Assembly: GCA_025963725.1 (NCBI GenBank)
Contig: JAOQAE010000002.1
Location: forward strand, 62,001-126,000
Length of the DNA: 64,000 nucleotides
Direction of reading: 5' to 3'
Source: Bacteroidota bacterium
GTDB lineage: Bacteria; Bacteroidota; Bacteroidia; 2-12-FULL-35-15
The notes beneath the pieces are model-generated. The model had not been told where the DNA came from, made no database searches, and saw nothing but the letters and a program-made list of their open reading frames with translations. The stretch's first letter is position 1. The number at the start of each line of letters is the position of its first letter. Shown one piece after another: positions 1 to 64,000 of this stretch. The position numbers and the translations under genes are program-made.

Positions 1-27
1 TTTTTACGGCAAAACACACACAGAAAC

Positions 28-2493
28 ATGTCGGATGAACCATTAAAGCAGCCCGGAAGGGCTGGGAAGCATGAACAATTGAAAACGGAACATCCTGAAA
101 ACCTTGCCTTTACAGCAGAGGCGTATCGTCATTTTTTTGAGAACATGCTGCATTCATTTGTTTATTGCAGGGTGCTGTTCGATGAGTCGGGAAAGATGGC
201 GGACTACGTTTACCTCATCGTCAACAAAAAATATGAAGAGATGACGGGCCTGCAGGATGTTACCGGCAAAAAGCTTTCGGAAGTGATGCCGGGCTTGAGG
301 GCATCGGCTTCGGTTTATCTGGAAACAATTGAAAGGGTAGTGCTGACGGGGAAGCCGGAGCGCTTCGAAACCTTTGCGGAGGCGTTCGGAAAATGGTTCT
401 CTATTTCATTATACAGCCCGGAGCCGGGATATTTTGTTGCCTTTATCGATAACATTACTGAGCGAAAGGAAGCGGAGGCAAAAATAACACAGCTCAACCG
501 CCTGTATGCTTTTATCAGCCAGCTGAACCAGGCGATCGTGCATGTGAAGGATGAAAAAACGCTTTTAAGCAAAGCCTGCGGAATAGCGCTGGAGTTTGGA
601 AAATTTAAGATAGCCTGGATCGGCAAGACCGACCTTATTCAAAAGCGGATGGTGCTCCAGGAGCAGGCAGGCATGGCGCCCGAAGAGCTTCAGCTCTTCA
701 GCTCGGGATCCTATCTGCCCGGCGGACCGGTAGCGCAGGTGCTCGCTACGGGAACTTCTTACATCAGCAACGATATTGATGTGGATGTGACGATAGCCAA
801 CCCTTCCCTTGCAGGCTGGAAGCAGAATGCCTGCACGCGCGGGATCCGTTCCATCGCCATACTGCCCTTAAAGAAAGAGGGCGTGGTGACAGGTACTTTT
901 CACCTGTATTCTTCCGTCCATCATTTCTTTGACGATGAGCAGCTGCGGCTGCTTGAGGAAGCGGCAGGGAATGTTTCATTTGCGCTGGATATTTTTGAAA
1001 AGGAAAAGGCACGGATCGAGATAAAAAAACAGATAGAGGAAGCTGAAAAGAACCATAAAGCGATCTTCGACAACGTATCGGAAGGCTTTGTGCTCCTTGA
1101 TCTGGATTGCAACATAAAGGCGTTTAACGATAAGGCGAAGGAATATATTTTCTCGAATGCTGACAGGGGAGTGGATCCGGGGCAAAGCATTTATGAATTC
1201 ATGGAAGCCCCGCGGAGCAAGGTGCTGAAAGAGATCATGGCAAGAGTGATCAGCGGTGAAACGATCCAGTACGAGCGCTTTTACGGGATAAGGAACAACA
1301 AGCCTTCCTGGTTCAGCTTCACAATGAACCCGGTGAGGGAAAATGAACAGATCACGGGCGTGTGCATCACAGGGCATGATATCACCGAAAAAAAACTGGC
1401 CGAGCAGGAACGGGAGTTTGACCGTAATAACCTGAAATCGCTGATCAACAATACAAGCGACCTCATGTGGAGTGTTGACCGTGATTTTAAGCTGATCACT
1501 TTTAATACAGCCTTTCAGGAGCTGGTAAGCCGGGTTTCGGGTAATCACCTGATGGCGGGTACATACGTGCTTTCCCCTTCCATTGGGTTCGACGCCGAGC
1601 GGCTGAAGCTTTTCTGGGAATATTATAAGCGTGCATTTGCCGGAGAAACCTTTACGGAGATAGAGCATCCGGGCGATTACTGGAGGGAAACATCCTTTCA
1701 CCCGATCTACAGCGGCAGCGAGATCATTGGAACGGCTTGCTACTCGAGGGATATAACGGAGAATAAAAAAAACGAGGCCAGCCTGAAAAGGTCGGAAGCG
1801 CATTTGAAATCGGCGAACAGGGACCTGGAAACCTTTATTTACAGGGCTTCACACGATCTCAGGGGCCCGCTTTCCTCCATCATGGGGCTCACGAATGTAA
1901 GCAGGCTGGAGGTCAGCGATAAAAAAGCATTGTCGTATATCGACATGATCAGCATCTCCACAAAAAGGCTGGACGATACGCTGATCGGGCTTGTGCAGAC
2001 CATGGCGCTGAAGGATGTGGCGAAGTTCGAGGATGAGATCGATTTTAAGCACATGATCAATGAAACCTTCGGCAAGTTCCAGTTCTACGAAGGGTTTTCA
2101 AGGATGAAGTTCGATGTGGGCATCAGGCTCAGCGAGCCTTTTATTTCGAGCAGGCTGATCCTGCAGCCCGTGATCCAGAACCTGATCGAGAATTCCATTA
2201 AATACCAGAACTTGAACGAGGAGCATCCTACTACGAAGATCAGCATTTCGGATACGCCGGTGGAGCTGCACATTGTATTTGAAGATAACGGGATAGGCAT
2301 GGATAAGCTGATCCAGGACAAGGTGTTTGATGTGTATTACAAAGGCACGCAGTCATCGAAAGGCTCGGGGCTTGGCTTGTACATTGTGAAAACGGCGTTG
2401 GAGAAGATCAACGGCAGCATAGAGCTGGAGAGCGAGCCCGGCAAAGGCTCGAGATTCTTCATCCGCCTGCCGAAGCAGAATTCTTTTCAATAA
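28..2493 (+). CDS. PAS/GAF sensor histidine kinase
   Basis: Sensory histidine kinase, 821 residues, with no obvious membrane segment, so probably cytoplasmic. It would autophosphorylate and pass phosphate to a separate response regulator. Order seen: PAS at about 33-147, GAF at about 165-325, PAS at about 345-455, PAS at about 470-590, HisKA, HATPase. The H-box is ASHDLRGPLSS with His609. The N-box is NLIENSIKY with Asn722, followed by DNGIGM and GSGLGLYIV. All kinase boxes are intact, so it should be active. No receiver or output domain is fused. The ATG at 28 lies so close to the window edge that its promoter is mostly not visible. The ligand is unknown. Its partner regulator is not adjacent. 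Confidence 0.9.
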   Translation: MSDEPLKQPGRAGKHEQLKTEHPENLAFTAEAYRHFFENMLHSFVYCRVLFDESGKMADYVYLIVNKKYEEMTGLQDVTGKKLSEVMPGLRASASVYLETIERVVLTGKPERFETFAEAFGKWFSISLYSPEPGYFVAFIDNITERKEAEAKITQLNRLYAFISQLNQAIVHVKDEKTLLSKACGIALEFGKFKIAWIGKTDLIQKRMVLQEQAGMAPEELQLFSSGSYLPGGPVAQVLATGTSYISNDIDVDVTIANPSLAGWKQNACTRGIRSIAILPLKKEGVVTGTFHLYSSVHHFFDDEQLRLLEEAAGNVSFALDIFEKEKARIEIKKQIEEAEKNHKAIFDNVSEGFVLLDLDCNIKAFNDKAKEYIFSNADRGVDPGQSIYEFMEAPRSKVLKEIMARVISGETIQYERFYGIRNNKPSWFSFTMNPVRENEQITGVCITGHDITEKKLAEQEREFDRNNLKSLINNTSDLMWSVDRDFKLITFNTAFQELVSRVSGNHLMAGTYVLSPSIGFDAERLKLFWEYYKRAFAGETFTEIEHPGDYWRETSFHPIYSGSEIIGTACYSRDITENKKNEASLKRSEAHLKSANRDLETFIYRASHDLRGPLSSIMGLTNVSRLEVSDKKALSYIDMISISTKRLDDTLIGLVQTMALKDVAKFEDEIDFKHMINETFGKFQFYEGFSRMKFDVGIRLSEPFISSRLILQPVIQNLIENSIKYQNLNEEHPTTKISISDTPVELHIVFEDNGIGMDKLIQDKVFDVYYKGTQSSKGSGLGLYIVKTALEKINGSIELESEPGKGSRFFIRLPKQNSFQ

Positions 2494-2520
2494 GAGATGA
2501 TCCGGAACTTTATAAAAACA

Positions 2521-2552
2521 AAAAAGAGCTCTTTAAAAAAAGAGCTCTTTTT
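2521..2552. terminator. Bidirectional rho-independent terminator
   Basis: A perfect 12-bp stem (2521-2532 with 2541-2552) encloses an 8-nt loop. The A-tract on the left and T-tract on the right make it work in both directions. It sits between the convergent histidine kinase and tRNA-Leu, and would end both transcripts. Confidence 0.85.
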
Positions 2553-2553
2553 G

Positions 2554-2633
2554 TGTCCGGGAAGAGATTCGAACTCTCACGATTTCTCGCCACCCCCTCA
2601 AGGTGGTGCGTCTGCCAGTTTCGCCACCCGGAC
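2554..2633 (-). tRNA. tRNA-Leu (anticodon GAG)
   Basis: Read on the minus strand, an acceptor stem GTCCGGG pairs with CCCGGAC and is followed by discriminator A. The D-arm contains AACTGGCAGACGC. The anticodon loop TTGAGGG between CCACC and GGTGG gives anticodon GAG. A class II variable arm (CGA, GAAA, TCG) and a T-arm GAGAG-TTCGAAT-CTCTT complete the cloverleaf. The 3' CCA is not encoded. It decodes CUC/CUU leucine codons. Length is 80 nt. Confidence 0.95.
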
Positions 2634-2684
2634 ATTCAAAACTGAGATGCAAAGTTAAAATTTTATTTGAATGTAAAAACAGAA

Positions 2685-3218
2685 TTATTCTGTTACCTCC
2701 ACCACAATGCTAACTGTAAGATTATCAGCCATGCTAATGCTGTTTCCACCCACGTTATAATCCCTGCGGTTGAGGGAAAAGCTGCCTTTGAGCTGGGTTT
2801 TATCGGCCAGCTTCATAAAATTGAAGGGAATGAGCACCTCTTTTGTAACGCCTTTCATGGTAAGCTTGAAATGCCCGTTATAGCTGATCGGGCCGGTCTT
2901 TTCGATCTTTGTCGACTGCAGGCTGATCTTCGGATACTTTTCCACATCAAAATATTCGGGCTTCCGTAAATGATCGTCGCGCATCTCTGTGCCCGTATTA
3001 ATGCTTTTTGCATTCACGGAGGCTTTGATGGAAGCTTCTTCCGGCTTCAGCGGGTTGAATTTTATTTCCGCTTCCAGCCCGCTGAATGAGCCGTCGACAG
3101 TAAGCCCCGCATTTTTGATCTTAAACGTGATAGCGGAGCTTTTTACTTTCCATGAATTGTCTGCAAGGAACAGAAAGGGCAGGAATGCAAGGAGGAGTTT
3201 GATCGCGTATAATTTCAT
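2685..3218 (-). CDS. YceI-like family secreted protein
   Basis: Exported protein of the YceI-like family, a lipocalin-like eight-stranded barrel that binds polyisoprenoid-like ligands in characterised members. Residues 1-20 form a signal peptide (MKLYAIKLLLAFLPFLFLA). The family pattern is visible across the mature part: the VKSSAITFKIKNAG opening, a GSFSG motif, NAKSINTGTEMRDDHL near residue 90, and a closing V.VEVTE strand. The length of 177 residues is normal. It stands alone between the tRNA gene and the pigment cluster. The ligand and process are unknown; an isoprenoid or pigment carrier role is possible but unsupported. Confidence 0.85.
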   Translation of the reverse strand: MKLYAIKLLLAFLPFLFLADNSWKVKSSAITFKIKNAGLTVDGSFSGLEAEIKFNPLKPEEASIKASVNAKSINTGTEMRDDHLRKPEYFDVEKYPKISLQSTKIEKTGPISYNGHFKLTMKGVTKEVLIPFNFMKLADKTQLKGSFSLNRRDYNVGGNSISMADNLTVSIVVEVTE

Positions 3219-3281
3219 GGTGATTCTGATTGGTGATTAAATGTTTGTTGTAGAAACTGCTGATTATTATTGAATGTCTAT

Positions 3282-3393
3282 GTCACTTCGAGTGCGTAAC
3301 GCAGTGGAGCCCTTCGACTTCGCTCAGGATAAGCTTCTCGAGAAGGACCAGTTCTCGATACTTTCGCCTAAAAAGGCGAAAACTCGAACTGAC
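3282..3393. repeat. Interspersed TIR-bounded element (112 bp)
   Basis: Begins GTCACTTCGAGT and ends ACTCGAACTGAC, which are 12-bp terminal inverted repeats with one mismatch. The interior carries TTCTCGATAC and a small hairpin (3362-3381). The same ends bound the elements at 19444-19530 and 42265-42350. No open frame of note lies inside. Confidence 0.7.
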
Positions 3394-3434
3394 ATCCGAT
3401 TTCAAATAGTATGAATCTACAGACATAAACCTTG

Positions 3435-4949
3435 CTACGCCTGGTTGATCTTCCGGATCAGGTTATTCACTCCTACAAACTCGCCGCAGGTGCGGATGGC
3501 GCCTACGGTTACGCCGAGCACGCCGTGCATGTTCAGGTTCTGGCCGGTGAACAGCAGGTTCGGGATCTTTGTTTTCGGTGAAATGAAGGTCCTCAGCGGA
3601 TCCTTGTAATCTTTTGCGATGCCGTACAATCCGCCATCCTTCGCCCCGAGGTAATCGCGGTAGGAGAGCGGGGAAGAGGTTGTATAGGATTTGATGCAGC
3701 CCCTCAGCCCCGGCATTTTCTTTTCAACCTGGCTGATCAGCCTTTCTGCACGTCCCGTCTTAAAGTCTTCGTATTCCTGGCCGCGGCTTTCGCGGAAATG
3801 CGGGATGGTTGCGAAGGTATCTTCCCATTTTTTTACTTCCTCGTATTTCATGTAGCTCAGGATCGTCATGCTGTCGGCATACACATCCGAGCGCGACGAT
3901 TTAGGAACGAAGATACAATAGCCATCCGGCCATGCATCGCCATCCACATGTACGCTTTCCCATACATTGTTGCTTTTATAGTGATAGTAATTATGGTTCA
4001 GGAATTTGAATGTATTAGGTTTCAATACAATGTCAACAATGAATGCCGAAACGGAATTTTCCAGTCCCTGCAGGCGGTTGCGGTATGCCTTTTTCAGCTT
4101 GTCGGATTCGAGCAGCGTCATGGTGGTGGAAGGGTGGATGTTGGAGATGAAATGCTTTCCTTCCACATGCTCGCCATTCTTCAGCTCCACATGCGTCACC
4201 AGCCCGTCCTTCTCAACAATGCGGGTCACTTCCGCATAATTGCGGATCTCGCCGCCCATCTCCTTGATGTTCTTCGTAAGCAGCTTCTCGATCTGCGCGC
4301 CGCCGTTCACACATTTGTAAGAACTTTCAATGTAAGTGTTCGCCACCAGCGCATGCACATACAAGGGCGTTTTATTCCCGTCGCCCGCATACAGCGGGTT
4401 GGAGCCGGCCAGCACGCTTTGCAGGCGCCTGTTCGGCGTAATGCCCGCAATAAAATCCTTGGCATTGATGTCGAGGTATTTTGTGCCGATGATCGGCGCT
4501 TCGTCCTCGCGTAATTTGTAAAGCGGGAAATAATCGCAGACCTCCTGGATCTGCTTTGCATAATTTACAAGGTTTTCGCGCTCGCCCGGAAACTGCTCCG
4601 CCAGCTGGTCCACGAAATTATCGTAGCCCTGCGCATGCCTGTATTCCTTCTCATCATCATCGAAGGTAATGCGGTCGAAGCCGTCATTGTCCATGCGGTG
4701 AAGATTCAGCTTGTCCATTATACCGAAATATTTAAAGCACTGGTTCAGGTTCTGCCCGTCATCCAGCCCTCCGATATAATGAATGCCCGTATCAAAGATC
4801 GCTTTATCGCGCACAAAGATCTGCAGGCTGCCGCCCAGCTGCCTGTTCTTTTCCAGCACACATACCTTAAAGCCTTCGCGGCTTAGAATGTATGCGCTTT
4901 CCAGTCCACCCAGTCCGCTCCCGATAATTACAACATCATACTGTGCCAT
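3435..4949 (-). CDS. FAD-dependent NAD(P)/FAD oxidoreductase (phytoene desaturase/RetSat-like)
   Basis: A 504-residue flavoprotein of the phytoene desaturase / all-trans-retinol 13,14-reductase superfamily. The dinucleotide-binding motif GSGLGGLESAYILSREG is at residues 10-26, followed by an acidic strand end VLEKN. The C-terminal FAD-contact segment is near residue 465 (LLFTGQNLNMHGVLGVTVGA). It lies 5 bp downstream of the MMPL fusion gene and is the last gene of the pigment cluster, so it is probably cotranscribed. Relatives act on polyene or isoprenoid chains, so reduction or desaturation of the polyene chain is a reasonable inference. It is not one of the carotenoid CrtI proteins found later in the window. 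The exact substrate is unknown. Confidence 0.8.
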   Translation of the reverse strand: MAQYDVVIIGSGLGGLESAYILSREGFKVCVLEKNRQLGGSLQIFVRDKAIFDTGIHYIGGLDDGQNLNQCFKYFGIMDKLNLHRMDNDGFDRITFDDDEKEYRHAQGYDNFVDQLAEQFPGERENLVNYAKQIQEVCDYFPLYKLREDEAPIIGTKYLDINAKDFIAGITPNRRLQSVLAGSNPLYAGDGNKTPLYVHALVANTYIESSYKCVNGGAQIEKLLTKNIKEMGGEIRNYAEVTRIVEKDGLVTHVELKNGEHVEGKHFISNIHPSTTMTLLESDKLKKAYRNRLQGLENSVSAFIVDIVLKPNTFKFLNHNYYHYKSNNVWESVHVDGDAWPDGYCIFVPKSSRSDVYADSMTILSYMKYEEVKKWEDTFATIPHFRESRGQEYEDFKTGRAERLISQVEKKMPGLRGCIKSYTTSSPLSYRDYLGAKDGGLYGIAKDYKDPLRTFISPKTKIPNLLFTGQNLNMHGVLGVTVGAIRTCGEFVGVNNLIRKINQA

Positions 4950-4954
4950 GCAGA

Positions 4955-7900
4955 TCAGTTCTTTATTACGTAAATTACGTTTGAGGTTAACTTTGTATTG
5001 TCGATCTTTTCAATGCGGAGCCCGTGCTTTTTAACCACGTCCACAATAAAGGTTGAAGATACAAATTCTAATTTATTTTTTGTTTTGTTGAAGCCCACAT
5101 TCGTGGAGATGAACTCCGTATAGCGCGTGCCCCAGTGCCTTTTGCTCATGCTGCTGTCGGCGTCGCGGATCAGGATCATGCCGCCGGGGTTAAGGCTGCC
5201 AATGCATTTCGCGATCAGCTTTTCCTGCTCGGCGGCCGGGAGATAATGCAGGATGTCGCTCATGATGAACGCATCGCTCTCCGGCAGCTCACATTCAGTA
5301 GCATCCGCCGCAAAGAAGGAAATGTTCTTCGTTTGTGAAAAGCAATTCGCTGCCACCGCAATTTTTTCTTCGTCGTAATCGGTGCCGATCACAATCCTGT
5401 CCTCGCTCATGAATGCCAGCATGTACGGCAGGAAACCGTATCCGCAGCCGATGTCGGTGATCGTTCCTTTTTTCGGGAGCAGCGATTCGAACAGGCGGTA
5501 ATTATCCTCCATTTTAACTTTCACGCGCATGTACCATTCCACAAGCGGGCCTTTGTAAATGTAATTTTTGCTGAGGCGGTTAAAGAAGTAATCCACCGTT
5601 TCGATCTCAGCGCGCATCTTCGCATATTCCGCTTTGAAATATTTGCTGATGTTCTTCGTCTTATCGGTGTAATTCTCCCCGAACGATTTGTCCTCCGCAG
5701 CAATGCGCGGCAGGTACTTTACGGTGATCCTGCCCGGCTTCAGCAGGAAGCTGTCGTCCTTGCCCTGCACAAAAGCGGTTCCGTGAAAAACGATCGGCAC
5801 AATATCCACCTTCAGTTTATCGGCAATGTAAAATGCGCCCTTGTGGAAACGGCCGATCTTCGCGGTTTCCGAGCGGGAGCCTTCGGGGAAGATGCCCAGC
5901 GAATAACCGTCGGCGAACAGCTGTTTGATCTTATCGAGGTTCTCTTCATAACCCGCCGCCTTCGGGATGAATCCTCCCAGGCGCACGATCGGGCCCATGA
6001 AGGGAGAATCCCATACCCAGTCGTTCACCATCAGGATCAGCTTCGGGTTGAGCGATTGCATGAGCAGCGAGTCGATCACCGAATGGTGGTTGCTGATCAC
6101 CACAGCGGGCTTTTTCAGGCGCTCATTCAGCTCGTTGATGTATTTTTTGCGCACATGAAAATGCACGAAGATCATTGACTTCGTGTAATAATGGCGAAGC
6201 TGGTGGAAGATCTTCAGGCGTGCTTTTTTGGGGACCGGCAACAGCTTCACGATCACGAAGCCAAGCGGAATGAGCGTAAGGCAGCCAAAGGTAAACCATG
6301 CAAAGGCCCATACCGATTGCAGCAGGCTGAGCAATGTGAAGGGAACGCGCTGCCTGTCCGTCCTGTTGGTGATAAAGAATTTGAACAGCGCAGGCTGAAT
6401 GGTGTTGGAGATGATGAGCACGGAGAACATGCCGATGATGGTGATCATCCCGATGGATTTCAGGGCAGGGTGTGAAGCGAATACCAGCACGCCGATGCCG
6501 ATCATGGTGGTGGTCGCCGAAATGAAGATCCCGGTTTTGTAGGAGTTTAAATTCTTCTGTCCCGTTTTGTATTCGTTCATCAATGCATCGGTGATAAAAA
6601 TGCTGTAATCGTCGCCCAACCCGAAAATAAAGGTGGAGATGATGATGTTGATGATGTTGAACTTAATGTCGAAGGCGCCCATCAGTCCGAGGATGCAGAG
6701 CCAGCTGAGCACCATCGGGATGTAGGTGATCAGCGCAAGCTCGAACCTGCCGTAGGAGATGATCAGCATGATCAGCACCAGCAGGGAAGAGATGGTGAGG
6801 ATGAGGTTGAAATTGTTTTTAATGATGTCGATAAAGCGGCTGGTCAGGAATTTCTTATCGAACACCACGAGATTTTTGTTCTCGCTGAAGGCATTGTAAA
6901 CTTTGTCCTCGTTCTCCGCTGTGGTTTTGATCACCGTAACCACGGTAGTTTCATCCGCCTTCTGCGTCACGTAATTATCCAGCAGGGTCGACTTTAACCC
7001 ATTGAACGCTTCAATGCCTACGGGTTCGTATTGCTTGTCGAGCAGGGCATAGAACTGATCAAAAGCATTTTCTTTGAACTTGTATTTTGCGCTTTTTTCA
7101 ACCAGCTCCGCTTTCAGCTTCGCTTTCTTTTCGGTTGTCCAGTAGCTGTTCCAGCGGTCGATCCGCTTTTTCTGCTCGCCCGATGAAAGCAGGAAGGTGC
7201 TTACCGTAGAATATTTTTTTAATGCCTGCTCCGTTTCCAGCTCCTGCAGCAGCGGCAGGTTCTTCTCGTTGTTCGCCAGCGCTTCATCAAGGTCCTTCCC
7301 GCTGGAGACGAGATAAATGCTGCGCAGTGAAACATTGCTGATCGCGTTGAGGTTCTGCTCCGCCTTTGCCAGCTTCGGCTCCACGTAGTTCATCTTCATG
7401 ATGTCGGTTTCAAAGCCGACCTTTTGCGAAGTGAACACGGAGATGAGGCAGACCACAAGGATGAACGCAATGAGGTATTTGTTCTTTTCAAATTTGTAGC
7501 TGGCAATGCGCTCAACAATATTCGGCTTGTGTGCCGCTGCTGATTCGGTATGCGCTTCCGCTTTTTTCTTCCGCATAAAATGCGGGAAGATGATGAGGGT
7601 GAACAATGCTGCACCCAGCAGGCTGAATGCCGCGAACATCCCGAAATCCTGCAGGGCTTCCGACTTCACAAATGTTAAGCTGAGCAATGCACCGATGGTG
7701 GTGGTGCTTCCGAGCGTGAGCGGGAAAGCGAGGTCCTTTACGGTTGCTTCCGCCGAGTTCAGGTGCTTGAAATGCGTATAGAAATGGATGGTGTAATCCA
7801 TCGCAATGCCAAGAATGATGGAGCCTGCGCCGATGGCGATCCCCGAAATGCTTCCTTTGTAGAGGTAGAGCAGGGCGAGTGAGAATGCGGCGCCAAACAG

Positions 7901-8812
7901 CACCGGGATGAAGATGATAAAAAACACCTCGATCCTCCGGAAGAAGAACGTGATAAAAAGGAACAACCCGATAATGGTGATCGTGAGGGTGAGCTTCACA
8001 TCTTTCTTGATCTGCACAGCGTTGCCAACCGCTACGGCGGCGCTCCCGAAATACTCGGCATAGATCTTATTCCCGCTTTTGCTGATGGTGCTGTTCACCG
8101 CGCTGTCGAGGGCTGCCAGCAATTCCGCATTCTTTGCCGTTTCGGAAGGCTTTACTTTCGGGACAATGAAGAACAGCAGGTGCTTTTTATCTTTTGTGAA
8201 AATGTAGCCGTTGTCGAGCTCGAAGTTATCATCAAACTGCAGGCTTTGCATACGCTTCAGCGCATACGGCGTGATGCCTATCGGGTCGCGGAGGATGTTC
8301 TTTTTGAGCACAACGCTTGCGGGCGAAAGCAGGGTTTTATAGTCCTTTTCAAGCGTGGTGTCTAATTTTTCAGATGTGATGAGGCGATCGAGTGTGGCGT
8401 AATCACTCTCTTCCAGGAACACGGGAAGGTTGTCGATGAAGGTGTTGTACACATCGTACATCACATCGTCGTTCACCTTGTAAGTTACATCCTTCACCAG
8501 CGCAGTATCGATCTGCTGCACGGCGCCCACGAGGCTGTCGGTGTATTGCATCAGCAGCTCAGGCTGTGCTTCGGCAGATGAGTCGGGAAGTGAAACGGTG
8601 ACAACGATCTTATCGAGGAACTTCGAATTTTTAAAAATGGTGTTGAGCCTGTCCACTTTCTCATCGGTAGGCATCATCTTGGTGATGTCTTCCTCGAGCT
8701 GGATCTTAGAGGCGAAGAAGCCGGCAAAGAGCAGGGAGCCTAAAAAGAGAAGAAAGAAAAGTACCCTTCTTCTTTTTAAGATGCGATAGATGTGTGTGAA
8801 TATGGCTCCCAT
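4955..8812 (-). CDS. Trifunctional MMPL exporter / lysophospholipid acyltransferase / SAM methyltransferase
   Basis: A 1285-residue fusion of three enzymes. Residues 1 to about 840 are an MMPL/RND-type exporter: one N-terminal membrane segment, a periplasmic domain, and two clusters of membrane helices at about 270-420 and 670-830. Residues about 870-1050 are a PlsC-type acyltransferase with the catalytic NHHSVIDS (HX4D) near 906 and FPEGSRS. Residues about 1095-1285 are a class I methyltransferase with the SAM loop DIGCGYG near 1117. Fusions of this layout are known from flexirubin clusters of Bacteroidota. Inferred role: move the lipid-like pigment or its precursor across the inner membrane and acylate or methylate it. 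It follows the glycosyltransferase gene by 9 bp. Confidence 0.9.
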   Translation of the reverse strand: MGAIFTHIYRILKRRRVLFFLLFLGSLLFAGFFASKIQLEEDITKMMPTDEKVDRLNTIFKNSKFLDKIVVTVSLPDSSAEAQPELLMQYTDSLVGAVQQIDTALVKDVTYKVNDDVMYDVYNTFIDNLPVFLEESDYATLDRLITSEKLDTTLEKDYKTLLSPASVVLKKNILRDPIGITPYALKRMQSLQFDDNFELDNGYIFTKDKKHLLFFIVPKVKPSETAKNAELLAALDSAVNSTISKSGNKIYAEYFGSAAVAVGNAVQIKKDVKLTLTITIIGLFLFITFFFRRIEVFFIIFIPVLFGAAFSLALLYLYKGSISGIAIGAGSIILGIAMDYTIHFYTHFKHLNSAEATVKDLAFPLTLGSTTTIGALLSLTFVKSEALQDFGMFAAFSLLGAALFTLIIFPHFMRKKKAEAHTESAAAHKPNIVERIASYKFEKNKYLIAFILVVCLISVFTSQKVGFETDIMKMNYVEPKLAKAEQNLNAISNVSLRSIYLVSSGKDLDEALANNEKNLPLLQELETEQALKKYSTVSTFLLSSGEQKKRIDRWNSYWTTEKKAKLKAELVEKSAKYKFKENAFDQFYALLDKQYEPVGIEAFNGLKSTLLDNYVTQKADETTVVTVIKTTAENEDKVYNAFSENKNLVVFDKKFLTSRFIDIIKNNFNLILTISSLLVLIMLIISYGRFELALITYIPMVLSWLCILGLMGAFDIKFNIINIIISTFIFGLGDDYSIFITDALMNEYKTGQKNLNSYKTGIFISATTTMIGIGVLVFASHPALKSIGMITIIGMFSVLIISNTIQPALFKFFITNRTDRQRVPFTLLSLLQSVWAFAWFTFGCLTLIPLGFVIVKLLPVPKKARLKIFHQLRHYYTKSMIFVHFHVRKKYINELNERLKKPAVVISNHHSVIDSLLMQSLNPKLILMVNDWVWDSPFMGPIVRLGGFIPKAAGYEENLDKIKQLFADGYSLGIFPEGSRSETAKIGRFHKGAFYIADKLKVDIVPIVFHGTAFVQGKDDSFLLKPGRITVKYLPRIAAEDKSFGENYTDKTKNISKYFKAEYAKMRAEIETVDYFFNRLSKNYIYKGPLVEWYMRVKVKMEDNYRLFESLLPKKGTITDIGCGYGFLPYMLAFMSEDRIVIGTDYDEEKIAVAANCFSQTKNISFFAADATECELPESDAFIMSDILHYLPAAEQEKLIAKCIGSLNPGGMILIRDADSSMSKRHWGTRYTEFISTNVGFNKTKNKLEFVSSTFIVDVVKKHGLRIEKIDNTKLTSNVIYVIKN

Positions 8813-8821
8813 TCTTACCTA

Positions 8822-10060
8822 TTAAGTCATTTTAGTTTCATCAATGTTGATCAGCTGCTTCTTCTCGCTGATCTTCAACAGTACATACGTCATCAATCCA
8901 AACACGATCGCCATAGCCACCGCGAACACCATGCTTCCCACAAGGTATTCCAGCAAATGCAGCTTCATCGATTCCCAGATCTCGCTTACGGTGTTGATGT
9001 CGGAATTAAAAATGCTTTCATGAAGGTCTTTTCCCAATACGAGCTGACCGGTCTTTAAGCTTCCGTAAATTAAAAAAGGGATCATCGGCGGAACGCTGAT
9101 CTGCGCCGCCAATCCGACGATGGCTTTGTTGAGCTTCATGAAATGCGCAAAGATGAGTGCGCTTACGAACTGGTAGCCCCAGATGGGGACAATGCCCATG
9201 AACACGCCGAATGCAACGCCCAGCGATTTCCGCATCACGGATTCGCCCGGATCGAGGAAATGCTTTTGCATGAATGCTTTGATATTTTTCCAGCGCATGT
9301 TACGGACCAGCCGCACAGGCTTGTACCAAAGCAGGGTTAGGATCGTGAGGTATGTGTTTAAAATGCTGATGCGTGTGAAATCCTTGCCGGGACGGAAATG
9401 CGTCACGCGCTTGTCGCCCTCGGCATAAAAGACCTTTACAGGCACCGGGATCACCTTTATCCCTCGCCATGCGGCTTTTACCATCACTTCGATCTCGAAT
9501 TCATATTTGGAGGTGAAGTAGCGGGTGTTCTTTATTTTTTCAACAGGGTAGAGGCGGTATCCCGATTGTGTGTCGGGCAGGTTGATGCCCGTCTGGAAGC
9601 GGAACCAGAAATTCGAGAACTTATTTCCGAAGGTGTTCTTTTTCGGCATGTTCTCCTGGTTGAGGTTGCGGGCGCCAACGATCAGTGAATCGGGCTGCTC
9701 TTCGATCTTCTGAAGGAACAGGGGAATGTCATCCGCAAAATGCTGCCCGTCGCTGTCGATCGTGATCGCATAGCGGAAGCCCTTTTCCTGCGCACGCTTG
9801 ATGCCGGTACGCAGGGCAATCCCTTTTCCGCGGTTGGGGGAATAAGAAACAACATCCACTTTATTTTCAAAGCTTTTAAGGATGGCCGCCGTGGAATCGG
9901 TGGCGCCGTCGTTCACAACAATTACGCTGCTTGTATAAGCAAGCACATCGCTGATCACCTTCCCGATCGTCTGCTCGTTATTGTACGTTGGAATGATCAC
10001 GCAGCAATTCAGCGCGGCCATTTTATTCCTGTACAATTCATTCGTCGGATCGATGCTCAT
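8822..10060 (-). CDS. Glycosyltransferase family 2 with C-terminal DUF2062
   Basis: Residues about 15-235 are a GT-A fold family 2 glycosyltransferase: CCVIIPTYN, VVNDGATDST, and the metal-binding DSDGQH. Residues about 255-410 form a DUF2062 membrane domain (LGVAFGVFMGIVPIWG and PPMIPFLIYG). The frame extends upstream to a TTG at 10099, but those codons lie inside a terminator-like hairpin. The ATG at 10060 (MSIDPTNE, 412 residues) is therefore chosen; MAALNCC further in is the other option. The gene leads a three-gene unit with the MMPL fusion and the flavoprotein. Such proteins recur in aryl polyene clusters, where transfer of a polar head group is proposed. The sugar donor is unknown. Confidence 0.85.
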   Translation of the reverse strand: MSIDPTNELYRNKMAALNCCVIIPTYNNEQTIGKVISDVLAYTSSVIVVNDGATDSTAAILKSFENKVDVVSYSPNRGKGIALRTGIKRAQEKGFRYAITIDSDGQHFADDIPLFLQKIEEQPDSLIVGARNLNQENMPKKNTFGNKFSNFWFRFQTGINLPDTQSGYRLYPVEKIKNTRYFTSKYEFEIEVMVKAAWRGIKVIPVPVKVFYAEGDKRVTHFRPGKDFTRISILNTYLTILTLLWYKPVRLVRNMRWKNIKAFMQKHFLDPGESVMRKSLGVAFGVFMGIVPIWGYQFVSALIFAHFMKLNKAIVGLAAQISVPPMIPFLIYGSLKTGQLVLGKDLHESIFNSDINTVSEIWESMKLHLLEYLVGSMVFAVAMAIVFGLMTYVLLKISEKKQLINIDETKMT

Positions 10061-10074
10061 GTTCTGTTTAAGCC

Positions 10075-10106
10075 AAAAAAAAGGTTGCCCGGGAGGCAAC
10101 TTTTTT
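10075..10106 (-). terminator. Hairpin with U-tract, terminator-like
   Basis: On the minus strand GTTGCC and GGCAAC (10100-10095 and 10089-10084) form a stem with a 5-nt loop, flanked by A and T runs; eight T follow one base after the stem. It can terminate the upstream dehydratase transcript. A promoter-like box lies just upstream, so it may also form the 5' end of the downstream message. Confidence 0.75.
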
Positions 10107-10113
10107 GGGTATG

Positions 10114-10121
10114 CAAAAATA
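10114..10121 (-). promoter_or_regulatory. Bacteroidota -7 box TATTTTTG
   Basis: Exact match to TAnnTTTG on the minus strand, placing transcription start near 10108. No convincing -33 TTTG was seen. It would serve the glycosyltransferase-MMPL-flavoprotein unit. Confidence 0.4.
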
Positions 10122-10185
10122 GCAAGATTTTTGAGTTTTTCTACGAATATCAGGGGATTTATGGAGCCTTCCCGAAAGAAACTGA

Positions 10186-10551
10186 TCAGATCTCCTTATA
10201 GCTTGCCTTAATGGAAAAGAAGCTGGTGGTGCCTGCCATCACGTTGCTGTCGGCCTGGAGGTTTCCGTCTTCCTTTGTCTTTATGGAAAGCGTCATGATC
10301 ACTTCGGGGTTCACTTCGGGGTTGAGGATCGCCATGAATTTCAGGTTATCGCCTGTTACCATCTGGAGGGTCTTTTTAGTGATGAACTCAACCGTTTCTT
10401 TCACCATTTGGGTAAGACAAACTCCCGGCGCGATCGGGTTGCCCGGGAAATGGCCTTTGTACACTTCGTGATGAGGGTTCAGCTCAATGCTTACAGTGTA
10501 TTTTTCGGCTTGTTGAATATCGGTGATCTTGAAGAAGGAGTTGAGCAGCAT
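10186..10551 (-). CDS. FabZ-like 3-hydroxyacyl-ACP dehydratase
   Basis: A 121-residue single hotdog domain. The motif GHFPGNPIAPGVCLTQM (about residues 33-49) is the FabA/FabZ active-site strand and helix start, with the catalytic-type His at its beginning. In FabZ enzymes this site dehydrates 3-hydroxyacyl-ACP to trans-2-enoyl-ACP. Here it would supply the conjugated double bonds of the aryl polyene. The length is slightly short compared with FabZ (about 140-150). It is followed by a terminator-like hairpin, and preceded by about 170 nt with an interspersed repeat, so it may be the end of the upstream operon or its own unit. Confidence 0.8.
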   Translation of the reverse strand: MLLNSFFKITDIQQAEKYTVSIELNPHHEVYKGHFPGNPIAPGVCLTQMVKETVEFITKKTLQMVTGDNLKFMAILNPEVNPEVIMTLSIKTKEDGNLQADSNVMAGTTSFFSIKASYKEI

Positions 10552-10625
10552 AATAATTATTAAGTCAAAAGTTTAATCTAAGTCAAAAATTCATTTATCA
10601 TTTAAAAATACAGCTTCCCGTCTGA

Positions 10626-10709
10626 AGATTCTTCACTTCACTCCGTTACGTTCAGAATGACAAGCTTCCTGCGTGCACAGTGTCATCCTGAGCGAAGCGA
10701 ATGGATCTG
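10626..10709. repeat. Inverted pair of GTCATYCTGAGCG elements
   Basis: A minus-oriented copy (AGATTCTTCACTTC to CAGAATGAC) is followed by a plus-oriented copy (GTCATCCTGAGCGAAGCGAA to GGATCT). Half-elements of the same family recur at 26294-26363, 32621-33040 and 42208-42245. Confidence 0.7.
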
Positions 10710-10724
10710 TATTATGAGTATGTA

Positions 10725-11357
10725 CTATTTCTTCAACAGGTTGAGTTCGATCTTCAGTTTGATATTGTAATGTTTAATTAAAATATTCGTCGGGAAGCCG
10801 TTCTCGTAATTACTGAGGGTAAAGATAATCTTTTTTACGTGTTTTTTGGAATGCTCGATCTTCACAAGCTGATCGGTGCTTTTTTCCTTAAAGTAATAGT
10901 TGAACATTTTTCCATCGTTTACCCGGAAAACATCGTACTGTCCTTTCGCATCAGCGAATTGTTCCGCCTGCTTTTTCTTTATGTCGTTCATCAGCAGGAT
11001 CTGGATATCCTCGCGGATGGTGTTCAGCAGCTTTGGCCGGTTGAATTGCGGAACGCAGTAATGCAGCGTGAAGGAGGTATCTTTGAACTCGAAATCGAAG
11101 AGCTTCATGCCCAGCTCCGTGGTAAAGATCACGCGGTAATCCTGCGGCGCCATTTGCTTGGTGACCAGCAGCCCGCTGAAATCTTTTCCATACACGCGGA
11201 TGTTGGTCTTGAAAAGAAAGGAGTTGAAATTATCGCCGAAAATAGAGGCGGGGGGCTTTACCCACGATTTCGCATCCGGCTTCAGCCGCCCGTAATGCCC
11301 GAAGGTACAGGCACAGAGCGTAAGCGCGAGAATACTACTTAACAGTAAATTTCTCAT
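10725..11357 (-). CDS. Outer-membrane lipoprotein, LolB-like by context
   Basis: A 210-residue protein with a lipoprotein signal: MRNLLLSSILALTLCAC, with a lipobox Cys at 15 or 17. The mature part is rich in alternating hydrophobic strands and charged residues and has no family motif I can name with certainty. Its start overlaps the end of the LolA-like gene by 23 nt, indicating translational coupling. In aryl polyene clusters a LolA-like carrier is commonly paired with a small outer-membrane lipoprotein, so a LolB-like acceptor for the pigment lipid is a reasonable inference. Direct sequence evidence covers only the lipoprotein signal and the coupling. Confidence 0.6.
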   Translation of the reverse strand: MRNLLLSSILALTLCACTFGHYGRLKPDAKSWVKPPASIFGDNFNSFLFKTNIRVYGKDFSGLLVTKQMAPQDYRVIFTTELGMKLFDFEFKDTSFTLHYCVPQFNRPKLLNTIREDIQILLMNDIKKKQAEQFADAKGQYDVFRVNDGKMFNYYFKEKSTDQLVKIEHSKKHVKKIIFTLSNYENGFPTNILIKHYNIKLKIELNLLKK

Positions 11358-11973
11358 CAGCTATCGGCTGGTTGGTCTTGCGGTTCGTAAAATCAATGCT
11401 CGTGTAATCATCGCTGGGCTCCACCATTTTCACCTTTTCAACGGAATAGTCGGTTTTGCTGATGAAGAGCAGGATGTTCTTTAAAAAATCCTTTGCAGCC
11501 TTTTGCACCGGCGTAAGCTCGATGAGGTAGTACTTGTCGCTTTCATAGTACTTGGCCCTGTAATCCTTGTTATTCAATAAGTTTCCCTGTACGGTGGCCA
11601 CCATCATCTCGTTGATGCTCTTGAACATTTTGTTGGAGTTGATGTCGTACTTGTTCACTTTCCCGTTGTCCTTAATGAACATCTTATCCTTGTTGATCGC
11701 GATCAGGTAGGTGTAAGGCGTTGTGTATTCCCAGCGAAGCATGTTTGTTTTCTTGAAGCAGAAATGCCCTTTGCTGATAATGTTCTCCGACATTACGCTC
11801 AGGTATTTTTCCTGCGTAAAATCGCTTTCCATGGTGTTGGTGGTCTTCGATTGCGCTTCCATCTTCTGCTTAAAGGCGGTGGTGTCCTTCATGGCGGAAA
11901 AGCCTTTTGGCGGCTGGGCGATGAGCAGGATTGGTAAAAAGAAAAGGAAGAAGAGTAAGGTTATATTTTTCAT
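11335..11973 (-). CDS. LolA-like outer-membrane lipoprotein carrier
   Basis: A 212-residue periplasmic protein with a signal peptide ending near AQ at residue 20. The body matches the LolA-like half-barrel family: SDFTQEKYLSVMSENIISKGHF near residue 50 and LRWEYTTPYTYLIAINKDKMFI near 80, the characteristic F.Q.K......G.....P...RW.Y motif series. Classical LolA ferries lipoproteins; cluster-borne versions in aryl polyene loci are thought to move the pigment lipid across the periplasm. It overlaps the following lipoprotein gene by 23 nt and follows the deacetylase gene after a palindromic repeat. Function as a pigment carrier is inference from context. Confidence 0.8.
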   Translation of the reverse strand: MKNITLLFFLFFLPILLIAQPPKGFSAMKDTTAFKQKMEAQSKTTNTMESDFTQEKYLSVMSENIISKGHFCFKKTNMLRWEYTTPYTYLIAINKDKMFIKDNGKVNKYDINSNKMFKSINEMMVATVQGNLLNNKDYRAKYYESDKYYLIELTPVQKAAKDFLKNILLFISKTDYSVEKVKMVEPSDDYTSIDFTNRKTNQPIADEKFTVK

Positions 11974-12008
11974 GGATGTTAAATTCTTATTTAAATCATC
12001 TTGTGTAT

Positions 12009-12088
12009 GTCATCCCGTGCTCCGACACGGGATCTGTCAATTGATCCTGCTAACATTTGTGAGATCCCGTGTCGTGGCACGGGATGAC
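12009..12088. repeat. 80-bp palindromic element
   Basis: Two 27-nt arms (12009-12035 and 12062-12088) are inverted copies differing at two positions. The arms begin GTCATCCCGTG. The loop contains AATTGATCCTGC, a word shared with the repeats at 19594-19660, 47031-47085 and, with changes, 63346-63466. It lies between the deacetylase and LolA-like genes and could fold into a long RNA hairpin within their transcript. Confidence 0.8.
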
Positions 12089-12103
12089 CGTCCTGATTAT
12101 AAT

Positions 12104-12877
12104 CTACCCCTCGTAAGCCTTTAAATTCAAAAGCCGCTCCGTGCTTACAACTTTGAAGCCATTTTCCTTCGCAAAATTAAGGGTTTGTTTGAGAATACTC
12201 ACAGTTTTTGCGGAAGTATCGTGGAATAAGATGATGGAGCCGGGCTGCAGCTGCTTTTTTACGCGCAGAAGGATCATGTGTTCGGGATCGCTCGTGGTAT
12301 CCAGCGAGCGCACATCCCAGCCGATCACGCGGAACCGGAGGTCGCTGACGGCGGCTGCAAGGTGCGGGGTGGTAACGCCGTAGGGCGGACGGAAGAACCG
12401 CATTTGCCTGCCGGTGGCCTTGAATACGGCTGCCATGGTTTTTGTGAGCTCTTCGGTAAAGCCTTTTTTATTCTTAAAGTCGATGAAGAAGGAATGGCTG
12501 AAGGTATGGTTGCCGAGGATGTGGCCTTGCGAATCTATCTGCCGCAGGAGCTCTTCGTTGCCGTCTATATTTTTGCCGATCACAAAAAATGTAGCAGTCG
12601 CATTGTGCTCTTCCAGCACTTCCAGGATCTGCGGCGTAAACTCAGCGTTGGGGCCATCATCAAACGTAAGCGCGATGAGCTTTTCGCCTGTGCTGCCTTT
12701 GCAGAATACCTTTGTGTAAAAGTTGGAGCGGATGTTCGCGGAGCCGTAAATGATCGCGGCTTTGTACAGCAGGACAGGGACCAGCGCCCACCAGAGACTG
12801 ATGCCATATAAGTAATGCCACAAGCCGATCGCGATGATCGCAAATAAAAAGATGAAGCTTGTGTTTTTGAAGGTCAT
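12104..12877 (-). CDS. Polysaccharide deacetylase (NodB domain) protein
   Basis: A 257-residue protein with two N-terminal hydrophobic segments (about 8-45) and a NodB-type carbohydrate esterase 4 domain. Catalytic motifs are intact: TFDDGP (the base and metal Asp pair), GNHTFSHSF (metal His ligands), RPPYG, and the C-terminal LFHD. Family members remove N- or O-acetyl groups from polysaccharides using a divalent metal. Its active site would face the periplasm. It sits inside the pigment cluster between a UPF0175 gene and the LolA-like gene, all on the same strand. Whether its substrate belongs to the pigment or to the cell envelope cannot be told from the sequence. Confidence 0.85.
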   Translation of the reverse strand: MTFKNTSFIFLFAIIAIGLWHYLYGISLWWALVPVLLYKAAIIYGSANIRSNFYTKVFCKGSTGEKLIALTFDDGPNAEFTPQILEVLEEHNATATFFVIGKNIDGNEELLRQIDSQGHILGNHTFSHSFFIDFKNKKGFTEELTKTMAAVFKATGRQMRFFRPPYGVTTPHLAAAVSDLRFRVIGWDVRSLDTTSDPEHMILLRVKKQLQPGSIILFHDTSAKTVSILKQTLNFAKENGFKVVSTERLLNLKAYEG

Positions 12878-12894
12878 TAACTAAAGTAATAGGA

Positions 12895-13131
12895 TTATGT
12901 GTGGGTAGTGTTGTTAATTTCCTTGCAAAGCTCCGAAGCAGAAAAATTAAAAACAGAAACATTGTATTTTCCCAGAAGTTCGATAAAGGTACGTTTGCGT
13001 AAGCCTGCAAGTTCAGCAGCATATCCCAGTGATAATTCGCCGCGTTCATAGAGCTTACCAGCCAGTAATAACTTAATCTCTGTATCACTCAGCTCTAAAG
13101 AATCCGGAAGATATATAGTTACAGATCTCAT
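12895..13131 (-). CDS. UPF0175 family small protein
   Basis: A 78-residue protein matching the UPF0175 pattern: a beta strand with VTIYLPDSL at the start, then helices including LLAGKLYERGELSLGYAAELAGLRKR, which resembles a small DNA-binding helix-turn-helix. UPF0175 proteins are often next to a PIN-domain (DUF3368) toxin gene and act as antitoxin-like partners. No such partner is here. The gene lies 17 nt upstream of the deacetylase gene and 18 nt downstream of the ketosynthase-like gene, inside the pigment operon. It may be a local regulator or a stray insertion. Confidence 0.75.
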   Translation of the reverse strand: MRSVTIYLPDSLELSDTEIKLLLAGKLYERGELSLGYAAELAGLRKRTFIELLGKYNVSVFNFSASELCKEINNTTHT

Positions 13132-13149
13132 AATATACGTGCTAATTAA

Positions 13150-14214
13150 TTAACACTGCGAAAGCAAAAACGCCGCATGATCCGTTCCCATAAAACAGTT
13201 GTAGATCAGCACATTTTTGATGGAGGCATGCTTGTTCTCGCCTATGAGTACGGAAGGCGGAATGCTTTGTGATTTCAGGATCCTTGCTGCCAGCCACATT
13301 GCGAAGCTGCCCGAGGTTTGGTATTCGCCGCAGAGATGCTTGAAATAAGCCGCGGTTGAGTTCTTAAAGTACGAATCTTTCAGCTGGTTGTAAATGCCGT
13401 CGTAACGGGCATCCCCGTTTATGCCGTAAATTACCAGGTCGATGTCGTTGGCGGTTAGTCCTTTCTCAGCAAGCATTTCGCCGATGCGGCCCTCGATCTC
13501 CTGCTGGCTTTCCGGCTTGTAAATGAATTTGAGCGAGCGCAGCTTTGCATAGTCCTTATCGCTTGCTTCCGCGCTCAGCATGAAGAATGCCGCGCCTTCG
13601 CCGGCCACGCTGCCATCCGTTTTGCTGTTGATCAGCTGCAGGGTAGGGGTCATTTCCTTTTTCCAGTAGTTCACACGGTCGCAAACGCGGTAATACTTAT
13701 CGGTCATTTCATCGTGGCCGCCCACGAGAATGTTTTTCCCGTTTCCTTCCGCAATGGTCATTAAGCCGTCGAGCACTGAGCTTTCGAAGGAATAGCCTTT
13801 GTGAACGTAGGTGAAATTATAGTTCATGCACTTCAGCTGCAGCGCGATCTGCGCGCTTACGGTGTTGTGCGTGGATTGTACAAAAGAGGTGGGAGTGAGG
13901 AACTGCTCATCGTTTTCAATGATAGCGAGCAGGAATTTTTCCGTGTCTTCCAGGCAGCCGAGCGCAGTGCCTGTCATGATCGCATCGGGCATGGCAATAC
14001 CGGAATCCTTGAAGCATGCGCTTGAAGCGGCAATGCCCATCTTGATCACGCGGCCCATTCTGCGTGCCAGCGTTGGATTAAGGAAATCCTTGTAGGAAGG
14101 CTCGATGCAGCGCAGCGAATTGTTGGAATATTCCACCACTTCCGGCAGGAACTCTTCCGTGTCGAATGTTTTTTGCGGTGAAATGATCCCTACGCCCCTG
14201 ATGTATGCTTCCAT
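13150..14214 (-). CDS. Cys-less ketosynthase-like protein (chain length factor-like)
   Basis: A 354-residue protein with the thiolase fold of beta-ketoacyl synthases but without the catalytic Cys: where active enzymes read TACSSS this one reads HKGYSFESS. The first catalytic His region (normally AHGT) reads YGINGDARYD. The second His region is retained as KHLCGEYQTSG. Loss of the nucleophile with an otherwise intact fold is typical of chain length factors, which pair with an active ketosynthase. The neighbouring active ketosynthase (14286-15491) is the obvious partner. Aryl polyene systems are known to use a ketosynthase-chain length factor pair. It is not a pseudogene: the frame is intact and full length. 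Confidence 0.8.
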   Translation of the reverse strand: MEAYIRGVGIISPQKTFDTEEFLPEVVEYSNNSLRCIEPSYKDFLNPTLARRMGRVIKMGIAASSACFKDSGIAMPDAIMTGTALGCLEDTEKFLLAIIENDEQFLTPTSFVQSTHNTVSAQIALQLKCMNYNFTYVHKGYSFESSVLDGLMTIAEGNGKNILVGGHDEMTDKYYRVCDRVNYWKKEMTPTLQLINSKTDGSVAGEGAAFFMLSAEASDKDYAKLRSLKFIYKPESQQEIEGRIGEMLAEKGLTANDIDLVIYGINGDARYDGIYNQLKDSYFKNSTAAYFKHLCGEYQTSGSFAMWLAARILKSQSIPPSVLIGENKHASIKNVLIYNCFMGTDHAAFLLSQC

Positions 14215-14285
14215 TCTTAATTGGTGAATTTTAGATTTTTTTGAATTGGAGAATTAATTCATTAACTCTCTAATTCTCTGTTTCT

Positions 14286-15491
14286 CTATTTTTTTCTCGA
14301 GAAGATCAGCGCGGAGGTATTGCCTCCGAATCCAAATGAATTGGACAGCACATGATCGATCTGCTGGTTCTTTTTTAATTCCTTAACGGGTGTAAAGCTC
14401 AGCTCAGGCATCGGGTGAACGTGGTTGAGGCTGGGATACACCATGTTGTGTTGAATAGCAAGTATGGAAAATACCGCTTCAATTCCACCGCATGCGCCAA
14501 GCGTATGGCCTGTGAAAGGCTTGGTGGAGCTGATCATCGGCACTTTCTTATCAAACATGCGGTCGAGCGCAGTGCCTTCAGAAAGGTCGTTGATCTCCGT
14601 TCCGGTGCCGTGCGCATTGATGTAGCTGATGTCGGCAGGCTTGAGCCCGCTTACGCTGAATGCCTTTTCCATCGCGAGGTACGCGCCGGCGCCATCAGGC
14701 GAGGAGGCCGTCTGGTGGTACGCGTCATTCGCATTTCCATAGCCGGTAAGCTCGCAGAGGATCTCTTTTCCTTTTGCGGCGGCTTCCGATTCTATTACGA
14801 TGAATCCTGCGCCTTCCCCGAGGTTCAGGCCTTTGCGCTGTCCGTCGAACGGCTTGCAGTGCTCCCGGTCGAGGATCATCAGCGTATTGAAGCCGTTGAT
14901 CGTAAATTTTGAAAGTGAATCTGTTCCGCCTACGATCACGCGGTCGAGGAGGCCTTGTTTTATCATCCTTGCGCCAAGCATAATGGAGTTGGCAGAGGAG
15001 GAGCAGGCGGTGCTGATGGTGGAAAGAAAATCCTTCACGCCGATAGAATCAGCGATCGCTTCGGTGCTGTCGCCGCATTCGTGGCTTTCGATGTAGCGGA
15101 GCCAGTCGCCGCTTTTTGTTGTATCAAGGTAATCCATCCACAGGTTCTCGGTCATGCCCATGCCGCCCACGCTGGTAGCGGAGATCAGCCCTGTGCGGAA
15201 TTCCCGGATGTTGGTGATGCCTGCGCTTTTCACCGCTTCTTTCGCAGCGATGATCCCGAGCAGCGCGGTGCGTGTATTCTTATAATCGCTGGAAAAGCCC
15301 GCCATGGAAGTGAGCTTCTCGTTGCTGGCCTTTACTTCGGCAACGGGAATTTCTCCGCGGTGGCGCGATGCGATGTGCTCCAGCTGTCCCACGCCCGATT
15401 CGAGGCTGTTGAACGAGGCGAGTGTTTCGGCAACATTGTCTCCAATGGCCGAGATGATCCCGATTCCGGTTACGTAAACTTTTTTATCCAA
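14286..15491 (-). CDS. Beta-ketoacyl-ACP synthase (FabF-like)
   Basis: A 401-residue condensing enzyme with the full Cys-His-His set: STACSSSANS with Cys163, INAHGTGTEIND, and KPFTGHTLGACG. The C-terminal SNSFGFGGNTSAL motif is intact. It elongates an ACP-bound chain by decarboxylative condensation with malonyl-ACP. It lies 11 nt downstream of an ACP gene and immediately upstream of the Cys-less ketosynthase-like gene. This order, ACP, ketosynthase, chain length factor, matches aryl polyene assembly lines, so it is the best candidate for the main polyene-extending enzyme. Start ATG at 15491 gives the usual VYVTGIGIISAIGDN opening. Confidence 0.9.
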   Translation of the reverse strand: MDKKVYVTGIGIISAIGDNVAETLASFNSLESGVGQLEHIASRHRGEIPVAEVKASNEKLTSMAGFSSDYKNTRTALLGIIAAKEAVKSAGITNIREFRTGLISATSVGGMGMTENLWMDYLDTTKSGDWLRYIESHECGDSTEAIADSIGVKDFLSTISTACSSSANSIMLGARMIKQGLLDRVIVGGTDSLSKFTINGFNTLMILDREHCKPFDGQRKGLNLGEGAGFIVIESEAAAKGKEILCELTGYGNANDAYHQTASSPDGAGAYLAMEKAFSVSGLKPADISYINAHGTGTEINDLSEGTALDRMFDKKVPMISSTKPFTGHTLGACGGIEAVFSILAIQHNMVYPSLNHVHPMPELSFTPVKELKKNQQIDHVLSNSFGFGGNTSALIFSRKK

Positions 15492-15502
15492 TTGCGATAA
15501 AA

Positions 15503-15757
15503 TTATTTCTTATTGTCCTGGATGTATTGTGCCATGGTGCGGATCGACTGGAAGATCTTTTTTCCATCGGCAGGGTTTGCCACTTTGATCCCGTAATTTT
15601 TTTCCAGGAGCACGATCAGCTCGAGGGCATCAATGGAATCAAGGCCTAATCCTTCTCCGAAAAGGGGAGCATCATTGTCAATGTCTTCTTTTTTCACATC
15701 TTCCAGGTTCAGCTGTTCAATGATCTCACCTTTTAATTTGTCGATTAATTCGTTCAT
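15503..15757 (-). CDS. Acyl carrier protein (pigment cluster)
   Basis: An 84-residue acyl carrier protein. The phosphopantetheine attachment Ser sits in GLGLDSIDALEL (about Ser40). Four-helix ACP pattern and acidic character are typical. It carries the growing aryl polyene chain as a thioester. It is one of two ACPs in the cluster; the other is at 30218-30475. It lies 9 nt downstream of the truncated ketosynthase-like gene and 11 nt upstream of the active ketosynthase. No phosphopantetheinyl transferase gene is recognisable in the window, so modification must come from elsewhere. Confidence 0.95.
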   Translation of the reverse strand: MNELIDKLKGEIIEQLNLEDVKKEDIDNDAPLFGEGLGLDSIDALELIVLLEKNYGIKVANPADGKKIFQSIRTMAQYIQDNKK

Positions 15758-15766
15758 GATTTTTTC

Positions 15767-16396
15767 TTATTTGTATATATTTAGTAGTTGTTCTGCTGTG
15801 TGTTCCGCGCGGATCACGCCCTGTGTTTTTTCAACGGTGTATAAAAATGCATCGTAATTCCCTTCATAAAAATCAACCCATCCCGCAATGCAGCTTTCTG
15901 CCCTGCCGGAATTCAATAAGGAGTTTATGTACTGAGCTGTGAACTGCGCATCAAATTTATCAAAAATAAAGAAAGTATTCTCGCCTTTGATCAGATTTCT
16001 GATGGCGATCTCCCCGATGAGGATATTGGGCAGCGTGTAAACGAACACGGCCGGGCTCGGGAAATAATTCGCTTTGTCGGAGATCGTTTGCTGGTGCTCG
16101 GTATCGATCTCGAGCGAGGAGCTGCCATTGGAGATCACAATGGCGATCTCTTCCTTGTTGTATTTTTCAGTGAGCTTATTGTCTTTCAACAAAAGTTCGG
16201 AAGCGATAAATCCCAGCTGGCAAAGGCTGTCCATTTTGTAGAACTTTGGATAGTTCAGCTGGTAATGCTTGTAAACGGATTTGATGAACGCAGGCGGCGC
16301 TTCATCCTGTTCGCCCGTGAACATGATGGAATGGTTCACATTCACCTTTCCTGAACTGATCCTGCAGAATGCCGATATGTAATTTACGTCGCTCAT
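15767..16396 (-). CDS. Half-size ketosynthase-like protein
   Basis: A 209-residue protein resembling only the N-terminal half of a beta-ketoacyl synthase: helices around CQLGFIASELLLKDN, the strand IAIVISNGSSSLEID, and SPAVFVYTLPNILIGEIAIRN in the place of the region before the nucleophile. No Cys occurs where the nucleophile would be (the segment reads GENTFFIFDKFDAQF), and the second half with both catalytic His is absent. Its gene overlaps the full ketosynthase upstream by 4 nt and precedes the ACP by 9 nt, so it is firmly part of the operon. Similar proteins occur in flexirubin clusters. A scaffold or partner role is inferred; no reaction can be assigned. Confidence 0.65.
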   Translation of the reverse strand: MSDVNYISAFCRISSGKVNVNHSIMFTGEQDEAPPAFIKSVYKHYQLNYPKFYKMDSLCQLGFIASELLLKDNKLTEKYNKEEIAIVISNGSSSLEIDTEHQQTISDKANYFPSPAVFVYTLPNILIGEIAIRNLIKGENTFFIFDKFDAQFTAQYINSLLNSGRAESCIAGWVDFYEGNYDAFLYTVEKTQGVIRAEHTAEQLLNIYK

Positions 16397-17553
16397 GCTT
16401 CCTTTGAGAACAGCACTGCCGCATTGCAGCCGCCGAACCCGGCAGCGGTCTTGAGGCAGTTGTCCACTGTGCTTTCTGTTGTTTTCTTTATGATGTTCAC
16501 CGGCTTTGTAACGCCAGGCTGATTGTAATTGTAGGTTCCGATGAGCGTGTTGCTGCGCATCGACTGGATGCCGATAATAGATTCGATGATGCCTGCAGCG
16601 CCCAGCGTATGCCCGAAATAGCTTTTCAGGCTGTTCATCGGGACATCCTGCAGCCTGGCAGTAGTAATCGCCTGCGCTTCCATTTCATCGTTGTACAGCG
16701 TTGCAGTGCCGTGCCCGGAAATGTACGCTACCTGCGAAGCGTCCATATTTGCTTCCTTCAGCGTGCGTTCAATGGCGAGCAGTAAGCCGTCGCCGGTGCG
16801 GGAAGGCCCTGAAATATGATTGGCATCGTTGGAGCTGGAGCCGCCTTTTACGGCGATCGCAGTGCCTTTTACTTTTGTTTTGTCGTTGGTGAGCACAACC
16901 GTTCCGCAGGCCTCGCCGAGCGAAATGCCGTCGCGCGCCGCATCATACGGCTTGCAAACTTCGCTGCTCACGGCTTTGAAGGATTGGAATCCCGACACAA
17001 CAAAATGCGTCATGATGTCGCCGCCGGAAACAATGATGGTATCGTAGGTATTTTCTTCCAGCAGGCGCTTTCCTAAAATGATCGCGAGCACGCCGGAAAT
17101 ACAGGCGTTTGAAACCACCAGCGCCTTGTTCGGATTACCGAAATGTTGCGTGATCATATTCCCTGTTTCCCAGAGGAACAATCGCTTCTTATCAAATTTG
17201 CCTTTGTTCTCAGGGTCCAGCAGGTCGATATTGCCTTTGGTGCTGGAAAGGATCAGCAGCGTTTTAGGGCTGCGGATGTCGATGGCAGGATTTTGCTTTA
17301 ATGTATCGCTGATGGAAAGGATGAATAATTGCTCGAGCCTGGTGTAAGGGGTTGAAGTATCCAGCTTTTTGAATTCATCATCCAAACGCCGGGCATCGAT
17401 CACCGCAGCGCATACAGGCTCAGGGGAAAGGGCGCTTTTTTCAAGGCGCTGCACTCCCGTTCTCATTTGTTTCAGCTGCGCGAAATTTTCTTCGGTGCTG
17501 AAGCCAAGCGGGGAGATGATGTTATCGGCGATTATGTAGGATTCTAATTTCAA
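16393..17553 (-). CDS. Beta-ketoacyl-ACP synthase family protein
   Basis: A 386-residue condensing enzyme. All catalytic positions are present: SNACISGV with Cys151, SGHGTAT, and KSYFGHTLGAAG, plus a closing AAGFGGCNAAV. It is more divergent than the neighbouring ketosynthase, for example SNACISG rather than TACSSS, suggesting a separate step such as starter condensation with the aryl group or work with the half-size partner. It overlaps the thioesterase gene upstream and the half-size gene downstream by 4 nt each (ATGA junctions), so the three are translationally coupled. Confidence 0.85.
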   Translation of the reverse strand: MKLESYIIADNIISPLGFSTEENFAQLKQMRTGVQRLEKSALSPEPVCAAVIDARRLDDEFKKLDTSTPYTRLEQLFILSISDTLKQNPAIDIRSPKTLLILSSTKGNIDLLDPENKGKFDKKRLFLWETGNMITQHFGNPNKALVVSNACISGVLAIILGKRLLEENTYDTIIVSGGDIMTHFVVSGFQSFKAVSSEVCKPYDAARDGISLGEACGTVVLTNDKTKVKGTAIAVKGGSSSNDANHISGPSRTGDGLLLAIERTLKEANMDASQVAYISGHGTATLYNDEMEAQAITTARLQDVPMNSLKSYFGHTLGAAGIIESIIGIQSMRSNTLIGTYNYNQPGVTKPVNIIKKTTESTVDNCLKTAAGFGGCNAAVLFSKEA

Positions 17554-18002
17554 ATCAGGTTATTCTTTTTCTTCCATGCCTCAAAAAAAGGCGGAAGCGT
17601 AATGTATAATTCATGCTGCAGGTTCATGAACACCTGCGTGGATTCACCTTTTGCCACCAGCTCGTTATCGGAGCTGCGGTAGATCTTATAGTTGAAAATG
17701 ATCTTTGCCGCCGGCGAATTGATGAAGGTTGTTTCAATGATCACGCTGTCGCCATACTGCACGGTCTTCTTATAATCCACATTGATGTTCACCAGCGGGG
17801 TTACAAATTTTTCCGTGTACATATCGAGATAGCCCAGCTTGTACTGCTTTCCGAAGGCTTCGCGGCCATCCTCGAAAAATTTCAGGTAATGCCCGTGCCA
17901 CACGATCCCGAGGGCATCCACCTCACTGAAACGTACGGGCACTTCGGTGCGGCACGACAATGTATGAATGAGAATTTTTTCCTGCGGGGCCAACGTTTCC
18001 AT
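17550..18002 (-). CDS. Hotdog acyl thioesterase (4HBT/YbgC-like)
   Basis: A 150-residue hotdog protein of the 4-hydroxybenzoyl-CoA thioesterase type. The family signature is near residue 20: RFSEVDALGIVWHGHYLKFFEDGREAF, with the usual D...V.H..Y....E order. It would hydrolyse an acyl-CoA or acyl-ACP thioester, either releasing a chain or editing stalled intermediates. It opens a tightly coupled set: its stop overlaps the start of the next ketosynthase by 4 nt. In aryl polyene clusters a thioesterase of this type is common. The exact thioester is unknown. Confidence 0.85.
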   Translation of the reverse strand: METLAPQEKILIHTLSCRTEVPVRFSEVDALGIVWHGHYLKFFEDGREAFGKQYKLGYLDMYTEKFVTPLVNINVDYKKTVQYGDSVIIETTFINSPAAKIIFNYKIYRSSDNELVAKGESTQVFMNLQHELYITLPPFFEAWKKKNNLI

Positions 18003-18086
18003 GGTTTTTTTCTGAAGCGCTAAAGTATTAAAATATGGGCAATTTACGCTGATAAAACAGCAGAAAAGCGGGATTGTTCGTAAGAA

Positions 18087-19361
18087 TTACCTGTTTTTGG
18101 CTTTGTTGAAAAGCCATGCTGCCCCAACGGTAAAGCCGAAGAATGCCAGGAGCCTCAGCGCGTAGGGCAACACCGCCGTGAACGAGCCGCCGCCGAGGAA
18201 GATCTTGTGAAATGCGCTCAGCGCCCAGTAAAGCGGGGAGAGGCCCGACAAAATGCGGATGCTTTCAGGCATTACATATACCGGCACCCAGATGCCCCCA
18301 AGCGCCGCGAGGATCACCACCGAAACGGCCCCGAAGGTGGATGACTGCTGGTGTGTTTTGAACAGTGTGCCCACAAGGATGCCGTAGCCTGTGGCCGCCA
18401 GCCCGCAGCTTACAGCAACCAGGACGATGGCCGATATCGAATGCCCGATCACCAGCGAGGGAAGGCCGAGCAAAGGCAGAAGATAAATTCCCACCAGCAG
18501 CATCAGCAGGCACTGGATGAGGCAGATGGCCAGGTAAGCCGCGATCTTGCCCGTCATTACCGTGATGTACGATCCGGGCATGCTGAGGATGCGTGTGTAG
18601 CTGCCATCATCGCGCTCCTTGATGATGCTTCCCGCCATGGAGATCACAATGAAGAACATCCCGAAGATGGTCCATGCCGGAACGTTGTGCTGCACCGAGT
18701 TCAGCTGCAGCATTTCCTGCGGTGTTTCCACCGTGTTCATTTCCTTAAAGCTTACGAGCTCATCTATTTTGTTTTCTTCGCCGGAAGCATTGCCTCCCTT
18801 GTTCAGCTCCCTGCTGAAATAATCAAGCAGGGTTTGTGTTTCCAGCTTTGAGGTAAATTCCTTTAAGGTGCTGAGGATGGAGATCTTGAATGATTTTTTT
18901 GTATCCGGCGCAAAGAAGATCAGGAGGCTCAGCTCACCTGTTGCGGCAGGAGCGGCTTTCAGCGAATCGGAAAGCCCGGCAGCGCTGAGCTTTTCAGTTA
19001 CAAATGCGTTTACTTTTGAGTTCAATATGCTTGTAGCATCGGCCGGGATCACAATGCCGATCTCGTAGTCGCCGCCCTTCACGCTTTGCTTGATGCCGCT
19101 TTCCGGCTGATCTGTTTTCGTGATCTCGAAAATTTTAGCATCCCTTAATCCTTTCTCAATTGTTCTTCCAAGCGTGGAAGTGTCCTTGTTGGAGAGCAGC
19201 AGCGGGATCTTCAGCTCCTGGTAATCGCGGAAGGGCGCATCCTGGATGAGCGCCATGAGGGTGATCATTGCCATGGGCATCAGGAACAGGATCGCCAGCC
19301 CGCCCCGGTCGCGGAGAAGGATGAGGAGTTCTTTTCGGATGGTTGATGTTAATCTGAGCAT
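18087..19361 (-). CDS. ABC-2 type transporter permease
   Basis: A 424-residue ABC exporter membrane subunit. One membrane helix lies near the N-terminus (GLAILFLMPMAMITLMALI, about 19-37), then a soluble extracytoplasmic domain to about residue 225, then five or so helices to the end (FGMFFIVISMAGSII, LAICLIQCLLMLLV, and so on). This is the ABC-2 type layout. Its ATPase is encoded at 19763-20512, separated by about 400 nt of repeat DNA. Together they probably form an efflux system for the pigment or its precursors, alongside the MMPL exporter. Substrate is inferred from location only. Confidence 0.85.
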   Translation of the reverse strand: MLRLTSTIRKELLILLRDRGGLAILFLMPMAMITLMALIQDAPFRDYQELKIPLLLSNKDTSTLGRTIEKGLRDAKIFEITKTDQPESGIKQSVKGGDYEIGIVIPADATSILNSKVNAFVTEKLSAAGLSDSLKAAPAATGELSLLIFFAPDTKKSFKISILSTLKEFTSKLETQTLLDYFSRELNKGGNASGEENKIDELVSFKEMNTVETPQEMLQLNSVQHNVPAWTIFGMFFIVISMAGSIIKERDDGSYTRILSMPGSYITVMTGKIAAYLAICLIQCLLMLLVGIYLLPLLGLPSLVIGHSISAIVLVAVSCGLAATGYGILVGTLFKTHQQSSTFGAVSVVILAALGGIWVPVYVMPESIRILSGLSPLYWALSAFHKIFLGGGSFTAVLPYALRLLAFFGFTVGAAWLFNKAKNR

Positions 19362-19762
19362 ATATTTTACCGCAAAGGCGCTGAGGCGTAGTTTTTTTGA
19401 ATTGTTAAATATCTGCTTAATTTATGAATTATGTTGTGCGTAAGTCATTTCGAGTTCGACCGAAGGGAGAGTATCGAGAAAGTGTGTGGGCTTGTTCTCG
19501 ATATGCTCGTTCCTCGCTACTCGAACTGACGCTACTAAAATTCAATTCAGGATGATATTCTAAATGGCAGATGTTCCAACTTCTTCACGCTGAACACACC
19601 CCTAACCCCTCTTCCTTCGGCTGCGCTCAGGATAAACCGGGGAATTGATCCTGCACATTTTTTTATTCCGTTTTCTGATTGGTCACCGCGCTTAATTATT
19701 AACCGTCTACGAACTCCCAACTCCCAACTCCCAACTACAAACTACAAACTACAAACTCCCAA
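19362..19762. repeat. Non-coding repeat cluster between ABC transporter subunits
   Basis: This 401-nt stretch has no credible gene. It holds a TIR-bounded element at 19444-19530, a second element at 19594-19660 containing GAATTGATCCTGCAC, and a heptamer run at 19712-19763 (three AACTCCC-type units, three AACTACA-type units, one more AACTCCC). The heptamer run abuts the stop codon of the ATPase gene. The rest is AT-rich and shows nothing recognisable. Confidence 0.75.
19444..19530 (-). repeat. 87-bp inverted-repeat element, copy 1
   Basis: Bounded by GTCATTTCGAGT and ACTCGAACTGAC. The whole element matches the reverse complement of 42265-42350 at about 90 percent by eye, including CCGAAGGGAGAGTATCGAGAA and CCTCGCTACTCGAACTGAC. 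It is non-coding and MITE-like in form. No transposase is in the window. Confidence 0.8.
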
Positions 19763-20512
19763 CTAATCCCTTAGCTTCTTCCCTGTCAATTTCAAAAACA
19801 ATTCCTCAAGGTTAGCACAGGTTTCCTTCTTTATCAATTCCTTCGGTTGCCCGGAACTGATTATTTTTCCATGGTCGATCACCGCTATTTCATTGCAGAG
19901 ATTTTCCGCTTCTTCCATTAAGTGCGAGGTGTACACGATCGTCATCCCGCTTTTGTTGAGCAGGTGAAGGTGATTGGTGATCACGTTGCGCGACTGTACA
20001 TCCACGCCTACCGTAGGCTCATCGAGAAATAAGATCTTTGGATTGTGAAGGATGCCTGCAATAAGGTTGATCCTCCTTTTCATGCCGCCGGAGAACGTAC
20101 CTACCTGTTTTTTTGAATGCTCCTGCAAACCGAAATGTTCCAGGTGCTCCCTGATATTTTCCTTCAGGCTGCTGCCTTTCAGCCCGTACATGTTGCCGAT
20201 ATACTGTAGGTTCTCAAATGCGGTAAGGGTAGGGTAAAGGGCAATGTCCTGCGGCACAACGCCAATGTTCTTTTTGATCTCTTCGGCCTGTGTTGCCAGC
20301 GGATGCCCGAGCAGGTAAAGCGCTCCTGCGGATGGTTGTATCAATCCGCATAAGGCGGAAATGGTGGTGGTTTTCCCGGCGCCGTTCGGGCCCAAAAGCC
20401 CGAAAATGCTGCCGGATGGGATGCTGAATGAAATATCGTCGACTGCAGGATTGCCGGAACCTTTGTAAATCTTTGTGAAATGCTCTACCCGGATCGCGGC
20501 AGTACTGCTCAT
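19763..20512 (-). CDS. ABC transporter ATP-binding protein
   Basis: A 249-residue ABC ATPase. Walker A is GPNGAGKTT (about 40-48), the signature is FSGGMKRRINL, Walker B is ILFLDEPTVGVD, and the switch His follows in IVYTSHLMEEAE. It powers the ABC-2 permease encoded next on the same strand. Its ATG overlaps the stop of the upstream dehydratase gene in a TAATG junction, so it is coupled to the biosynthetic genes. This coupling is the strongest evidence that the transporter belongs to the pigment pathway. Confidence 0.9.
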   Translation of the reverse strand: MSSTAAIRVEHFTKIYKGSGNPAVDDISFSIPSGSIFGLLGPNGAGKTTTISALCGLIQPSAGALYLLGHPLATQAEEIKKNIGVVPQDIALYPTLTAFENLQYIGNMYGLKGSSLKENIREHLEHFGLQEHSKKQVGTFSGGMKRRINLIAGILHNPKILFLDEPTVGVDVQSRNVITNHLHLLNKSGMTIVYTSHLMEEAENLCNEIAVIDHGKIISSGQPKELIKKETCANLEELFLKLTGKKLRD

Positions 20513-20967
20513 TATCTCTTCAGGAATATTTTCATTTCACATTCAGCTACGGGCTCGCCGTCAACGGTAGATCTACCGCTGATGAGTGTAACATCGAACA
20601 CGACCTGCTGAACGGTGATCTCCGTTTTAAGCTCGCTGCCTGCTTTCGGAAGCTGGTGGATCACCAGCTTTTTAATAGCGCCGATATAGCCAACCGGAGG
20701 AGTTCCTTTTTCGCCATCCTTCAGCAGGAGGGAAGCCATGTATCCTGCGCGGATAGCGGCAGTTTGCGCGATGTTCTCCACGATGCCCGGCTCGGTGAAG
20801 AGGCCGTTGTGGCAGAAAACATTGTCGGCCTGCACCGTAAAGCCGGATACAGTTGTTTTTGAATCATTGGACCAAAGCTTGTCCACCATTTCTATCGGCG
20901 GTTTTTGGGGAATAAGAGCGGAAACTTCAGCTCCTTCGATCAATGGACGGTTCAATACTTCAGTCAT
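20512..20967 (-). CDS. Hotdog 3-hydroxyacyl-ACP dehydratase-like protein
   Basis: A 151-residue single hotdog protein of the FabA/FabZ-like superfamily. Visible features are LIPQKPPIEMVDKLWS near the start, FTEPGIVENIAQTAAIRAGYM in the place of the central hotdog helix, and a closing strand EPVAECEMKIFLKR. It resembles the second, divergent dehydratase of aryl polyene clusters. The ATG at 20967 is preferred over a TTG three codons upstream because it sits one base after the stop of darB. It also overlaps the ATPase gene downstream. Likely role: dehydration of 3-hydroxyacyl-ACP in polyene or resorcinol chain building. Confidence 0.8.
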   Translation of the reverse strand: MTEVLNRPLIEGAEVSALIPQKPPIEMVDKLWSNDSKTTVSGFTVQADNVFCHNGLFTEPGIVENIAQTAAIRAGYMASLLLKDGEKGTPPVGYIGAIKKLVIHQLPKAGSELKTEITVQQVVFDVTLISGRSTVDGEPVAECEMKIFLKR

Positions 20968-20968
20968 T

Positions 20969-22108
20969 TTATACAACAGTTAATAAAGCGTTAGCGTAGG
21001 AAAAACGGGCACTTTCAGGAACGGTGAGCCAGATCTTCTGGCCCTTTTTCAGCTTGCCGGAGTTCATCAGCGCTTCAAGCGCGATGAAAATAGAGGCTGC
21101 GCCGATATTACCAACTTCGGTAAGGTTCACAAACCATCTCTCCTGCGGGAGCTGAACCCCGTATTTCAGCATTTCATCATCCACCTTCTTCCTGAAAAAT
21201 TCGGAGGAGATATGCGGCAGGAACCAGTCGATGCTTTGCGGATCGACCTTGTGCTTTTCCAGCAGCTCCAGGTATTTTTTTGTGCCCAGCTGGGCAATGT
21301 ATTTATCAAGTAAGCGGGGATCCTGCTTCATTGCAAAGATCGACTTTTCCAGCCATTCTTTCGGCGTGAACTCGCTCCAGCCATGCAGGTTGCCTTCAGC
21401 GTCCTTATCGGCTCCAACGTACATGCAGGCTTCGGCTTCATTTGCAAAGGAGCAGATCTCGATCCATTCCACCTTTAGTGAAAGTCCTTCAGCGTTCGGC
21501 TTGTCGCTCATGAGCACGGCTGCAGCGCCATCGGACAGCATCCAGCGTAAAAAATCTTTTTCAAAGGCAAGCATCGGGTCGTTTTCCAGCTCTTTCAGCT
21601 TTTGCGCCTCTTCGTGGTACGATTGGGCGGAAAGCCATGTGGAAAGCTTCTCGGAGCCGGTGGTAACGGCATTGGAAGTGTTCCCGGTGAGGATGGACAT
21701 GTGTGCGTATTTCAGCGCGTTCATGCCGGAGCAGCAGGAGCCGGAAAAGGTGATCGTTTCAATGGGCCTGGATTTCAGGAGGCCGTGCACCATGATGCCA
21801 TGGGCGGGCAGCACCTGGTCGGGAGAAGTGGTCCCGCTGGTGATCAGCTGGATGTCCTCCAGCTTAAATCCGCCTGTGCACAGGGCTTTAATGGCTTCTG
21901 CCGTAAGCTCTGCGTTATTGTGTGTGCTCTTGCCTTCCTTATCGCGGGAGTAATAGCGTTTGGTGATCTTGTTGTTCCGCAGCACGATCGATTTTGAGCG
22001 GGACTTTCTCCCGTCAACATAGCCAAGATACTCTTCCATCTCATCGTTGCTCACAGGCTCTCCCGGTAAAAACTTGGCGATACGGTTAATATAAACAGCT
22101 TTATCCAT
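20969..22108 (-). CDS. darB: DarB-like ketosynthase (KAS III type)
   Basis: A 379-residue thiolase-fold condensing enzyme of the FabH-like class, matching DarB of dialkylresorcinol synthesis. The nucleophile lies in TFSGSCCSGMNAL (Cys125 or 126). The C-terminal His and Asn motifs are seen in WFLPHISSEF and VGNIGAASIFIAL. In characterised systems DarB condenses two acyl units and, with the aromatase-like DarA, forms a 2,5-dialkylcyclohexanedione that is oxidised to the resorcinol. The frame stays open to 22177, but a promoter box overlaps that region. The ATG at 22108 (MDKAVYINRIAKFLPGE) fits the family start. Confidence 0.9.
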   Translation of the reverse strand: MDKAVYINRIAKFLPGEPVSNDEMEEYLGYVDGRKSRSKSIVLRNNKITKRYYSRDKEGKSTHNNAELTAEAIKALCTGGFKLEDIQLITSGTTSPDQVLPAHGIMVHGLLKSRPIETITFSGSCCSGMNALKYAHMSILTGNTSNAVTTGSEKLSTWLSAQSYHEEAQKLKELENDPMLAFEKDFLRWMLSDGAAAVLMSDKPNAEGLSLKVEWIEICSFANEAEACMYVGADKDAEGNLHGWSEFTPKEWLEKSIFAMKQDPRLLDKYIAQLGTKKYLELLEKHKVDPQSIDWFLPHISSEFFRKKVDDEMLKYGVQLPQERWFVNLTEVGNIGAASIFIALEALMNSGKLKKGQKIWLTVPESARFSYANALLTVV

Positions 22109-22174
22109 AAACTTATCAGGGCGTTTCAACAAAAACAATGAATTCTGCCAATTGTTCTGATTTCGCGCGAAACG

Positions 22175-22182
22175 CAAAAGTA
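22175..22182 (-). promoter_or_regulatory. -7 box TACTTTTG upstream of darB
   Basis: Exact TAnnTTTG on the minus strand with start expected near 22169, about 60 nt before the darB ATG. It excludes the longer darB start at 22177. No clear -33 TTTG was found. Confidence 0.5.
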
Positions 22183-22256
22183 CGGTATTTAATCAATTCA
22201 GAGGAAACTGCGGGCGGTTTTTTTGAAAATTCTTACTGAAATCGGGGCTGTAACGC

Positions 22257-23177
22257 TTAGCGGAGTGTATTTTGAGAGAAATAGGCGATCTCCTTTTTCA
22301 TTTTTCCCGGAGCGATAAGCGGGGCCAGGCGTGAAATAATAGTAATGATAGGGGAAAGGATGAGAATGCCTGTGGGCAGCACGATGCCGAAGATCCGGAC
22401 CCGGGTGCGCCTGTCCTGGCTGCCGGCGGTGCCTTTTTTGGAGATGTAATTCGCATACAGCGGGAACAGCACTTTTCCCCTTCCTTCCAGCAGCATGAGG
22501 TTGGCCTTTACCTGTACGGCGCCGGCATCAACTAATTCTTTTTGTAAGGAGCTGTAATCGTTTGATTTTAATGATCTTATAATTTTTGATCCGAAGGAGG
22601 GAGCGATCCGGAGGTCGTCTTCCTTTACGCCGTATTTCGGGAAGATCCCGAGGAAGCGGCCTTTTTCCCCGCCGAGAACGAATGCGAGCACGGTAACGAG
22701 GCTCACAAGGTTTGCCGACTTGTCTACAAAAGTGATATTGCCCACGAGACGGGCCTTCAACTCCAGCAAGCGCTTCTTCATTTTTTCCTGTGCGCTCAGC
22801 CACATATTGCGGCAGGCGATCACGGTGACCACAGGCGTTCCGTTCAGCACTTTTTGCGCTTCGGGGCTTTGCAGGAATGAATTTACGGGAACGCAAACCG
22901 ACAGGAACCATGGCTGGTAGGCGATCACCACGAGGTCGTATTTTTTATCGGGATCGAATGAAAAAGGCGCGAGCGCACAGGGAACGCCGTGCACGGTTTC
23001 CGGGAACACATCGAAAAATTCCATGTAGCTCCAGGGATAAGGGAATGTTTTCAGGGGCTTCAGCTGCTCGTAATGGATCGTTACTTCCGGGTCGTTCTCA
23101 AATGGCAGCATGGTGGCTTTTACTGCGCTGCTGAGCTGTCCGGTTTGGGTGAAATAAATAACGAGCACATTTTTCAT
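22257..23177 (-). CDS. darA: DarA-like dialkylresorcinol condensing enzyme
   Basis: A 306-residue protein matching DarA of dialkylresorcinol biosynthesis. It opens with a flavodoxin-like strand and phosphate loop (VLVIYFTQTGQLSSAV), and carries a hydrophobic stretch near the C-terminus (FGIVLPTGILILSPIITIISRLAPLI), suggesting membrane association. With DarB it forms the dialkylresorcinol head that is esterified to the aryl polyene acid in flexirubins. darA precedes darB on the same strand, about 150 nt upstream. A TATTTTTG box ends 5 nt before its ATG. Confidence 0.9.
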   Translation of the reverse strand: MKNVLVIYFTQTGQLSSAVKATMLPFENDPEVTIHYEQLKPLKTFPYPWSYMEFFDVFPETVHGVPCALAPFSFDPDKKYDLVVIAYQPWFLSVCVPVNSFLQSPEAQKVLNGTPVVTVIACRNMWLSAQEKMKKRLLELKARLVGNITFVDKSANLVSLVTVLAFVLGGEKGRFLGIFPKYGVKEDDLRIAPSFGSKIIRSLKSNDYSSLQKELVDAGAVQVKANLMLLEGRGKVLFPLYANYISKKGTAGSQDRRTRVRIFGIVLPTGILILSPIITIISRLAPLIAPGKMKKEIAYFSQNTLR

Positions 23178-23182
23178 AGCTG

Positions 23183-23190
23183 CAAAAATA
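23183..23190 (-). promoter_or_regulatory. -7 box TATTTTTG directly before darA
   Basis: Exact TAnnTTTG with only 5 nt between its final G and the darA ATG at 23177. If used, the message would start at or within a base or two of the ATG and be essentially leaderless. Confidence 0.45.
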
Positions 23191-23206
23191 GCAAAATAGC
23201 TTTGGC

Positions 23207-24016
23207 TTACTTGTTCTTTATTTTCGTGGTTTCCTCGTCGAACATTACGGTAAGCGTGAGCGGAAGCATTTTATCCGGGGTGATCTCCTTGAATGCATCT
23301 TTCCACATGATCATCATTTCCTCTTTCTGCATGTCGCCGGAAGTGGTCGGGATATCTTTCCACGCCACTACTATATCATTCTCGCTGCCTTTCCCGAAGA
23401 TCAGCGGCTTTTTGTTGGAATGGAAATTTGCATATTCCTTTCCGTCTGCCATCTTCATGCTTACTTTGTTCGGCTCGAACACGCCGATCTTATCGCCTAC
23501 ATATTTTACCTTAAAGCTGGCATCGGTGCGGGCTGTTGTTTTTTTGTTCTTGATCAGCGTGATATCGAAGCCGCCTGCCTTGAAATCGTTCTTTGTTGCG
23601 GGAAGCTTAAAGTCTGCGGCATTCACGCCTTTCACATCGGTGGAAAACTTGTACATGCCTTCCATCACAAAGTTGAAATTCTCCGGCAGCATGTAGCCCG
23701 GGCCTTTGAGGTCGATCACCTGTGAATCCTCGTCGTTGGGGCGGATGATCAGCCATTTTTCCTCGGGGTTAAAGTTCTTTCCCCCGATCTTGAAAATGCT
23801 TTCGGAAGGCTTGTACACGATGTAATCGTTGGTTTTGTTGTAGATGCGGACCTTGAATTTCACGCCTGCCGCTGTCGCCACCGCATCAATGATGGCGATC
23901 TTTACATCATTGTTCTCGATCACCTGGTCGCGGTAAAAGATCTTTTTGTAATTCTGTGCGGAAGCGGCACTGATAAAGAGGAGTGCGCTTAAAACTACTG
24001 CGGATATTTTTTTCAT
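23207..24016 (-). CDS. Secreted protein of unknown function, paralogue A
   Basis: A 269-residue protein with a clear signal peptide (MKKISAVVLSALLFISAASAQ). I do not recognise a family. It is a paralogue of the next gene upstream on this strand (24158-24991): both share YKKIFYRD/YAKLYYKD openings, NPEEKW..I.PN.., LPATKNDFK/LPVTKNDFK, YVGDKIG/YNGDKMG and FKEITPDK/FTEVTPEK at matching spacings. The predicted mature part is strand-rich. It has its own promoter box and sits just upstream of darA on the same strand. A periplasmic or outer-membrane role is likely; any link to pigment is from location only. Confidence 0.7.
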   Translation of the reverse strand: MKKISAVVLSALLFISAASAQNYKKIFYRDQVIENNDVKIAIIDAVATAAGVKFKVRIYNKTNDYIVYKPSESIFKIGGKNFNPEEKWLIIRPNDEDSQVIDLKGPGYMLPENFNFVMEGMYKFSTDVKGVNAADFKLPATKNDFKAGGFDITLIKNKKTTARTDASFKVKYVGDKIGVFEPNKVSMKMADGKEYANFHSNKKPLIFGKGSENDIVVAWKDIPTTSGDMQKEEMMIMWKDAFKEITPDKMLPLTLTVMFDEETTKIKNK

Positions 24017-24057
24017 AGCGGTTGTGTTTTTGATGCCGGTTTTTGCAATTATTACAC

Positions 24058-24065
24058 CAAAAGTA
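24058..24065 (-). promoter_or_regulatory. -7 box TACTTTTG upstream of paralogue A
   Basis: Exact TAnnTTTG about 40 nt before the ATG at 24016. It lies just after the terminator of the preceding gene, so the two paralogues probably have separate transcripts. Confidence 0.45.
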
Positions 24066-24091
24066 GCATATAATTTCCATGGAGTAAAAAC

Positions 24092-24141
24092 AAAAAGAAA
24101 AACCGTTCTCCGCGGATAATGGTGCGGAAGAACGGCTTTTT
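24092..24141 (-). terminator. Terminator after paralogue B
   Basis: On the minus strand an arm at 24135-24124 pairs with one at 24113-24103 (CCGTTCT and CCGC blocks with a one-base bulge), followed by TTTTTCTTTTTG. It lies 17 nt after the stop of the 24158-24991 gene. Confidence 0.75.
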
Positions 24142-24157
24142 AAGAAGATCATTATTA

Positions 24158-24991
24158 TTATTTCCCTTTTGCGTCGCTGGTAGCCTGGTCGAATTCGAAG
24201 TTAAGAGTTTCGGCTTTTAATTTTTCAGGGGTGACTTCCGTAAAGAGATCATTGAACTTTACGATCATCTCTACCTTTTGCATATCCATTGCTTTGCCGC
24301 CTTCCATCCTGTTCCAGTTCAGGGTGAAATCCTCCTTCTGTCCTTTTTTCATCATCACGATAGGAGCAGAGCTTGCTAATAGCCCGGTTGATTTTACGGA
24401 TGCATACTCATTTCCATCAGGCATTACCACACCGGCCTTAAGCGGATAAAGGATCCCCATTTTATCACCGTTATATACAACATTCAGCTTAAGGTTGGTA
24501 GCATCACTTTCCTTGTATACTTTGCCTACGGCCACCGAATAGTTACCCGTTTTGAAATCGTTTTTTGTAACAGGCAGCCTGAAGTCAGGGGTCGGAATTC
24601 CTTTTGCATCAGCAGATAGTTTGTAAAGCCCGTCGAGCAGAAAGGAGTAGCTTTTTACAGAATTGTATGAGCCTTTTATGTTTATGATCACAAAGTTATC
24701 GCCGTTCGGCTCAATGATCTTCCATTTTTCCGCCGGTTTCATTTCCTTGCCATCGATCATGAACTTGCATTCTTCCGGCTTGAGGATGAGGAAATCGCTG
24801 GTCTTGTTGGTGATCTTCAGCTTGAACTTTGTTTCGCCTTCGGTTGATACTGCATTGTCGACAGTGATCGTTACTTCATTGGTCTCGATCTTAATGTCTT
24901 TGTAATAAAGCTTTGCATACTTCGTTTCTTTTTGCGCATTGGCTGTATTCAGCGTAGCAATTGCCATTACAGCGAGGATCAATTTTTTCAT
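24158..24991 (-). CDS. Secreted protein of unknown function, paralogue B
   Basis: A 277-residue protein with a signal peptide (MKKLILAVMAIATLNTANAQ). It is the duplicate of the 23207-24016 product, with the same block order (EECKFMIDGKEMKPAEKWKI near residue 80, DFRLPVTKNDFKTGNYSV near 140, FTEVTPEKLKAETLNFEFD at the end). No catalytic motif or family name is recognised. It has a promoter box upstream and a terminator downstream, so it is a single-gene transcript. The pair sits between darA and the BtrH-like gene. Confidence 0.7.
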   Translation of the reverse strand: MKKLILAVMAIATLNTANAQKETKYAKLYYKDIKIETNEVTITVDNAVSTEGETKFKLKITNKTSDFLILKPEECKFMIDGKEMKPAEKWKIIEPNGDNFVIINIKGSYNSVKSYSFLLDGLYKLSADAKGIPTPDFRLPVTKNDFKTGNYSVAVGKVYKESDATNLKLNVVYNGDKMGILYPLKAGVVMPDGNEYASVKSTGLLASSAPIVMMKKGQKEDFTLNWNRMEGGKAMDMQKVEMIVKFNDLFTEVTPEKLKAETLNFEFDQATSDAKGK

Positions 24992-25052
24992 AATTTTTAT
25001 TTTTTGGTTTTTGTTATTGAATAAGGATCTTGCCCTGTTACAAACAACAAGG

Positions 25053-25060
25053 CAAAGCTA
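25053..25060 (-). promoter_or_regulatory. -7 box TAGCTTTG upstream of paralogue B
   Basis: Exact TAnnTTTG with a start expected near 25047, about 56 nt before the ATG at 24991. Confidence 0.4.
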
Positions 25061-25197
25061 AGGCCATTGCCGGAACTGACTGCCGGCTTTTAAAGTGAAA
25101 ATGCATAAATGAGTGCTTCAAAAAACAAGGATGCCGCTGTAGGTACTGTAAATATGCAGATCTGCCTTTCTTCTTATGAATTCATAAGAACCGGCAG

Positions 25198-26217
25198 TTA
25201 ACCGAGATCCAGCTTTTTCAGCTTCAGGAATGCCTGCTTTTCAAGGTCCGCGATCTCCGTCAGCATATCGGCGCAGACTACAAAATCGGACTGCTCGTTA
25301 TTGATGCGGCCTTTGTAGATGCGTCCCATCTGCACGGCGCTTGCCCGCCAGAGGTCGCCCACTTTTGTGAAGTCCTGGGAAATGTTCAGCAGCTCATCGT
25401 TCGGGATGTATGCATGCGCTTCTTCGAGAAAAGCTGCATAAAGGAAACGGAAACCTCCGCCGCCTGTGCCGATCTCTTCCTGCATGCGCACTACCTGCCC
25501 GAGGTACAGGCCGGCCTTGCGCGGACCGAGCTTCTCGCGCCATTTGCGGATGTGATTGGCGGTATATTTTATTCCATCAACTCCGGCGATGTTTCCCGGA
25601 ATGTGCAGCATGTCGCGGGCGCTTCTCCTGATGCCTTTGATAATGCCTTTCTGAATGATCTCTTTGCTTACCGGCTTCACATTTTCAGGAAAGTACACAT
25701 GGCCTTTCGGCGCCAGCGGGCCTTTTGCAAAGCGCACGCGGATCATGTCCTCCTCCGAAAGGGAAGTCACCGTTTCCATCACCGGATCGCTGATGAGGTA
25801 ATTGCCGTTCTCCTTTCCCCATACAATGAGGTTATGCGCATTGAAATGGAAGCGGTATTCCGGCGGAAAATAGGGAAGGTTGAACACGCCCACCTGGCAG
25901 CCCACGGGCACACCTTCTTTGATCTTCTGATCGAGATAGGCCTTTGCAGCGGCTTCATTATTGCCGAATTTTTTGCGGGTCACCTTTACGCCGAGCGATT
26001 TGCAGGTGCGGCTGAAGATCCAGCCGGGCATGCTCCTGTAGGAGATCGCGGGGCCGTTGTTCACCTGCAGGAAAGGGATGTGAATGTAAAAAATGCCGGA
26101 GCCCAGCCCGAAAGCGAGGGGCTCTGTCATGAAATCGAGGCCGTGATACCTTAACAGGCTTGTGGTTGCACCGTTCTCACAATGCGCGGTTTGTATGTGT
26201 TTGAATTCTTTTTCCAA
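25198..26217 (-). CDS. BtrH N-terminal / DUF4872 domain protein
   Basis: A 339-residue protein. The N-terminal part (about 10-140) matches the BtrH N-terminal domain: HCENGATTSLLRYHG with a Cys that would be the nucleophile, then HFNAHNLIVWG and YLISDPV, a papain-like Cys/His arrangement. The C-terminal half corresponds to DUF4872. BtrH of butirosin synthesis transfers an acyl group from an ACP to an amine acceptor. In this cluster, an acyl transfer step from ACP, such as joining aryl polyene acid to the resorcinol, is a plausible inference. Position inside the pigment operon supports a biosynthetic role; the acceptor is unknown. Confidence 0.75.
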   Translation of the reverse strand: MEKEFKHIQTAHCENGATTSLLRYHGLDFMTEPLAFGLGSGIFYIHIPFLQVNNGPAISYRSMPGWIFSRTCKSLGVKVTRKKFGNNEAAAKAYLDQKIKEGVPVGCQVGVFNLPYFPPEYRFHFNAHNLIVWGKENGNYLISDPVMETVTSLSEEDMIRVRFAKGPLAPKGHVYFPENVKPVSKEIIQKGIIKGIRRSARDMLHIPGNIAGVDGIKYTANHIRKWREKLGPRKAGLYLGQVVRMQEEIGTGGGGFRFLYAAFLEEAHAYIPNDELLNISQDFTKVGDLWRASAVQMGRIYKGRINNEQSDFVVCADMLTEIADLEKQAFLKLKKLDLG

Positions 26218-26247
26218 TGTGTTTTTTGTTTAATGATCCGTTCCCTT

Positions 26248-26363
26248 GTTCTCGATACGCTTCATTTCATTCCGCACTCGAACTGACGGGGATGTCATCC
26301 TGAGGAACGAAGCATCTCTTTTTTATGAGATTCTTCGCTTCACTGCGTTACGCTCAGAATGAC
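26248..26363. repeat. Interspersed half-elements
   Basis: 26248-26287 carries TTCTCGATACGC to ACTCGAACTGAC, half of the 87-bp element. 26294-26318 (GTCATCCTGAGGAACGAAGC) and 26327-26363 (GAGATTCTTCGCTTC to CAGAATGAC) form an inverted pair of the GTCATYCTGAG family. Confidence 0.7.
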
Positions 26364-26376
26364 AAAATGAGTCAGG

Positions 26377-26775
26377 CTATCCCTTAAAGTTCTTCAATTC
26401 CTCCACTGTAACATCAAACGCCTTGGCATATACCGCCAGCTTTTTTTCACTGAGGCTTTTGAATACGGAAGGCTTTAAGTGCCGCTTGATGTTAAACGTC
26501 CAGAAGCCTGTATATCCCGAAAGCACCGGGAAATCCATCAGGCGCAGCTCCATAAAATAGTACACAGGGCTTTTCTCACCGTTCTTCACGGCCAGCCTTG
26601 CTGCCTCCACACGCTCCTTGATATCATCCCATGCATTGTCGAGCGCGGCTTTCTTCACTTCCCAGCCGGTGCTCAGCCCGGTGGTGTATTTGCCTTCTTT
26701 GTCTTTTACATACAGGAGCTCCCGCGTCATCGCTTTTAATGCGCTTTCATCCTGTGGTAATTCTTCTTTCTTCAT
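26377..26775 (-). CDS. Hypothetical protein in pigment cluster
   Basis: A 132-residue soluble, charged, mostly helical protein with no signal peptide or membrane segment. I recognise no family or catalytic motif. Notable parts are an aromatic middle (YYFMELRLMDFPVLSGYTGFW, about residues 72-92) and a C-terminal helix ending VEELKNFKG. It is on the same strand between the BtrH-like gene and the halogenase gene, with about 160 nt of repeat DNA on the downstream side and 260 nt on the upstream side. An intact frame in this position suggests a cluster-specific accessory protein. Confidence 0.6.
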   Translation of the reverse strand: MKKEELPQDESALKAMTRELLYVKDKEGKYTTGLSTGWEVKKAALDNAWDDIKERVEAARLAVKNGEKSPVYYFMELRLMDFPVLSGYTGFWTFNIKRHLKPSVFKSLSEKKLAVYAKAFDVTVEELKNFKG

Positions 26776-27036
26776 GTAATCTACTAATTACGAATCTATA
26801 CTAATCTACGAAATACGAATCTGTACTAATTTGCGAATAACGAATAAATACGAATTTACGAAATTGGAACGTCATTGCGAGGAGGTACGACGAAGCAATC
26901 TCAACTACGAATTACGAATTTGTACTAATCTACCAATTACGATCAGTTCTGATGATCCATCTGCGCACGATCTATTCCCCTCTTGAGAGGGGCCAGGGGT
27001 GTATTATGCACAGATTACGATTCTATGAACTCCCAA
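26776..27036. repeat. Repeat-rich spacer before halogenase stop
   Basis: Contains several TACGAATTACGAAT-like short repeats (about 26784-26940), one GTCATTGCGAGGAGG to AAGCAATCTC element (26871-26901), and a CCCCTCTTGAGAGGGG palindrome near 26977-26992. No gene is visible. Confidence 0.65.
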
Positions 27037-28737
27037 CTAAAAAGATTCCTCCGCTGCGGTAGGAATAACATCCGGCAGCTCATAAAACCACATCTTCTGC
27101 ACTTCCTTCCGGATCTCGCGGTTTACCGGCAGTGCTTCGGCGCTTTCCGTATCTGTAGTGCCATCGAGCGACATCGTGTAGGGGTTTACCTTCATGTCTT
27201 CCGGTGTGCCTTTTACCTCGTGGCTGATCAGGCGGAACATTTCTGCCGCCACCTGCTCGAGGATGTTTACGTTCATGCGAAGCTTCTGCAACAATTCCGT
27301 TGACGTATGCTTTGTTTCGAGGCCCTGCTGGAAAGCCTTGAGGTAGTTAAGGTCCAGCGGATCGATGTAGCGGCCGCTGAAAATTTCGTGCTCGAATGGC
27401 TGCCACTCGATGAACAGGTCCTGCACGCGTTTATTGAGGTCGCCAAACTTGCGGCCGAGGCTGTTCTCCGCAACAAACAGCTCTTTCAACACTTTGAGGT
27501 CGGTAAAGCCTTTGTTGGTGAACAGCAGGCAGGGAACCGACCAGTAGATAGCCCAGTCCCAGAAGATCTTGAAGACCATGATCTGCGTATTTCCCATGAG
27601 CTTGTATTTATCCTGGTAGATCGGCAGCCAGCTGTCGAACCAGCGCAGATGCGTACGCTCGTAGATCTCTGCGCGCACGGTGATGTCTTCGCCCGCCTTG
27701 TCGCGAAGGATGAGGTCGGAGAGCCATGTATTGTTCAGGGAGATAAAATCGCTGCCGGGAGAGTAGAAGGGATCGAGGAAAGCGCCTGCTTCACCTGTAA
27801 CGGCCCATCTTTCGGAAGAATAGATCCTTCCGCTGTTGTGCGCAAAATGTTTCAGGATGCGGAAATCGAGGAGCTCATCCTTCGGCGGACAAACTTTTGT
27901 GTAGGCGAGGGGCTCATGCTTTTTAACCCATTCCATCGCCTTTTCATAGGTGTTGATGGTATTGAAAGGATGGATGTCCTCATCCGCCACAATGCCGATG
28001 CTGGTGTTCTTTGAGCCCAGCGGGATCACCCAGAGCCAGTAGCCTTTGTCCATGAAATGCACGGTGCTCAGGTAACGCAGCTTCGGCGCAAGGAAGTTTT
28101 TCCATTCGAGGTTATCGCTCCAATCATCAATATCGATCACGCCTTTAACGCGGTACCATACGGCATTCACGTTGTGCGGCGCTGCTTTTTCAAATTTAAG
28201 CTTGCGTTTCAGCAGGCTGAAACGGCTGGTGGCATCCACGATCCAGCGTGCGGTGAGCCGCTTTTCCTCACCTTCGTGGTTGAAGATCACTTCATGCCCT
28301 TCCGGTGAAAAATTCACATCTTTCACGCGGGCGCCAAGCATGAATTCGGTGCCCAGCTCTTTCGTATGCTTTTCGAGGTAATTCTCAAAGGTGCCCCTGT
28401 CGAGCTGATGCGACGGAGTAGGGAGCTTCAGCCTTGGCCCGAGCTCCACGCGGTTGGAGATCTCCGCCTTGTTGTTGGTCTTGAAGAAAAAACGCAGTCC
28501 GTGCTTCGGCAATTCAAACTCTTCGAGGTAATCTTTCAGCTCCAGCACTTCGCGGAAATAATGCGTTGCCAGTTCCACTGTTGATTCGCCCACTTTATGC
28601 GCAGCGGTAGGAGCAATGGTATCGCGGTATTCCATGATGAGAATGGAGAGGGCAGGGTTCTGCTTCTTGAGCTGGATAGAAAGTGTAAGGCCTGCGAGGC
28701 CACCGCCTGCTATGATCACATCGTACTGTTGCTGCAT
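27037..28737 (-). CDS. Flavin-dependent halogenase-family oxidoreductase
   Basis: A 566-residue FAD enzyme of the tryptophan halogenase family. The FAD loop is GGGLAGLTLS (about 11-20); KVGEST follows near residue 48. The halogenase hallmark WxWxIP is present as WLWVIP (Trp234, Trp236, Pro239). A Lys in PKHGLRFFF near residue 80 aligns by eye with the catalytic Lys of PrnA-type enzymes. Family members use reduced flavin, oxygen and halide to halogenate aromatic rings. Flexirubins are often chlorinated on the phenyl ring, so ring halogenation is the best inference. It is about 50 residues longer than PrnA. Some family members are non-halogenating, so the reaction is not proven. Confidence 0.8.
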   Translation of the reverse strand: MQQQYDVIIAGGGLAGLTLSIQLKKQNPALSILIMEYRDTIAPTAAHKVGESTVELATHYFREVLELKDYLEEFELPKHGLRFFFKTNNKAEISNRVELGPRLKLPTPSHQLDRGTFENYLEKHTKELGTEFMLGARVKDVNFSPEGHEVIFNHEGEEKRLTARWIVDATSRFSLLKRKLKFEKAAPHNVNAVWYRVKGVIDIDDWSDNLEWKNFLAPKLRYLSTVHFMDKGYWLWVIPLGSKNTSIGIVADEDIHPFNTINTYEKAMEWVKKHEPLAYTKVCPPKDELLDFRILKHFAHNSGRIYSSERWAVTGEAGAFLDPFYSPGSDFISLNNTWLSDLILRDKAGEDITVRAEIYERTHLRWFDSWLPIYQDKYKLMGNTQIMVFKIFWDWAIYWSVPCLLFTNKGFTDLKVLKELFVAENSLGRKFGDLNKRVQDLFIEWQPFEHEIFSGRYIDPLDLNYLKAFQQGLETKHTSTELLQKLRMNVNILEQVAAEMFRLISHEVKGTPEDMKVNPYTMSLDGTTDTESAEALPVNREIRKEVQKMWFYELPDVIPTAAEESF

Positions 28738-28867
28738 AATTGCTTATTTTTTGTATTGCAATATTACTTAAAAATCAGGAGAAATCGGGCGCTTTTTCAA
28801 TGATTACTTACTAAAGCAGGGTGGTTTATTCGGCGCATATTTCGCAGGACGCACAGCTTTTTTTTGA

Positions 28868-28875
28868 TACATTTG
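28868..28875 (+). promoter_or_regulatory. -7 box TACATTTG before cupredoxin gene
   Basis: Exact TAnnTTTG with 5 nt between its final G and the ATG at 28881, again implying a leaderless or near-leaderless message. This is the plus-strand promoter in the divergent gap upstream of the halogenase gene. Confidence 0.45.
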
Positions 28876-28880
28876 TATTC

Positions 28881-29222
28881 ATGAACACAAGGCCATTCCT
28901 CTTTATACTTCTAACAGCTTCTATGCTGCTGAACGGCTGCCGCAAAGAGCCCAAGGGCGATCCGGGCCCGAACGAGATCTGGCTGGAGTACAAGGCATTC
29001 AATCCGCTGCAGCGGAAGATCGCTGCGGGAACCACCATTACGTTCATCAATAAGGACAATGCAAATCATTCGGTGACGGAAACGCACAACCTGTTCGACA
29101 GCGGCAGGATCAAAAGCGGCGACTCCTATTCCTATACATTTACGACGCCGGGAACGTATTACTTTTTCTGCAATTATCATTCGTCCAACTCCTCGGAGCA
29201 GGGCGCGATCCTTGTGCAGTAA
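28881..29222 (+). CDS. Cupredoxin (plastocyanin/azurin-like) lipoprotein
   Basis: A 113-residue lipoprotein: signal MNTRPFLFILLTASMLLNGC with lipobox Cys20. The mature domain is a blue-copper fold: FINKDNANHSVT with ligand His63, then YYFFCNYH with ligands Cys97 and His100. The usual axial Met a few residues after the second His is absent; the segment reads SSNSSEQGAILV. It would carry electrons or bind copper in the periplasm. It is the only plus-strand gene within the minus-strand pigment cluster and converges on the acyltransferase gene with 15 nt between. The frame is open 20 codons upstream, but the start at 28881 gives a normal lipoprotein signal. Confidence 0.85.
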   Translation: MNTRPFLFILLTASMLLNGCRKEPKGDPGPNEIWLEYKAFNPLQRKIAAGTTITFINKDNANHSVTETHNLFDSGRIKSGDSYSYTFTTPGTYYFFCNYHSSNSSEQGAILVQ

Positions 29223-29237
29223 AATAGCCTGAAAGTA

Positions 29238-30143
29238 CTATGCTTCCTGCTCTTTCCAGAAGGAATAATAATTGAACCACTGTTCCGGGTAGCGGAGCAC
29301 CATTTTTTCCACCTCTTCAAGGTATTTGTGCAGGAGCTCCTGAACGGCTTCTTCGGTTTGCTTCGGATTGCGGCTGCGTTTCACCTCGATGGGATCAGTC
29401 GCGAAAAAGTGATAGTGCGTGCTGCTTTCCTTTACGGCGAACACTACTGATACCGGCACGCCGAACTTGGCTGCCATAATGAAAGGGCCGGCAGGGAACC
29501 TGGCTGTTTTTCCAAGGAATTTTGCTTCAAGGGTAGGGGCATTGTCGCGGAAGCGGTCGCCATGCACCACCACCAGCTCATTTTTGCTGAAAGCATTGTG
29601 AAGCTCTATGATGTGGCCCATTTCGCCTTCCTTCATGGCAATGATCTTCACATTCTTTTTTTTCTCCACATCATTCATGTACTTTTTGATGTTCTCATGC
29701 TCGTTCTCATACATGAGGATGTTGAAGGTGGTGTTGAGCCTGTTGAGCAGCTGGCCTGCAATTTCCCAGTTGCCGATGTGCGCGCTGATGAGGATGCCGC
29801 CTTTGCCGCCTGCGTCTATTTTGTCGAGGTTGGCGCCGCCTTCATGGTCAACAGTGAACTTGGTTTTTACGCCTGCCATGAGCGCCACCTTGTCGAGGAT
29901 GGTTTGCCCGAACGCATAATAATTCTTGTAGATCTTGAGGTAAGCTGTAGTGCGCTTGTATTTCAGCACATCGCGGTATAAGAAGAAGATGCTGCGGTTT
30001 GATTTCCGCGCGAAGAGGAAATAATAAAGGGCTACAAACCTTAGTACGATGTACGCCAGCTTTAGCCCTAAATGATTAAGAATAAATACAAAGATCTTAT
30101 GGCCTAATACAGTCCCTTTCGATTTCCCTTCCCACTTTGCCAT
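29238..30143 (-). CDS. LpxL/HtrB-like lysophospholipid acyltransferase
   Basis: A 301-residue membrane-associated acyltransferase of the lipid A biosynthesis (LpxL/HtrB) family. One hydrophobic segment near the N-terminus (LKLAYIVLRFVALYYFLFA) anchors it. The catalytic motif SAHIGNWEIAGQ (HX4E, about residue 120) and VHGDRFRD with FPAGPFIMA downstream match the family. It transfers an acyl chain from acyl-ACP to a hydroxyl on a lipid. In the cluster it may attach the aryl polyene chain to its acceptor. It follows the second ACP gene on the same strand, which could be its donor. A true lipid A role cannot be excluded. Confidence 0.85.
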   Translation of the reverse strand: MAKWEGKSKGTVLGHKIFVFILNHLGLKLAYIVLRFVALYYFLFARKSNRSIFFLYRDVLKYKRTTAYLKIYKNYYAFGQTILDKVALMAGVKTKFTVDHEGGANLDKIDAGGKGGILISAHIGNWEIAGQLLNRLNTTFNILMYENEHENIKKYMNDVEKKKNVKIIAMKEGEMGHIIELHNAFSKNELVVVHGDRFRDNAPTLEAKFLGKTARFPAGPFIMAAKFGVPVSVVFAVKESSTHYHFFATDPIEVKRSRNPKQTEEAVQELLHKYLEEVEKMVLRYPEQWFNYYSFWKEQEA

Positions 30144-30217
30144 TGGTTAAGTTAATTGGTGATTAGTTATTTGTTAATTAGGGGTGTTGCCTGAATTCCT
30201 TAATCAACTTAAATTAA

Positions 30218-30475
30218 CTAAGCCGTAGCCTTTTCTGCCACTTTGCGGTTCACGTAATCGTAAAAATCCTGGAAAGTGTGGATGTTGATGAAATCTTCCG
30301 CCACTACCTTAAAGCCGAAATTGCTTTCGATGATCACCACGAGGTCAACATAATCAAGGCTGTCGAGCTCGAGTGTTTCACGCAGGTTGGAGGTAGGTAC
30401 GATCTTATCTGCATCCACTTCAAATTCGTCAACTAAAAAAGCGTTGATCCTTTCAATAATTTCTTCTTGTGTCAT
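30218..30475 (-). CDS. Acyl carrier protein (second, pigment cluster)
   Basis: An 85-residue ACP with the phosphopantetheine Ser in LELDSLDYVDL (about Ser41). It differs from the first ACP (GLDSIDALEL), consistent with a separate job, for example carrying the starter or finished aryl polyene. It is 22 nt downstream of a ketosynthase gene and followed by the LpxL-like acyltransferase gene. Start at 30475 (MTQEEIIERI) is typical for the family. Confidence 0.95.
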   Translation of the reverse strand: MTQEEIIERINAFLVDEFEVDADKIVPTSNLRETLELDSLDYVDLVVIIESNFGFKVVAEDFINIHTFQDFYDYVNRKVAEKATA

Positions 30476-30497
30476 CTGGTAATGGTTTGTATAGTTT

Positions 30498-31721
30498 TTA
30501 TTTTATTTTTTTAATGATCAGTGATGAGTTTGTTCCGCCGAATCCGAATGAGTTGGACAAAAATACGTCAATATTTTTCTCCGTTGTTTTGGAAACGATA
30601 TTTAGTTTGGCGGAAGCCTCATCGGGGTTTTCGAAATTAATGTTGGGCGCAACAAAGTTATTCTGCATCATGAGCGTGGAATACACGATCTCGCTTGCGC
30701 CTGCCATCCAGCATTCGTGCCCGGTCATGGATTTGGTGGAGCTCACCATCGGCTTGCTTTCGCCGAACACGGCATCAATTGCCTGCGCTTCCGCGAAGTC
30801 GCCGCCGGGAGTGGATGTGGCATGCGCGTTAATGTAATCAATGGCAGCTGCGTCGATGCCGGCATCTTTCAATGCCATGTTGAGCGAGCGGATCTGCCCG
30901 TCGACGCTGGAATTGGAGATGTGCTCGCCGTTGGAGGAGAAGCCGTATCCTACGATCTCCGCCAGGATCGGCGCTCCGCGCTCCATTGCGCTTTCATAGC
31001 TTTCAATGATCACGGTAGCTGCTCCGCCGCTTGGGATGAGGCCATCGCGGTCCTTGTCGAACGGACGGGATGCCCTTGCGGGGTCGTTCTCACGTACGGA
31101 GAACGCGCTCAGTCCGTCGAAGCTGCCGAAGGCAAAGGGATTTACCTCCTGCGCGCCGCCGCAGATAATATGTTTCTGCAATCCCCATTTGATCATGAGG
31201 TAACCAAGCCCGATCGCGTGCGAGCCGCTTGCGCAGGCAGCACTGATGGTGAAGTTGACCCCTTTTAACTTGAAAATGGTGGAAAGGTTCATGGTAACGG
31301 TGCAGTTCATCGATTGAAAGATGGAACCGGAACCAAGCAATGTTGTGTCTTTTTTGATCCTGATGGTGTCGATGGCTTCGCTCACGGCTTTTGCGGAGCT
31401 GTCGTTCCCGTAAAGGATGCCGACCTCATTTTTCTCCACCCAGCTCATGTCCATCTTCGCATTTTTCATGGCTTCGAGTGTTGCCATGTAAGCGTATTCC
31501 GCTTCTTCCGAAAGGCCTACACGGGCGCGCCTGTCGAGGATGCCTTTCAGCTCGGGCCTTTGAACAATACCGGTAAGCCCGGAACGGTATCCCCATTCCT
31601 TGCGTTCCATATCCATCCCGATGCCCGATTTTCCGGCATACAGCGAATCCTTTACCTCCTCAAGGTTTTTCCCGAGGCAGCTCCAGATCCCTAAACCTGT
31701 TATTACTACTCTGTTGTGCAT
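30498..31721 (-). CDS. Beta-ketoacyl-ACP synthase (FabB/FabF-like)
   Basis: A 407-residue condensing enzyme with full catalytic set: SAACASGSHA with Cys163, INAHATSTPGGD, and KSMTGHECWMAGA, closing with SNSFGFGGTNSSL. It resembles FabB-type elongating enzymes. It sits between the fabG gene and the second ACP gene on the same strand. This ketosynthase, ACP and reductase group could make the saturated or 3-keto chains consumed by DarB, or act in the aryl polyene line. The sequence alone cannot decide. Confidence 0.9.
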   Translation of the reverse strand: MHNRVVITGLGIWSCLGKNLEEVKDSLYAGKSGIGMDMERKEWGYRSGLTGIVQRPELKGILDRRARVGLSEEAEYAYMATLEAMKNAKMDMSWVEKNEVGILYGNDSSAKAVSEAIDTIRIKKDTTLLGSGSIFQSMNCTVTMNLSTIFKLKGVNFTISAACASGSHAIGLGYLMIKWGLQKHIICGGAQEVNPFAFGSFDGLSAFSVRENDPARASRPFDKDRDGLIPSGGAATVIIESYESAMERGAPILAEIVGYGFSSNGEHISNSSVDGQIRSLNMALKDAGIDAAAIDYINAHATSTPGGDFAEAQAIDAVFGESKPMVSSTKSMTGHECWMAGASEIVYSTLMMQNNFVAPNINFENPDEASAKLNIVSKTTEKNIDVFLSNSFGFGGTNSSLIIKKIK

Positions 31722-31790
31722 TAAAACTGTGTAAAAAGAAGGTTAAAAATAGTCAAATTTTTTAATGTACCGACATACATTTTTCAACAA

Positions 31791-32519
31791 TCAACTGTAC
31801 AGTCCGCCGTTCACCGATAATACCTGCCCTGTGATGTAGGTGGCTTTATCGGAGGCGAGGTAGCTCACTGCATCCGCTACTTCTTCCGCGGTGCCGAAGC
31901 GTGCCATCGGGATCAGCTGCTTGAAATCCTTTTCGTTGATGCCTTCTGTCATATCGGTTTTGATGAATCCCGGCGCCACGCAGTTCACGGTGATGTTGCG
32001 GCGTCCGACTTCCTGCGACAATGCTTTGGTTGCGCCGATCACGCCTGCTTTTGCAGCGGAGTAATTGGTTTGTCCGGGCAATCCTTTCAGTCCCGACAAT
32101 GAAACCACATTTACAATGCGTCCCCATTTCTTCACCAGCATGCCTTTGATGATGATGCGCGTTACATTGTAAAATCCGCCGAGGCCAATGCCCAGCACGG
32201 AGTTCCACTCTTCATTGCTCATCCACATCAGCAGCTGGTCCTTGCGGATGCCTGCGTTGTTCACTAATATTTCAATGGTCTTGTCCGGGTTCTTTTCGAT
32301 CCAGCCGTTGAGCGCCGCATCTACTTCCGCCTGGTTGGATACATCAAATTTCATGATCTCTCCGTCGCTGCCTTTCTCACGGATCATGGCGAGGGTTTTC
32401 TCGGCCTCATCCTGCTTCGAGGTGTAATTAACGATCACGTAGTGCCCGGCTTCTGCCAGCTGCACGCAGATCGCGCGGCCGATGCCCCTTGAACCTCCTG
32501 TTACTAATGCGTATTTCAT
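31791..32519 (-). CDS. fabG: 3-oxoacyl-ACP reductase FabG-like (SDR)
   Basis: A 242-residue short-chain dehydrogenase/reductase. The cofactor loop is GGSRGIGRA (about 8-16), NNAG is near 87, and the catalytic Ser-Tyr-Lys set is seen in VVSLSG and NYSAAKAG. Length and C-terminal YITGQVLSVNGGLYS match FabG. It reduces 3-ketoacyl-ACP to 3-hydroxyacyl-ACP with NADPH. It is the only ketoreductase visible in the cluster, so it probably serves the aryl polyene cycle. It is separated from the next upstream gene (the ammonia-lyase) by a 641-nt repeat array. Confidence 0.9.
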   Translation of the reverse strand: MKYALVTGGSRGIGRAICVQLAEAGHYVIVNYTSKQDEAEKTLAMIREKGSDGEIMKFDVSNQAEVDAALNGWIEKNPDKTIEILVNNAGIRKDQLLMWMSNEEWNSVLGIGLGGFYNVTRIIIKGMLVKKWGRIVNVVSLSGLKGLPGQTNYSAAKAGVIGATKALSQEVGRRNITVNCVAPGFIKTDMTEGINEKDFKQLIPMARFGTAEEVADAVSYLASDKATYITGQVLSVNGGLYS

Positions 32520-33160
32520 ATATCAATTTTTGAATTGTTGAATTTTTGATCTGGAGAATTTAGATCCTGCTCTCTTCAGATCATTCGTTATTCATTTTTA
32601 TTTGCCAACTGCTAATCATTAACAAGATTCTTCGCTTCATTGCATTACGCTCAGAATGACAGTTCTAATTAACCTGGTCTTCAATGTGACTCCGGACCAA
32701 TCGCCTACTGCTCAATTGCCCACTGCCAACTTTTAAAAGATTGCTTCGGTCATACTTCCCTCGCAATGACATTCTAAATAACCAACTGCACGCTTGCCAA
32801 CTGCTCAATTTGCAACTGCTAATCATTAACAAGATTCTTCGCTTCATTACATTACGCTCAGAATGACATTCTAATTAACCAACTGCTCATTTTTAAAAGA
32901 TTGCTTCGGTCATGCTTCCCTCGCAATGACATTCTAATAACCAACTGCACGCTTGCCAACTGCTTAATTTGCCAACTGCAAACTTTTAACAAGATTCTTC
33001 GCTTCATTGCATTACGCTCAGAATGACAGTTCTAATTAACCAACTGCGCATTTTTAAAAGATTGCTTCGGTCATGCTTCCCTCGCAATGACGGTTCTAAT
33101 TAACCTACTCTTCAATGAAGGCTCCGATCTAATTGCCTACTTTTTTTAATTGCCTACTGC
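32520..33160. repeat. Alternating two-family repeat array with 160-bp period
   Basis: Non-coding, 641 nt. Unit A (about 53 bp, AACAAGATTCTTCGCTTCAT to CAGAATGACA) starts at 32621, 32828 and 32988. Unit B (about 43 bp, AAAAGATTGCTTCGGTCAT to CTCGCAATGAC) starts at 32735, 32895 and 33056. From 32735 onward the pattern is a tandem repeat with period about 160 bp (B, spacer with CAACTGC words, A, spacer). Units A and B each have short inverted ends (ATTCT/AGAAT and ATTGC/GCAAT). No direct-repeat and unique-spacer pattern of a CRISPR is present. Confidence 0.85.
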
Positions 33161-34717
33161 CTACTGATTAATCAACTCCGGATTATTATTCTGCAAATAA
33201 AACTTGATCTTTTCTAATTTCTTATACAATATCGTATCGTCTTCAAAGCGCGGAACAATGCTCCGGATCTGGTCATACACTGCTCTTGATGCTGTTGAAA
33301 GCATGCTGTTGAACTTCAGCGCATCAACCGCCTGCGCATTGCTGAGCAGCTCTATCGCCAGCACCTGGTAAGCGTTCTCCACCACTTTGGCGGTAATGAG
33401 CGCAGCGTTGGTTCCCATGCTCACGATGTCCTGGTTATCGTTGTTGTTGGAGATGCTGTGGATGTACATCGGGTTCGAGAGCATTTGATTTTCGGCCGTT
33501 GTAGAGGTTGCTGTAAATTGTGCAGCCTGCATTCCCAGGTTCAGTCCCAGCTTCCCGAGGTTCACAAACGGAGGCAGCTTACCATTCAGCTTGTCGTTCA
33601 TCAGGAAGTTCAGCTGGCGCTCCGCAAGCATGGTCATTTTGGTGAGCGCGATCTTCAGCTTGTCCATTTCCAGCGCTACGTAATCGCCGTGGAAATTGCC
33701 GCCATGAAAAATATTGTTATTCGCTTTGTCAACGATCGGGTTGTCGTTCACAGAGTTCACTTCGTTCTCTAAAATAGTTTGTGTAAAGGTGATGGTATCC
33801 AGCACGGGGCCGAGGATCTGCGGGATGCAGCGGATGGAGTAGTACTCCTGCACCTTGTCCTTGAACACTTCCACGTTGGCATGCTGCGTTCCGTCGAACA
33901 AATGCTCTTCGCGCTTGCGGATGAGCTTGCTGTCGCCCATGGCCTTGTTCATGGCGCGGGCTATGGAGCGCTGGCCTACGTGAGGCTTTACGCTGTTGAG
34001 CTGCTCCGAAAAGTGGTCGCTGTATGATTCCACCATCTCGATGATCATGTTGGAAGATACAAGGCTCCAGTTAATGAGCTGCTTTGCATGCAGGAGGTTC
34101 ACCATTGCAATGCCTGTCATTACGGAAGTTCCGTTGATCAGTCCCAATGCTTCACGCAGGTGGATGGTGATCGGCTTTACGCCCACTTCCTTATACACAT
34201 CAGCGGTGGGGCGAAGCTCGCCCTTATACGTTACTTCTCCTTCGCCGATCAGGTTCAGCGCCAGGTGGGCAAGCTGCACAAGGTCGCCGGAAGCGCCAAC
34301 GCCGCCATGCTCAAAAATTTGGGGATAAACATCTTTATTGATGAGCTCTTTTAGCAGGATCACCACATCCGGGTGGATGCCCGAAAAGCCCTGCATGAGC
34401 GAGCTTAAGCGGCAGATCATTGCCGATTTCACATGCGTGTCGGAAAGGCGGTTGCCCGCGCCGGTACAGTGGCTGCGGATGAGGTTGTATTGCAGGCTCA
34501 GCTGGTCCTCCTCGCTGATCTTGTATTGCGCCATAGGGCCGAAGCCGGTATTGATGCCGTAGATGAGCTTGTTCTTGGAGAATGACTTCAGGAATTCGTG
34601 GCTTTCGGTAACTTTTGTAAGGGCAGCAGCATCCAGATCGATCTTTTCCCCCGTGTACAGGATCTTGTGAAAGTCGTTTGCGGTCAATGGCTTTGTTCCA
34701 ACGTTGATCATATTCAA
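33161..34717 (-). CDS. Aromatic amino acid (tyrosine) ammonia-lyase
   Basis: A 518-residue member of the HAL/PAL/TAL family. The MIO cofactor forms from Ala142-Ser143-Gly144 in GGVGASGDLVQLAHLAL. The selectivity loop reads NLIRSHCTG. The overall sequence is strikingly like the remembered Flavobacterium johnsoniae tyrosine ammonia-lyase of the flexirubin cluster, which shares YGINTGFGPMAQY-type and ATSTTAENQMLSNPMY-type blocks and the same RSH loop. It would convert tyrosine to 4-coumarate and ammonia, giving the aryl starter. Histidine ammonia-lyase is the alternative from the loop alone, but cluster context favours tyrosine. It is the first gene of the minus-strand cluster, with a promoter box 30 nt upstream. 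Confidence 0.9.
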   Translation of the reverse strand: MNMINVGTKPLTANDFHKILYTGEKIDLDAAALTKVTESHEFLKSFSKNKLIYGINTGFGPMAQYKISEEDQLSLQYNLIRSHCTGAGNRLSDTHVKSAMICRLSSLMQGFSGIHPDVVILLKELINKDVYPQIFEHGGVGASGDLVQLAHLALNLIGEGEVTYKGELRPTADVYKEVGVKPITIHLREALGLINGTSVMTGIAMVNLLHAKQLINWSLVSSNMIIEMVESYSDHFSEQLNSVKPHVGQRSIARAMNKAMGDSKLIRKREEHLFDGTQHANVEVFKDKVQEYYSIRCIPQILGPVLDTITFTQTILENEVNSVNDNPIVDKANNNIFHGGNFHGDYVALEMDKLKIALTKMTMLAERQLNFLMNDKLNGKLPPFVNLGKLGLNLGMQAAQFTATSTTAENQMLSNPMYIHSISNNNDNQDIVSMGTNAALITAKVVENAYQVLAIELLSNAQAVDALKFNSMLSTASRAVYDQIRSIVPRFEDDTILYKKLEKIKFYLQNNNPELINQ

Positions 34718-34746
34718 TATAAGTGTGTTCTGTACTTTTCGGGGTA

Positions 34747-34754
34747 CAAAAGTA
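34747..34754 (-). promoter_or_regulatory. -7 box TACTTTTG upstream of the ammonia-lyase gene
   Basis: Exact TAnnTTTG; start expected near 34741, about 24 nt before the ATG at 34717. It is the likely entry promoter for the start of the pigment cluster. No exact -33 TTTG was seen. Confidence 0.5.
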
Positions 34755-34844
34755 GTTTCTTTAACGGGTGCCGAAAATAATTAGTAAGATTTCTAAAAAG
34801 ACGCAAAAATAGACCTTTTAGCGTGATTTACAAAGTTTTGTTGA

Positions 34845-34886
34845 TGATAATGCTCCCGCCGGGAAAATGCGGACGGGGCATTATCA
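34845..34886. promoter_or_regulatory. Inverted repeat in divergent gap
   Basis: Nine-bp arms TGATAATGC (34845-34853) and GCATTATCA (34878-34886), with weaker pairing continuing inward. It lies between the ammonia-lyase and the CheB-type gene, which are divergent. It could be an operator or a hairpin; nothing more can be said. Confidence 0.35.
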
Positions 34887-34977
34887 CAGCATTCGGAAAT
34901 AATGGGATAAATGATGGGATATTAATATCAATAAGCTCTGGAACAAATATTTAAGTGACAACAGTAAATCCAGACTT

Positions 34978-35982
34978 ATGAACAAGCCACCAAAATTTAT
35001 CGTCGTTATCGGCGCCTCGGCAGGCGGATTGAATGCCCTGAAAGAAATGGTAATGGGCCTGGAAAAAGGCCTCGATGCAGCTTACTGCATTGTTCTTCAC
35101 CTGTCGCGGAAAGGGATCGGGGACTTTGTAGTGCACACGCTAAAGCATGCCACTCCATTATCCTGCAGCCTTGCAACCGATGGAGCAAAGATCCAGAAAG
35201 ACCATATTTATATTGCACGGCCCAACCAGCATTTGCTGATGAGGGATGGTAAGTTCCTGTTGGGCGCAGGGCCTGAAGAGAACCGTTTCCGCCCTTCTAT
35301 CGATGTGCTGTTCCGTTCGGCTGCGGTACAATACAGCTCGCATGCCGTGGGGATCATTTTAAGCGGGATGCTCGACGACGGCACCAGCGGCATGTGGGCC
35401 ATTAAAAGATCGGGCGGCACCTGCCTGGTGCAGGACCCGAATGAGGCGGAATATCCCGATATGCCGCTTTCGGTCATCAATAACATGGATGTGGATGAGG
35501 TATTAAGGCTTGACGAATTCGGGGCTGCTATCTCGAAAGCGCTGAAACGCAGGAAAGGAAGAAAAAAAGCTGTTCCCAAAGAATTAATAAACGAATCCCT
35601 TATTGCTGAAAAAACGGCTATAACCATTGAAGATGTTCAAAAAATTGCAGAAAAAAGCGATTTCGCCTGTCCCGACTGCGGCGGCAATCTCTGGGAAGTA
35701 AAAGGCGATATTGTGAAGCGGTACCGCTGCCATATAGGCCATGGCTATACCGAAAGGGACCTCGTGGTAAAGCAGGCAGAAGCTGCGGGGAACACGTTGT
35801 GGGTGGCATTGAGGATGATGGAGGAGCGGAAGCACCTGCTGAAAAAAATGCAGGTGGACAGCGCCAAAAAGGGCCACAAGGACACTTCAAAAAGACATGT
35901 AGAGAAGCATGATGAGATGGAGAGGCATATTGATAAGCTGAAAAAGATCCTCTTCGACCTTCAGAATTATGAAACAGATTAA
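34978..35982 (+). CDS. CheB-type methylesterase domain protein
   Basis: A 334-residue protein. Residues about 5-190 are a CheB methylesterase catalytic domain without a receiver domain: GASAGG with Ser14, LHLSRKG with His41, and SGMLDDGTSGM with Asp134 give the Ser-His-Asp set. Residues about 222-260 carry a CPDCGG and CHIGHG pair that look like a zinc site. The C-terminus is a charged helix. CheB removes glutamyl methyl esters or deamidates chemoreceptors. No chemoreceptor is in the window, so in this island it may act on another sensor or on the CheR-containing kinase next door. It starts the plus-strand signalling island. Confidence 0.85.
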   Translation: MNKPPKFIVVIGASAGGLNALKEMVMGLEKGLDAAYCIVLHLSRKGIGDFVVHTLKHATPLSCSLATDGAKIQKDHIYIARPNQHLLMRDGKFLLGAGPEENRFRPSIDVLFRSAAVQYSSHAVGIILSGMLDDGTSGMWAIKRSGGTCLVQDPNEAEYPDMPLSVINNMDVDEVLRLDEFGAAISKALKRRKGRKKAVPKELINESLIAEKTAITIEDVQKIAEKSDFACPDCGGNLWEVKGDIVKRYRCHIGHGYTERDLVVKQAEAAGNTLWVALRMMEERKHLLKKMQVDSAKKGHKDTSKRHVEKHDEMERHIDKLKKILFDLQNYETD

Positions 35983-36015
35983 ATCTTTTGTGCAGGCTGG
36001 TTGGTTTAATAATCA

Positions 36016-36023
36016 TACCTTTG
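36016..36023 (+). promoter_or_regulatory. -7 box TACCTTTG upstream of receiver gene
   Basis: Exact TAnnTTTG, with TTTG at 35987-35990 as a possible but too distant -33 element. Start near 36029, about 52 nt before the receiver ATG at 36081. It would drive the receiver and the hybrid kinase together. Confidence 0.45.
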
Positions 36024-36080
36024 ATGGTTCTGCCGGCGCAAACCTCTGCCTTTAAGGAATACTCCTAATTTTTAACAATC

Positions 36081-36533
36081 ATGCCGAAAAATTTGCATTT
36101 TTTATTAGCGGATGACGATAAGGATGACCGTTCTTTTTTTGAAATGGTATTAAGCGCCCTGGCACCCGAAGTAAAGCTTACAACGGTGCAGGATGGCGAG
36201 GAGCTCATGGAATTTCTTCTGAAGAACAGCTCCCGGCTTCCCGATGTATTGTTCCTGGATATTAATATGCCCCGGAAAAACGGCGCTGAATGCCTCCAGG
36301 AGATCATGCAGAATGAAATGCTAAAGGCCCTGCCTGTTATTATGTATTCTACTTCACTCCATCCCGAGGTGGCCGAACAATTCCATAAGGATGGCGCCTG
36401 GTATTACATTCAAAAAGGCGACCTGAATGAGCTTGAGAGATATCTTAAAAAGGTTTTGAAATTATTTTCCCGTGGAAAGATGGTTTATCCGGGCAAGGAT
36501 GCATTCATCATTAAGACAGATCACAATGATTAA
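36081..36533 (+). CDS. Single-domain response regulator (Rcp1-like)
   Basis: A 150-residue receiver domain with no output domain. The acidic cluster is LLADDDKDDR, the phosphoacceptor Asp is in LFLDINMPRKNG (about Asp58), and the switch Thr/Ser and Lys positions are MYSTS and YYIQKG. The Rcp1-like subgroup works as a phosphate relay partner of bacteriophytochrome-like and hybrid kinases. Its stop overlaps the start of the CheB-CheR-kinase gene by 8 nt, so the two are coupled and are probably partners. Confidence 0.9.
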   Translation: MPKNLHFLLADDDKDDRSFFEMVLSALAPEVKLTTVQDGEELMEFLLKNSSRLPDVLFLDINMPRKNGAECLQEIMQNEMLKALPVIMYSTSLHPEVAEQFHKDGAWYYIQKGDLNELERYLKKVLKLFSRGKMVYPGKDAFIIKTDHND

Positions 36534-39500
36534 AAAAAAGACATCCTCTGCACGCTCAGTGAAACCGAAAACAGCTGTGAAAAAAAAGGATCCGGCAACC
36601 GCAAGGGATAAAAAGAAAACACAGGTTCCGCTTGTTGTGATCGGCGCTTCGGCAGGAGGGTTGGAAGCTGTGAATGAGCTGCTGCAAAGCCTGCCGGCCA
36701 ACACGGGGCTCGCCTATATCTATATCCAGCACCTGAGCCCTGACCATGAAAGCTCGCTTCCGACGCTGCTTGCAAGGTCCACAGACATGAAAGTGTCCGA
36801 AGTTGCGAATATGCTGCCGCTCATGCCTGACCATGTATATGTATGCATTCCCAATAAAGAGATCCGTGTTACGAACGGAAGAATAAAGCTGAACAAGAGA
36901 GAAGATGAAAAGCTCCCTTATTTGCCCATCAATGATTTTTTTCTTTCACTTGCAGGAAACTATAAGGGAAAGCTGATCGGAATTGTTCTCTCGGGAAACG
37001 GAACCGACGGCTCCATCGGCTTGAAGGCGATCAGCGATGCCGGCGGAATTACCTTTGCACAGGATAACTCCGCGAAATACAACAGTATGCCATCTTCGGC
37101 CGTAAATGAAGGCGGCGCCAGCCTTGTGATGTCGCCGAAGGAGATAGCTAAGGAGTTGGTTCATTTTTCCAGGACAGGTTTGGTAGGCCAGGCGAAGAAG
37201 CCGAAGAAAAATGATTTTATCATTGATTCAGACCCTGACCTGGACGCGATATTCAACCTTTTGCATAAGAACAATGGCGTGGATTTCAGCCATTATAAGA
37301 TGTCGACCATCAAACGGAGGATCCACAGGAGGATCTTAAAGAATGACCTCGAAACAATAAAGGAATACCTGAAATTTCTCAAGTCTGACGATAAAGAAGT
37401 AAAGCTCCTTTATAAAGACCTGCTGATCAATGTAACCAGCTTCTTCAGGGATGAGGAGGTCTTCAAATATTTAAAAAGCAAGTTCCTTCCGAAGCTGCTG
37501 AAAAGGGAAAAAAATAATAACGCATTGAGGATCTGGGTACCGGCATGTTCTTCCGGTGAAGAGGTATATTCCCTTGGAATGCTGATCCTTGAGCTCAAGG
37601 AAAAACACAAGATCAAATTGCAGGTACGCATATTTGCATCTGATCTCAGTGAGCAGGTGCTGAATGAAGCCCGCATTGGAGAATATTCTGAAAATGATCT
37701 GAAGTCGGTCCCGGCCGCATACCTGAGCCGCTTTTTTACCAAATCCAGCGGCACTTACCGGGTTGTTAAGGAGCTGAGGGAAATGTGCGTTTTTGTGACC
37801 CATAATATTTTACGCGATCCGCCTTTTTCAAGGATGGATTTTATCAGTTGCCGCAACCTGCTGATCTATTTTGATGCTGCCGCTCAGAAAAAAGTAATGG
37901 CCACACTCCATTTCGCATTGAACGATTCAGGATACCTCCTGCTCGGAAAGTCGGAAACGATAGGCACTTCATCGCTGCTGTTCACACAGCTGGACATAAG
38001 CTGTAATATATACTCGAAAAAGAAAAATTCGGATCCGGCAAGCCTCAGGGACCTCGAGCCGCGTTTTATCCGGGATACAACTGTTGCAATGCCAACCATC
38101 TTTCATAAACAAAATCACCTGGGAAATCAGGGGAAAGTAAAAATGCTCCAGAATAACGACCTCGACAGCGCCATTGATTCATTACTGCTTTCGAGCTTTA
38201 TGCCCGCCTGTGCGGTGATCAATAAGAATATGGAGATCATCCAGTTCAGGGGCGACACTTCTTTGTTTCTAAGCCATTCGTCGGGTAAGGCCAGCCTTAA
38301 TATCCTTAAAATGATCCGCCCTGAATTTTCTTTTGAGCTCAGGGATGCGATCCGTAAAGTGGTAAAGACAAAAGAAACAGTGAGCAAGGAAGGAATAGAA
38401 GTGAAGATAGACTCAAAGCTTTTGCTTGTAAAGCTCATTGTGAGCATGGTAAAGGTGAAATGGGACGAGCCGCTTATGCTGGTTGTGTTTAAACCTGAAG
38501 AGCATGTTGAGAATACTAAAAATGCAAAAGGAGAAAAAGGCAGCGCAGTACAGAAGGACAGGAGAATAAAAAAATTAACGGAGGAGCTGAATACAGCCTC
38601 CCTGGAAATGCAGGAGTTCATTCAATCGCAGGAGCAGGCCTACGAAGAGCTGCAGGCGGCAAATGAAGAAATTGTTTCCACCAATGAAGAGTTCCAGACA
38701 CTGAATGAAGAGCTCGAGAGCACAAAGGAAGAAATTGAAGCCACCAATGAAGAGCTGACCTCCACCAACCAGGAGCTGCAGATGCGGAATGAATTGCTGA
38801 TGGAATCGGATAATTATTCTGAAGCCATTATTTCCAACCTGCATGAGCCTATGCTGGTGCTGAACAAAAAGCTGGAGGTAAAAACGGCAAGTAAATCCTT
38901 CTGCAAAAAGTTCAATGTGGAGAAGGACGAAATAGAAGGAAAGCTCTTATTTGAATTTGGCAAAAAGCAATGGAACATTCCAATGCTGAGAGGGCGTCTG
39001 GAAGAGATCATTGCAAAGAATGTTCATTTTGAGAACTTTGAGGTGACCCATACTTTCCCGGATAAGGGAGAAATGACGATGATGCTGAATGCAAGCAGGA
39101 TCGTTCAGAAGATCCACGGCGAGCAGCTGATCCTGCTGGCCATAGAAGACATTACAGCCCTGAAACGTAAGCACGGGGAGGAAAAGGTCGCTTTTCAGCA
39201 GAACATTAAAACGCATGAGCAGGAAAGGAATGAGCTTGAAAAAGCCGTGAAGCGCCGCACCAGGCAGCTTGAGCATAAAAATGAGGAGCTTGCAGCGGCA
39301 AATAAGGATCTTGAAGCATTTAACTATGTTTCCAGCCATGACCTCCAGGAGCCACTGCGAAAGATCCAGACCTTTACAAATCTTATTTTAGAAGACAGGG
39401 AGCTGAAAATATCGAAGGAAGGAAGCGCTTATCTTAATAAGCTTCAGCAAACATCCAAAAGAATGCGCAGCCTGATCGAGGATCTCTTATTGTATTCAAG

Positions 39501-40017
39501 GACCAAAAGCGCGGAAAGGAATTTTGAGAAGGAAAAGCTTTACAATATTATCCTCGACGCGAAAAATGAGCAGCGGGAACTGATCATAAAAAAGAAAGCG
39601 ATAATAGATGTAAATACGCCTACAGAGCTTAAGCTCATTAAATTTCAATTCACCCAGCTGTTCAGGAACCTTTTAAGCAACTCACTTAAGTTCGCAAGCC
39701 CGAAAAGAAAGCTGCGCATAACCATTGACAGTAAAACCTCAAAAGGCAGTGTGCTGAAATTCGAAAAGCTGTCACCCGATATAAAATACTGCCATATTAT
39801 TTACACGGATAACGGGATCGGGTTCGATCCCAAGTATAAAGACAGGATCTTCGAGGTGTTTCAGCGCTTACACGGACTTGTGGAATATGAAGGCACGGGG
39901 ATCGGATTGTCCATCTGCAAGCGGATCGTTGAAAACCATGATGGTTTTATAACAGCAAGCGGGCAACCCGATAAAGGAGTACGCTTTGATATCTATATCC
40001 CTTCCAAGGCAGAATAA
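36526..40017 (+). CDS. CheB-CheR-PAS-histidine kinase hybrid
   Basis: A 1163-residue multidomain signalling protein. Residues about 35-215 are a CheB esterase (GASAGG with Ser42, QHLSPDH, SGNGTDGSIG). Residues about 235-490 are a CheR methyltransferase (SAM motif VPACSSGEEVYSLG). A long coiled coil with ANEEIVSTNEE-type heptads lies at about 685-760, then a PAS domain to about 880, HisKA with SSHDLQEPLRK (His938), and HATPase (NLLSNSLKF, DNGIGF, GTGIGLSICK). The frame opens 18 codons earlier, but the ATG at 36526 overlaps the receiver stop in the usual way. It can in principle methylate, demethylate and phosphorylate within one polypeptide. Confidence 0.9.
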   Translation: MIKKKTSSARSVKPKTAVKKKDPATARDKKKTQVPLVVIGASAGGLEAVNELLQSLPANTGLAYIYIQHLSPDHESSLPTLLARSTDMKVSEVANMLPLMPDHVYVCIPNKEIRVTNGRIKLNKREDEKLPYLPINDFFLSLAGNYKGKLIGIVLSGNGTDGSIGLKAISDAGGITFAQDNSAKYNSMPSSAVNEGGASLVMSPKEIAKELVHFSRTGLVGQAKKPKKNDFIIDSDPDLDAIFNLLHKNNGVDFSHYKMSTIKRRIHRRILKNDLETIKEYLKFLKSDDKEVKLLYKDLLINVTSFFRDEEVFKYLKSKFLPKLLKREKNNNALRIWVPACSSGEEVYSLGMLILELKEKHKIKLQVRIFASDLSEQVLNEARIGEYSENDLKSVPAAYLSRFFTKSSGTYRVVKELREMCVFVTHNILRDPPFSRMDFISCRNLLIYFDAAAQKKVMATLHFALNDSGYLLLGKSETIGTSSLLFTQLDISCNIYSKKKNSDPASLRDLEPRFIRDTTVAMPTIFHKQNHLGNQGKVKMLQNNDLDSAIDSLLLSSFMPACAVINKNMEIIQFRGDTSLFLSHSSGKASLNILKMIRPEFSFELRDAIRKVVKTKETVSKEGIEVKIDSKLLLVKLIVSMVKVKWDEPLMLVVFKPEEHVENTKNAKGEKGSAVQKDRRIKKLTEELNTASLEMQEFIQSQEQAYEELQAANEEIVSTNEEFQTLNEELESTKEEIEATNEELTSTNQELQMRNELLMESDNYSEAIISNLHEPMLVLNKKLEVKTASKSFCKKFNVEKDEIEGKLLFEFGKKQWNIPMLRGRLEEIIAKNVHFENFEVTHTFPDKGEMTMMLNASRIVQKIHGEQLILLAIEDITALKRKHGEEKVAFQQNIKTHEQERNELEKAVKRRTRQLEHKNEELAAANKDLEAFNYVSSHDLQEPLRKIQTFTNLILEDRELKISKEGSAYLNKLQQTSKRMRSLIEDLLLYSRTKSAERNFEKEKLYNIILDAKNEQRELIIKKKAIIDVNTPTELKLIKFQFTQLFRNLLSNSLKFASPKRKLRITIDSKTSKGSVLKFEKLSPDIKYCHIIYTDNGIGFDPKYKDRIFEVFQRLHGLVEYEGTGIGLSICKRIVENHDGFITASGQPDKGVRFDIYIPSKAE

Positions 40018-40034
40018 GTAATGTGCCTGTTTAC

Positions 40035-40496
40035 TCAGGCTTTTACCGACATGTCCCGGAAGACCAGGATGAATCCCCTTCTTTCGGGACGCTCCAGCTT
40101 TTTATCACTTACGAGAGGAAGCACAAAACCCAATAGCTGCTGCAGCTCATCCGCGCCGGTTTTCTTGCAGTAATAATGGGCCCCCATGTTATACAGCTTT
40201 TCCGTGACCTCCGATTCTGAAGCCGTTGACTGAATAATAACCGGCAGGCCTTTTAGCCTCGTATCCTTTTTTATTTCAGCAAGGCATTCCGCACCGTGCA
40301 TCTTAGGCATATTCAGATCGAGGAATAATACATCGGGAAGCTTTTTCTGATCGTGCAGGTAAGCCATGAGCTTTTCGCCATCAGTGACCATCGTTAGCTT
40401 TGACCTCAGCGAGGATGCATTTAATGCCATCTCGAAGAAAAAGCGGTCGTCCTCATCGTCATCCGCGAGAAGTATATGTAGTTTGGAGGCCACCAT
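40035..40496 (-). CDS. Single-domain response regulator (Rcp1-like)
   Basis: A 153-residue receiver with LLADDDEDDR, phosphoacceptor in LFLDLNMPKMHG, and the C-terminal YYCKKTGADEL Lys. It is clearly related to the receiver at 36081-36533 but is on the opposite strand, converging on the hybrid kinase with 17 nt between the stops. A second target or phosphate sink for the same kinase is the simplest inference. No output domain is present. Confidence 0.9.
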   Translation of the reverse strand: MVASKLHILLADDDEDDRFFFEMALNASSLRSKLTMVTDGEKLMAYLHDQKKLPDVLFLDLNMPKMHGAECLAEIKKDTRLKGLPVIIQSTASESEVTEKLYNMGAHYYCKKTGADELQQLLGFVLPLVSDKKLERPERRGFILVFRDMSVKA

Positions 40497-40625
40497 AAGA
40501 AAATGTTTATCGGATAACAGGAGTTGTGTGACCCAGGGTTAGTGCTAATTCTTAGAAAGGTACCGATTTAATTCAGAGTAGCCTCCTTTAATCCAAATCA
40601 TTTTCAGAAGGATGCGGGCTTTTAT

Positions 40626-40633
40626 TACTTTTG
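40626..40633 (+). promoter_or_regulatory. -7 box TACTTTTG directly before crtD
   Basis: Exact TAnnTTTG with 5 nt (TGCCG) between its G and the ATG at 40639. This is the third case in the window with the same 5-nt spacing, and implies a leaderless transcript. Confidence 0.45.
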
Positions 40634-40638
40634 TGCCG

Positions 40639-42114
40639 ATGATCAGAGAGAACAACAGGGCCTGCGGCATAATAGGAGCAGGAGTTTCGGGTTTAGCAGC
40701 CGCCATCCGCATGCGCAACAAAGGCTACCGCGTTACGGTTTTTGAGGCGAACAGCTTTGCGGGCGGTAAATTATCGTCGGAAAGCAACAAGGGTTACCGT
40801 TTCGACATGGGGCCTTCCGTGTTCACTATGCCCGGGTATGTGGATGAATTGTTTGTATTGTCCGGCAAAAAACCACGCGATCATTTTAATTATCAAAAGC
40901 TCGACCCGGTGTACCGCTATTTTTTCGAGGATGGCACCATGCTGGATGCCTGGCACGGAAAGGCACGCTTCGCAGCAGAAATGGCGAAAGTGCTGGACGA
41001 GAAGGAAAGCACCATCTTAAAATATCTTGATAATACCGAATACGTTTACAACCTTACGGCGGATGTGTTCCTGCACAACTCGCTTCATAAATTCAAAAAC
41101 TTTTTCAGGAAGCCGGTATTGAAAGGCCTGCTGAACTTCCCTAAAATAGGGGCTTTTGAAACCATGAACCAGGCGAATGAAAAAGCGTTCAGCGAAAAAA
41201 AGCTGGTGCAGATCTTCAACCGCTATTCCACCTACAACGGCTCAAGCCCTTACCTGGCGCCGGCTACGCTCAATGTGATCCCGCACCTCGAGATCATGGA
41301 AGGCGCTTATTATCCCGAAGGCGGAATGGTTGCCATCACGGAAGCGCTGGTAAAGCTGGCGAAAGAGATAGGAGTGGAGTTTAAACTTTCTACTCCTGTG
41401 CATGAGATCGTAATTGAGAACAAAAAAGTAAAAGGGCTGCGAACGGATGCCGGTGTGGAAAATTTTGATGTGGTGATCAGCAACATGGATGTGTACAACA
41501 GCTACCTGAAGCTGATGCCGGATGTGAAGAAGCCTGAAAAAACGCTGAAGCAGGAGAAATCCAGCTCGGCGGTGATCTTTTACTGGGGAATAAAAAAAGA
41601 GTTTAAGGAGCTGGGCCTGCACAACATCCTCTTCTCCGATAATTATTTTGAGGAGTTCGATACGATCTTTTCAAAAAAATTGATTTACAACGATCCTACC
41701 ATTTACATCAACATCACCTCCAAGCACACGCCAACAGATGCTCCCCCGGGTTGTGAGAACTGGTTCACGATGATCAATGTGCCGAATAACTCGGGGCAGG
41801 ATTGGGATGCTTTGGTTGCCGGAGCCCGCGTAAACATGATCAGGAAGATCAACAGGATCCTGAAAACGGATCTTGAAAAGTACATCGGCTGCGAAATGAC
41901 GCTTGATCCACGCCTTGTTGAAAGCCGCACCTCCAGCGCCTTTGGTGCCATCTACGGAAATGCCTCTAATAACAAGTTCGCCGCATTTTTACGCCATGCC
42001 AATTTTTCGAAAGAGATAGAAGGGCTTTATTTCTGCGGTGGAAGCGTGCATCCCGGGCCGAGCATTCCTTTGTGTTTGCTGAGCGCGAAGATCACGGTTG
42101 GATTGGTGGAGTGA
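40639..42114 (+). CDS. crtD: CrtD-like 1-hydroxycarotenoid 3,4-desaturase
   Basis: A 491-residue FAD-dependent carotenoid desaturase of the CrtI family. The N-terminal dinucleotide loop is GIIGAGVSGLAAAIRMRNKG, followed by VFEANSFAGGKLSS and RFDMGPSVFTMP. The C-terminal FAD segment is YFCGGSVHPGPSIPLCLLSAK. Its sequence is clearly distinct from the phytoene desaturase at 47138-48625, and the nearby CruF-like hydratase would supply a 1-hydroxy substrate, so CrtD is the best fit. It would introduce the 3,4 double bond in the psi end. It is encoded on the opposite strand from the other carotenoid genes. A second phytoene or neurosporene desaturase is the alternative. Confidence 0.8.
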   Translation: MIRENNRACGIIGAGVSGLAAAIRMRNKGYRVTVFEANSFAGGKLSSESNKGYRFDMGPSVFTMPGYVDELFVLSGKKPRDHFNYQKLDPVYRYFFEDGTMLDAWHGKARFAAEMAKVLDEKESTILKYLDNTEYVYNLTADVFLHNSLHKFKNFFRKPVLKGLLNFPKIGAFETMNQANEKAFSEKKLVQIFNRYSTYNGSSPYLAPATLNVIPHLEIMEGAYYPEGGMVAITEALVKLAKEIGVEFKLSTPVHEIVIENKKVKGLRTDAGVENFDVVISNMDVYNSYLKLMPDVKKPEKTLKQEKSSSAVIFYWGIKKEFKELGLHNILFSDNYFEEFDTIFSKKLIYNDPTIYINITSKHTPTDAPPGCENWFTMINVPNNSGQDWDALVAGARVNMIRKINRILKTDLEKYIGCEMTLDPRLVESRTSSAFGAIYGNASNNKFAAFLRHANFSKEIEGLYFCGGSVHPGPSIPLCLLSAKITVGLVE

Positions 42115-42408
42115 GCTGTTCACCACGGATTACACGGATTGCACAGAGCAGTGCTTGTCACCCGCCCACTTTCTCGACTTCGCTCGAAATGACAACGCAC
42201 GCTGCTTGTCATTCTGAGCGGAACGGAGTGAAGTCGAAGAATCTTCTTAATCGAATTTTATAGCGTCAGTTCGAGTAGCGAGGTACGAGTGTATCGAGAA
42301 CAAGCTTACGCACTTCTCGATACTCTCCCTTCGGTCGAACTCGAAGTGACAACGCGCGCAACCCACACCGATTCGTAATTCGTAAATTCGTACAAATTCG
42401 TATCCGTA
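42115..42408. repeat. Repeat cluster after crtD
   Basis: Non-coding. Holds 42170-42193 (ending CTCGAAATGAC), 42208-42245 (GTCATTCTGAGCGGAACG to GAAGAATCTT), the 87-bp-type element at 42265-42350, and ACGAATTCGTAAATTCG-like words at 42370-42402. The cluster ends exactly where the small frame at 42409-42567 ends. Confidence 0.75.
42265..42350 (+). repeat. 87-bp inverted-repeat element, copy 2
   Basis: Begins GTCAGTTCGAGTAGCGAGG and ends CGAACTCGAAGTGAC. It is the reverse complement of the element at 19444-19530 with about eight differences by eye. Its two halves are themselves imperfect inverted repeats. Confidence 0.8.
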
Positions 42409-42567
42409 CTATTCTTCAACGGAAGTCACCTTCCATGTTTTGCTGCACATTACCGAATCGTTGTGAGAGAGCTTTGAGGAGGTACCCAGCTTGCTGGAAG
42501 TTTTTGTCTGGGAAAAGGAGATGCTTGCCAACAGGATGAAGCAAACGAAAGAGAGTGTTTTTTTTAT
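42409..42567 (-). pseudogene. Short secreted-peptide frame without ATG
   Basis: A 52-codon minus-strand frame begins at an ATA codon (42567-42565) and ends at TAG (42411-42409). It reads IKKTLSFVCFILLASISFSQ as a textbook signal peptide, then TKTSSKLG and CSKTWKVTSVEE. No ATG, GTG or TTG precedes it in frame; an in-frame TAA lies seven codons upstream. The end of the frame abuts the repeat cluster. The WKVTSVE ending resembles the start of secreted lipocalin-like domains. Either a start-codon mutation plus 3' truncation has killed a longer secreted protein gene, or a very small protein starts at ATA. I favour a gene remnant. Confidence 0.5.
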
Positions 42568-42651
42568 AGTGTTTTTAGTTTGAGTTTATCGTTAACCGTC
42601 TTTCCCGATACGTCTTCCCGAAAAGGGAAGGACACTCGAAATGACGGCAAA

Positions 42652-43719
42652 TTATTTGAACGTCACCATTACAATTTTTCCTTCCTGCGTGATCAGGCTT
42701 TCCTGCACGCCGCCAATGAAGCGGGTACCGTCGGCCTTAAAAGAGCCTAAGCCCGCCCAAACCGCATGCCCCGCGTATTGCGCGCTTTTCGGCTCGTTGA
42801 AATACGTAAGGCGCTCTTTTCCGCTCCCGTCAGGGTTCATCATCCACCAGTCGGTGCCGTGCTTTGTGCTTTCCGTGCTGCTCATCCAGCAGATCTTGTT
42901 GCCGTCGGGCCTGTAAAATCCGTGCTCGTTGTAATCCCTGTCCGTTAATTTCAGGAGGTTCCCGCCAAGTGTATCAATGGTGTAAATATGCTCATCGAGG
43001 AAGGAAGGCTGGTTGATGTTGCTGCAGAAGATCAGGCGGCTGTCGTCGGGCGAAAAGCCATACACTTCATAAAAAGCATTCGCTACAGGCTCTATCGTGC
43101 GGATGTTGCTCACCACCGGCATGCTGTCGGAAGGATTGAATTTAAAATCGGCGATCTTGATGGTCCAGAAACCCGCCTGCTGCATGGGGTTCACAATGTT
43201 GGGGCGCAGCTTGCGGTCGGTCCACACGATCTGCTTTCCATCGTGCGAAAAGCGCGGCGCTATCACGCCATGGTCGTAATCGTTGATGAGGTCCACGATC
43301 TTATAGGCTTTGGTGCCGGTGGTATTCATGATCCAGATGTCGCAGTAGGCGCCGAAGCCCGGCAGCGCATCGGTGGAGGAGCCCGGGTGCACGGCTTCTT
43401 CCACGGCCATGATGATCCAGTTGCCGGAAGGATGCCAGTAGGGCGTGCAGATGTGCTTGTTGGGAAGAAGCGCGCTGGCGCAGGTGAGGCAAAGATCGCT
43501 GCCGCCGTTTTCATCCGCGAAATGAATGTCGTAATACGAATCGGCTCCCTTCATGGAATATGCGATGCGGTTGCTGCCCGACTGGTCCCAGCATACATCG
43601 AGGCCATGCTCGCGGTAAGAAGTTACAATTACGGGGATCTCATCTGCAGGAACGGCATTATCCTTTTGGCAGGAGAAGAGCGTCAACAGGAGCAAACAGG
43701 GGAGCAGCAGTTTTTTCAT
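42652..43719 (-). CDS. WD40/TolB-like beta-propeller lipoprotein
   Basis: A 355-residue lipoprotein with signal MKKLLLPCLLLLTLFSC (lipobox Cys17). The mature part has repeated TolB-type propeller blades: CWDQSGSNRIAYSMKGADSYYDI, PYWHPSGNWIIMA, RFSHDGKQIVWTD, GFSPDDSRLIFCS and YRPDGNKICWMSS, spaced about 45-60 residues apart. Such proteins usually mediate protein contacts in the envelope. The frame opens 11 codons earlier, but the ATG at 43719 gives the lipoprotein signal. It follows the carotenoid genes on the same strand with a 38-nt gap. No enzymatic site is evident. Confidence 0.8.
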   Translation of the reverse strand: MKKLLLPCLLLLTLFSCQKDNAVPADEIPVIVTSYREHGLDVCWDQSGSNRIAYSMKGADSYYDIHFADENGGSDLCLTCASALLPNKHICTPYWHPSGNWIIMAVEEAVHPGSSTDALPGFGAYCDIWIMNTTGTKAYKIVDLINDYDHGVIAPRFSHDGKQIVWTDRKLRPNIVNPMQQAGFWTIKIADFKFNPSDSMPVVSNIRTIEPVANAFYEVYGFSPDDSRLIFCSNINQPSFLDEHIYTIDTLGGNLLKLTDRDYNEHGFYRPDGNKICWMSSTESTKHGTDWWMMNPDGSGKERLTYFNEPKSAQYAGHAVWAGLGSFKADGTRFIGGVQESLITQEGKIVMVTFK

Positions 43720-43757
43720 GCCGGATGTTTTAGTGTGAACTAAAGATAGCAATTAAT

Positions 43758-44354
43758 TCACAGCTGCACAGCAACTTTAAAGCCAAGCCCTGAAGTGCCG
43801 AGGCTCACCTTGTCCATCATCCTGTACAGCTTTTTCCCATTGCGCTTATGCACGATGTACATGCTGGTATCGAACAGGAACAGGAAGCCACCCTGCAGGA
43901 TCAGCGAGTTGCCCCAGCCCTTGAAGCGGTCGTGCTGCTTTGGCTGCGTCTTCGCCCTTTCGGTGAGGTACAGCCCGGTGGAGGAATACAGCAGGTCGAG
44001 CGCGGCATTGGCTATGTAGGTGGCTTCGGTGTTGCTTTGCCATTGCAGCGTTTTGTTCAGGTCGAGGTCGTTCTTCTCTTTCGGCAGCAGGCTGGCCACA
44101 ACGATCAATGTATTTACGCCGTTGAACATGAGGTTCATCTCATGGAAATGCCGGTCGGTGCCGTTTGTATTAAAATACAATACACCGCTGGTTGCCATGT
44201 TGGCAAGGGCCCAGCCGCCGAGCACCTTGAGCCCGCGGGAAGTTTTGCGGTTGCGTGATTTGTTGAACTCGAACAGGTCGCCGGTGGAAGGTGCCTGCGC
44301 AAAAAGTGTTAGGGAAAATGAGCAGAGAATGAAAAGCGCGCTGAGTTTTTTCAT
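43758..44354 (-). CDS. Membrane protein of unknown function in carotenoid operon
   Basis: A 198-residue protein with a signal peptide (MKKLSALFILCSFSLTLFAQ) and three or so further hydrophobic stretches (GGWALANMATSGVLYF, GVNTLIVVASLLP, SLILQGGFLFLFDTSMYIV). I recognise no family with certainty. The ATG at 44354 overlaps the stop of the lycopene cyclase gene by 4 nt (ATGA), so it is translationally coupled to carotenoid synthesis. The frame runs further upstream inside the cyclase gene, but that part lacks a family-like start. A role in membrane organisation of the carotenoid enzymes is possible; no evidence supports a specific one. Confidence 0.65.
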   Translation of the reverse strand: MKKLSALFILCSFSLTLFAQAPSTGDLFEFNKSRNRKTSRGLKVLGGWALANMATSGVLYFNTNGTDRHFHEMNLMFNGVNTLIVVASLLPKEKNDLDLNKTLQWQSNTEATYIANAALDLLYSSTGLYLTERAKTQPKQHDRFKGWGNSLILQGGFLFLFDTSMYIVHKRNGKKLYRMMDKVSLGTSGLGFKVAVQL

Positions 44355-45025
44355 GAGCGTTTCGTTTTTAAATATTCGTAAATGCCGATCACCAGCAGGA
44401 ACTGGAGCATTCCGTAAAATGCATCCTCCAGCGGTATGGTGTATATACGCAGGCCGAGATTTTCCAGATTGTCGTACACCAGCACTGTTGACGTTAACAC
44501 CCCATTTACAAGGAGGAAGGGAATGATGCATACCGTCCAGGCCAGGTAATACCTTCCCATCCAGGCTGACTTTAAAATAAACTGCTGAATGATGAGAAAG
44601 GCCGCAAGCATCACAAAGGTGAAGAGCGTATAGAACCTGTCGGTGTGAAGCGCGGCTGTAATCACCAGCAAGGCGATCAGCACAATGGAGATCAGTTTAG
44701 TGTAAGGGGCAAGCACATCCTTTTTTACAAAATAATTCATCACTTCGTAAATGAACACGCAGGAATAAGGCACAATGAAAAAGAAGAGCCATTCTTCGAG
44801 CGGCAGGCCCCAAAAAAAGATCCCGAGCGTGTATTCCGGCTTAAAGCTCCAGATGTGCATGCCGGCGAACCAGATGTCCCAGGCGATGAACACCACCGCC
44901 GAAACAAGGATCGCCGGGAAAAGCGCTTTCCATTTTTTATGAAAAGCAACCTTGTCCTCGAAGCTTTTATAAAGCGGGTAGGAGAGGGTGAAGGCAAGCA
45001 CAAGCAGGTAGGTGAACTGTTTCAT
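44351..45025 (-). CDS. Lycopene beta-cyclase, fused CrtYc-CrtYd type
   Basis: A 224-residue integral membrane protein with about six or seven helices. It contains two copies of the cyclase domain motif: PLEEWLFFF near residue 75 and PLEDAFYGML near residue 200, typical of the heterodimeric CrtYc/CrtYd cyclases fused in one chain. These enzymes form beta-ionone rings at the ends of lycopene. With the CruF-like hydratase encoded directly upstream, only one end is likely to be cyclised, giving a monocyclic product. It is separated by 3 nt from the hydratase gene and overlaps the next gene by 4 nt. Confidence 0.85.
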   Translation of the reverse strand: MKQFTYLLVLAFTLSYPLYKSFEDKVAFHKKWKALFPAILVSAVVFIAWDIWFAGMHIWSFKPEYTLGIFFWGLPLEEWLFFFIVPYSCVFIYEVMNYFVKKDVLAPYTKLISIVLIALLVITAALHTDRFYTLFTFVMLAAFLIIQQFILKSAWMGRYYLAWTVCIIPFLLVNGVLTSTVLVYDNLENLGLRIYTIPLEDAFYGMLQFLLVIGIYEYLKTKRS

Positions 45026-45028
45026 TGG

Positions 45029-45670
45029 TTACGGTTTACAGGCAAGCAGCAGCGTGAAAAATACCAGCTGGATAATATACAGCACCGGCGCCAGCCTGTT
45101 CTGCTTATGAAAATTCAATGAATGGAACAGGCAGAGAAAAGCAAACGACACGATGAACCAGGCGATGTAATTCCGCAGCGGGATGATGCCGTTGAGCCAG
45201 GACCAGAAGCCGTATGTGGGCGCGCTTTGCTCGATGAGCGCATCGAGTGCCACCAGCAGTGCCGCACCGGCAGCGCTTTTTAGAACGAGGTTCGCTTTCA
45301 GCTTACCGCTGATGGTGCCTGCGCAGTACACCAGCATAAGCCAGTTGACGCCGATCACCACGGGCACGCTCAGCAGCTGCCAGCCCAGCGCAGGGCCGTA
45401 CCAGTATGCACCGAAGATGAGCCCGCTGTACACGCCGGCGGCTTCAATAAGAAATCCGCCAAGGAGCACGCTGAGCATGAACATAAGAAAAGCGCGGTTG
45501 AACCCTTTGTGATTATAAAGCAACAGCCCCGCGCTGAGCAGCAGGTTGAACGGTGTAAGCGAAAGGAACAGCTCCCTGTACATGCTGTTGATCCCGATGA
45601 TCCCGGCAAGGTGTACAATTACGAGGGCCAGCGATGAAACGAGTACGCGCTTATTTTTTTGTTCCTGCAT
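45029..45670 (-). CDS. cruF: CruF-like carotenoid 1',2'-hydratase
   Basis: A 213-residue membrane protein of the carotenoid biosynthesis protein family that includes CruF. Seven or so hydrophobic segments are visible. The family pattern is in GGFLIEAAGVYSGLIFGAYW, then PVVIGVNWLMLVYCAG and ALIEQSAPTYGFWSW. CruF adds water to the 1',2' double bond of the psi end, giving a tertiary hydroxyl. This makes the substrate needed by CrtD. The gene overlaps the upstream unknown gene by 20 nt and precedes the cyclase by 3 nt. Confidence 0.8.
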   Translation of the reverse strand: MQEQKNKRVLVSSLALVIVHLAGIIGINSMYRELFLSLTPFNLLLSAGLLLYNHKGFNRAFLMFMLSVLLGGFLIEAAGVYSGLIFGAYWYGPALGWQLLSVPVVIGVNWLMLVYCAGTISGKLKANLVLKSAAGAALLVALDALIEQSAPTYGFWSWLNGIIPLRNYIAWFIVSFAFLCLFHSLNFHKQNRLAPVLYIIQLVFFTLLLACKP

Positions 45671-46163
45671 TGAGCTTTTTCTTTTCTTCCGCGCTGAGGG
45701 TTGCCGAAGCCAGCATGTATTCGCTGATCTTATTTTTCAGGGAAGTGTTCTTCAGCGAATCGAGGTGTGAAAGGATGTATCTTTTATCGGTATCGGCCTG
45801 CCTGTAATAGCCCAATGCTTTCGGACAGTTGGTTTGGATCGTAAAGCGAAGGAAGCGGAGCTCCACATTGGCGCTGTCGGCTGCAATGGCCTGCTCCAGC
45901 AGCTTTTTCCCGTTAGTGAACAGCTTTATCTTTTCCTGCTTGCTCTTTACATGGCTGGCCATGGAAGCGGTTATGGCGCCTTTGTAGCCGGTGATGAGAT
46001 TATCGGGAGAATTTGTTTTTGAAACTTTCGCATACAGCTCCGCGCAGGTGGCGCTGTCGGTGTTCAGCTTGTAATACGCCTTGCGCAGCTGCTCAGTGGA
46101 AATGTTTTGCGCCTGCAGGGAAGCCGATGCAAGGATAAAAAGGAAGAACAGCAGCTTTCTCAT
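45651..46163 (-). CDS. Secreted helical protein of unknown function in carotenoid operon
   Basis: A 170-residue exported protein with a signal peptide (MRKLLFFLFILASASLQAQ). The mature part is all-helical with TPR-like helix pairs (AYYKLNTDSATCAELYAKV, AADSANVELRFLRFTIQTN) and no catalytic motif. I cannot name a family. It lies between crtB (2 nt away) and cruF (20-nt overlap), so it is a fixed member of the operon. It may scaffold or be carried along by chance. Confidence 0.65.
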   Translation of the reverse strand: MRKLLFFLFILASASLQAQNISTEQLRKAYYKLNTDSATCAELYAKVSKTNSPDNLITGYKGAITASMASHVKSKQEKIKLFTNGKKLLEQAIAADSANVELRFLRFTIQTNCPKALGYYRQADTDKRYILSHLDSLKNTSLKNKISEYMLASATLSAEEKKKLNAGTKK

Positions 46164-46165
46164 TT

Positions 46166-46999
46166 TCAGATCATGTTAAGGCTGTGCTTCAGGTAAGAGC
46201 CGATGAACAGCATGTATTTCTTCGAATCGGGAATGCGGATCCGGCTTTCGATCACTTTTTCGGGGGCTGTGCGCTGGATCTTTTTAAACAGCGAAATGTA
46301 ATAGATATACGCGAGGTACACGCCGAGCCTTGCCTTGCGGGGCAGCTTCTTAATGCCTCTCAGGCCGGCATCGAAATCTTTCTGTATGTCGGCTTCTATC
46401 TCTTTCTTAACTTCAGCATTGAAATTCATTGGGTCGAAGCCCGGAAAATACGAGCGGCCAAGCGTATGCACATCCGCTTTCAGGTCGCGCAGGAAATTGA
46501 TCTTCTGGAATGCGGAGCCTAATTTCATCGCATCGGGCTTCAGCTCCAGGTATTGCTTTTCATCGCCTTCCACAAAAATTTTCAGGCACATCAGTCCCAC
46601 CACTTCCGCCGATCCTAAAATATATTCCTCGTAACCCTCTTTGCTGTAATTTGTTTTGTCGAGGTCCATTTCCATGCTCCGCAGGAATGTATTGATGAGC
46701 TCCAGATCGATATGGTATTTATTCACGGTGTCCTGGAAGCAATGCAGGATCGGGTTCAGGCTGATCCCGTCGCGGATCGCATCGTGCGTATCTTTCGTAA
46801 ATCGTGCAAGCAGCTCCTTTTTATCGGCATTGTGGAAGGTATCCACGATCTCGTCCGCAAAGCGCACAAAGCCGTAAATGGCATGGATGGGCATGATGAA
46901 ATCCTTGTGCAGCAGGCTCACTCCCAGTGAAAACGAGGTGCTGTAGCTGGTGGTGACCAGCTTGCTGCAATTGTAGGATACGTTGTTGTATAATTCCAT
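46166..46999 (-). CDS. crtB: Phytoene synthase
   Basis: A 277-residue squalene/phytoene synthase family enzyme. The two Mg-diphosphate binding motifs are RFADEIVDTF (DxxxD, about residue 53) and NFLRDLKAD (about residue 170). It condenses two geranylgeranyl diphosphates to phytoene, the first committed step of carotenoid formation. The ATG at 46999 (MELYNNVSYNCSKL) is preferred to an earlier in-frame start because the family begins there. It heads the crtB, unknown, cruF, cyclase, unknown series on the minus strand. Confidence 0.92.
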   Translation of the reverse strand: MELYNNVSYNCSKLVTTSYSTSFSLGVSLLHKDFIMPIHAIYGFVRFADEIVDTFHNADKKELLARFTKDTHDAIRDGISLNPILHCFQDTVNKYHIDLELINTFLRSMEMDLDKTNYSKEGYEEYILGSAEVVGLMCLKIFVEGDEKQYLELKPDAMKLGSAFQKINFLRDLKADVHTLGRSYFPGFDPMNFNAEVKKEIEADIQKDFDAGLRGIKKLPRKARLGVYLAYIYYISLFKKIQRTAPEKVIESRIRIPDSKKYMLFIGSYLKHSLNMI

Positions 47000-47030
47000 G
47001 TTTTGAGGTACAGATAACGGATCTGTGTTT

Positions 47031-47085
47031 GTTAACACACCCCTAACCCCTCTCCAGAGGGGAATTGATCCTGCACTATTTTAAA
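47031..47085. repeat. Element with TTGATCCTGC core
   Basis: CACACCCCTAACCCCTCTCC, then AGAGGGGAATTGATCCTGCAC. It is the uninterrupted form of the element at 19594-19660. It lies between crtB and crtI. Confidence 0.65.
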
Positions 47086-47137
47086 CTTTGAGCTTTTATT
47101 CAAAACTTTAATCATCCTTTTAACCGTCTACGAACTC

Positions 47138-48625
47138 CTACCTCCCAAACTTCTTCACCACTTCCTTCGCCGCCACCAGCCCCGAAATAATGCTCGGCGG
47201 TACACCCGGCCCGGGAACGGTAAGCTGGCCGGCATAATACAGGTTGCTTATTTTTTTATTCTTCAGGCTGGGCTTTAAAATAGCCGTTTGCCGCAATGTG
47301 TTGGCAAGCCCGTATGCATTGCCGCCAAAAGAATTGTAATCCTTTTTAAAATCGTTGATCGCATAGCTTTTCTTAACGATCACATGTTGTTTGATCTGCT
47401 GCCCCGTTAAATGTTCGAGGCGGTCCATCATAATGTTAAAATATTTTTCGCGGATCTCCTCCGTGTCCTCAATGTTTACAGCTATGGGGATTAAAAGTAC
47501 TAAATTTTCCATTCCCTCCGGAGCTACTGTTTTATCTGTTTTGGAGGCGCAGGTGGAGTAGAAGAGGGGATTTTGAGGCCATTGCGGACGGTCATAGATC
47601 TCCTCGGCATGCTGGTCGAAAGGCGCGTCGAAAAATAAATTATGATGCTCCAGGCCTTCTATCTTTTTATCGATGCCCACATAATACATCAGGCAGGAAG
47701 GCGCCATTTTGCGCGACTTCCAGTAGGCTTCGGAATAATTCCGGTATTGCTCTTCCAGTAAATTCTGTTCTATGTGATGGTAATCTGCCGCGCCGATGAT
47801 CACATCTGCGCTGTATGTTTTTCCGTTGGAGATCACGCTTACCGCTTTGTTGTCTTTCACATGGATGCGCTCTACGGCTTCATTCGTAAGGATCTTCACG
47901 CCCTGCTGCTTTGCCACAGCTACCATGGCATCCACGATCACCGACATGCCGCCCATCGGGTACCAGGTGCCGAGCACAATATCGGCATAGTTCATCATGC
48001 TGTACAATGCCGGCGTTTCATTGGGCTTTGCGCCGAGGAACAGCACCGGGAACTCGAGGAGCTGCACCAGCTTTTCATTCTTAAAGTGTTTCCGGATGTA
48101 CTTGCTGATGGATTTGAAAAGGTCCATGCGCAGCGCAGCGTTAAGGATGCGGAAATCCATGAATTCGAGAATGGAGAGGCTGGGCTTGTGCACAAAGTCC
48201 GACATGCTCACATGGTATTTGTATTCGGCATCCGCGAGAAACTTCTTCAGCTGCGCGCTGCTGCCGGGCTCATGCTTTTCGAACAGTGCATAAAATTCGT
48301 TGAGGTTGGCGGGAACGCGGAATACATCGTTTTTCCCGAAGAACACCGCGTAGGAAGGGTCGAGCCTGATGAGCTCATACTGCTGCGCTACAGTGGTGTT
48401 GAATTCTTTGAAGTATGCCTCGAACACATCAGGCATCCAGTACCAGCTGGGGCCCATATCGAAGGTAAAGCCACCTATCTCCAGCTTCCTTGCCCTGCCG
48501 CCAATTTCGGCGTTCTTTTCGAGCAGGGTCACATCAAAGCCTTCCTTTGCCAGCTTGCTTGCCGCGGAAAGCCCTGCAAACCCGGCACCGATCACAATTG
48601 CTTTCTTCTGGCCGGGAGGGATCAT
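47138..48625 (-). CDS. crtI: Phytoene desaturase
   Basis: A 495-residue FAD-dependent desaturase. The N-terminal loop is VIGAGFAGLSAASKLAKEGF, followed by LLEKNAEIGGRARKLE and FDMGPSWYWMPD. The C-terminal segment is LYYAGQLTVPGPGVPPSIISG, the CrtI signature. It converts phytoene to lycopene in several steps at the membrane. Its start overlaps the stop of the rpe gene by 4 nt (ATGA), so translation is coupled to a central-metabolism gene. crtB lies downstream on the same strand after a short repeat. Confidence 0.92.
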   Translation of the reverse strand: MIPPGQKKAIVIGAGFAGLSAASKLAKEGFDVTLLEKNAEIGGRARKLEIGGFTFDMGPSWYWMPDVFEAYFKEFNTTVAQQYELIRLDPSYAVFFGKNDVFRVPANLNEFYALFEKHEPGSSAQLKKFLADAEYKYHVSMSDFVHKPSLSILEFMDFRILNAALRMDLFKSISKYIRKHFKNEKLVQLLEFPVLFLGAKPNETPALYSMMNYADIVLGTWYPMGGMSVIVDAMVAVAKQQGVKILTNEAVERIHVKDNKAVSVISNGKTYSADVIIGAADYHHIEQNLLEEQYRNYSEAYWKSRKMAPSCLMYYVGIDKKIEGLEHHNLFFDAPFDQHAEEIYDRPQWPQNPLFYSTCASKTDKTVAPEGMENLVLLIPIAVNIEDTEEIREKYFNIMMDRLEHLTGQQIKQHVIVKKSYAINDFKKDYNSFGGNAYGLANTLRQTAILKPSLKNKKISNLYYAGQLTVPGPGVPPSIISGLVAAKEVVKKFGR

Positions 48626-49272
48626 ATCTTCTTTAATTCCGCGATGGCCTTTGATGGATCGGCAGCTGAGAACACGGTATTGCCGGCCACAAGCACATTC
48701 GCACCCGTATCGATCAGCTTCCTGTAGTTGTTCAGGTCAACGCCGCCGTCGATCTCGATCATTGCATTTGATTTGGTGGTGCGGATCATCTCGCGCAGCG
48801 CGCCCACTTTATGATAGGTGTTTTCAATGAATTTTTGTCCGCCGAATCCCGGGTTCACGCTCATTACGCAAACCAGGTCGATGTCGCCAAGAACATCCAG
48901 CAGCAGGTTTACCGAGGTATGCGGGTTAATGGCCACGCCTGCCTTCATTCCCAGCGCCTTGATCGCCTGGATGGTCCTGTGCAGGTGCGTGCAGGCTTCG
49001 AGGTGTACGGTGAGCACATCCGCGCCAGCGTCTTTGAATGCCTGCAGGTAGCGGTCGGGATCGTTGATCATGAGGTGCACATCCAAAGGCTTTGTCGCGT
49101 GCTTTTTGATCGCTTTCACAACAGGAAACCCGAAGGAGATGTTCGGCACAAACATGCCGTCCATAATATCAACATGGAACCAGTCGGCCTCGCTTTTATT
49201 GATCATTTCAACATCGCGCTGGATATTGGCGAAATCTGCGGATAAAATGGAAGGGGCAATGATATGGCTCAT
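48622..49272 (-). CDS. rpe: Ribulose-phosphate 3-epimerase
   Basis: A 216-residue TIM-barrel enzyme interconverting ribulose 5-phosphate and xylulose 5-phosphate in the pentose phosphate pathway. Signatures are IIAPSILSADFANI at the start, HVDIMDGMFVPNISFG (metal His and Asp), DVHLMI, and MSVNPGFGGQKF, then EIDGGV near residue 175. Length is normal. It has its own promoter box upstream and overlaps crtI by 4 nt. This makes crtI the second gene of an rpe transcript. Confidence 0.95.
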   Translation of the reverse strand: MSHIIAPSILSADFANIQRDVEMINKSEADWFHVDIMDGMFVPNISFGFPVVKAIKKHATKPLDVHLMINDPDRYLQAFKDAGADVLTVHLEACTHLHRTIQAIKALGMKAGVAINPHTSVNLLLDVLGDIDLVCVMSVNPGFGGQKFIENTYHKVGALREMIRTTKSNAMIEIDGGVDLNNYRKLIDTGANVLVAGNTVFSAADPSKAIAELKKI

Positions 49273-49318
49273 TAGAATTGTTGAATTTTAGAATTATTAT
49301 TTGTTGAATCAAGAGCCG

Positions 49319-49326
49319 CAAAGGTA
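49319..49326 (-). promoter_or_regulatory. -7 box TACCTTTG upstream of rpe
   Basis: Exact TAnnTTTG; start expected near 49313, about 40 nt before the rpe ATG. It would also express crtI. Confidence 0.5.
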
Positions 49327-49354
49327 CGAAAAAAGCAGGGAGAACCAATTCTGA

Positions 49355-49957
49355 TCACTCCCGTTCAACTGTGAGGATCTCTTGATTGTTGAACATTTCC
49401 AGCAGCTGCGGCTTAAAAACAGCCTGTGCGGTATCGTTATATTCCATCGCTTTCAGTTCGCTGAATCCACTCTGCATGTCACTTGTGTATTGGTTCACCA
49501 GCAGAAAGACCGTATCATCCGCCACGCGCTCCACCTTGTAGGTGGTGTAAATACCTGGGCCTTGTTTAACCTCGTACACATCACCAGCAAAGGGATTTTC
49601 GATGAGCTCCTTATTTTTGTGATCTGCGATGAGTCTATTGACCATGGAGCAGATAATGCCTCCGGCAATAAGAATGAGGCCGGAGAACATCCATACCGGG
49701 ATCCGGTTCCGGTTGTTCATATTACCGAATGCATGACGAAGCTCCTGCGGCATTTCTTTTTTTTCGAGCGGCAGACCGCACGATGAGCAATGGCTCTTCA
49801 CCGTTTTGCCTATAGGGAACAAAGGGATCCAGAAGATGTGCGCATACCTGTGAAAAACATAAATTGAGAGGGTGAACGGCTTTCCGCAGTTATGGCAGGT
49901 GCATTCGGAAATATCCTCTTTGGCGGTTTGTGCCTGGCGCCATCCGTAAACGATCAT
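49355..49957 (-). CDS. Zinc-ribbon membrane protein, unknown function
   Basis: A 200-residue protein. An N-terminal zinc ribbon has two Cys pairs, CTCHNCGKPF (about residue 21) and HCSSCGLPL (about residue 59). A single membrane helix follows at about 89-107 (VWMFSGLILIAGGIICSMV). The C-terminal 90 residues are a soluble strand-rich domain with VYEVKQGPGIYTTYKVERV. I know no specific function. It lies between the rpe promoter region and the rpoD terminator as a single gene. Confidence 0.7.
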   Translation of the reverse strand: MIVYGWRQAQTAKEDISECTCHNCGKPFTLSIYVFHRYAHIFWIPLFPIGKTVKSHCSSCGLPLEKKEMPQELRHAFGNMNNRNRIPVWMFSGLILIAGGIICSMVNRLIADHKNKELIENPFAGDVYEVKQGPGIYTTYKVERVADDTVFLLVNQYTSDMQSGFSELKAMEYNDTAQAVFKPQLLEMFNNQEILTVERE

Positions 49958-50013
49958 AAGGAGTAGTGTTGTGTTCTGTGGTGTAAATATAGAGAAAAAA
50001 GAAGGGAGGAAAA

Positions 50014-50056
50014 AAAAGCAAAAAAGAGAGGAAACATTTTTTTGTTTCCTCTCTTT
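50014..50056 (-). terminator. rpoD terminator
   Basis: A perfect 13-bp stem (50023-50035 with 50044-50056) with an 8-nt loop. Reading the minus strand, a T-rich run (TTTTTTGCTTTTTTTT) overlaps and follows the stem. It lies 24 nt after the rpoD stop. Confidence 0.85.
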
Positions 50057-50080
50057 AAATTTTAATCAATCACAAAGTTC

Positions 50081-50950
50081 TTATCCTAAATAGGTTTTCA
50101 ATATCTTGCTCCTGGAAGTGTGCTTTAATCTTCTGATCGCCTTTTCCTTGATCTGGCGCACGCGCTCACGGGTAAGGTCGAATTTTTCGCCGATCTCTTC
50201 CAGCGTCATGGCATGCTCGCCGTTGAGCCCGAAATACAGGCGTACCACATCCGCTTCACGCGAAGTAAGGGTGTGTAAAGCACGCTCGATCTCCCTGCGC
50301 AGTGATTCGTGCAGGAGCCCGTTCTCAGGGTTGGGAGCATCGTCCGATTCCATTACATCATACATGCTTCCGGCGTTGTCGTCGCCGGTGGTAAGCGGCG
50401 CATCCATGGAAACATGGCGGCCGGTGTTCTTCATCGATTCCTTTACATCGCTTTCGGAGATCTCCAGCATCACGGCAATTTCAGCGGCGCTCGGCTCGCG
50501 CTCAAATTCCTGCTCTAATTTTGAAAATGTTTTATTGATCTTGTTGATGGAGCCGATCTTGTTCAGCGGAAGTCGTACAATACGCGACTGCTCGGCCAAA
50601 GCCTGCAGGATCGACTGGCGGATCCACCATACGGCGTAGGAAATGAACTTGAAGCCGCGGGTCTCATCAAAGCGCTGCGCTGCCTTGATCAATCCTAAAT
50701 TGCCTTCATTGATAAGGTCGGGAAGGCTGAGGCCCTGGTTCTGGTATTGCTTGGATACGGATACAACGAAACGTAAATTGGCTTTGGTGAGTTTTTCAAG
50801 GGCAGCCTGGTCGCCGGCGCGGATCTTTCGGGCTAATTCTACCTCTTCATCTGCAGTGATCAGGTCTACTTTTCCGATCTCCTGTAAATACTTATCCAGT
50901 GACGCGGTCTCACGGTTAGTAACCTGTTTCGATATCTTGAGCTGTCTCAT
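50081..50950 (-). CDS. rpoD: Primary RNA polymerase sigma factor
   Basis: A 289-residue sigma-70 factor. Region 1.2 begins at [16 protein letters not shown], region 2 includes [18 protein letters not shown] and [17 protein letters not shown], region 3 has [13 protein letters not shown], and region 4.2 has [23 protein letters not shown]. Region 1.1 and the non-conserved insert are absent, as is normal for the Bacteroidota primary sigma. This factor recognises the -33 TTTG / -7 TAnnTTTG promoters seen in this window. The gene has a strong terminator. Confidence 0.95.
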
Positions 50951-51113
50951 AAAAAAACGGTGGTTTGTTTAAAACGATATTCCTATACGGGGGCGTTTCC
51001 TCAAATGTTACACTAAAGTACATTTTTTTTACGATAAAGTAAGTTTTTTTGCCGACAGACGGATTTTTCGCTAAAAAGCAGGAGGGGAGCGGTTTCCGGC
51101 GAATTATGATTAT

Positions 51114-51135
51114 CATTGCAGGAAATCTTGCAATG
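51114..51135. promoter_or_regulatory. Inverted repeat just before start codon
   Basis: CATTGCA (51114-51120) and TGCAATG (51129-51135) flank 8 nt and end one base before the ATG at 51137. It could be an operator or a hairpin controlling translation start. The arms are short. Confidence 0.35.
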
Positions 51136-51136
51136 A

Positions 51137-51496
51137 ATGGAAAACCAGTCGCATTTCAAAACTTATATAAAAGGCATCTTTACCAGGCAAAAAATTGTGC
51201 AGTTCCTTATTTCGGACGTACTTGGGAATTTTATCGGCTTTGCCGCAGGCTTTTTCACCTCCTCCATGTTTACGCATTACGTAACGGAGAAGAAAAGCAT
51301 CAACAACCTGTTCGGGCTCATGAAAAGAAAGCAGTACGAGGTGAATGATACACCAGGCTGGCTTCACTGGCTGATCTCCATCCTGATCGGCTTTTTGGTG
51401 ATGGAAACCTTTCGCTATATTTTTTACGAGAAGAATTACCTCGTGATCTGGGGCAGGATAAAAGGCATAGGAAGCAAGCCTGTTAAGGAAGACTGA
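51137..51496 (+). CDS. Small membrane protein, unknown function
   Basis: A 119-residue protein with two hydrophobic segments (FLISDVLGNFIGFAAGFFTSSMF, about 23-45, and WLHWLISILIGFLVMETFRYIF, about 75-96). No family is recognised. It is divergent from rpoD with about 185 nt between, and converges on the next gene with 22 nt between stops. The start at 51137 places an inverted repeat directly upstream. No terminator is obvious. Confidence 0.65.
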   Translation: MENQSHFKTYIKGIFTRQKIVQFLISDVLGNFIGFAAGFFTSSMFTHYVTEKKSINNLFGLMKRKQYEVNDTPGWLHWLISILIGFLVMETFRYIFYEKNYLVIWGRIKGIGSKPVKED

Positions 51497-51518
51497 TCTA
51501 TGAGTATGAAGATTTTGC

Positions 51519-52967
51519 TTATCTTTTTATAAAAACAATGCCATTCAGGCGGCCGATATTAAGAACTCCTTTCTTATACCCGTTTTTAAAATCCTTTATA
51601 TTCAAGGGGTCTTCCAGTCCGCTAAGAACGTTGAATTTCTCCATCCTGCCTAAGTTATCGATACGAACACCGGCAAGATAATTTTTTTTGCCGTCCCTGT
51701 ATTTGAATTCAAGTGCCTCTCTGTTGTATATTTTTCCGAAATTTTTAATGTTATCATTGAAAAAAATATCAACGCCATCGCCGGAGACAATTGAATGAAA
51801 TGATAAGGCCCTGGTGGCCCATGTGGATTGTACCTTAGAGATCCTGTTTGCCCAAACCACTTGATCGTTATTGATCCTGGAAACAATTATATCTCCGAGA
51901 TTCCGTACCGGCATCGTTGTTGTCCGCGTGCCGGAAGCGTTCTGATTAGCGGAGAAGCTGGTGCTTGTGCCTTCCGTAAGGAATTCAGATAGTATATAAA
52001 ATGATCCGTTCTCTCCTTCACTGATGCTCCGGACCTTTAAATCAACAATAGACATATTGTGGTTGCTGGTATCATTAATGCCTTTTGGGAAAGGATAAAA
52101 ATACTGATGCACCGGCTGGTAGTTCTTATCAAGGACTATTTTGTAATTCCCCGCCTCATTGCCATACCTGCCGATATAACTGCCAAAGACATATACACCA
52201 TCCCTGGTTTCAACTATTTTACCGTCCAGGATAGATTCCTTTTCTCCTCCCGGCATCTTTACAGTGAATGAAGACTGGTCCGGTTTATAAACGGTGAGCG
52301 TTCCTTTCCAGTTTAGAACCAGGACATCGCCTGCATTCACTATTGCCAGATCCTGGTTGGGGCCTGATTTTATAAGGTATCTGCTCCATAAAGGTTTCAG
52401 TTCCTTATCTAAAACATTTATTTTAATGTTATCAGCGCTGTATGCTAACCGGGTTGTATTGGTTGCCAGCATGTAATACGACAGGTCATTTGAAAAATAG
52501 CTTCTCAGATCCCAGTTCACCGGTTCAAAATAAGCATCGATCATAAAATGAAAGGGAGCCAGGCTCTTCCTCTCAGATATTATAAATACTTTATTATTTA
52601 TCTTTAATTCCTTTGGATCTATTTCTACTCCTAACACCGTGATAGAATCTTCCTTGGTTGTATATAAAAGAAAGATATGGCCGTCTGTTCTGATCAAATG
52701 CCGGTAAACAGCCTCGGAGGGCAGGGGACTTTCTGAAATGTTTTCTTTGATAAGCGTCAATCCGCTGTTATACATCTGCATCAGGAACTGTTGCTTTTTC
52801 TGGCCTATCCAGATAATATCGTCGTTATCAAGCATAACGGCATCTCTTACCTCATATCCTTTCTGGGATTTGGTTTTAGCGAATGTTTGAACTACATACG
52901 GACTGTTCGATTGTGCGTAAGACAGGGCAAAAAGGCATGTAAGTAAAAGGCTGAGAAGTGTTTTCAT
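51519..52967 (-). CDS. Secreted protein of unknown function
   Basis: A 482-residue exported protein with signal peptide MKTLLSLLLTCLFALSYAQ. The mature part is rich in strands and Asp/Asn-containing loops (DNDDIIWIGQKKQ, DGHIFLLYT, GDVLVLNWKGTLTVY, DGVYVFGSYIG), which suggests a beta-propeller-like fold, though I cannot assign a family. No catalytic motif is visible. It ends 22 nt from a convergent gene. The terminator at 52981-53014 lies between its start and the pnp stop. Confidence 0.65.
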   Translation of the reverse strand: MKTLLSLLLTCLFALSYAQSNSPYVVQTFAKTKSQKGYEVRDAVMLDNDDIIWIGQKKQQFLMQMYNSGLTLIKENISESPLPSEAVYRHLIRTDGHIFLLYTTKEDSITVLGVEIDPKELKINNKVFIISERKSLAPFHFMIDAYFEPVNWDLRSYFSNDLSYYMLATNTTRLAYSADNIKINVLDKELKPLWSRYLIKSGPNQDLAIVNAGDVLVLNWKGTLTVYKPDQSSFTVKMPGGEKESILDGKIVETRDGVYVFGSYIGRYGNEAGNYKIVLDKNYQPVHQYFYPFPKGINDTSNHNMSIVDLKVRSISEGENGSFYILSEFLTEGTSTSFSANQNASGTRTTTMPVRNLGDIIVSRINNDQVVWANRISKVQSTWATRALSFHSIVSGDGVDIFFNDNIKNFGKIYNREALEFKYRDGKKNYLAGVRIDNLGRMEKFNVLSGLEDPLNIKDFKNGYKKGVLNIGRLNGIVFIKR

Positions 52968-52980
52968 ACTAAGAATTAAA

Positions 52981-53014
52981 AAAAAAGGAAAACCGGTGAG
53001 GGTTTTCCTTTTTT
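52981..53014 (-). terminator. pnp terminator
   Basis: A perfect 14-bp stem (52981-52994 with 53001-53014) with a 6-nt loop and flanking A/T runs. It lies 20 nt after the pnp stop on the minus strand. Confidence 0.85.
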
Positions 53015-53033
53015 TACATATTAAGTTTAGATT

Positions 53034-55193
53034 TTAATTCTGCGCAGCCTGTTGTTGTTGTTCAGGCTTCGGCAATAAGGCTTTGCGCGACAATTTGAAC
53101 TTGCCTGTTTTCGGGTCAACGCCGATCAGCTTCACCTGGATCTTGTCGCCTTCTTTCAGAACGCCGTCCATTGACTCAAGTCTGCGGTGCTCCACTTCAG
53201 AGATGTGCAGCAATCCGTCTTTACCTGCCATGAACTCAACGAATGCGCCGAATGCCATGATGGATTTTACTTTTCCTTCGTACACTTCACCAACTTCCGG
53301 CTGGGCAACAATGCCTTTGATCTTCGCGAGTACCGCGTTGATCGCTTCAGCGTTGTTTGCAACGATGTCGATATGGCCCTGGTTGTTGATCTCTTCGATA
53401 ACAATGGTAGCGCCTGTTTCACGCTGCATTTCCTGGATGATCTTTCCGCCGGGCCCGATTACCGCGCCGATGAATTCTTTAGGGATCACCATTTTCACGA
53501 TGCGCGGAGCATGCGGTTTGTAGTCAGGACGGGATTCAGAAATGGTTTTGGTCATTTCCGCAAGGATGTGTAAACGTCCTCTTTTTGCCTGTTCCAATGC
53601 TTCTGACATTACTTCGTAAGGAAGTCCGTCAACTTTCAAGTCCATCTGGCAGGCAGTGATCCCGTCTTTTGTTCCGGTAACTTTAAAGTCCATATCTCCC
53701 AAATGATCTTCATCTCCGAGGATATCGGAAAGGATCGCGTATTTTCCTTTAGCATCGGTGATCAGTCCCATTGCGATACCTGATACCGGCTTGGTGATCT
53801 TCACACCGGCATCCATCAGCGCAAGCGTACCTGCACAAACTGTAGCCATGGAAGAAGAACCGTTCGATTCAAGAATATCGGAAACAACACGCACTGTGTA
53901 TGGGTTCTCCGGTGATAATACCTGTTTCAGTGCACGCTCAGCCAGGTTACCGTGGCCTACTTCACGCCTTCCCGGCCCGCGGTTTGGTTTTACCTCGCCG
54001 GTGGAGAATGCAGGGAAATTGTAATGAAGCATAAAGTTGTTTTGTCCCTGGAACAATGCCCTGTCAATTGACTGAAGATCTAATTTTGTTCCGAGTGTAA
54101 CGGATGTTAATGATTGTGTTTCACCGCGGGTGAAGATGGCAGAACCGTGTGCAGATGGCAGGTAGCCGATCTCGCTCCAGATAGGGCGGATCTGGTCTGT
54201 TTTACGGCCATCGAGGCGCGCTCTCTCATCCAGTACAAAACGGCGAACCGCATCGTACTCCACTTCGTGGTAGTATTTTTTTACAAGCGTGGTGTTGATC
54301 GTTGCTTTTTCTTCCTCAGGCAATGAATCGATGAATTCAGTTACCACGGCTTTGAAAGCAGCGCTGCGCTCTTTTTTGTTCGGGTTCTGTGATTTTGCCA
54401 CTGCGTATGCTTTGTCGTAAAGCGCTTTGTGAACGCGTTCACGCAGCTCGGCATCGTTTGTTTCGTGGTTGTATTCGCGCTTCACGATCTTTGCGCCTTT
54501 TGCAGCTTCTACTTTCGCAACAAGCTCGTTGATGGCGTTGATCTGTAATTTAATGGCTTCGTGTGCAAATTTGATGGCTTCCAGCATTTCCGCTTCGGAA
54601 ACCTCTTTCATTTCGCCTTCCACCATCATGATGTCTTTTGCGTTTGCAGCAACGATCATATCAAGTGTTGATTTCGATTGTTCTTCTACCGAAGGATTTA
54701 CTTTCAGCTTGCCGTCAATTTTAGACACGCGCACTTCAGATACCGGGCCGTCGAACGGGATATCGGAAACCGAGATCGCAGCAGATGCAGCAAGGCATGC
54801 CAGTGCATCAGGCGATGCGTTCTTGTCGCCGGAGATCAGGGAGATCATCACCTGTGTATCGGAGTGGTAATCAGCAGGGAAGAGCGGGCGTAAAGCGCGG
54901 TCAACCAAGCGGCTGATCAATATTTCGTAATCGTTTAAACGTGCTTCGCGTTTGAAGAATCCGCCGGGGAAACGTCCTGCAGAAGCAAATTTTTCCTGGT
55001 AATCTACAGATAAGGGAAGGAAATCAGTTCCTTCTTTTGCATCCTTGTTTGATACTACCGTTGCAAGCAACATGGTATCGCCCATTTTAACAACCACCGA
55101 ACCGTCGGCCTGTTTCGCTAATTTTCCTGTTTCTAATGTAATTGAGCGGCCATCGCCTAATTCAAATGTGTGTGAAATTCCAATTTGTGACAT
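53034..55193 (-). CDS. pnp: Polyribonucleotide nucleotidyltransferase
   Basis: A 719-residue exoribonuclease that phosphorolyses RNA from the 3' end. Two RNase PH-like domains (about 1-225 and 310-545) are joined by a helical linker. A KH domain follows ([17 protein letters not shown], about residue 575), then an S1 domain ([19 protein letters not shown] to GLLHISEVE, about 625-695). Catalytic-domain landmarks include [25 protein letters not shown] and [10 protein letters not shown]. Length is normal. It is downstream of rpsO, the classic rpsO-pnp order, but with a terminator between. Confidence 0.95.
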
Positions 55194-55281
55194 GTTTTTT
55201 CTTTTTTTTAATTTATTGTTTTCGTGACCTCTTTAACTTATTTATTAACTTATTTATTCAAAATCGTTTAATTATAAATGC

Positions 55282-55309
55282 AAAAAAGCATCCCGGGTTG
55301 CCGGAATGC
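55282..55309 (-). terminator. rpsO terminator
   Basis: On the minus strand GCATTCCGG and CCGGGATGC form a 9-bp stem (one mismatch) with a 4-nt loop and a T-tract. It lies between rpsO and pnp and may be partly read through to express pnp. Confidence 0.75.
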
Positions 55310-55339
55310 CTTGAAGTACTATCTATTCGGTCATTAAGA

Positions 55340-55609
55340 TTATTTCCTTAATTCTAATTTTTTAACTACCGCACGGTATCTTTCGATATCGGTTTGTTTT
55401 AAGTAGTCAAGCAGGCTGCGTCTTTTTCCAACTAAGTTCAAAAGCGCACGCTGTGTACCGAAATCTTTTTTATTGGATTGCAGGTGGTTTGTCAAATGCA
55501 GGATCCTGTGGGAAAACAAAGCGATCTGGCCTTCAGAGGAGCCAGTATCTTTTTCTGATTTGCCGTGTTTTTTGAAGATGTCTTTTTTAATTTCTGATGT
55601 TAAATACAT
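55340..55609 (-). CDS. rpsO: 30S ribosomal protein S15
   Basis: An 89-residue small-subunit ribosomal protein, normal length. The S15 signature is LTNHLQSNKKDFGTQRALLNLVGKRRSLLDYL (about 37-69), and the N-terminus KKDIFKKHGKSEKDTGSSEGQIALFSHRI is typical. It binds 16S rRNA at the central domain junction. A promoter box lies about 36 nt upstream. Confidence 0.97.
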   Translation of the reverse strand: MYLTSEIKKDIFKKHGKSEKDTGSSEGQIALFSHRILHLTNHLQSNKKDFGTQRALLNLVGKRRSLLDYLKQTDIERYRAVVKKLELRK

Positions 55610-55644
55610 TGTATCTCGTCTTTTAATTTTTTAAATTCGGACTG

Positions 55645-55652
55645 CAAAGATA
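55645..55652 (-). promoter_or_regulatory. -7 box TATCTTTG upstream of rpsO
   Basis: Exact TAnnTTTG; start expected near 55639, giving a leader of about 30 nt. Confidence 0.5.
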
Positions 55653-55715
55653 CAAATTTTCATATAAACTCCAATTTTTTGAACTAATTTTTTACAGGCC
55701 ACCCGTTCCCATGGC

Positions 55716-56459
55716 TTATTTTCTCTTTCCCGGCCTGAAACGCTTGGCAATATCCAGCACCACCCCGATGCTGCCAAAAGTGGACTGGTACCGGATGTCG
55801 CCGCCGGAAAGCTTCATGGTAAGCCCGTACTGCGCCTGGAGCTTCAGGTATTTATATCCCAGCCGCACGGTAAAGGCCGGCTCTGCAAAGGTATAATATC
55901 CATCGAGAAGCCTGCCTTTGTCGAGGTAATCTCTCGCCAGCTCTTCTTCCCCAAAGCCGCTGTACGTAAAGCGCGAATATTTTACAACGGAAACACGCGG
56001 GGTAAAGGCCGCGTCGAAATACTTATTGCTGTACCCGATGCCGGGCTGGATGAACGCCCTCGCGCCTTTGGCATAAAAGGAATTGGTCACCTCCGCATTA
56101 TCGTAATTGGTATAGGTCACTTTTTTATTAACGGAGCCCATTCCGCCGCCAATGTAGGTCTCGAACACGAGATGGTTCTTCAGCGGGGTGAAATAGCCAA
56201 GCCCCAGCTCTCCCATCCGCCCTTCATGCACGAAGTATTCTTTTCCCTCATAGGTCCTGTAATACCCGTTTGCCATTACACCCACATGGTCGGTCACCGC
56301 CACCGCCACCTGCAGGTCGGTTTCATCAAAATTGGCCTTTATCTCGCCTTTCTCCTGCAGTAAGGGTGCGTTCACGGTATTCGGCACATACAGGTTGGTG
56401 CTGCAGGAAGAGAAGAGGGCGGCGGCCGCAATGCTCATAAAAAGATAGCGTGTTTTCAT
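55716..56459 (-). CDS. Lipoprotein of unknown function, tandem paralogue 1
   Basis: A 247-residue lipoprotein: MKTRYLFMSIAAAALFSSC, lipobox Cys19. The mature part has amphipathic strands suggestive of a small barrel-like domain (VGVMANGYYRTYEG, LGYFTPLKNHLVFETYIGGGMGS, LKLQAQYGLTMKLSG). It is a paralogue of the next gene upstream: NTVNAPLLQEKGE/NTVNVPLLNEKGE, AFTPRVSVVKY/AFTPRLSFVKY and FAEPAFTVRLGYKY/FAEPALTIRAGYKF occur at the same positions. No family is recognised. A surface or outer-membrane location is likely. Confidence 0.7.
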   Translation of the reverse strand: MKTRYLFMSIAAAALFSSCSTNLYVPNTVNAPLLQEKGEIKANFDETDLQVAVAVTDHVGVMANGYYRTYEGKEYFVHEGRMGELGLGYFTPLKNHLVFETYIGGGMGSVNKKVTYTNYDNAEVTNSFYAKGARAFIQPGIGYSNKYFDAAFTPRVSVVKYSRFTYSGFGEEELARDYLDKGRLLDGYYTFAEPAFTVRLGYKYLKLQAQYGLTMKLSGGDIRYQSTFGSIGVVLDIAKRFRPGKRK

Positions 56460-56626
56460 AATAATTGCCTTTTAGTTCAATTATATAATTACCAACTGCA
56501 TGCCAGTGAAGGGTTTAAGCGACTAAGCGGATCATTTGATCATCTGAACAGATCACTTTCGCCGCCGGAAAAACATTTTTTAAAGCCGGGAGAAAAGCCA
56601 TGGTGTGGAATTTCAGCCCGTGACTG

Positions 56627-57382
56627 TTATTTTGTTCCCGGTTCTTTCCCAGGGCCTTTGTACCATTTTGCAATATCGATCACCAGCCCGATGCTTGCAA
56701 AGTTGGGGCTGTGCTTTATGTTGGCCGGCCCCAGGTCCATCGTAAGCCCGTACTGCGCCTGCACCTTCACAAACTTATAGCCTGCCCGGATGGTAAGCGC
56801 CGGCTCTGCGAACATGTAAATGCCGTTGGTGAGGCGGTTGTTATCGAGGTAATCTTCCGCCAGCTGGGCATCGGTATAGCCATAGCTTTTGAAATGGGTG
56901 TATTTTACGAACGACAGCCGCGGCGTAAAGGCAAGGTCGAAAAAGCGGCTGCAGTAGCCGAGGCTGGGCTGCAGGAAAGCCTTGGTGCCCTGCGCCGAAA
57001 AGGATGCCCAGTACACGCTGTTATCGCTGGCGGTAAAGGTTTGCTTTTTATCGATGGTACCGATCCCGACGCCGGTATAGGTCTCGAACACAAGGTTGTT
57101 GCGAAAAGGCTTGTAGTAGCCGAACCCTGCTTCTGCCAGGTTTCCCTGGTGCGTGTAATTCTCATTGCTCTCGTACGACTTGTAGAATCCATTGGCCATC
57201 ACGCCCCAGTGATTGCCAACAGCCACAGCGATCTGCGCATCGTTCTGGTCCACATTGATCTTCACCTCGCCCTTTTCATTCAGGAGCGGAACGTTCACGG
57301 TATTCGACACATACATGGTAGTGGAGCAGGAGCTAAGCAGGATAATTAAGGCAGATGGTATAAGAAGATAGTTTGTTTTCAT
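56627..57382 (-). CDS. Lipoprotein of unknown function, tandem paralogue 2
   Basis: A 251-residue lipoprotein with signal MKTNYLLIPSALIILLSSC. The ATG at 57382 is used; a TTG two codons earlier is the only longer option. It shares the whole domain layout with the 55716-56459 product and is clearly a tandem duplicate. The 167-nt gap between them has no hairpin or promoter match that I can see. Function unknown. Confidence 0.7.
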   Translation of the reverse strand: MKTNYLLIPSALIILLSSCSTTMYVSNTVNVPLLNEKGEVKINVDQNDAQIAVAVGNHWGVMANGFYKSYESNENYTHQGNLAEAGFGYYKPFRNNLVFETYTGVGIGTIDKKQTFTASDNSVYWASFSAQGTKAFLQPSLGYCSRFFDLAFTPRLSFVKYTHFKSYGYTDAQLAEDYLDNNRLTNGIYMFAEPALTIRAGYKFVKVQAQYGLTMDLGPANIKHSPNFASIGLVIDIAKWYKGPGKEPGTK

Positions 57383-57910
57383 TTTCAATTGATTTGATTC
57401 AATTGAAATGAGTACAAGTTCATGCCATTGCGAATTACGAATAGTACGAATTACGAATGCCGCGAATAGTACGAATTACGAATTGTCCGAATATGGGTAC
57501 GAATCGCGAATTGTTACGAATTTACGAATCTGTGCCTGTCAGTTCGAGCGAAGTCGAGAACGTGTGTGGAGTCTTAAATCGGAGTGTCATTGCGAGGAGG
57601 CACGACGAAGCAATCTCATAAACGAAATGCAAATTATCTGTATGAAATACGAATCCTACAAAGTGTGTGCGCCTGTCAGTTCGAGCGGAGTCGAGAACGT
57701 GCGAGAGGTAGCTTCGCTGATATTTACGAGCGAAAGTGGATGTCTTCTTTAGAATTTTCACTCATCTTCAATAGCCCCGATCGCAGCGGAAATCCTTTGC
57801 CACTTTTTCAGTGGCGAAGATTGAAGTGAAGAGCGGGAGAGATGCATCCAACGAAGAGTGATCACCTGCTCCGGATAAAAAAAATTGTGATATTTAATAG
57901 AGGGGAAAAC
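57383..57910. repeat. Repeat cluster upstream of lipoprotein paralogue
   Basis: A 528-nt stretch without a credible gene. 57425-57528 carries many ACGAATTACGAA words. 57538-57569 and 57675-57706 are two copies of GTCAGTTCGAGCG to GTCGAGAACGTG, half-elements of the 87-bp family. 57586-57617 is GTCATTGCGAGGAGG to AAGCAATCTC. From 57710 to 57910 I see nothing recognisable. Confidence 0.75.
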
Positions 57911-58762
57911 TTAATTCTTCAGCATTTTCAGCAGCTGCGCTAATTTCGTCTTCAGCTCTTTCCGGTTCACGATCTTATCGAGGAAGCCGTGCTCAAGAAC
58001 AAACTCCGAGGTCTGGAAGCCTTTCGGAAGGTCTTTCCCGATAGTTTCCTTCACAACGCGCGGGCCTGCAAAGCCGATCAAAGCGCCCGGCTCGGCAATG
58101 TTAAGGTCGCCCAGCATGGCATAGGATGCGGTAACGCCGCCGGTGGTAGGGTCGGTTAAGAAAGAGATGTATGGTACTTTTGCTTCAGCCATCCGCGAAA
58201 GCTTGGCGGAGGTCTTTGCCATCTGCATTAAGGAGAATGCCGCTTCCATCATGCGGGCGCCGCCTGATTTGGAAATGATCATCAAAGGCACTTTGTGCTC
58301 GAGGCAGTAGTCAATGGCGCGGGAGATCTTTTCGCCTACCACCGAGCCCATGGAGCCGCCGATAAAGCTGAAATCCATGCAGGCTACCATGAGGTCTGCG
58401 CCTTCCACTTTTCCGTGGGCGGTGCGGATCGCATCCTTCAGATCCGTTTTCTTAATGGTGTCAACAAGGCGGTCGGTGTACTTTTTTGTATCGGTAAAGT
58501 TCAGCGGATCGCCGGCTACGAGGTTGCTGTTGATCTCGGTGAACTGGTTGTCATCAAAAATGATCTCGAAATATTCGGCAGAGCCGATCTTCTCATGGTA
58601 CTGGCATTCTTCATTGGTGCACACATAGTTATTCACTGCATGCTCGGTGGAAGGGGATATTTTCTTGCACTTCGGGCATTTGTACCAAAGGCCTTCCGGT
58701 GTTTCTTTCTTATCTTTAGTAGAAGTGGTGATCCCTTCCTTAATGCGTTTAAACCAACTCAT
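57911..58762 (-). CDS. accD: Acetyl-CoA carboxylase carboxyltransferase subunit beta
   Basis: A 283-residue AccD. The N-terminal zinc ribbon has CPKC and CTNEEC pairs (about residues 29-53). The carboxyltransferase core shows [42 protein letters not shown] and [19 protein letters not shown]. With AccA it transfers the carboxyl group from biotin to acetyl-CoA, making malonyl-CoA, the extender for fatty acids and for the pigment polyketide-type chains. It stands between the repeat cluster and the aldolase gene. Confidence 0.95.
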
Positions 58763-58852
58763 ATCTTTAATTTTGATTTGTTGGATTTTTGAATTTTAGA
58801 ATCGGATCTCAATTCTAAAATTAAAAAAATCTAAAACTCTAAAATTCGATTA

Positions 58853-59911
58853 TTACGCTATTGTAATTGTCTTGTCCAGGTACACATCCTGGATCATGTT
58901 CAGCAATTCCACGCCTTCTTTCATCGGCTTCTGGAATGCCTTACGGCCGGAGATCAGTCCCTGTCCGCCGGCACGCTTGTTCACCACCGCGGTGGTTGCA
59001 GCTTCCCCCATATCCGAAGCGCCTTTTGATTCGCCGCCGGAATTGATGAGGCCGAAACGTCCCATGTAGCAATTCGCCACCTGGTAGCGGCAAAGGTCGA
59101 TCGGGTGCTCGGTAGTTAATTCTGAATATACTTTTGGATGTGTTTTTCCGAAGTTAATGGCATTGTAACCGCCGTTCTTATCCGACATCTTCTGCTTGAT
59201 GATATCCGCCTGGATGGTTACCCCGAGGTGATTGGCCTGGGAGGAAAGATCGGCAGCCGTGTGGTAATCCACACCGTCTTTTTTAAATGCATTGTTGCGG
59301 GTATAGCACCAGAGGATGGTTGCCATTCCCAGCTCATGCGCGCGCTCAAACGCCGCAGCCACTTCCACGATCTGGCGGCCCGATTCTGCCGAGCCGAAAT
59401 AGATGGTAGCTCCCACAGCAACCGCTCCCATGTTCCATGCATCCTCTACGGAGCCGAACATGATCTGGTCAAACTTGTTAGGGTAGCTTAAAAACTCATT
59501 ATGGTTGATCTTTACAATGAAAGGGATCTTATGTGCGTATTTGCGGGAAACGGATGCCAGCACGCCGTACGTGGATGCCACTGCATTGCAGCCGCCTTCA
59601 ATGGCGAGCTTTACAATGTTCTCCGAATCAAAATACATCGGGTTAGGGGCGAACGATGCGCCTGCGCTGTGCTCAATTCCCTGGTCGACAGGCAAAATGC
59701 TCATGTAGCCTGTATTTGCCAGGCGGCCTGTTCCGTATAATTGCTGGAGACTGCGCAGTACCTGCGGATTGCGGTTCGATCCCGCGAAAGAGCGGTCAAC
59801 AAAATCGGCGCCCGGTAAATGGATATGTTCTTTTGTAATGGTCTTGCAGGTGTGATCTAATAAATTAGCGGCATTTGCACCCAGTAACTCTTCGATTTTT
59901 TTAGTTGCCAT
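58853..59911 (-). CDS. Class I fructose-bisphosphate aldolase (DhnA/FbaB type)
   Basis: A 352-residue TIM-barrel aldolase of the DhnA-type class I family, forming a Schiff base rather than using zinc. Visible landmarks are [16 protein letters not shown] (about 75), [15 protein letters not shown] (about 134), [24 protein letters not shown], and [13 protein letters not shown] near the C-terminus. It interconverts fructose 1,6-bisphosphate and two triose phosphates. A promoter box lies about 49 nt upstream. It is 90 nt upstream of accD on the same strand. Confidence 0.92.
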
Positions 59912-59959
59912 CGCGTTTTTCAGTTTTTAATAAATTCAGCGGTCCGTTTTTACGGATGG

Positions 59960-59967
59960 CAAAGCTA
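59960..59967 (-). promoter_or_regulatory. -7 box TAGCTTTG upstream of aldolase gene
   Basis: Exact TAnnTTTG; start expected near 59954, about 43 nt before the ATG at 59911. Confidence 0.45.
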
Positions 59968-60016
59968 ATAAAAAATCCATGATCTGCGAATCATTTTTTT
60001 TCAGCGCGGGCAACCT

Positions 60017-62521
60017 TTAGAACGGGTAATTGATCCCGATATTGAACACGAGGAAGTTATATTTCCGGTTATTGTGCGCCACCTTGTAATCGGCTTTCCA
60101 GGCGGGGTCGAAGAGCTTCCCGATCACCCAGCGCTTTTCCTCGGGGAACTGCGGGTCACGCATTTTGATCCCCATATCCAGCCTCAGCACAAAGAAATTG
60201 AAATCGGCCCGCAGGCCAACGCCGGACCCTACGGCAATTTCCTTGTAAAAGCGGTCGAACTCGAACTCAGCCCCCGGCTTGCTCGGATTGCGCTCCCGCA
60301 GCCATACATTGCCGGCATCCACGAACAGGGCGCCGTTCAGCATTTTGAACATTTTGAACCTGTATTCCACATTTCCTTCCAACTGCCCGTCGCCGAACTG
60401 GTCGAAGGAGAAGCTGCCATCATCGGCGTAGGAGCCGGGGCCAAGCGTGCGCGACTGCCAGGCACGGATGCCGTTGGACCCGCCGCTGAAAAAGGCGCGC
60501 TCGAAGGGAAGGGAAGTAAAGTTTTTCAGGGGAACACCGATGCCGGCCGCGATCCGGAACACTACCTTGTTGATCTCGTCCGGACTAAGGTAATAACGGT
60601 AATCGCCATCCACCCTCAGGTATTGGGAGTACACCACATCCGCCAGCTTATAGCGGCCCTGCTCATCCATGCTGAACGTGCCCGGCTGGAAATAGTTCAC
60701 CGAATTGTACAGCCCGCGGAGGATGTTCCCGGACGATTCCGCGCTGGCTTTGAAATAGGAGAAGTTAACATCCCTGTTGAGGTCCTGCTCGTTAAAGGTG
60801 AATGTATATATAGTGCTGGTTGATAAGTGATTGCTAAAGCTATTTAAAGTATAAAGATCATGCACGTTCTCTTCCAGGTAATTCTTAAAGGTAGGGCTCA
60901 GGAACACTTTTACAAAGTTGATCACAAGCGGGTTGATGGTATGCCGCTTCTTGGTATTCTCCTTCCAGGTATAACCGAAGGAAAGATTGGTGATGTAACG
61001 GGTATAATCCGGCCGCCGCTGGTAGATCATGGAGCTGGTGAAAATGGTCTTCGGGTTGGCCTTTTTCGAGATCTGCACCCTGAACGGAAGCAGGAAGCGG
61101 GGAATGGTCACATTCAGTTCCGGCCCCAGCTCAATGGTATTGAACTGGTTGGCGGCTGCCGTAAGGTTGGTGGTGCTTTCGGATGTTCCGAACACCTGCT
61201 GCGCGGCAACGCCTCCTTTTAAGCGCAGCTCGAGCACCTCGGCGCCTTTGAGCAGGTTCCTGTTCTGGAACACGATGCTGCTCGAGAGGCCGAAGTTCCC
61301 GGAAGTATTGGTGCCTTCCGTTTCAATGGTGAGGGATTGCTTATAGATGGGGCTGAGCTGGATATGACAATCGAGGTAATCGCCGCCGGCCGCCTCAAAG
61401 GAAATGTTGATCGTTTTAAAGGCCTTGAGCTCGGAAAGGCGCTTGTACGAATCGTCCACGTTGAGCAACTGGTACAATTCACCCTTGCGGATAAAGATGG
61501 AGCCCAGCAAAACCCGTGTCTTGTAACGAAGCTTCGTGGTATGAAGAATCGTGTATTCCTCCACTTTCAGCGTATCCTTCGGGGAGCTATCGTATTTTTT
61601 GGAAACAAAATCGGGCTCTATGTACACGTTGTTCACGTAATACCTGCGGTGCGGTGTTTCCACGATGGAATCGGAGCTTTCCGAATACTTGCGGGCAAAG
61701 TTCTTGATCCCAATCGTAATGTTCACTCTTTTATTCCCGGTGGTGGTATCCACCTCGTAATAGATGTATTCCTTCGTAAAGAAAAAATACCCGTTGTTGT
61801 TCAGCTCCGTGGTAATGCGCTCCCGTTCGGCCTGCAGCATGTCCACATCGTAATTGTTCCCTTTCACGATCTTCCTGCCTGCCGTATCCGAAAGCACATA
61901 ATAGGCAAGCTGCTGGTCGGGGATGCGGTACTCCACATTGCTGAAGGTGTATGGATCAGCGGCTTCTATGATGTAGTAAACATCGGCTTTCTTCCTTCCC
62001 CTGTAATGCACCGAATCCTTCACCGAGCTGATGAAATAGCCTTTGTTGTTGAGGAAGGATTTGACCTGCCTTGCGGATTTATCGGCCAGCAGCGAATCAT
62101 AGATCACCGGCGGCTCGCCGATATTCAGCAGCCATTCCCCGAATAGCTGGCGGTCTTTCTTCTTCGGCTTTTTCCCTTTTGCAACGCGGCGGCTGTTCTT
62201 CCGCTCCATTTTTTTGTCGTACACGATGCGTTTCCGCTTCACGCGCTCCTCGTTCGCCTGGTTGTACAGCCAGAGGTGAAAGCGGATGAACAGGAGGATC
62301 TTCCTGTTCGGCTTTTGCTTGATGTAGCTCTCTATGTCGTTGTTGTCGAGCTTTGTATCCTTGTTGATAATGTGGTTCTTATGAAGCAGGTGCTCATCGC
62401 TTCTCAGTTTTTTGGCGGGGTTACAGGCAAACAATAAAAGGGGCAGGAGAAGTACCGGCAGAATGGATCGTATGTGGAAGCGCTGTTTTATCAATTTGCC
62501 GTTGCCGTTTTTAAGGGGCAC
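60017..62521 (-). CDS. Omp85-family (BamA/TamA-like) outer-membrane protein
   Basis: An 834-residue outer-membrane protein. The N-terminus is a lipoprotein-like signal (SILPVLLLPLLLFAC, Cys near 33), which is a known feature of some Bacteroidota Omp85 members. A basic, lysine-rich region follows, then POTRA-like repeats to about residue 420 (FLNNKGYFISSVKDSVHYRG, YTFSNVEYRIPDQ, KGELYQLLNVDDSYKRLSELKAF), and a 16-strand barrel with FFSGGSNGIRAWQSRTLGPG (the conserved barrel loop) and a C-terminal strand ending NIGINYPF. It would insert or translocate proteins at the outer membrane. No ATG fits; GTG at 62521 or a TTG nine codons later are the candidates. Confidence 0.85.
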   Translation of the reverse strand: MPLKNGNGKLIKQRFHIRSILPVLLLPLLLFACNPAKKLRSDEHLLHKNHIINKDTKLDNNDIESYIKQKPNRKILLFIRFHLWLYNQANEERVKRKRIVYDKKMERKNSRRVAKGKKPKKKDRQLFGEWLLNIGEPPVIYDSLLADKSARQVKSFLNNKGYFISSVKDSVHYRGRKKADVYYIIEAADPYTFSNVEYRIPDQQLAYYVLSDTAGRKIVKGNNYDVDMLQAERERITTELNNNGYFFFTKEYIYYEVDTTTGNKRVNITIGIKNFARKYSESSDSIVETPHRRYYVNNVYIEPDFVSKKYDSSPKDTLKVEEYTILHTTKLRYKTRVLLGSIFIRKGELYQLLNVDDSYKRLSELKAFKTINISFEAAGGDYLDCHIQLSPIYKQSLTIETEGTNTSGNFGLSSSIVFQNRNLLKGAEVLELRLKGGVAAQQVFGTSESTTNLTAAANQFNTIELGPELNVTIPRFLLPFRVQISKKANPKTIFTSSMIYQRRPDYTRYITNLSFGYTWKENTKKRHTINPLVINFVKVFLSPTFKNYLEENVHDLYTLNSFSNHLSTSTIYTFTFNEQDLNRDVNFSYFKASAESSGNILRGLYNSVNYFQPGTFSMDEQGRYKLADVVYSQYLRVDGDYRYYLSPDEINKVVFRIAAGIGVPLKNFTSLPFERAFFSGGSNGIRAWQSRTLGPGSYADDGSFSFDQFGDGQLEGNVEYRFKMFKMLNGALFVDAGNVWLRERNPSKPGAEFEFDRFYKEIAVGSGVGLRADFNFFVLRLDMGIKMRDPQFPEEKRWVIGKLFDPAWKADYKVAHNNRKYNFLVFNIGINYPF

Positions 62522-62529
62522 TAAATTAG

Positions 62530-62537
62530 TACATTTG
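62530..62537 (+). promoter_or_regulatory. -7 box TACATTTG upstream of RNA methyltransferase
   Basis: Exact TAnnTTTG; start expected near 62543, leader about 17 nt. It lies only 9 nt from the GTG of the divergent Omp85 gene. Confidence 0.5.
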
Positions 62538-62559
62538 TCGAAATAAAATCCAATTTAAG

Positions 62560-63330
62560 ATGCTCTCCAAAAACCAGATCAAGTTTGTAAATTCCCTCAG
62601 GCAGAAAAAATACCGCGAAGAGCATAACCTGTTTATTGCGGAGGGAGCAAAGATTGTTCCCGAGCTGCTCGCTTCCGGAATTAAGGTAAAGCAGGTGTTT
62701 GCCACCTCCGCCTTTTTAAGGCAGCACCAGCTCGATGCCGCCATCGAGCGCTTTGAGATCAAGGAGGCGGAGCTCGAGCGCATCTCCACGCTTATGACGC
62801 CTAATGAGGCGCTGGCGCTGTGCGAGATCCCGGCGTATGAGCTGGATGCGAATGCCTTAAAGGATAATTTAACACTGGTGCTCGACGAGATCAAAGACCC
62901 GGGAAACATGGGAACCATTATCCGGATCGCCGACTGGTTCGGGATCGGGAACATTGTGTGCAGCCCTACTTCCGTGGATGTGTTCAACCCGAAAGTGGTG
63001 CAGGCTACGATGGGGTCCATTGCAAGAATCAAGATCCATTTTCTTGAGCTTGCCGCTTTTATAGAGGAGCAAAAGAAAGTAAACGCAGTGCCGGTATTCG
63101 GCGCCCTGCTGGAAGGGGAAAGCATTTACTCGAAGCAATTGCCTTCCAAAGGCCTGATCGTGATCGGGAATGAATCGAAAGGCATTTCGGAAGAGCTTCA
63201 GCAGCTGATCACCGACCGGATCAGCATCCCATCCTTTTCACATTTCAGCCAAAGCGGTGGTGAGGCCGAGTCGCTGAATGCGGCTATCGCAACGGCTATT
63301 ATTTGCTCGGAGTTCAGGAGAGGGCAGTAG
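62560..63330 (+). CDS. TrmH/SpoU-family RNA 2'-O-methyltransferase
   Basis: A 256-residue SPOUT methyltransferase. An N-terminal substrate-binding domain (about 1-95: FVNSLRQKKYREEHNLFIAEGAK) precedes the knotted catalytic domain. The three SpoU motifs are LDEIKDPGNMGTIIRIADWFG, LIVIGNESKGIS and ISIPSFSHFSQSGGEAESLNAAIATAI. It methylates a ribose 2'-OH in rRNA or tRNA using SAM; the target base cannot be told from sequence. It is divergent from the Omp85 gene with 38 nt between starts. Confidence 0.9.
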   Translation: MLSKNQIKFVNSLRQKKYREEHNLFIAEGAKIVPELLASGIKVKQVFATSAFLRQHQLDAAIERFEIKEAELERISTLMTPNEALALCEIPAYELDANALKDNLTLVLDEIKDPGNMGTIIRIADWFGIGNIVCSPTSVDVFNPKVVQATMGSIARIKIHFLELAAFIEEQKKVNAVPVFGALLEGESIYSKQLPSKGLIVIGNESKGISEELQQLITDRISIPSFSHFSQSGGEAESLNAAIATAIICSEFRRGQ

Positions 63331-64000
63331 TCACATCCCTGGCGTACCACCCCAACCCTCCTACGAGGAGGGAGCCGATCCTGCTAAAAATGTTCATTAT
63401 TATTTTGCTAAATGCTCTCGCATGCAGGATGCATTCCCCTCCTTCCAGGAGGGATTAGGGGGTGGTTTACATCTGTCGTGTTGTACTACCCAAACCCTCC
63501 TAAAGGAGGGAGCTGATATTGCTAAGGATTAAAAAAATCTTTATTTTAAAATTTCAGCTTAATATTTTTAGCAATAAAGTAATCACGGAGGCGCGCGTGA
63601 GGCCTGAAAGCCTGCGATGCCGTGTTGCCTGTGGGGAGGGATCAGGCTTTCTTGTCCGCCTAGGCGGATTGTTTCTTTTTTATCAAGAAAAAAGAAAAGG
63701 AGAAGTACAATCTGAGGCGTACCACCCCAACCCTCCTACGAGGAGGGAGCCGATACTGCTGAAAATGTTCATTATTATTTTGCTAAATGCTCTCGCATGC
63801 AGGATGCATTCCCCTCCTTCCATCTAAATTACGCAACGGCCAAGGCTGTTTAAAATCAAAAGGCCAGATATTTCTAGAAATATCTGGCCTTTTTGACTTA
63901 CCTGTTAAGATTTTTGTAAAATTCTTGATTTTGCTAAACCTAAGGGGATTATGTGATTTAAACACGTTGTATCACATATTCGAGCTAAAGTTCAAGTAAG
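63331..64000. repeat. Repeat-rich window end
   Basis: No credible gene. 63346-63466 is a full element with inverted ends ACCACCCCAACCCTCC and GGAGGGATTAGGGGGTGGT. Its left 107 bp (63341-63447) recurs at 63716-63822 with two differences, there cut short of the right end. A third, shorter relative lies at 63487-63530. 63655-63668 is a TCCGCCTAGGCGGA palindrome. Beyond 63893 nothing is recognised. Confidence 0.75.
63858..63893. terminator. 36-bp perfect palindrome, probable bidirectional terminator
   Basis: Perfectly self-complementary with no mismatches, AAAAGGCCAGATATTTC then TAG-centre and the mirror half, flanked by A and T runs. It would act as a terminator for transcripts arriving from either side, most likely a gene to the right of the window. 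Confidence 0.65.

Follow-up and report, generated by a model that had tools for sequence, protein, structure and literature searches.

The window analysed here is a stretch of bacterial DNA of 64,000 nucleotides. It contains the first two genes of a pigment operon, flxA, coding for a flexirubin tyrosine ammonia-lyase, and flxB, coding for a flexirubin SDR reductase, both of which score above the NCBIfam equivalog cut-offs (Table 1). Between them lie six palindromic cores of 32–35 nt, arranged in the order A-B-A-B-A-B and in a single orientation (window positions 32626–33091), with the GTC end of all six placed 5′ on the minus strand, which is the sense of both flanking genes. The tandem alternation of two palindromes, its location in the gap that separates the ammonia-lyase gene from fabG and the presence of single copies elsewhere in the window had already been proposed in the initial annotation, and all three were borne out: TRF gave a period of 160 bp, the flanking genes proved to be flxA and flxB, and two solitary A and two solitary B copies were located. 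The near-constant spacing claimed there holds for the B-B steps (160 and 161), but not for the A-A steps (207, then 160) or the A-B steps (113, 66 and 67).

Table 1. Features of the flxA–flxB locus and solitary copies of the same repeats (window coordinates)
Feature	Position	Strand	Remarks
flxB, flexirubin SDR reductase, downstream gene	31791..32519	-	NF053542, 394.8 bits, cut-off 340
A1 core, GTCATTCTGAGCG..GCGAAGAATC	32626..32660	-	GTC end 5′ on minus strand
B1 core, GTCATTGCGAGGGAAGTATGACCGAAGCAATC	32739..32770	-	
A2 core	32833..32867	-	
B2 core	32899..32930	-	
A3 core	32993..33027	-	
B3 core	33060..33091	-	copy to which the one B in the G018 gap (C40:90896-90927) aligns
160-bp higher-order repeat (B + A + filler), 2.4 copies	32731..33109	-	TRF; 92% matches, score 651
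flxA, flexirubin tyrosine ammonia-lyase, upstream gene	33161..34717	-	NF053541, 825 bits, cut-off 700
Solitary A copy	26329..26363	-	
Solitary B copy	26871..26900	+	adjoins TACGAAT filler
Solitary A copy	42208..42243	+	matching G018 gap also has an A
Solitary B copy	57586..57615	+	matching G018 gap also has a B

Since the A and B monomers are 62–74% alike outside gaps and a near-identical leader of about 15 nt precedes each of the six cores, the array is to be regarded as a higher-order repeat of one monomer type of about 64 nt, the two versions of which differ in their arms. The palindromes themselves are weak: a 5-bp outer arm and two inner pairs are predicted in four of the six copies, and B2 and B3 are predicted to fold otherwise.

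The search for further copies proposed in the initial annotation gave 17 A-pattern and 50 B-pattern matches in the own genome (49 B after subtraction of one overlapping hit), and since reversed-pattern controls gave none, chance can be excluded for these copies. Both kinds of core, A and B, are members of one dispersed family, whose frame is GTC-[AT NNN]-GA ... GA-[NNN AT]-C. The base preceding GTC in the own-genome loci is C in 22 of 30 B and T in 17 of 17 A copies. Searching 400 kb of the own contig with GTC-AT-NNN-GA...GA-arm-C, a pattern that itself demands AT at the arm start, yielded 29 elements of six arm types (ATTCT 10, ATTGC 10, ATCCT 5, ATGCT 2, ATTCC 1 and ATGTT 1), and three arm rules other than the reverse complement yielded no elements in the same 400 kb. 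When complementarity was not imposed, the arms were complementary in 29 of 46 anchored pairs there (shuffles: mean 6.5, maximum 14) and in 17 of 23 pairs in the congener G018 (mean 5.1, maximum 11); the 5 of 6 pairs in another congener, G009, are not separable from chance (mean 1.8, maximum 5). Arm complementarity is kept across the subfamilies, so the arms change together and the frame stays.

The B pattern is present in 39 of 59 relatives, the own genome included, with 0 to 182 copies per genome in 36 genomes of the genus, and the A pattern in 13 of the 59. Among the matches listed, A places with long loops belong mainly to the own genome and its nearest relative, G018 (7 hits), and a few long A-type loops were also found in other families (G173, G265 and G390). 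With a looser A frame, matches were obtained in 104 of 395 Bacteroidota genomes representing 53 of 171 genera (reversed control, 0), and the inner part of these elements varies greatly across Bacteroidota. In 39 typed inner parts of 15 nt from among the matches listed, 166 of 195 stem cells pair (shuffled mean 159, maximum 165), an excess that is small because one stem type dominates. Long A loops of the own genome can be read as five-base steps, GAGCG-TAATG-CAATG-AAGCG-AAG, as if grown by pentamer slippage, and a short form listed for other genomes is GAGCG-AAGCG-AAG. The heptamer GCGAAGC is an ultra-stable DNA mini-hairpin; as a driver of the REP family, the inner GCGAAGC is inapplicable to the array, whose copies do not have it intact. 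The same REP family forms further head-to-tail clusters, which have steps of 73–112 bp and are located in the own genome at C7:188357-188644, C7:730171-730283, C7:1530082-1530219 and C4:525671-525803 and in G018 at C40:139392-139621.

The genomic context of the family was studied in 1.2 Mb of the own genome with 52 REP hits, two of which overlap others and two of which lie inside crude ORFs. Copies of the family lie between genes and are under-represented in divergent, promoter-bearing gaps, which account for 1 of 32 REP-bearing gaps vs 126 of 539 overall (p 0.003; these gap statistics rest on crude ORF calls). Copies of the A type (ATTCT arm) in co-directional gaps are oriented like the genes at 15 of 17 loci, namely 10 of 12 in the 1.2 Mb and 5 of 5 elsewhere (p 0.0023, uncorrected for four arm types examined); A copies inside a crude ORF (L020, L021) and in convergent gaps, which are uninformative for orientation, were left out, and for this reason a tally of 14 of 15 that takes in convergent gaps was set aside. 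For B copies in co-directional gaps, 3 in sense and 5 in antisense, no bias was found. A replication-strand cause of the A orientation was rejected on a weak comparison over 400 kb, where the GC skew is mostly weakly positive from 0 to 300 kb and the orientation of A switches with the gene strand. Filler of the TACGAAT type is found near 9 of 13 B copies and 0 of 33 copies of other arm types at an intergenic background of 6.3%, the six array copies being left out of this count and one overlapping B hit kept in; the filler of the array itself differs and is of the CAGTTGG type. Single p-values in these comparisons are optimistic, since the arm types were compared after the data had been seen. 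Within the window, minisatellite-like filler TACGAATTACGAAT, with which B copies are strongly associated, occupies positions 26777–26862 and 57427–57529, and an Rfam Flavo-1 RNA (RF01705, 71.1 bits) lies at 57769–57844. Neighbouring A and B copies of the own genome at distances of up to 250 bp form 12 direct pairs (5 in the array) and 3 inverted pairs with the tags outermost; for all arm types in the 1.2 Mb, there are 6 inverted and 10 direct pairs, two of the direct ones arising from overlapping hits to a single element. The overlapping B hit C7:730155 was left out of the A/B neighbour count and kept in the counts for the 1.2 Mb.

The history of the site was followed in one genome per species by measuring the gaps between the protein alignments of flxA and flxB; 30 loci of the genus were examined, and both genes were readable in 19 of them, the own one included. 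In the own genome the gap measures 644 nt and holds six cores; G018 and G009, whose HAL proteins are 97% and 95% identical, have gaps of 144 and 197 nt, respectively, with a single B each. An exact-arm element is absent from 16 of the 18 congener gaps, so that only these nearest two have one; the gap of G028 (258 nt) contains a degenerate B-like stretch that falls outside the exact-arm count. The 15 gaps remaining after G018, G009 and G028 measure 8–46 nt in 8 cases, 93–158 nt in 5, 553 nt in G005 and 1,030 nt in G012, a distant 18th congener; for the other 17 congeners together this means 8–46 nt in 8, 93–258 nt in 8 and 553 nt in one. The gap of G005 is without an exact-arm element, and long spacers must therefore arise in other ways too. 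In the genus, then, the number of copies does change between species, as the initial annotation had envisaged for strains, from six cores in the own genome to one in G018, one in G009 and no exact-arm element in the other 16 gaps. Its statement that the array breaks the operon went too far, as the order flxA–flxB is kept in the 18 other readable loci and it is the spacer that grew.

Comparison at the level of bases was possible with G018 (86% identity), G009 being dropped at about 74%. In the alignment with G018, it is B3 that both genomes share, and of the sequence lying between B3 and flxB about 495 nt are specific to the own genome, so judging from this alignment B3 is probably the founder copy of the array. 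As only the nearest two congeners carry one B each, a B-bearing spacer appears to have expanded in the own lineage, and the site comparison supports expansion beside an ancestral B.

An A element would have joined this ancestral B within the flxA–flxB spacer, and the A+B unit would then have been duplicated by recombination or replication slippage. Duplication between the short CAGTTGG/GCAGTTGGCAATT filler repeats may have given the alternation of A and B. The degree of preservation of cores and spacers was tested in three of the six within-type pairs, and in all three the cores are more alike: A3-A1 (core 35/35 vs spacer 41/58, p 1.6e-4), A2-A1 (34/35 vs 42/56, p 0.007) and B3-B1 (31/32 vs 25/31, p 0.053), the spacer alignments, with their short filler repeats, being less certain than those of the cores. 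The other pairs, read without a test, have little contrast (A3-A2, 34/35 vs 55/60; B3-B2, 32/32 vs 26/29; B2-B1, 31/32 vs 27/30), which would be in keeping with a recent duplication as the origin of units 2 and 3. Cores under constraint or kept alike by homogenisation would produce this contrast, but so would the repeated insertion of similar cores, and independent insertion of identical cores retains some residual probability as the origin of the array copies. Summarizing these data, we consider it quite likely that the array arose in this one lineage by tandem expansion of two subfamilies that both belong to a single dispersed REP family close to the CGTC-tagged REPs.

The position of the array inside the conserved gene pair flxA–flxB, in one orientation, might also be explained by a regulatory function, in which repeated RNA hairpins terminate, attenuate or process the flxA–flxB transcript. 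The mostly sense orientation of A copies in co-directional gaps of the 1.2 Mb, the location of 8 of 12 sense copies at most 100 nt from the upstream stop codon and the better preservation of some core pairs in comparison with their spacers would agree with this. Against it, the terminator-like region suggested in the initial annotation was not supported. The search for an intrinsic terminator (GC-rich stem followed by a T run) at positions 32400–33300 gave 0 (shuffles give 0.7), the copies, folded as RNA and as DNA, are not more stable than their shuffles (z-scores, -0.44 to 0.51), and the whole stretch of 641 nt folds worse than 20 of 20 shuffles (z +2.48). A terminator or strong RNA structure was rejected on these results, and 8 of 17 congeners manage with a gap of 8–46 nt and no exact-arm element. 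Six promoter-like consensus matches vs 2.3 expected may mirror the repeated unit and were not counted as evidence. In our opinion, the regulatory explanation is improbable. Transcription of the flexirubin operon is expected to run through the array, making it a long 3′UTR-like spacer. Instead of termination, its likely effect would be either modest (uncoupling of flxB from flxA, a slight change in mRNA processing or stability) or close to neutral, and a modest one could come about through the length of the spacer or through mRNA processing.

Two further explanations concern mobility and recombination. That A and B are REPs moved by the RAYT/TnpA-REP (Y1) transposase of the own genome, as is thought for GTAG REPs, would be in line with one Y1 transposase match in the own genome, the existence of inverted A/B pairs and a weak correlation of Y1 and B counts in 36 genomes of the genus (Spearman 0.36, p 0.03), but the own Y1 gene adjoins many copies of a different palindrome, GCTCCTACGGAGC, and a GTCAT..GAG..CGAA..ATC element was found in the fetched flanks of 0 of 47 distinct Y1 loci. 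These flanks extended up to about 1.5 kb, being shorter at contig ends in several cases, and the 47 loci (31 and 20 further regions minus 3 repeats and one non-Y1) are part of more than 100 places. Moreover, a Y1 match is missing from G006, G010 and G031 in spite of 15, 23 and 10 B copies, respectively, while five congeners have Y1 but lack B. Mobilisation by a RAYT, which remains unsupported by the Y1 loci in spite of the correlation of the counts, is thus very improbable. The palindrome GGCCGCTCCTACGGAGCTTGA and its variants beside the only own Y1 match (L053, 1860–2420; C6, about 384 kb) are apparently the REP family of that Y1. By analogy with dRS3 in the NIME of Neisseria, a phage or integrase could also use the array as a site of insertion or as a substrate for recombination, an explanation to which we would give hardly any weight. 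The layout of NIME, in which short palindromes lie among other repeats in intergenic arrays (PMC3898611), matches that of the array. In the course of the other analyses, no integrase or prophage came to attention at an A/B element. Nevertheless, dRS3, filed as CGTC-1 in PMC3733652, is ATTCCC(N8)GGGAAT and is accompanied by RS repeats (PMC3898611), whereas the array has the arms ATTCT/AGAAT and ATTGC/GCAAT, and its filler consists of short tandem CAGTTGG or TACGAAT repeats instead of RS elements.

Another route of spread is indicated by the congener G032, which has 182 B hits; of the 100 places listed for B, 78 belong to inverted pairs by a hand count. An element of about 200 bp with the termini TGACTATCGGAAAGTTTATACC / TGAGTATCCGGAACTTTGTACC occurs in this genome, one end giving 65 hits at three or fewer mismatches. 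In 30 loci, both halves of a B dimer lie at most 150 nt from that end in 17 (L311 and L312 among them being one place), one half in 9 and neither in 4. A flanking word of at least 7 bases is shared in 12 of 17 two-ended rows, among which one locus is represented by two rows (L318, L319) and one row has no right flank (L330), as compared with a mean of 3.2 and at most 8 for shuffled partners; the clearer target duplications have 9–12 bases and the terminal repeats about 22 bp. The B-type REP dimer forms the centre of many copies (L306–L335; for example, L308, L316 and L323), and other copies are without a dimer or have another palindrome (L307, L318, L334). This element is a MITE with TIRs and target duplications, often carrying a REP dimer. 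A search for its autonomous partner gave one DDE_Tnp_1 gene with no matching terminal repeat nearby, and inspection by eye revealed no such MITE around those A and B copies of the own genome that were inspected. A broader reading, which we find possible but rather doubtful, is that these REPs form a frame-and-cassette superfamily across Bacteroidota with co-changing arms, an exchangeable inner stem-loop and a constant frame GTCATTCTGAG...CGAAGAATC or GTCATTGCGAG...CGAAGCAATC, which would be devoid of its own transposase and would spread in the middle of TIR-bearing MITEs, as in G032, before multiplying locally through tandem duplication, as in the array.

The mode of spread and the function of CGTC-tagged REPs are treated as open questions in the literature (PMC3733652). 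The REP-carrying MITE of G032 bears on the first of them, and the broader reading, if true, would answer how such orphan REPs spread. The genus offers genomes with 0–182 B copies, a collinear relative and a copy-rich relative with REPs inside a MITE, and the location of the array in a pigment operon provides colour as an easy readout, so that both mobility and an effect on expression are testable.

Among known systems, the family is closest to the CGTC-tagged REPs of Di Nocera et al. (2013; PMC3733652), which have Bacteroidetes among their listed hosts, carry a CGTC tag at one end with TGTC and CCTC allowed, have stems of 8–9 bp and loops of 4–5 nt with other loops in a few families, and are reported without a dedicated transposase. 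Similarity concerns the tag (CGTC in B3, TGTC in the other five cores), the first two stem pairs (A-T and T-A in all six cores) and the intergenic location, mostly 3′ of genes, with several stem types per genome. As to a transposase, elements of the family flank 0 of the 47 Y1 loci, and the lack of a dedicated enzyme may be a further common trait. The avoidance of divergent gaps also agrees with the published placement of REPs mostly between unidirectional and convergent genes (PMC3733652). The differences are in the stem, which in the array consists of an arm of 5 bp and, beyond a GA/GA(A) internal loop, two more pairs with a loop of 9–13 nt, and in the arrangement, since the array is head-to-tail with an alternating higher order of two families, and according to PMC3733652 inverted (HH) dimers dominate, head-to-tail dimers are negligible and clusters are rare outside Neisseria and Wolbachia. 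G032 copies with GGGC TTTTC GCCC would have 5 + 4 pairs, as read from the sequence without folding. Because the tag, the AT start, the location and, as far as the 47 loci go, the missing Y1 agree, but the stem, the loop and the head-to-tail order differ, we regard the family as a variant rather than a member of the CGTC-tagged REPs. With REPINs and GTAG REPs it shares inverted pairs with the tags outermost, three in the own genome and those counted in G032, but differs in the tag, which is TGTC or CGTC instead of GTAG, and in the absence of a flanking Y1 gene at the 47 loci. No head-to-tail A/B array of Bacteroidota was found described in the open-access literature searched. In Porphyromonas gingivalis of the same phylum, a MITE carrying a minisatellite has been reported (PMC4596501), which is similar to the MITE of G032 in that a small repeat is nested in it, and differs from it in the passenger, which in G032 is a REP dimer. 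On the whole, what is new about the array is its arrangement; the genome repeat itself is of a known kind, and the array does not represent a new kind of element.
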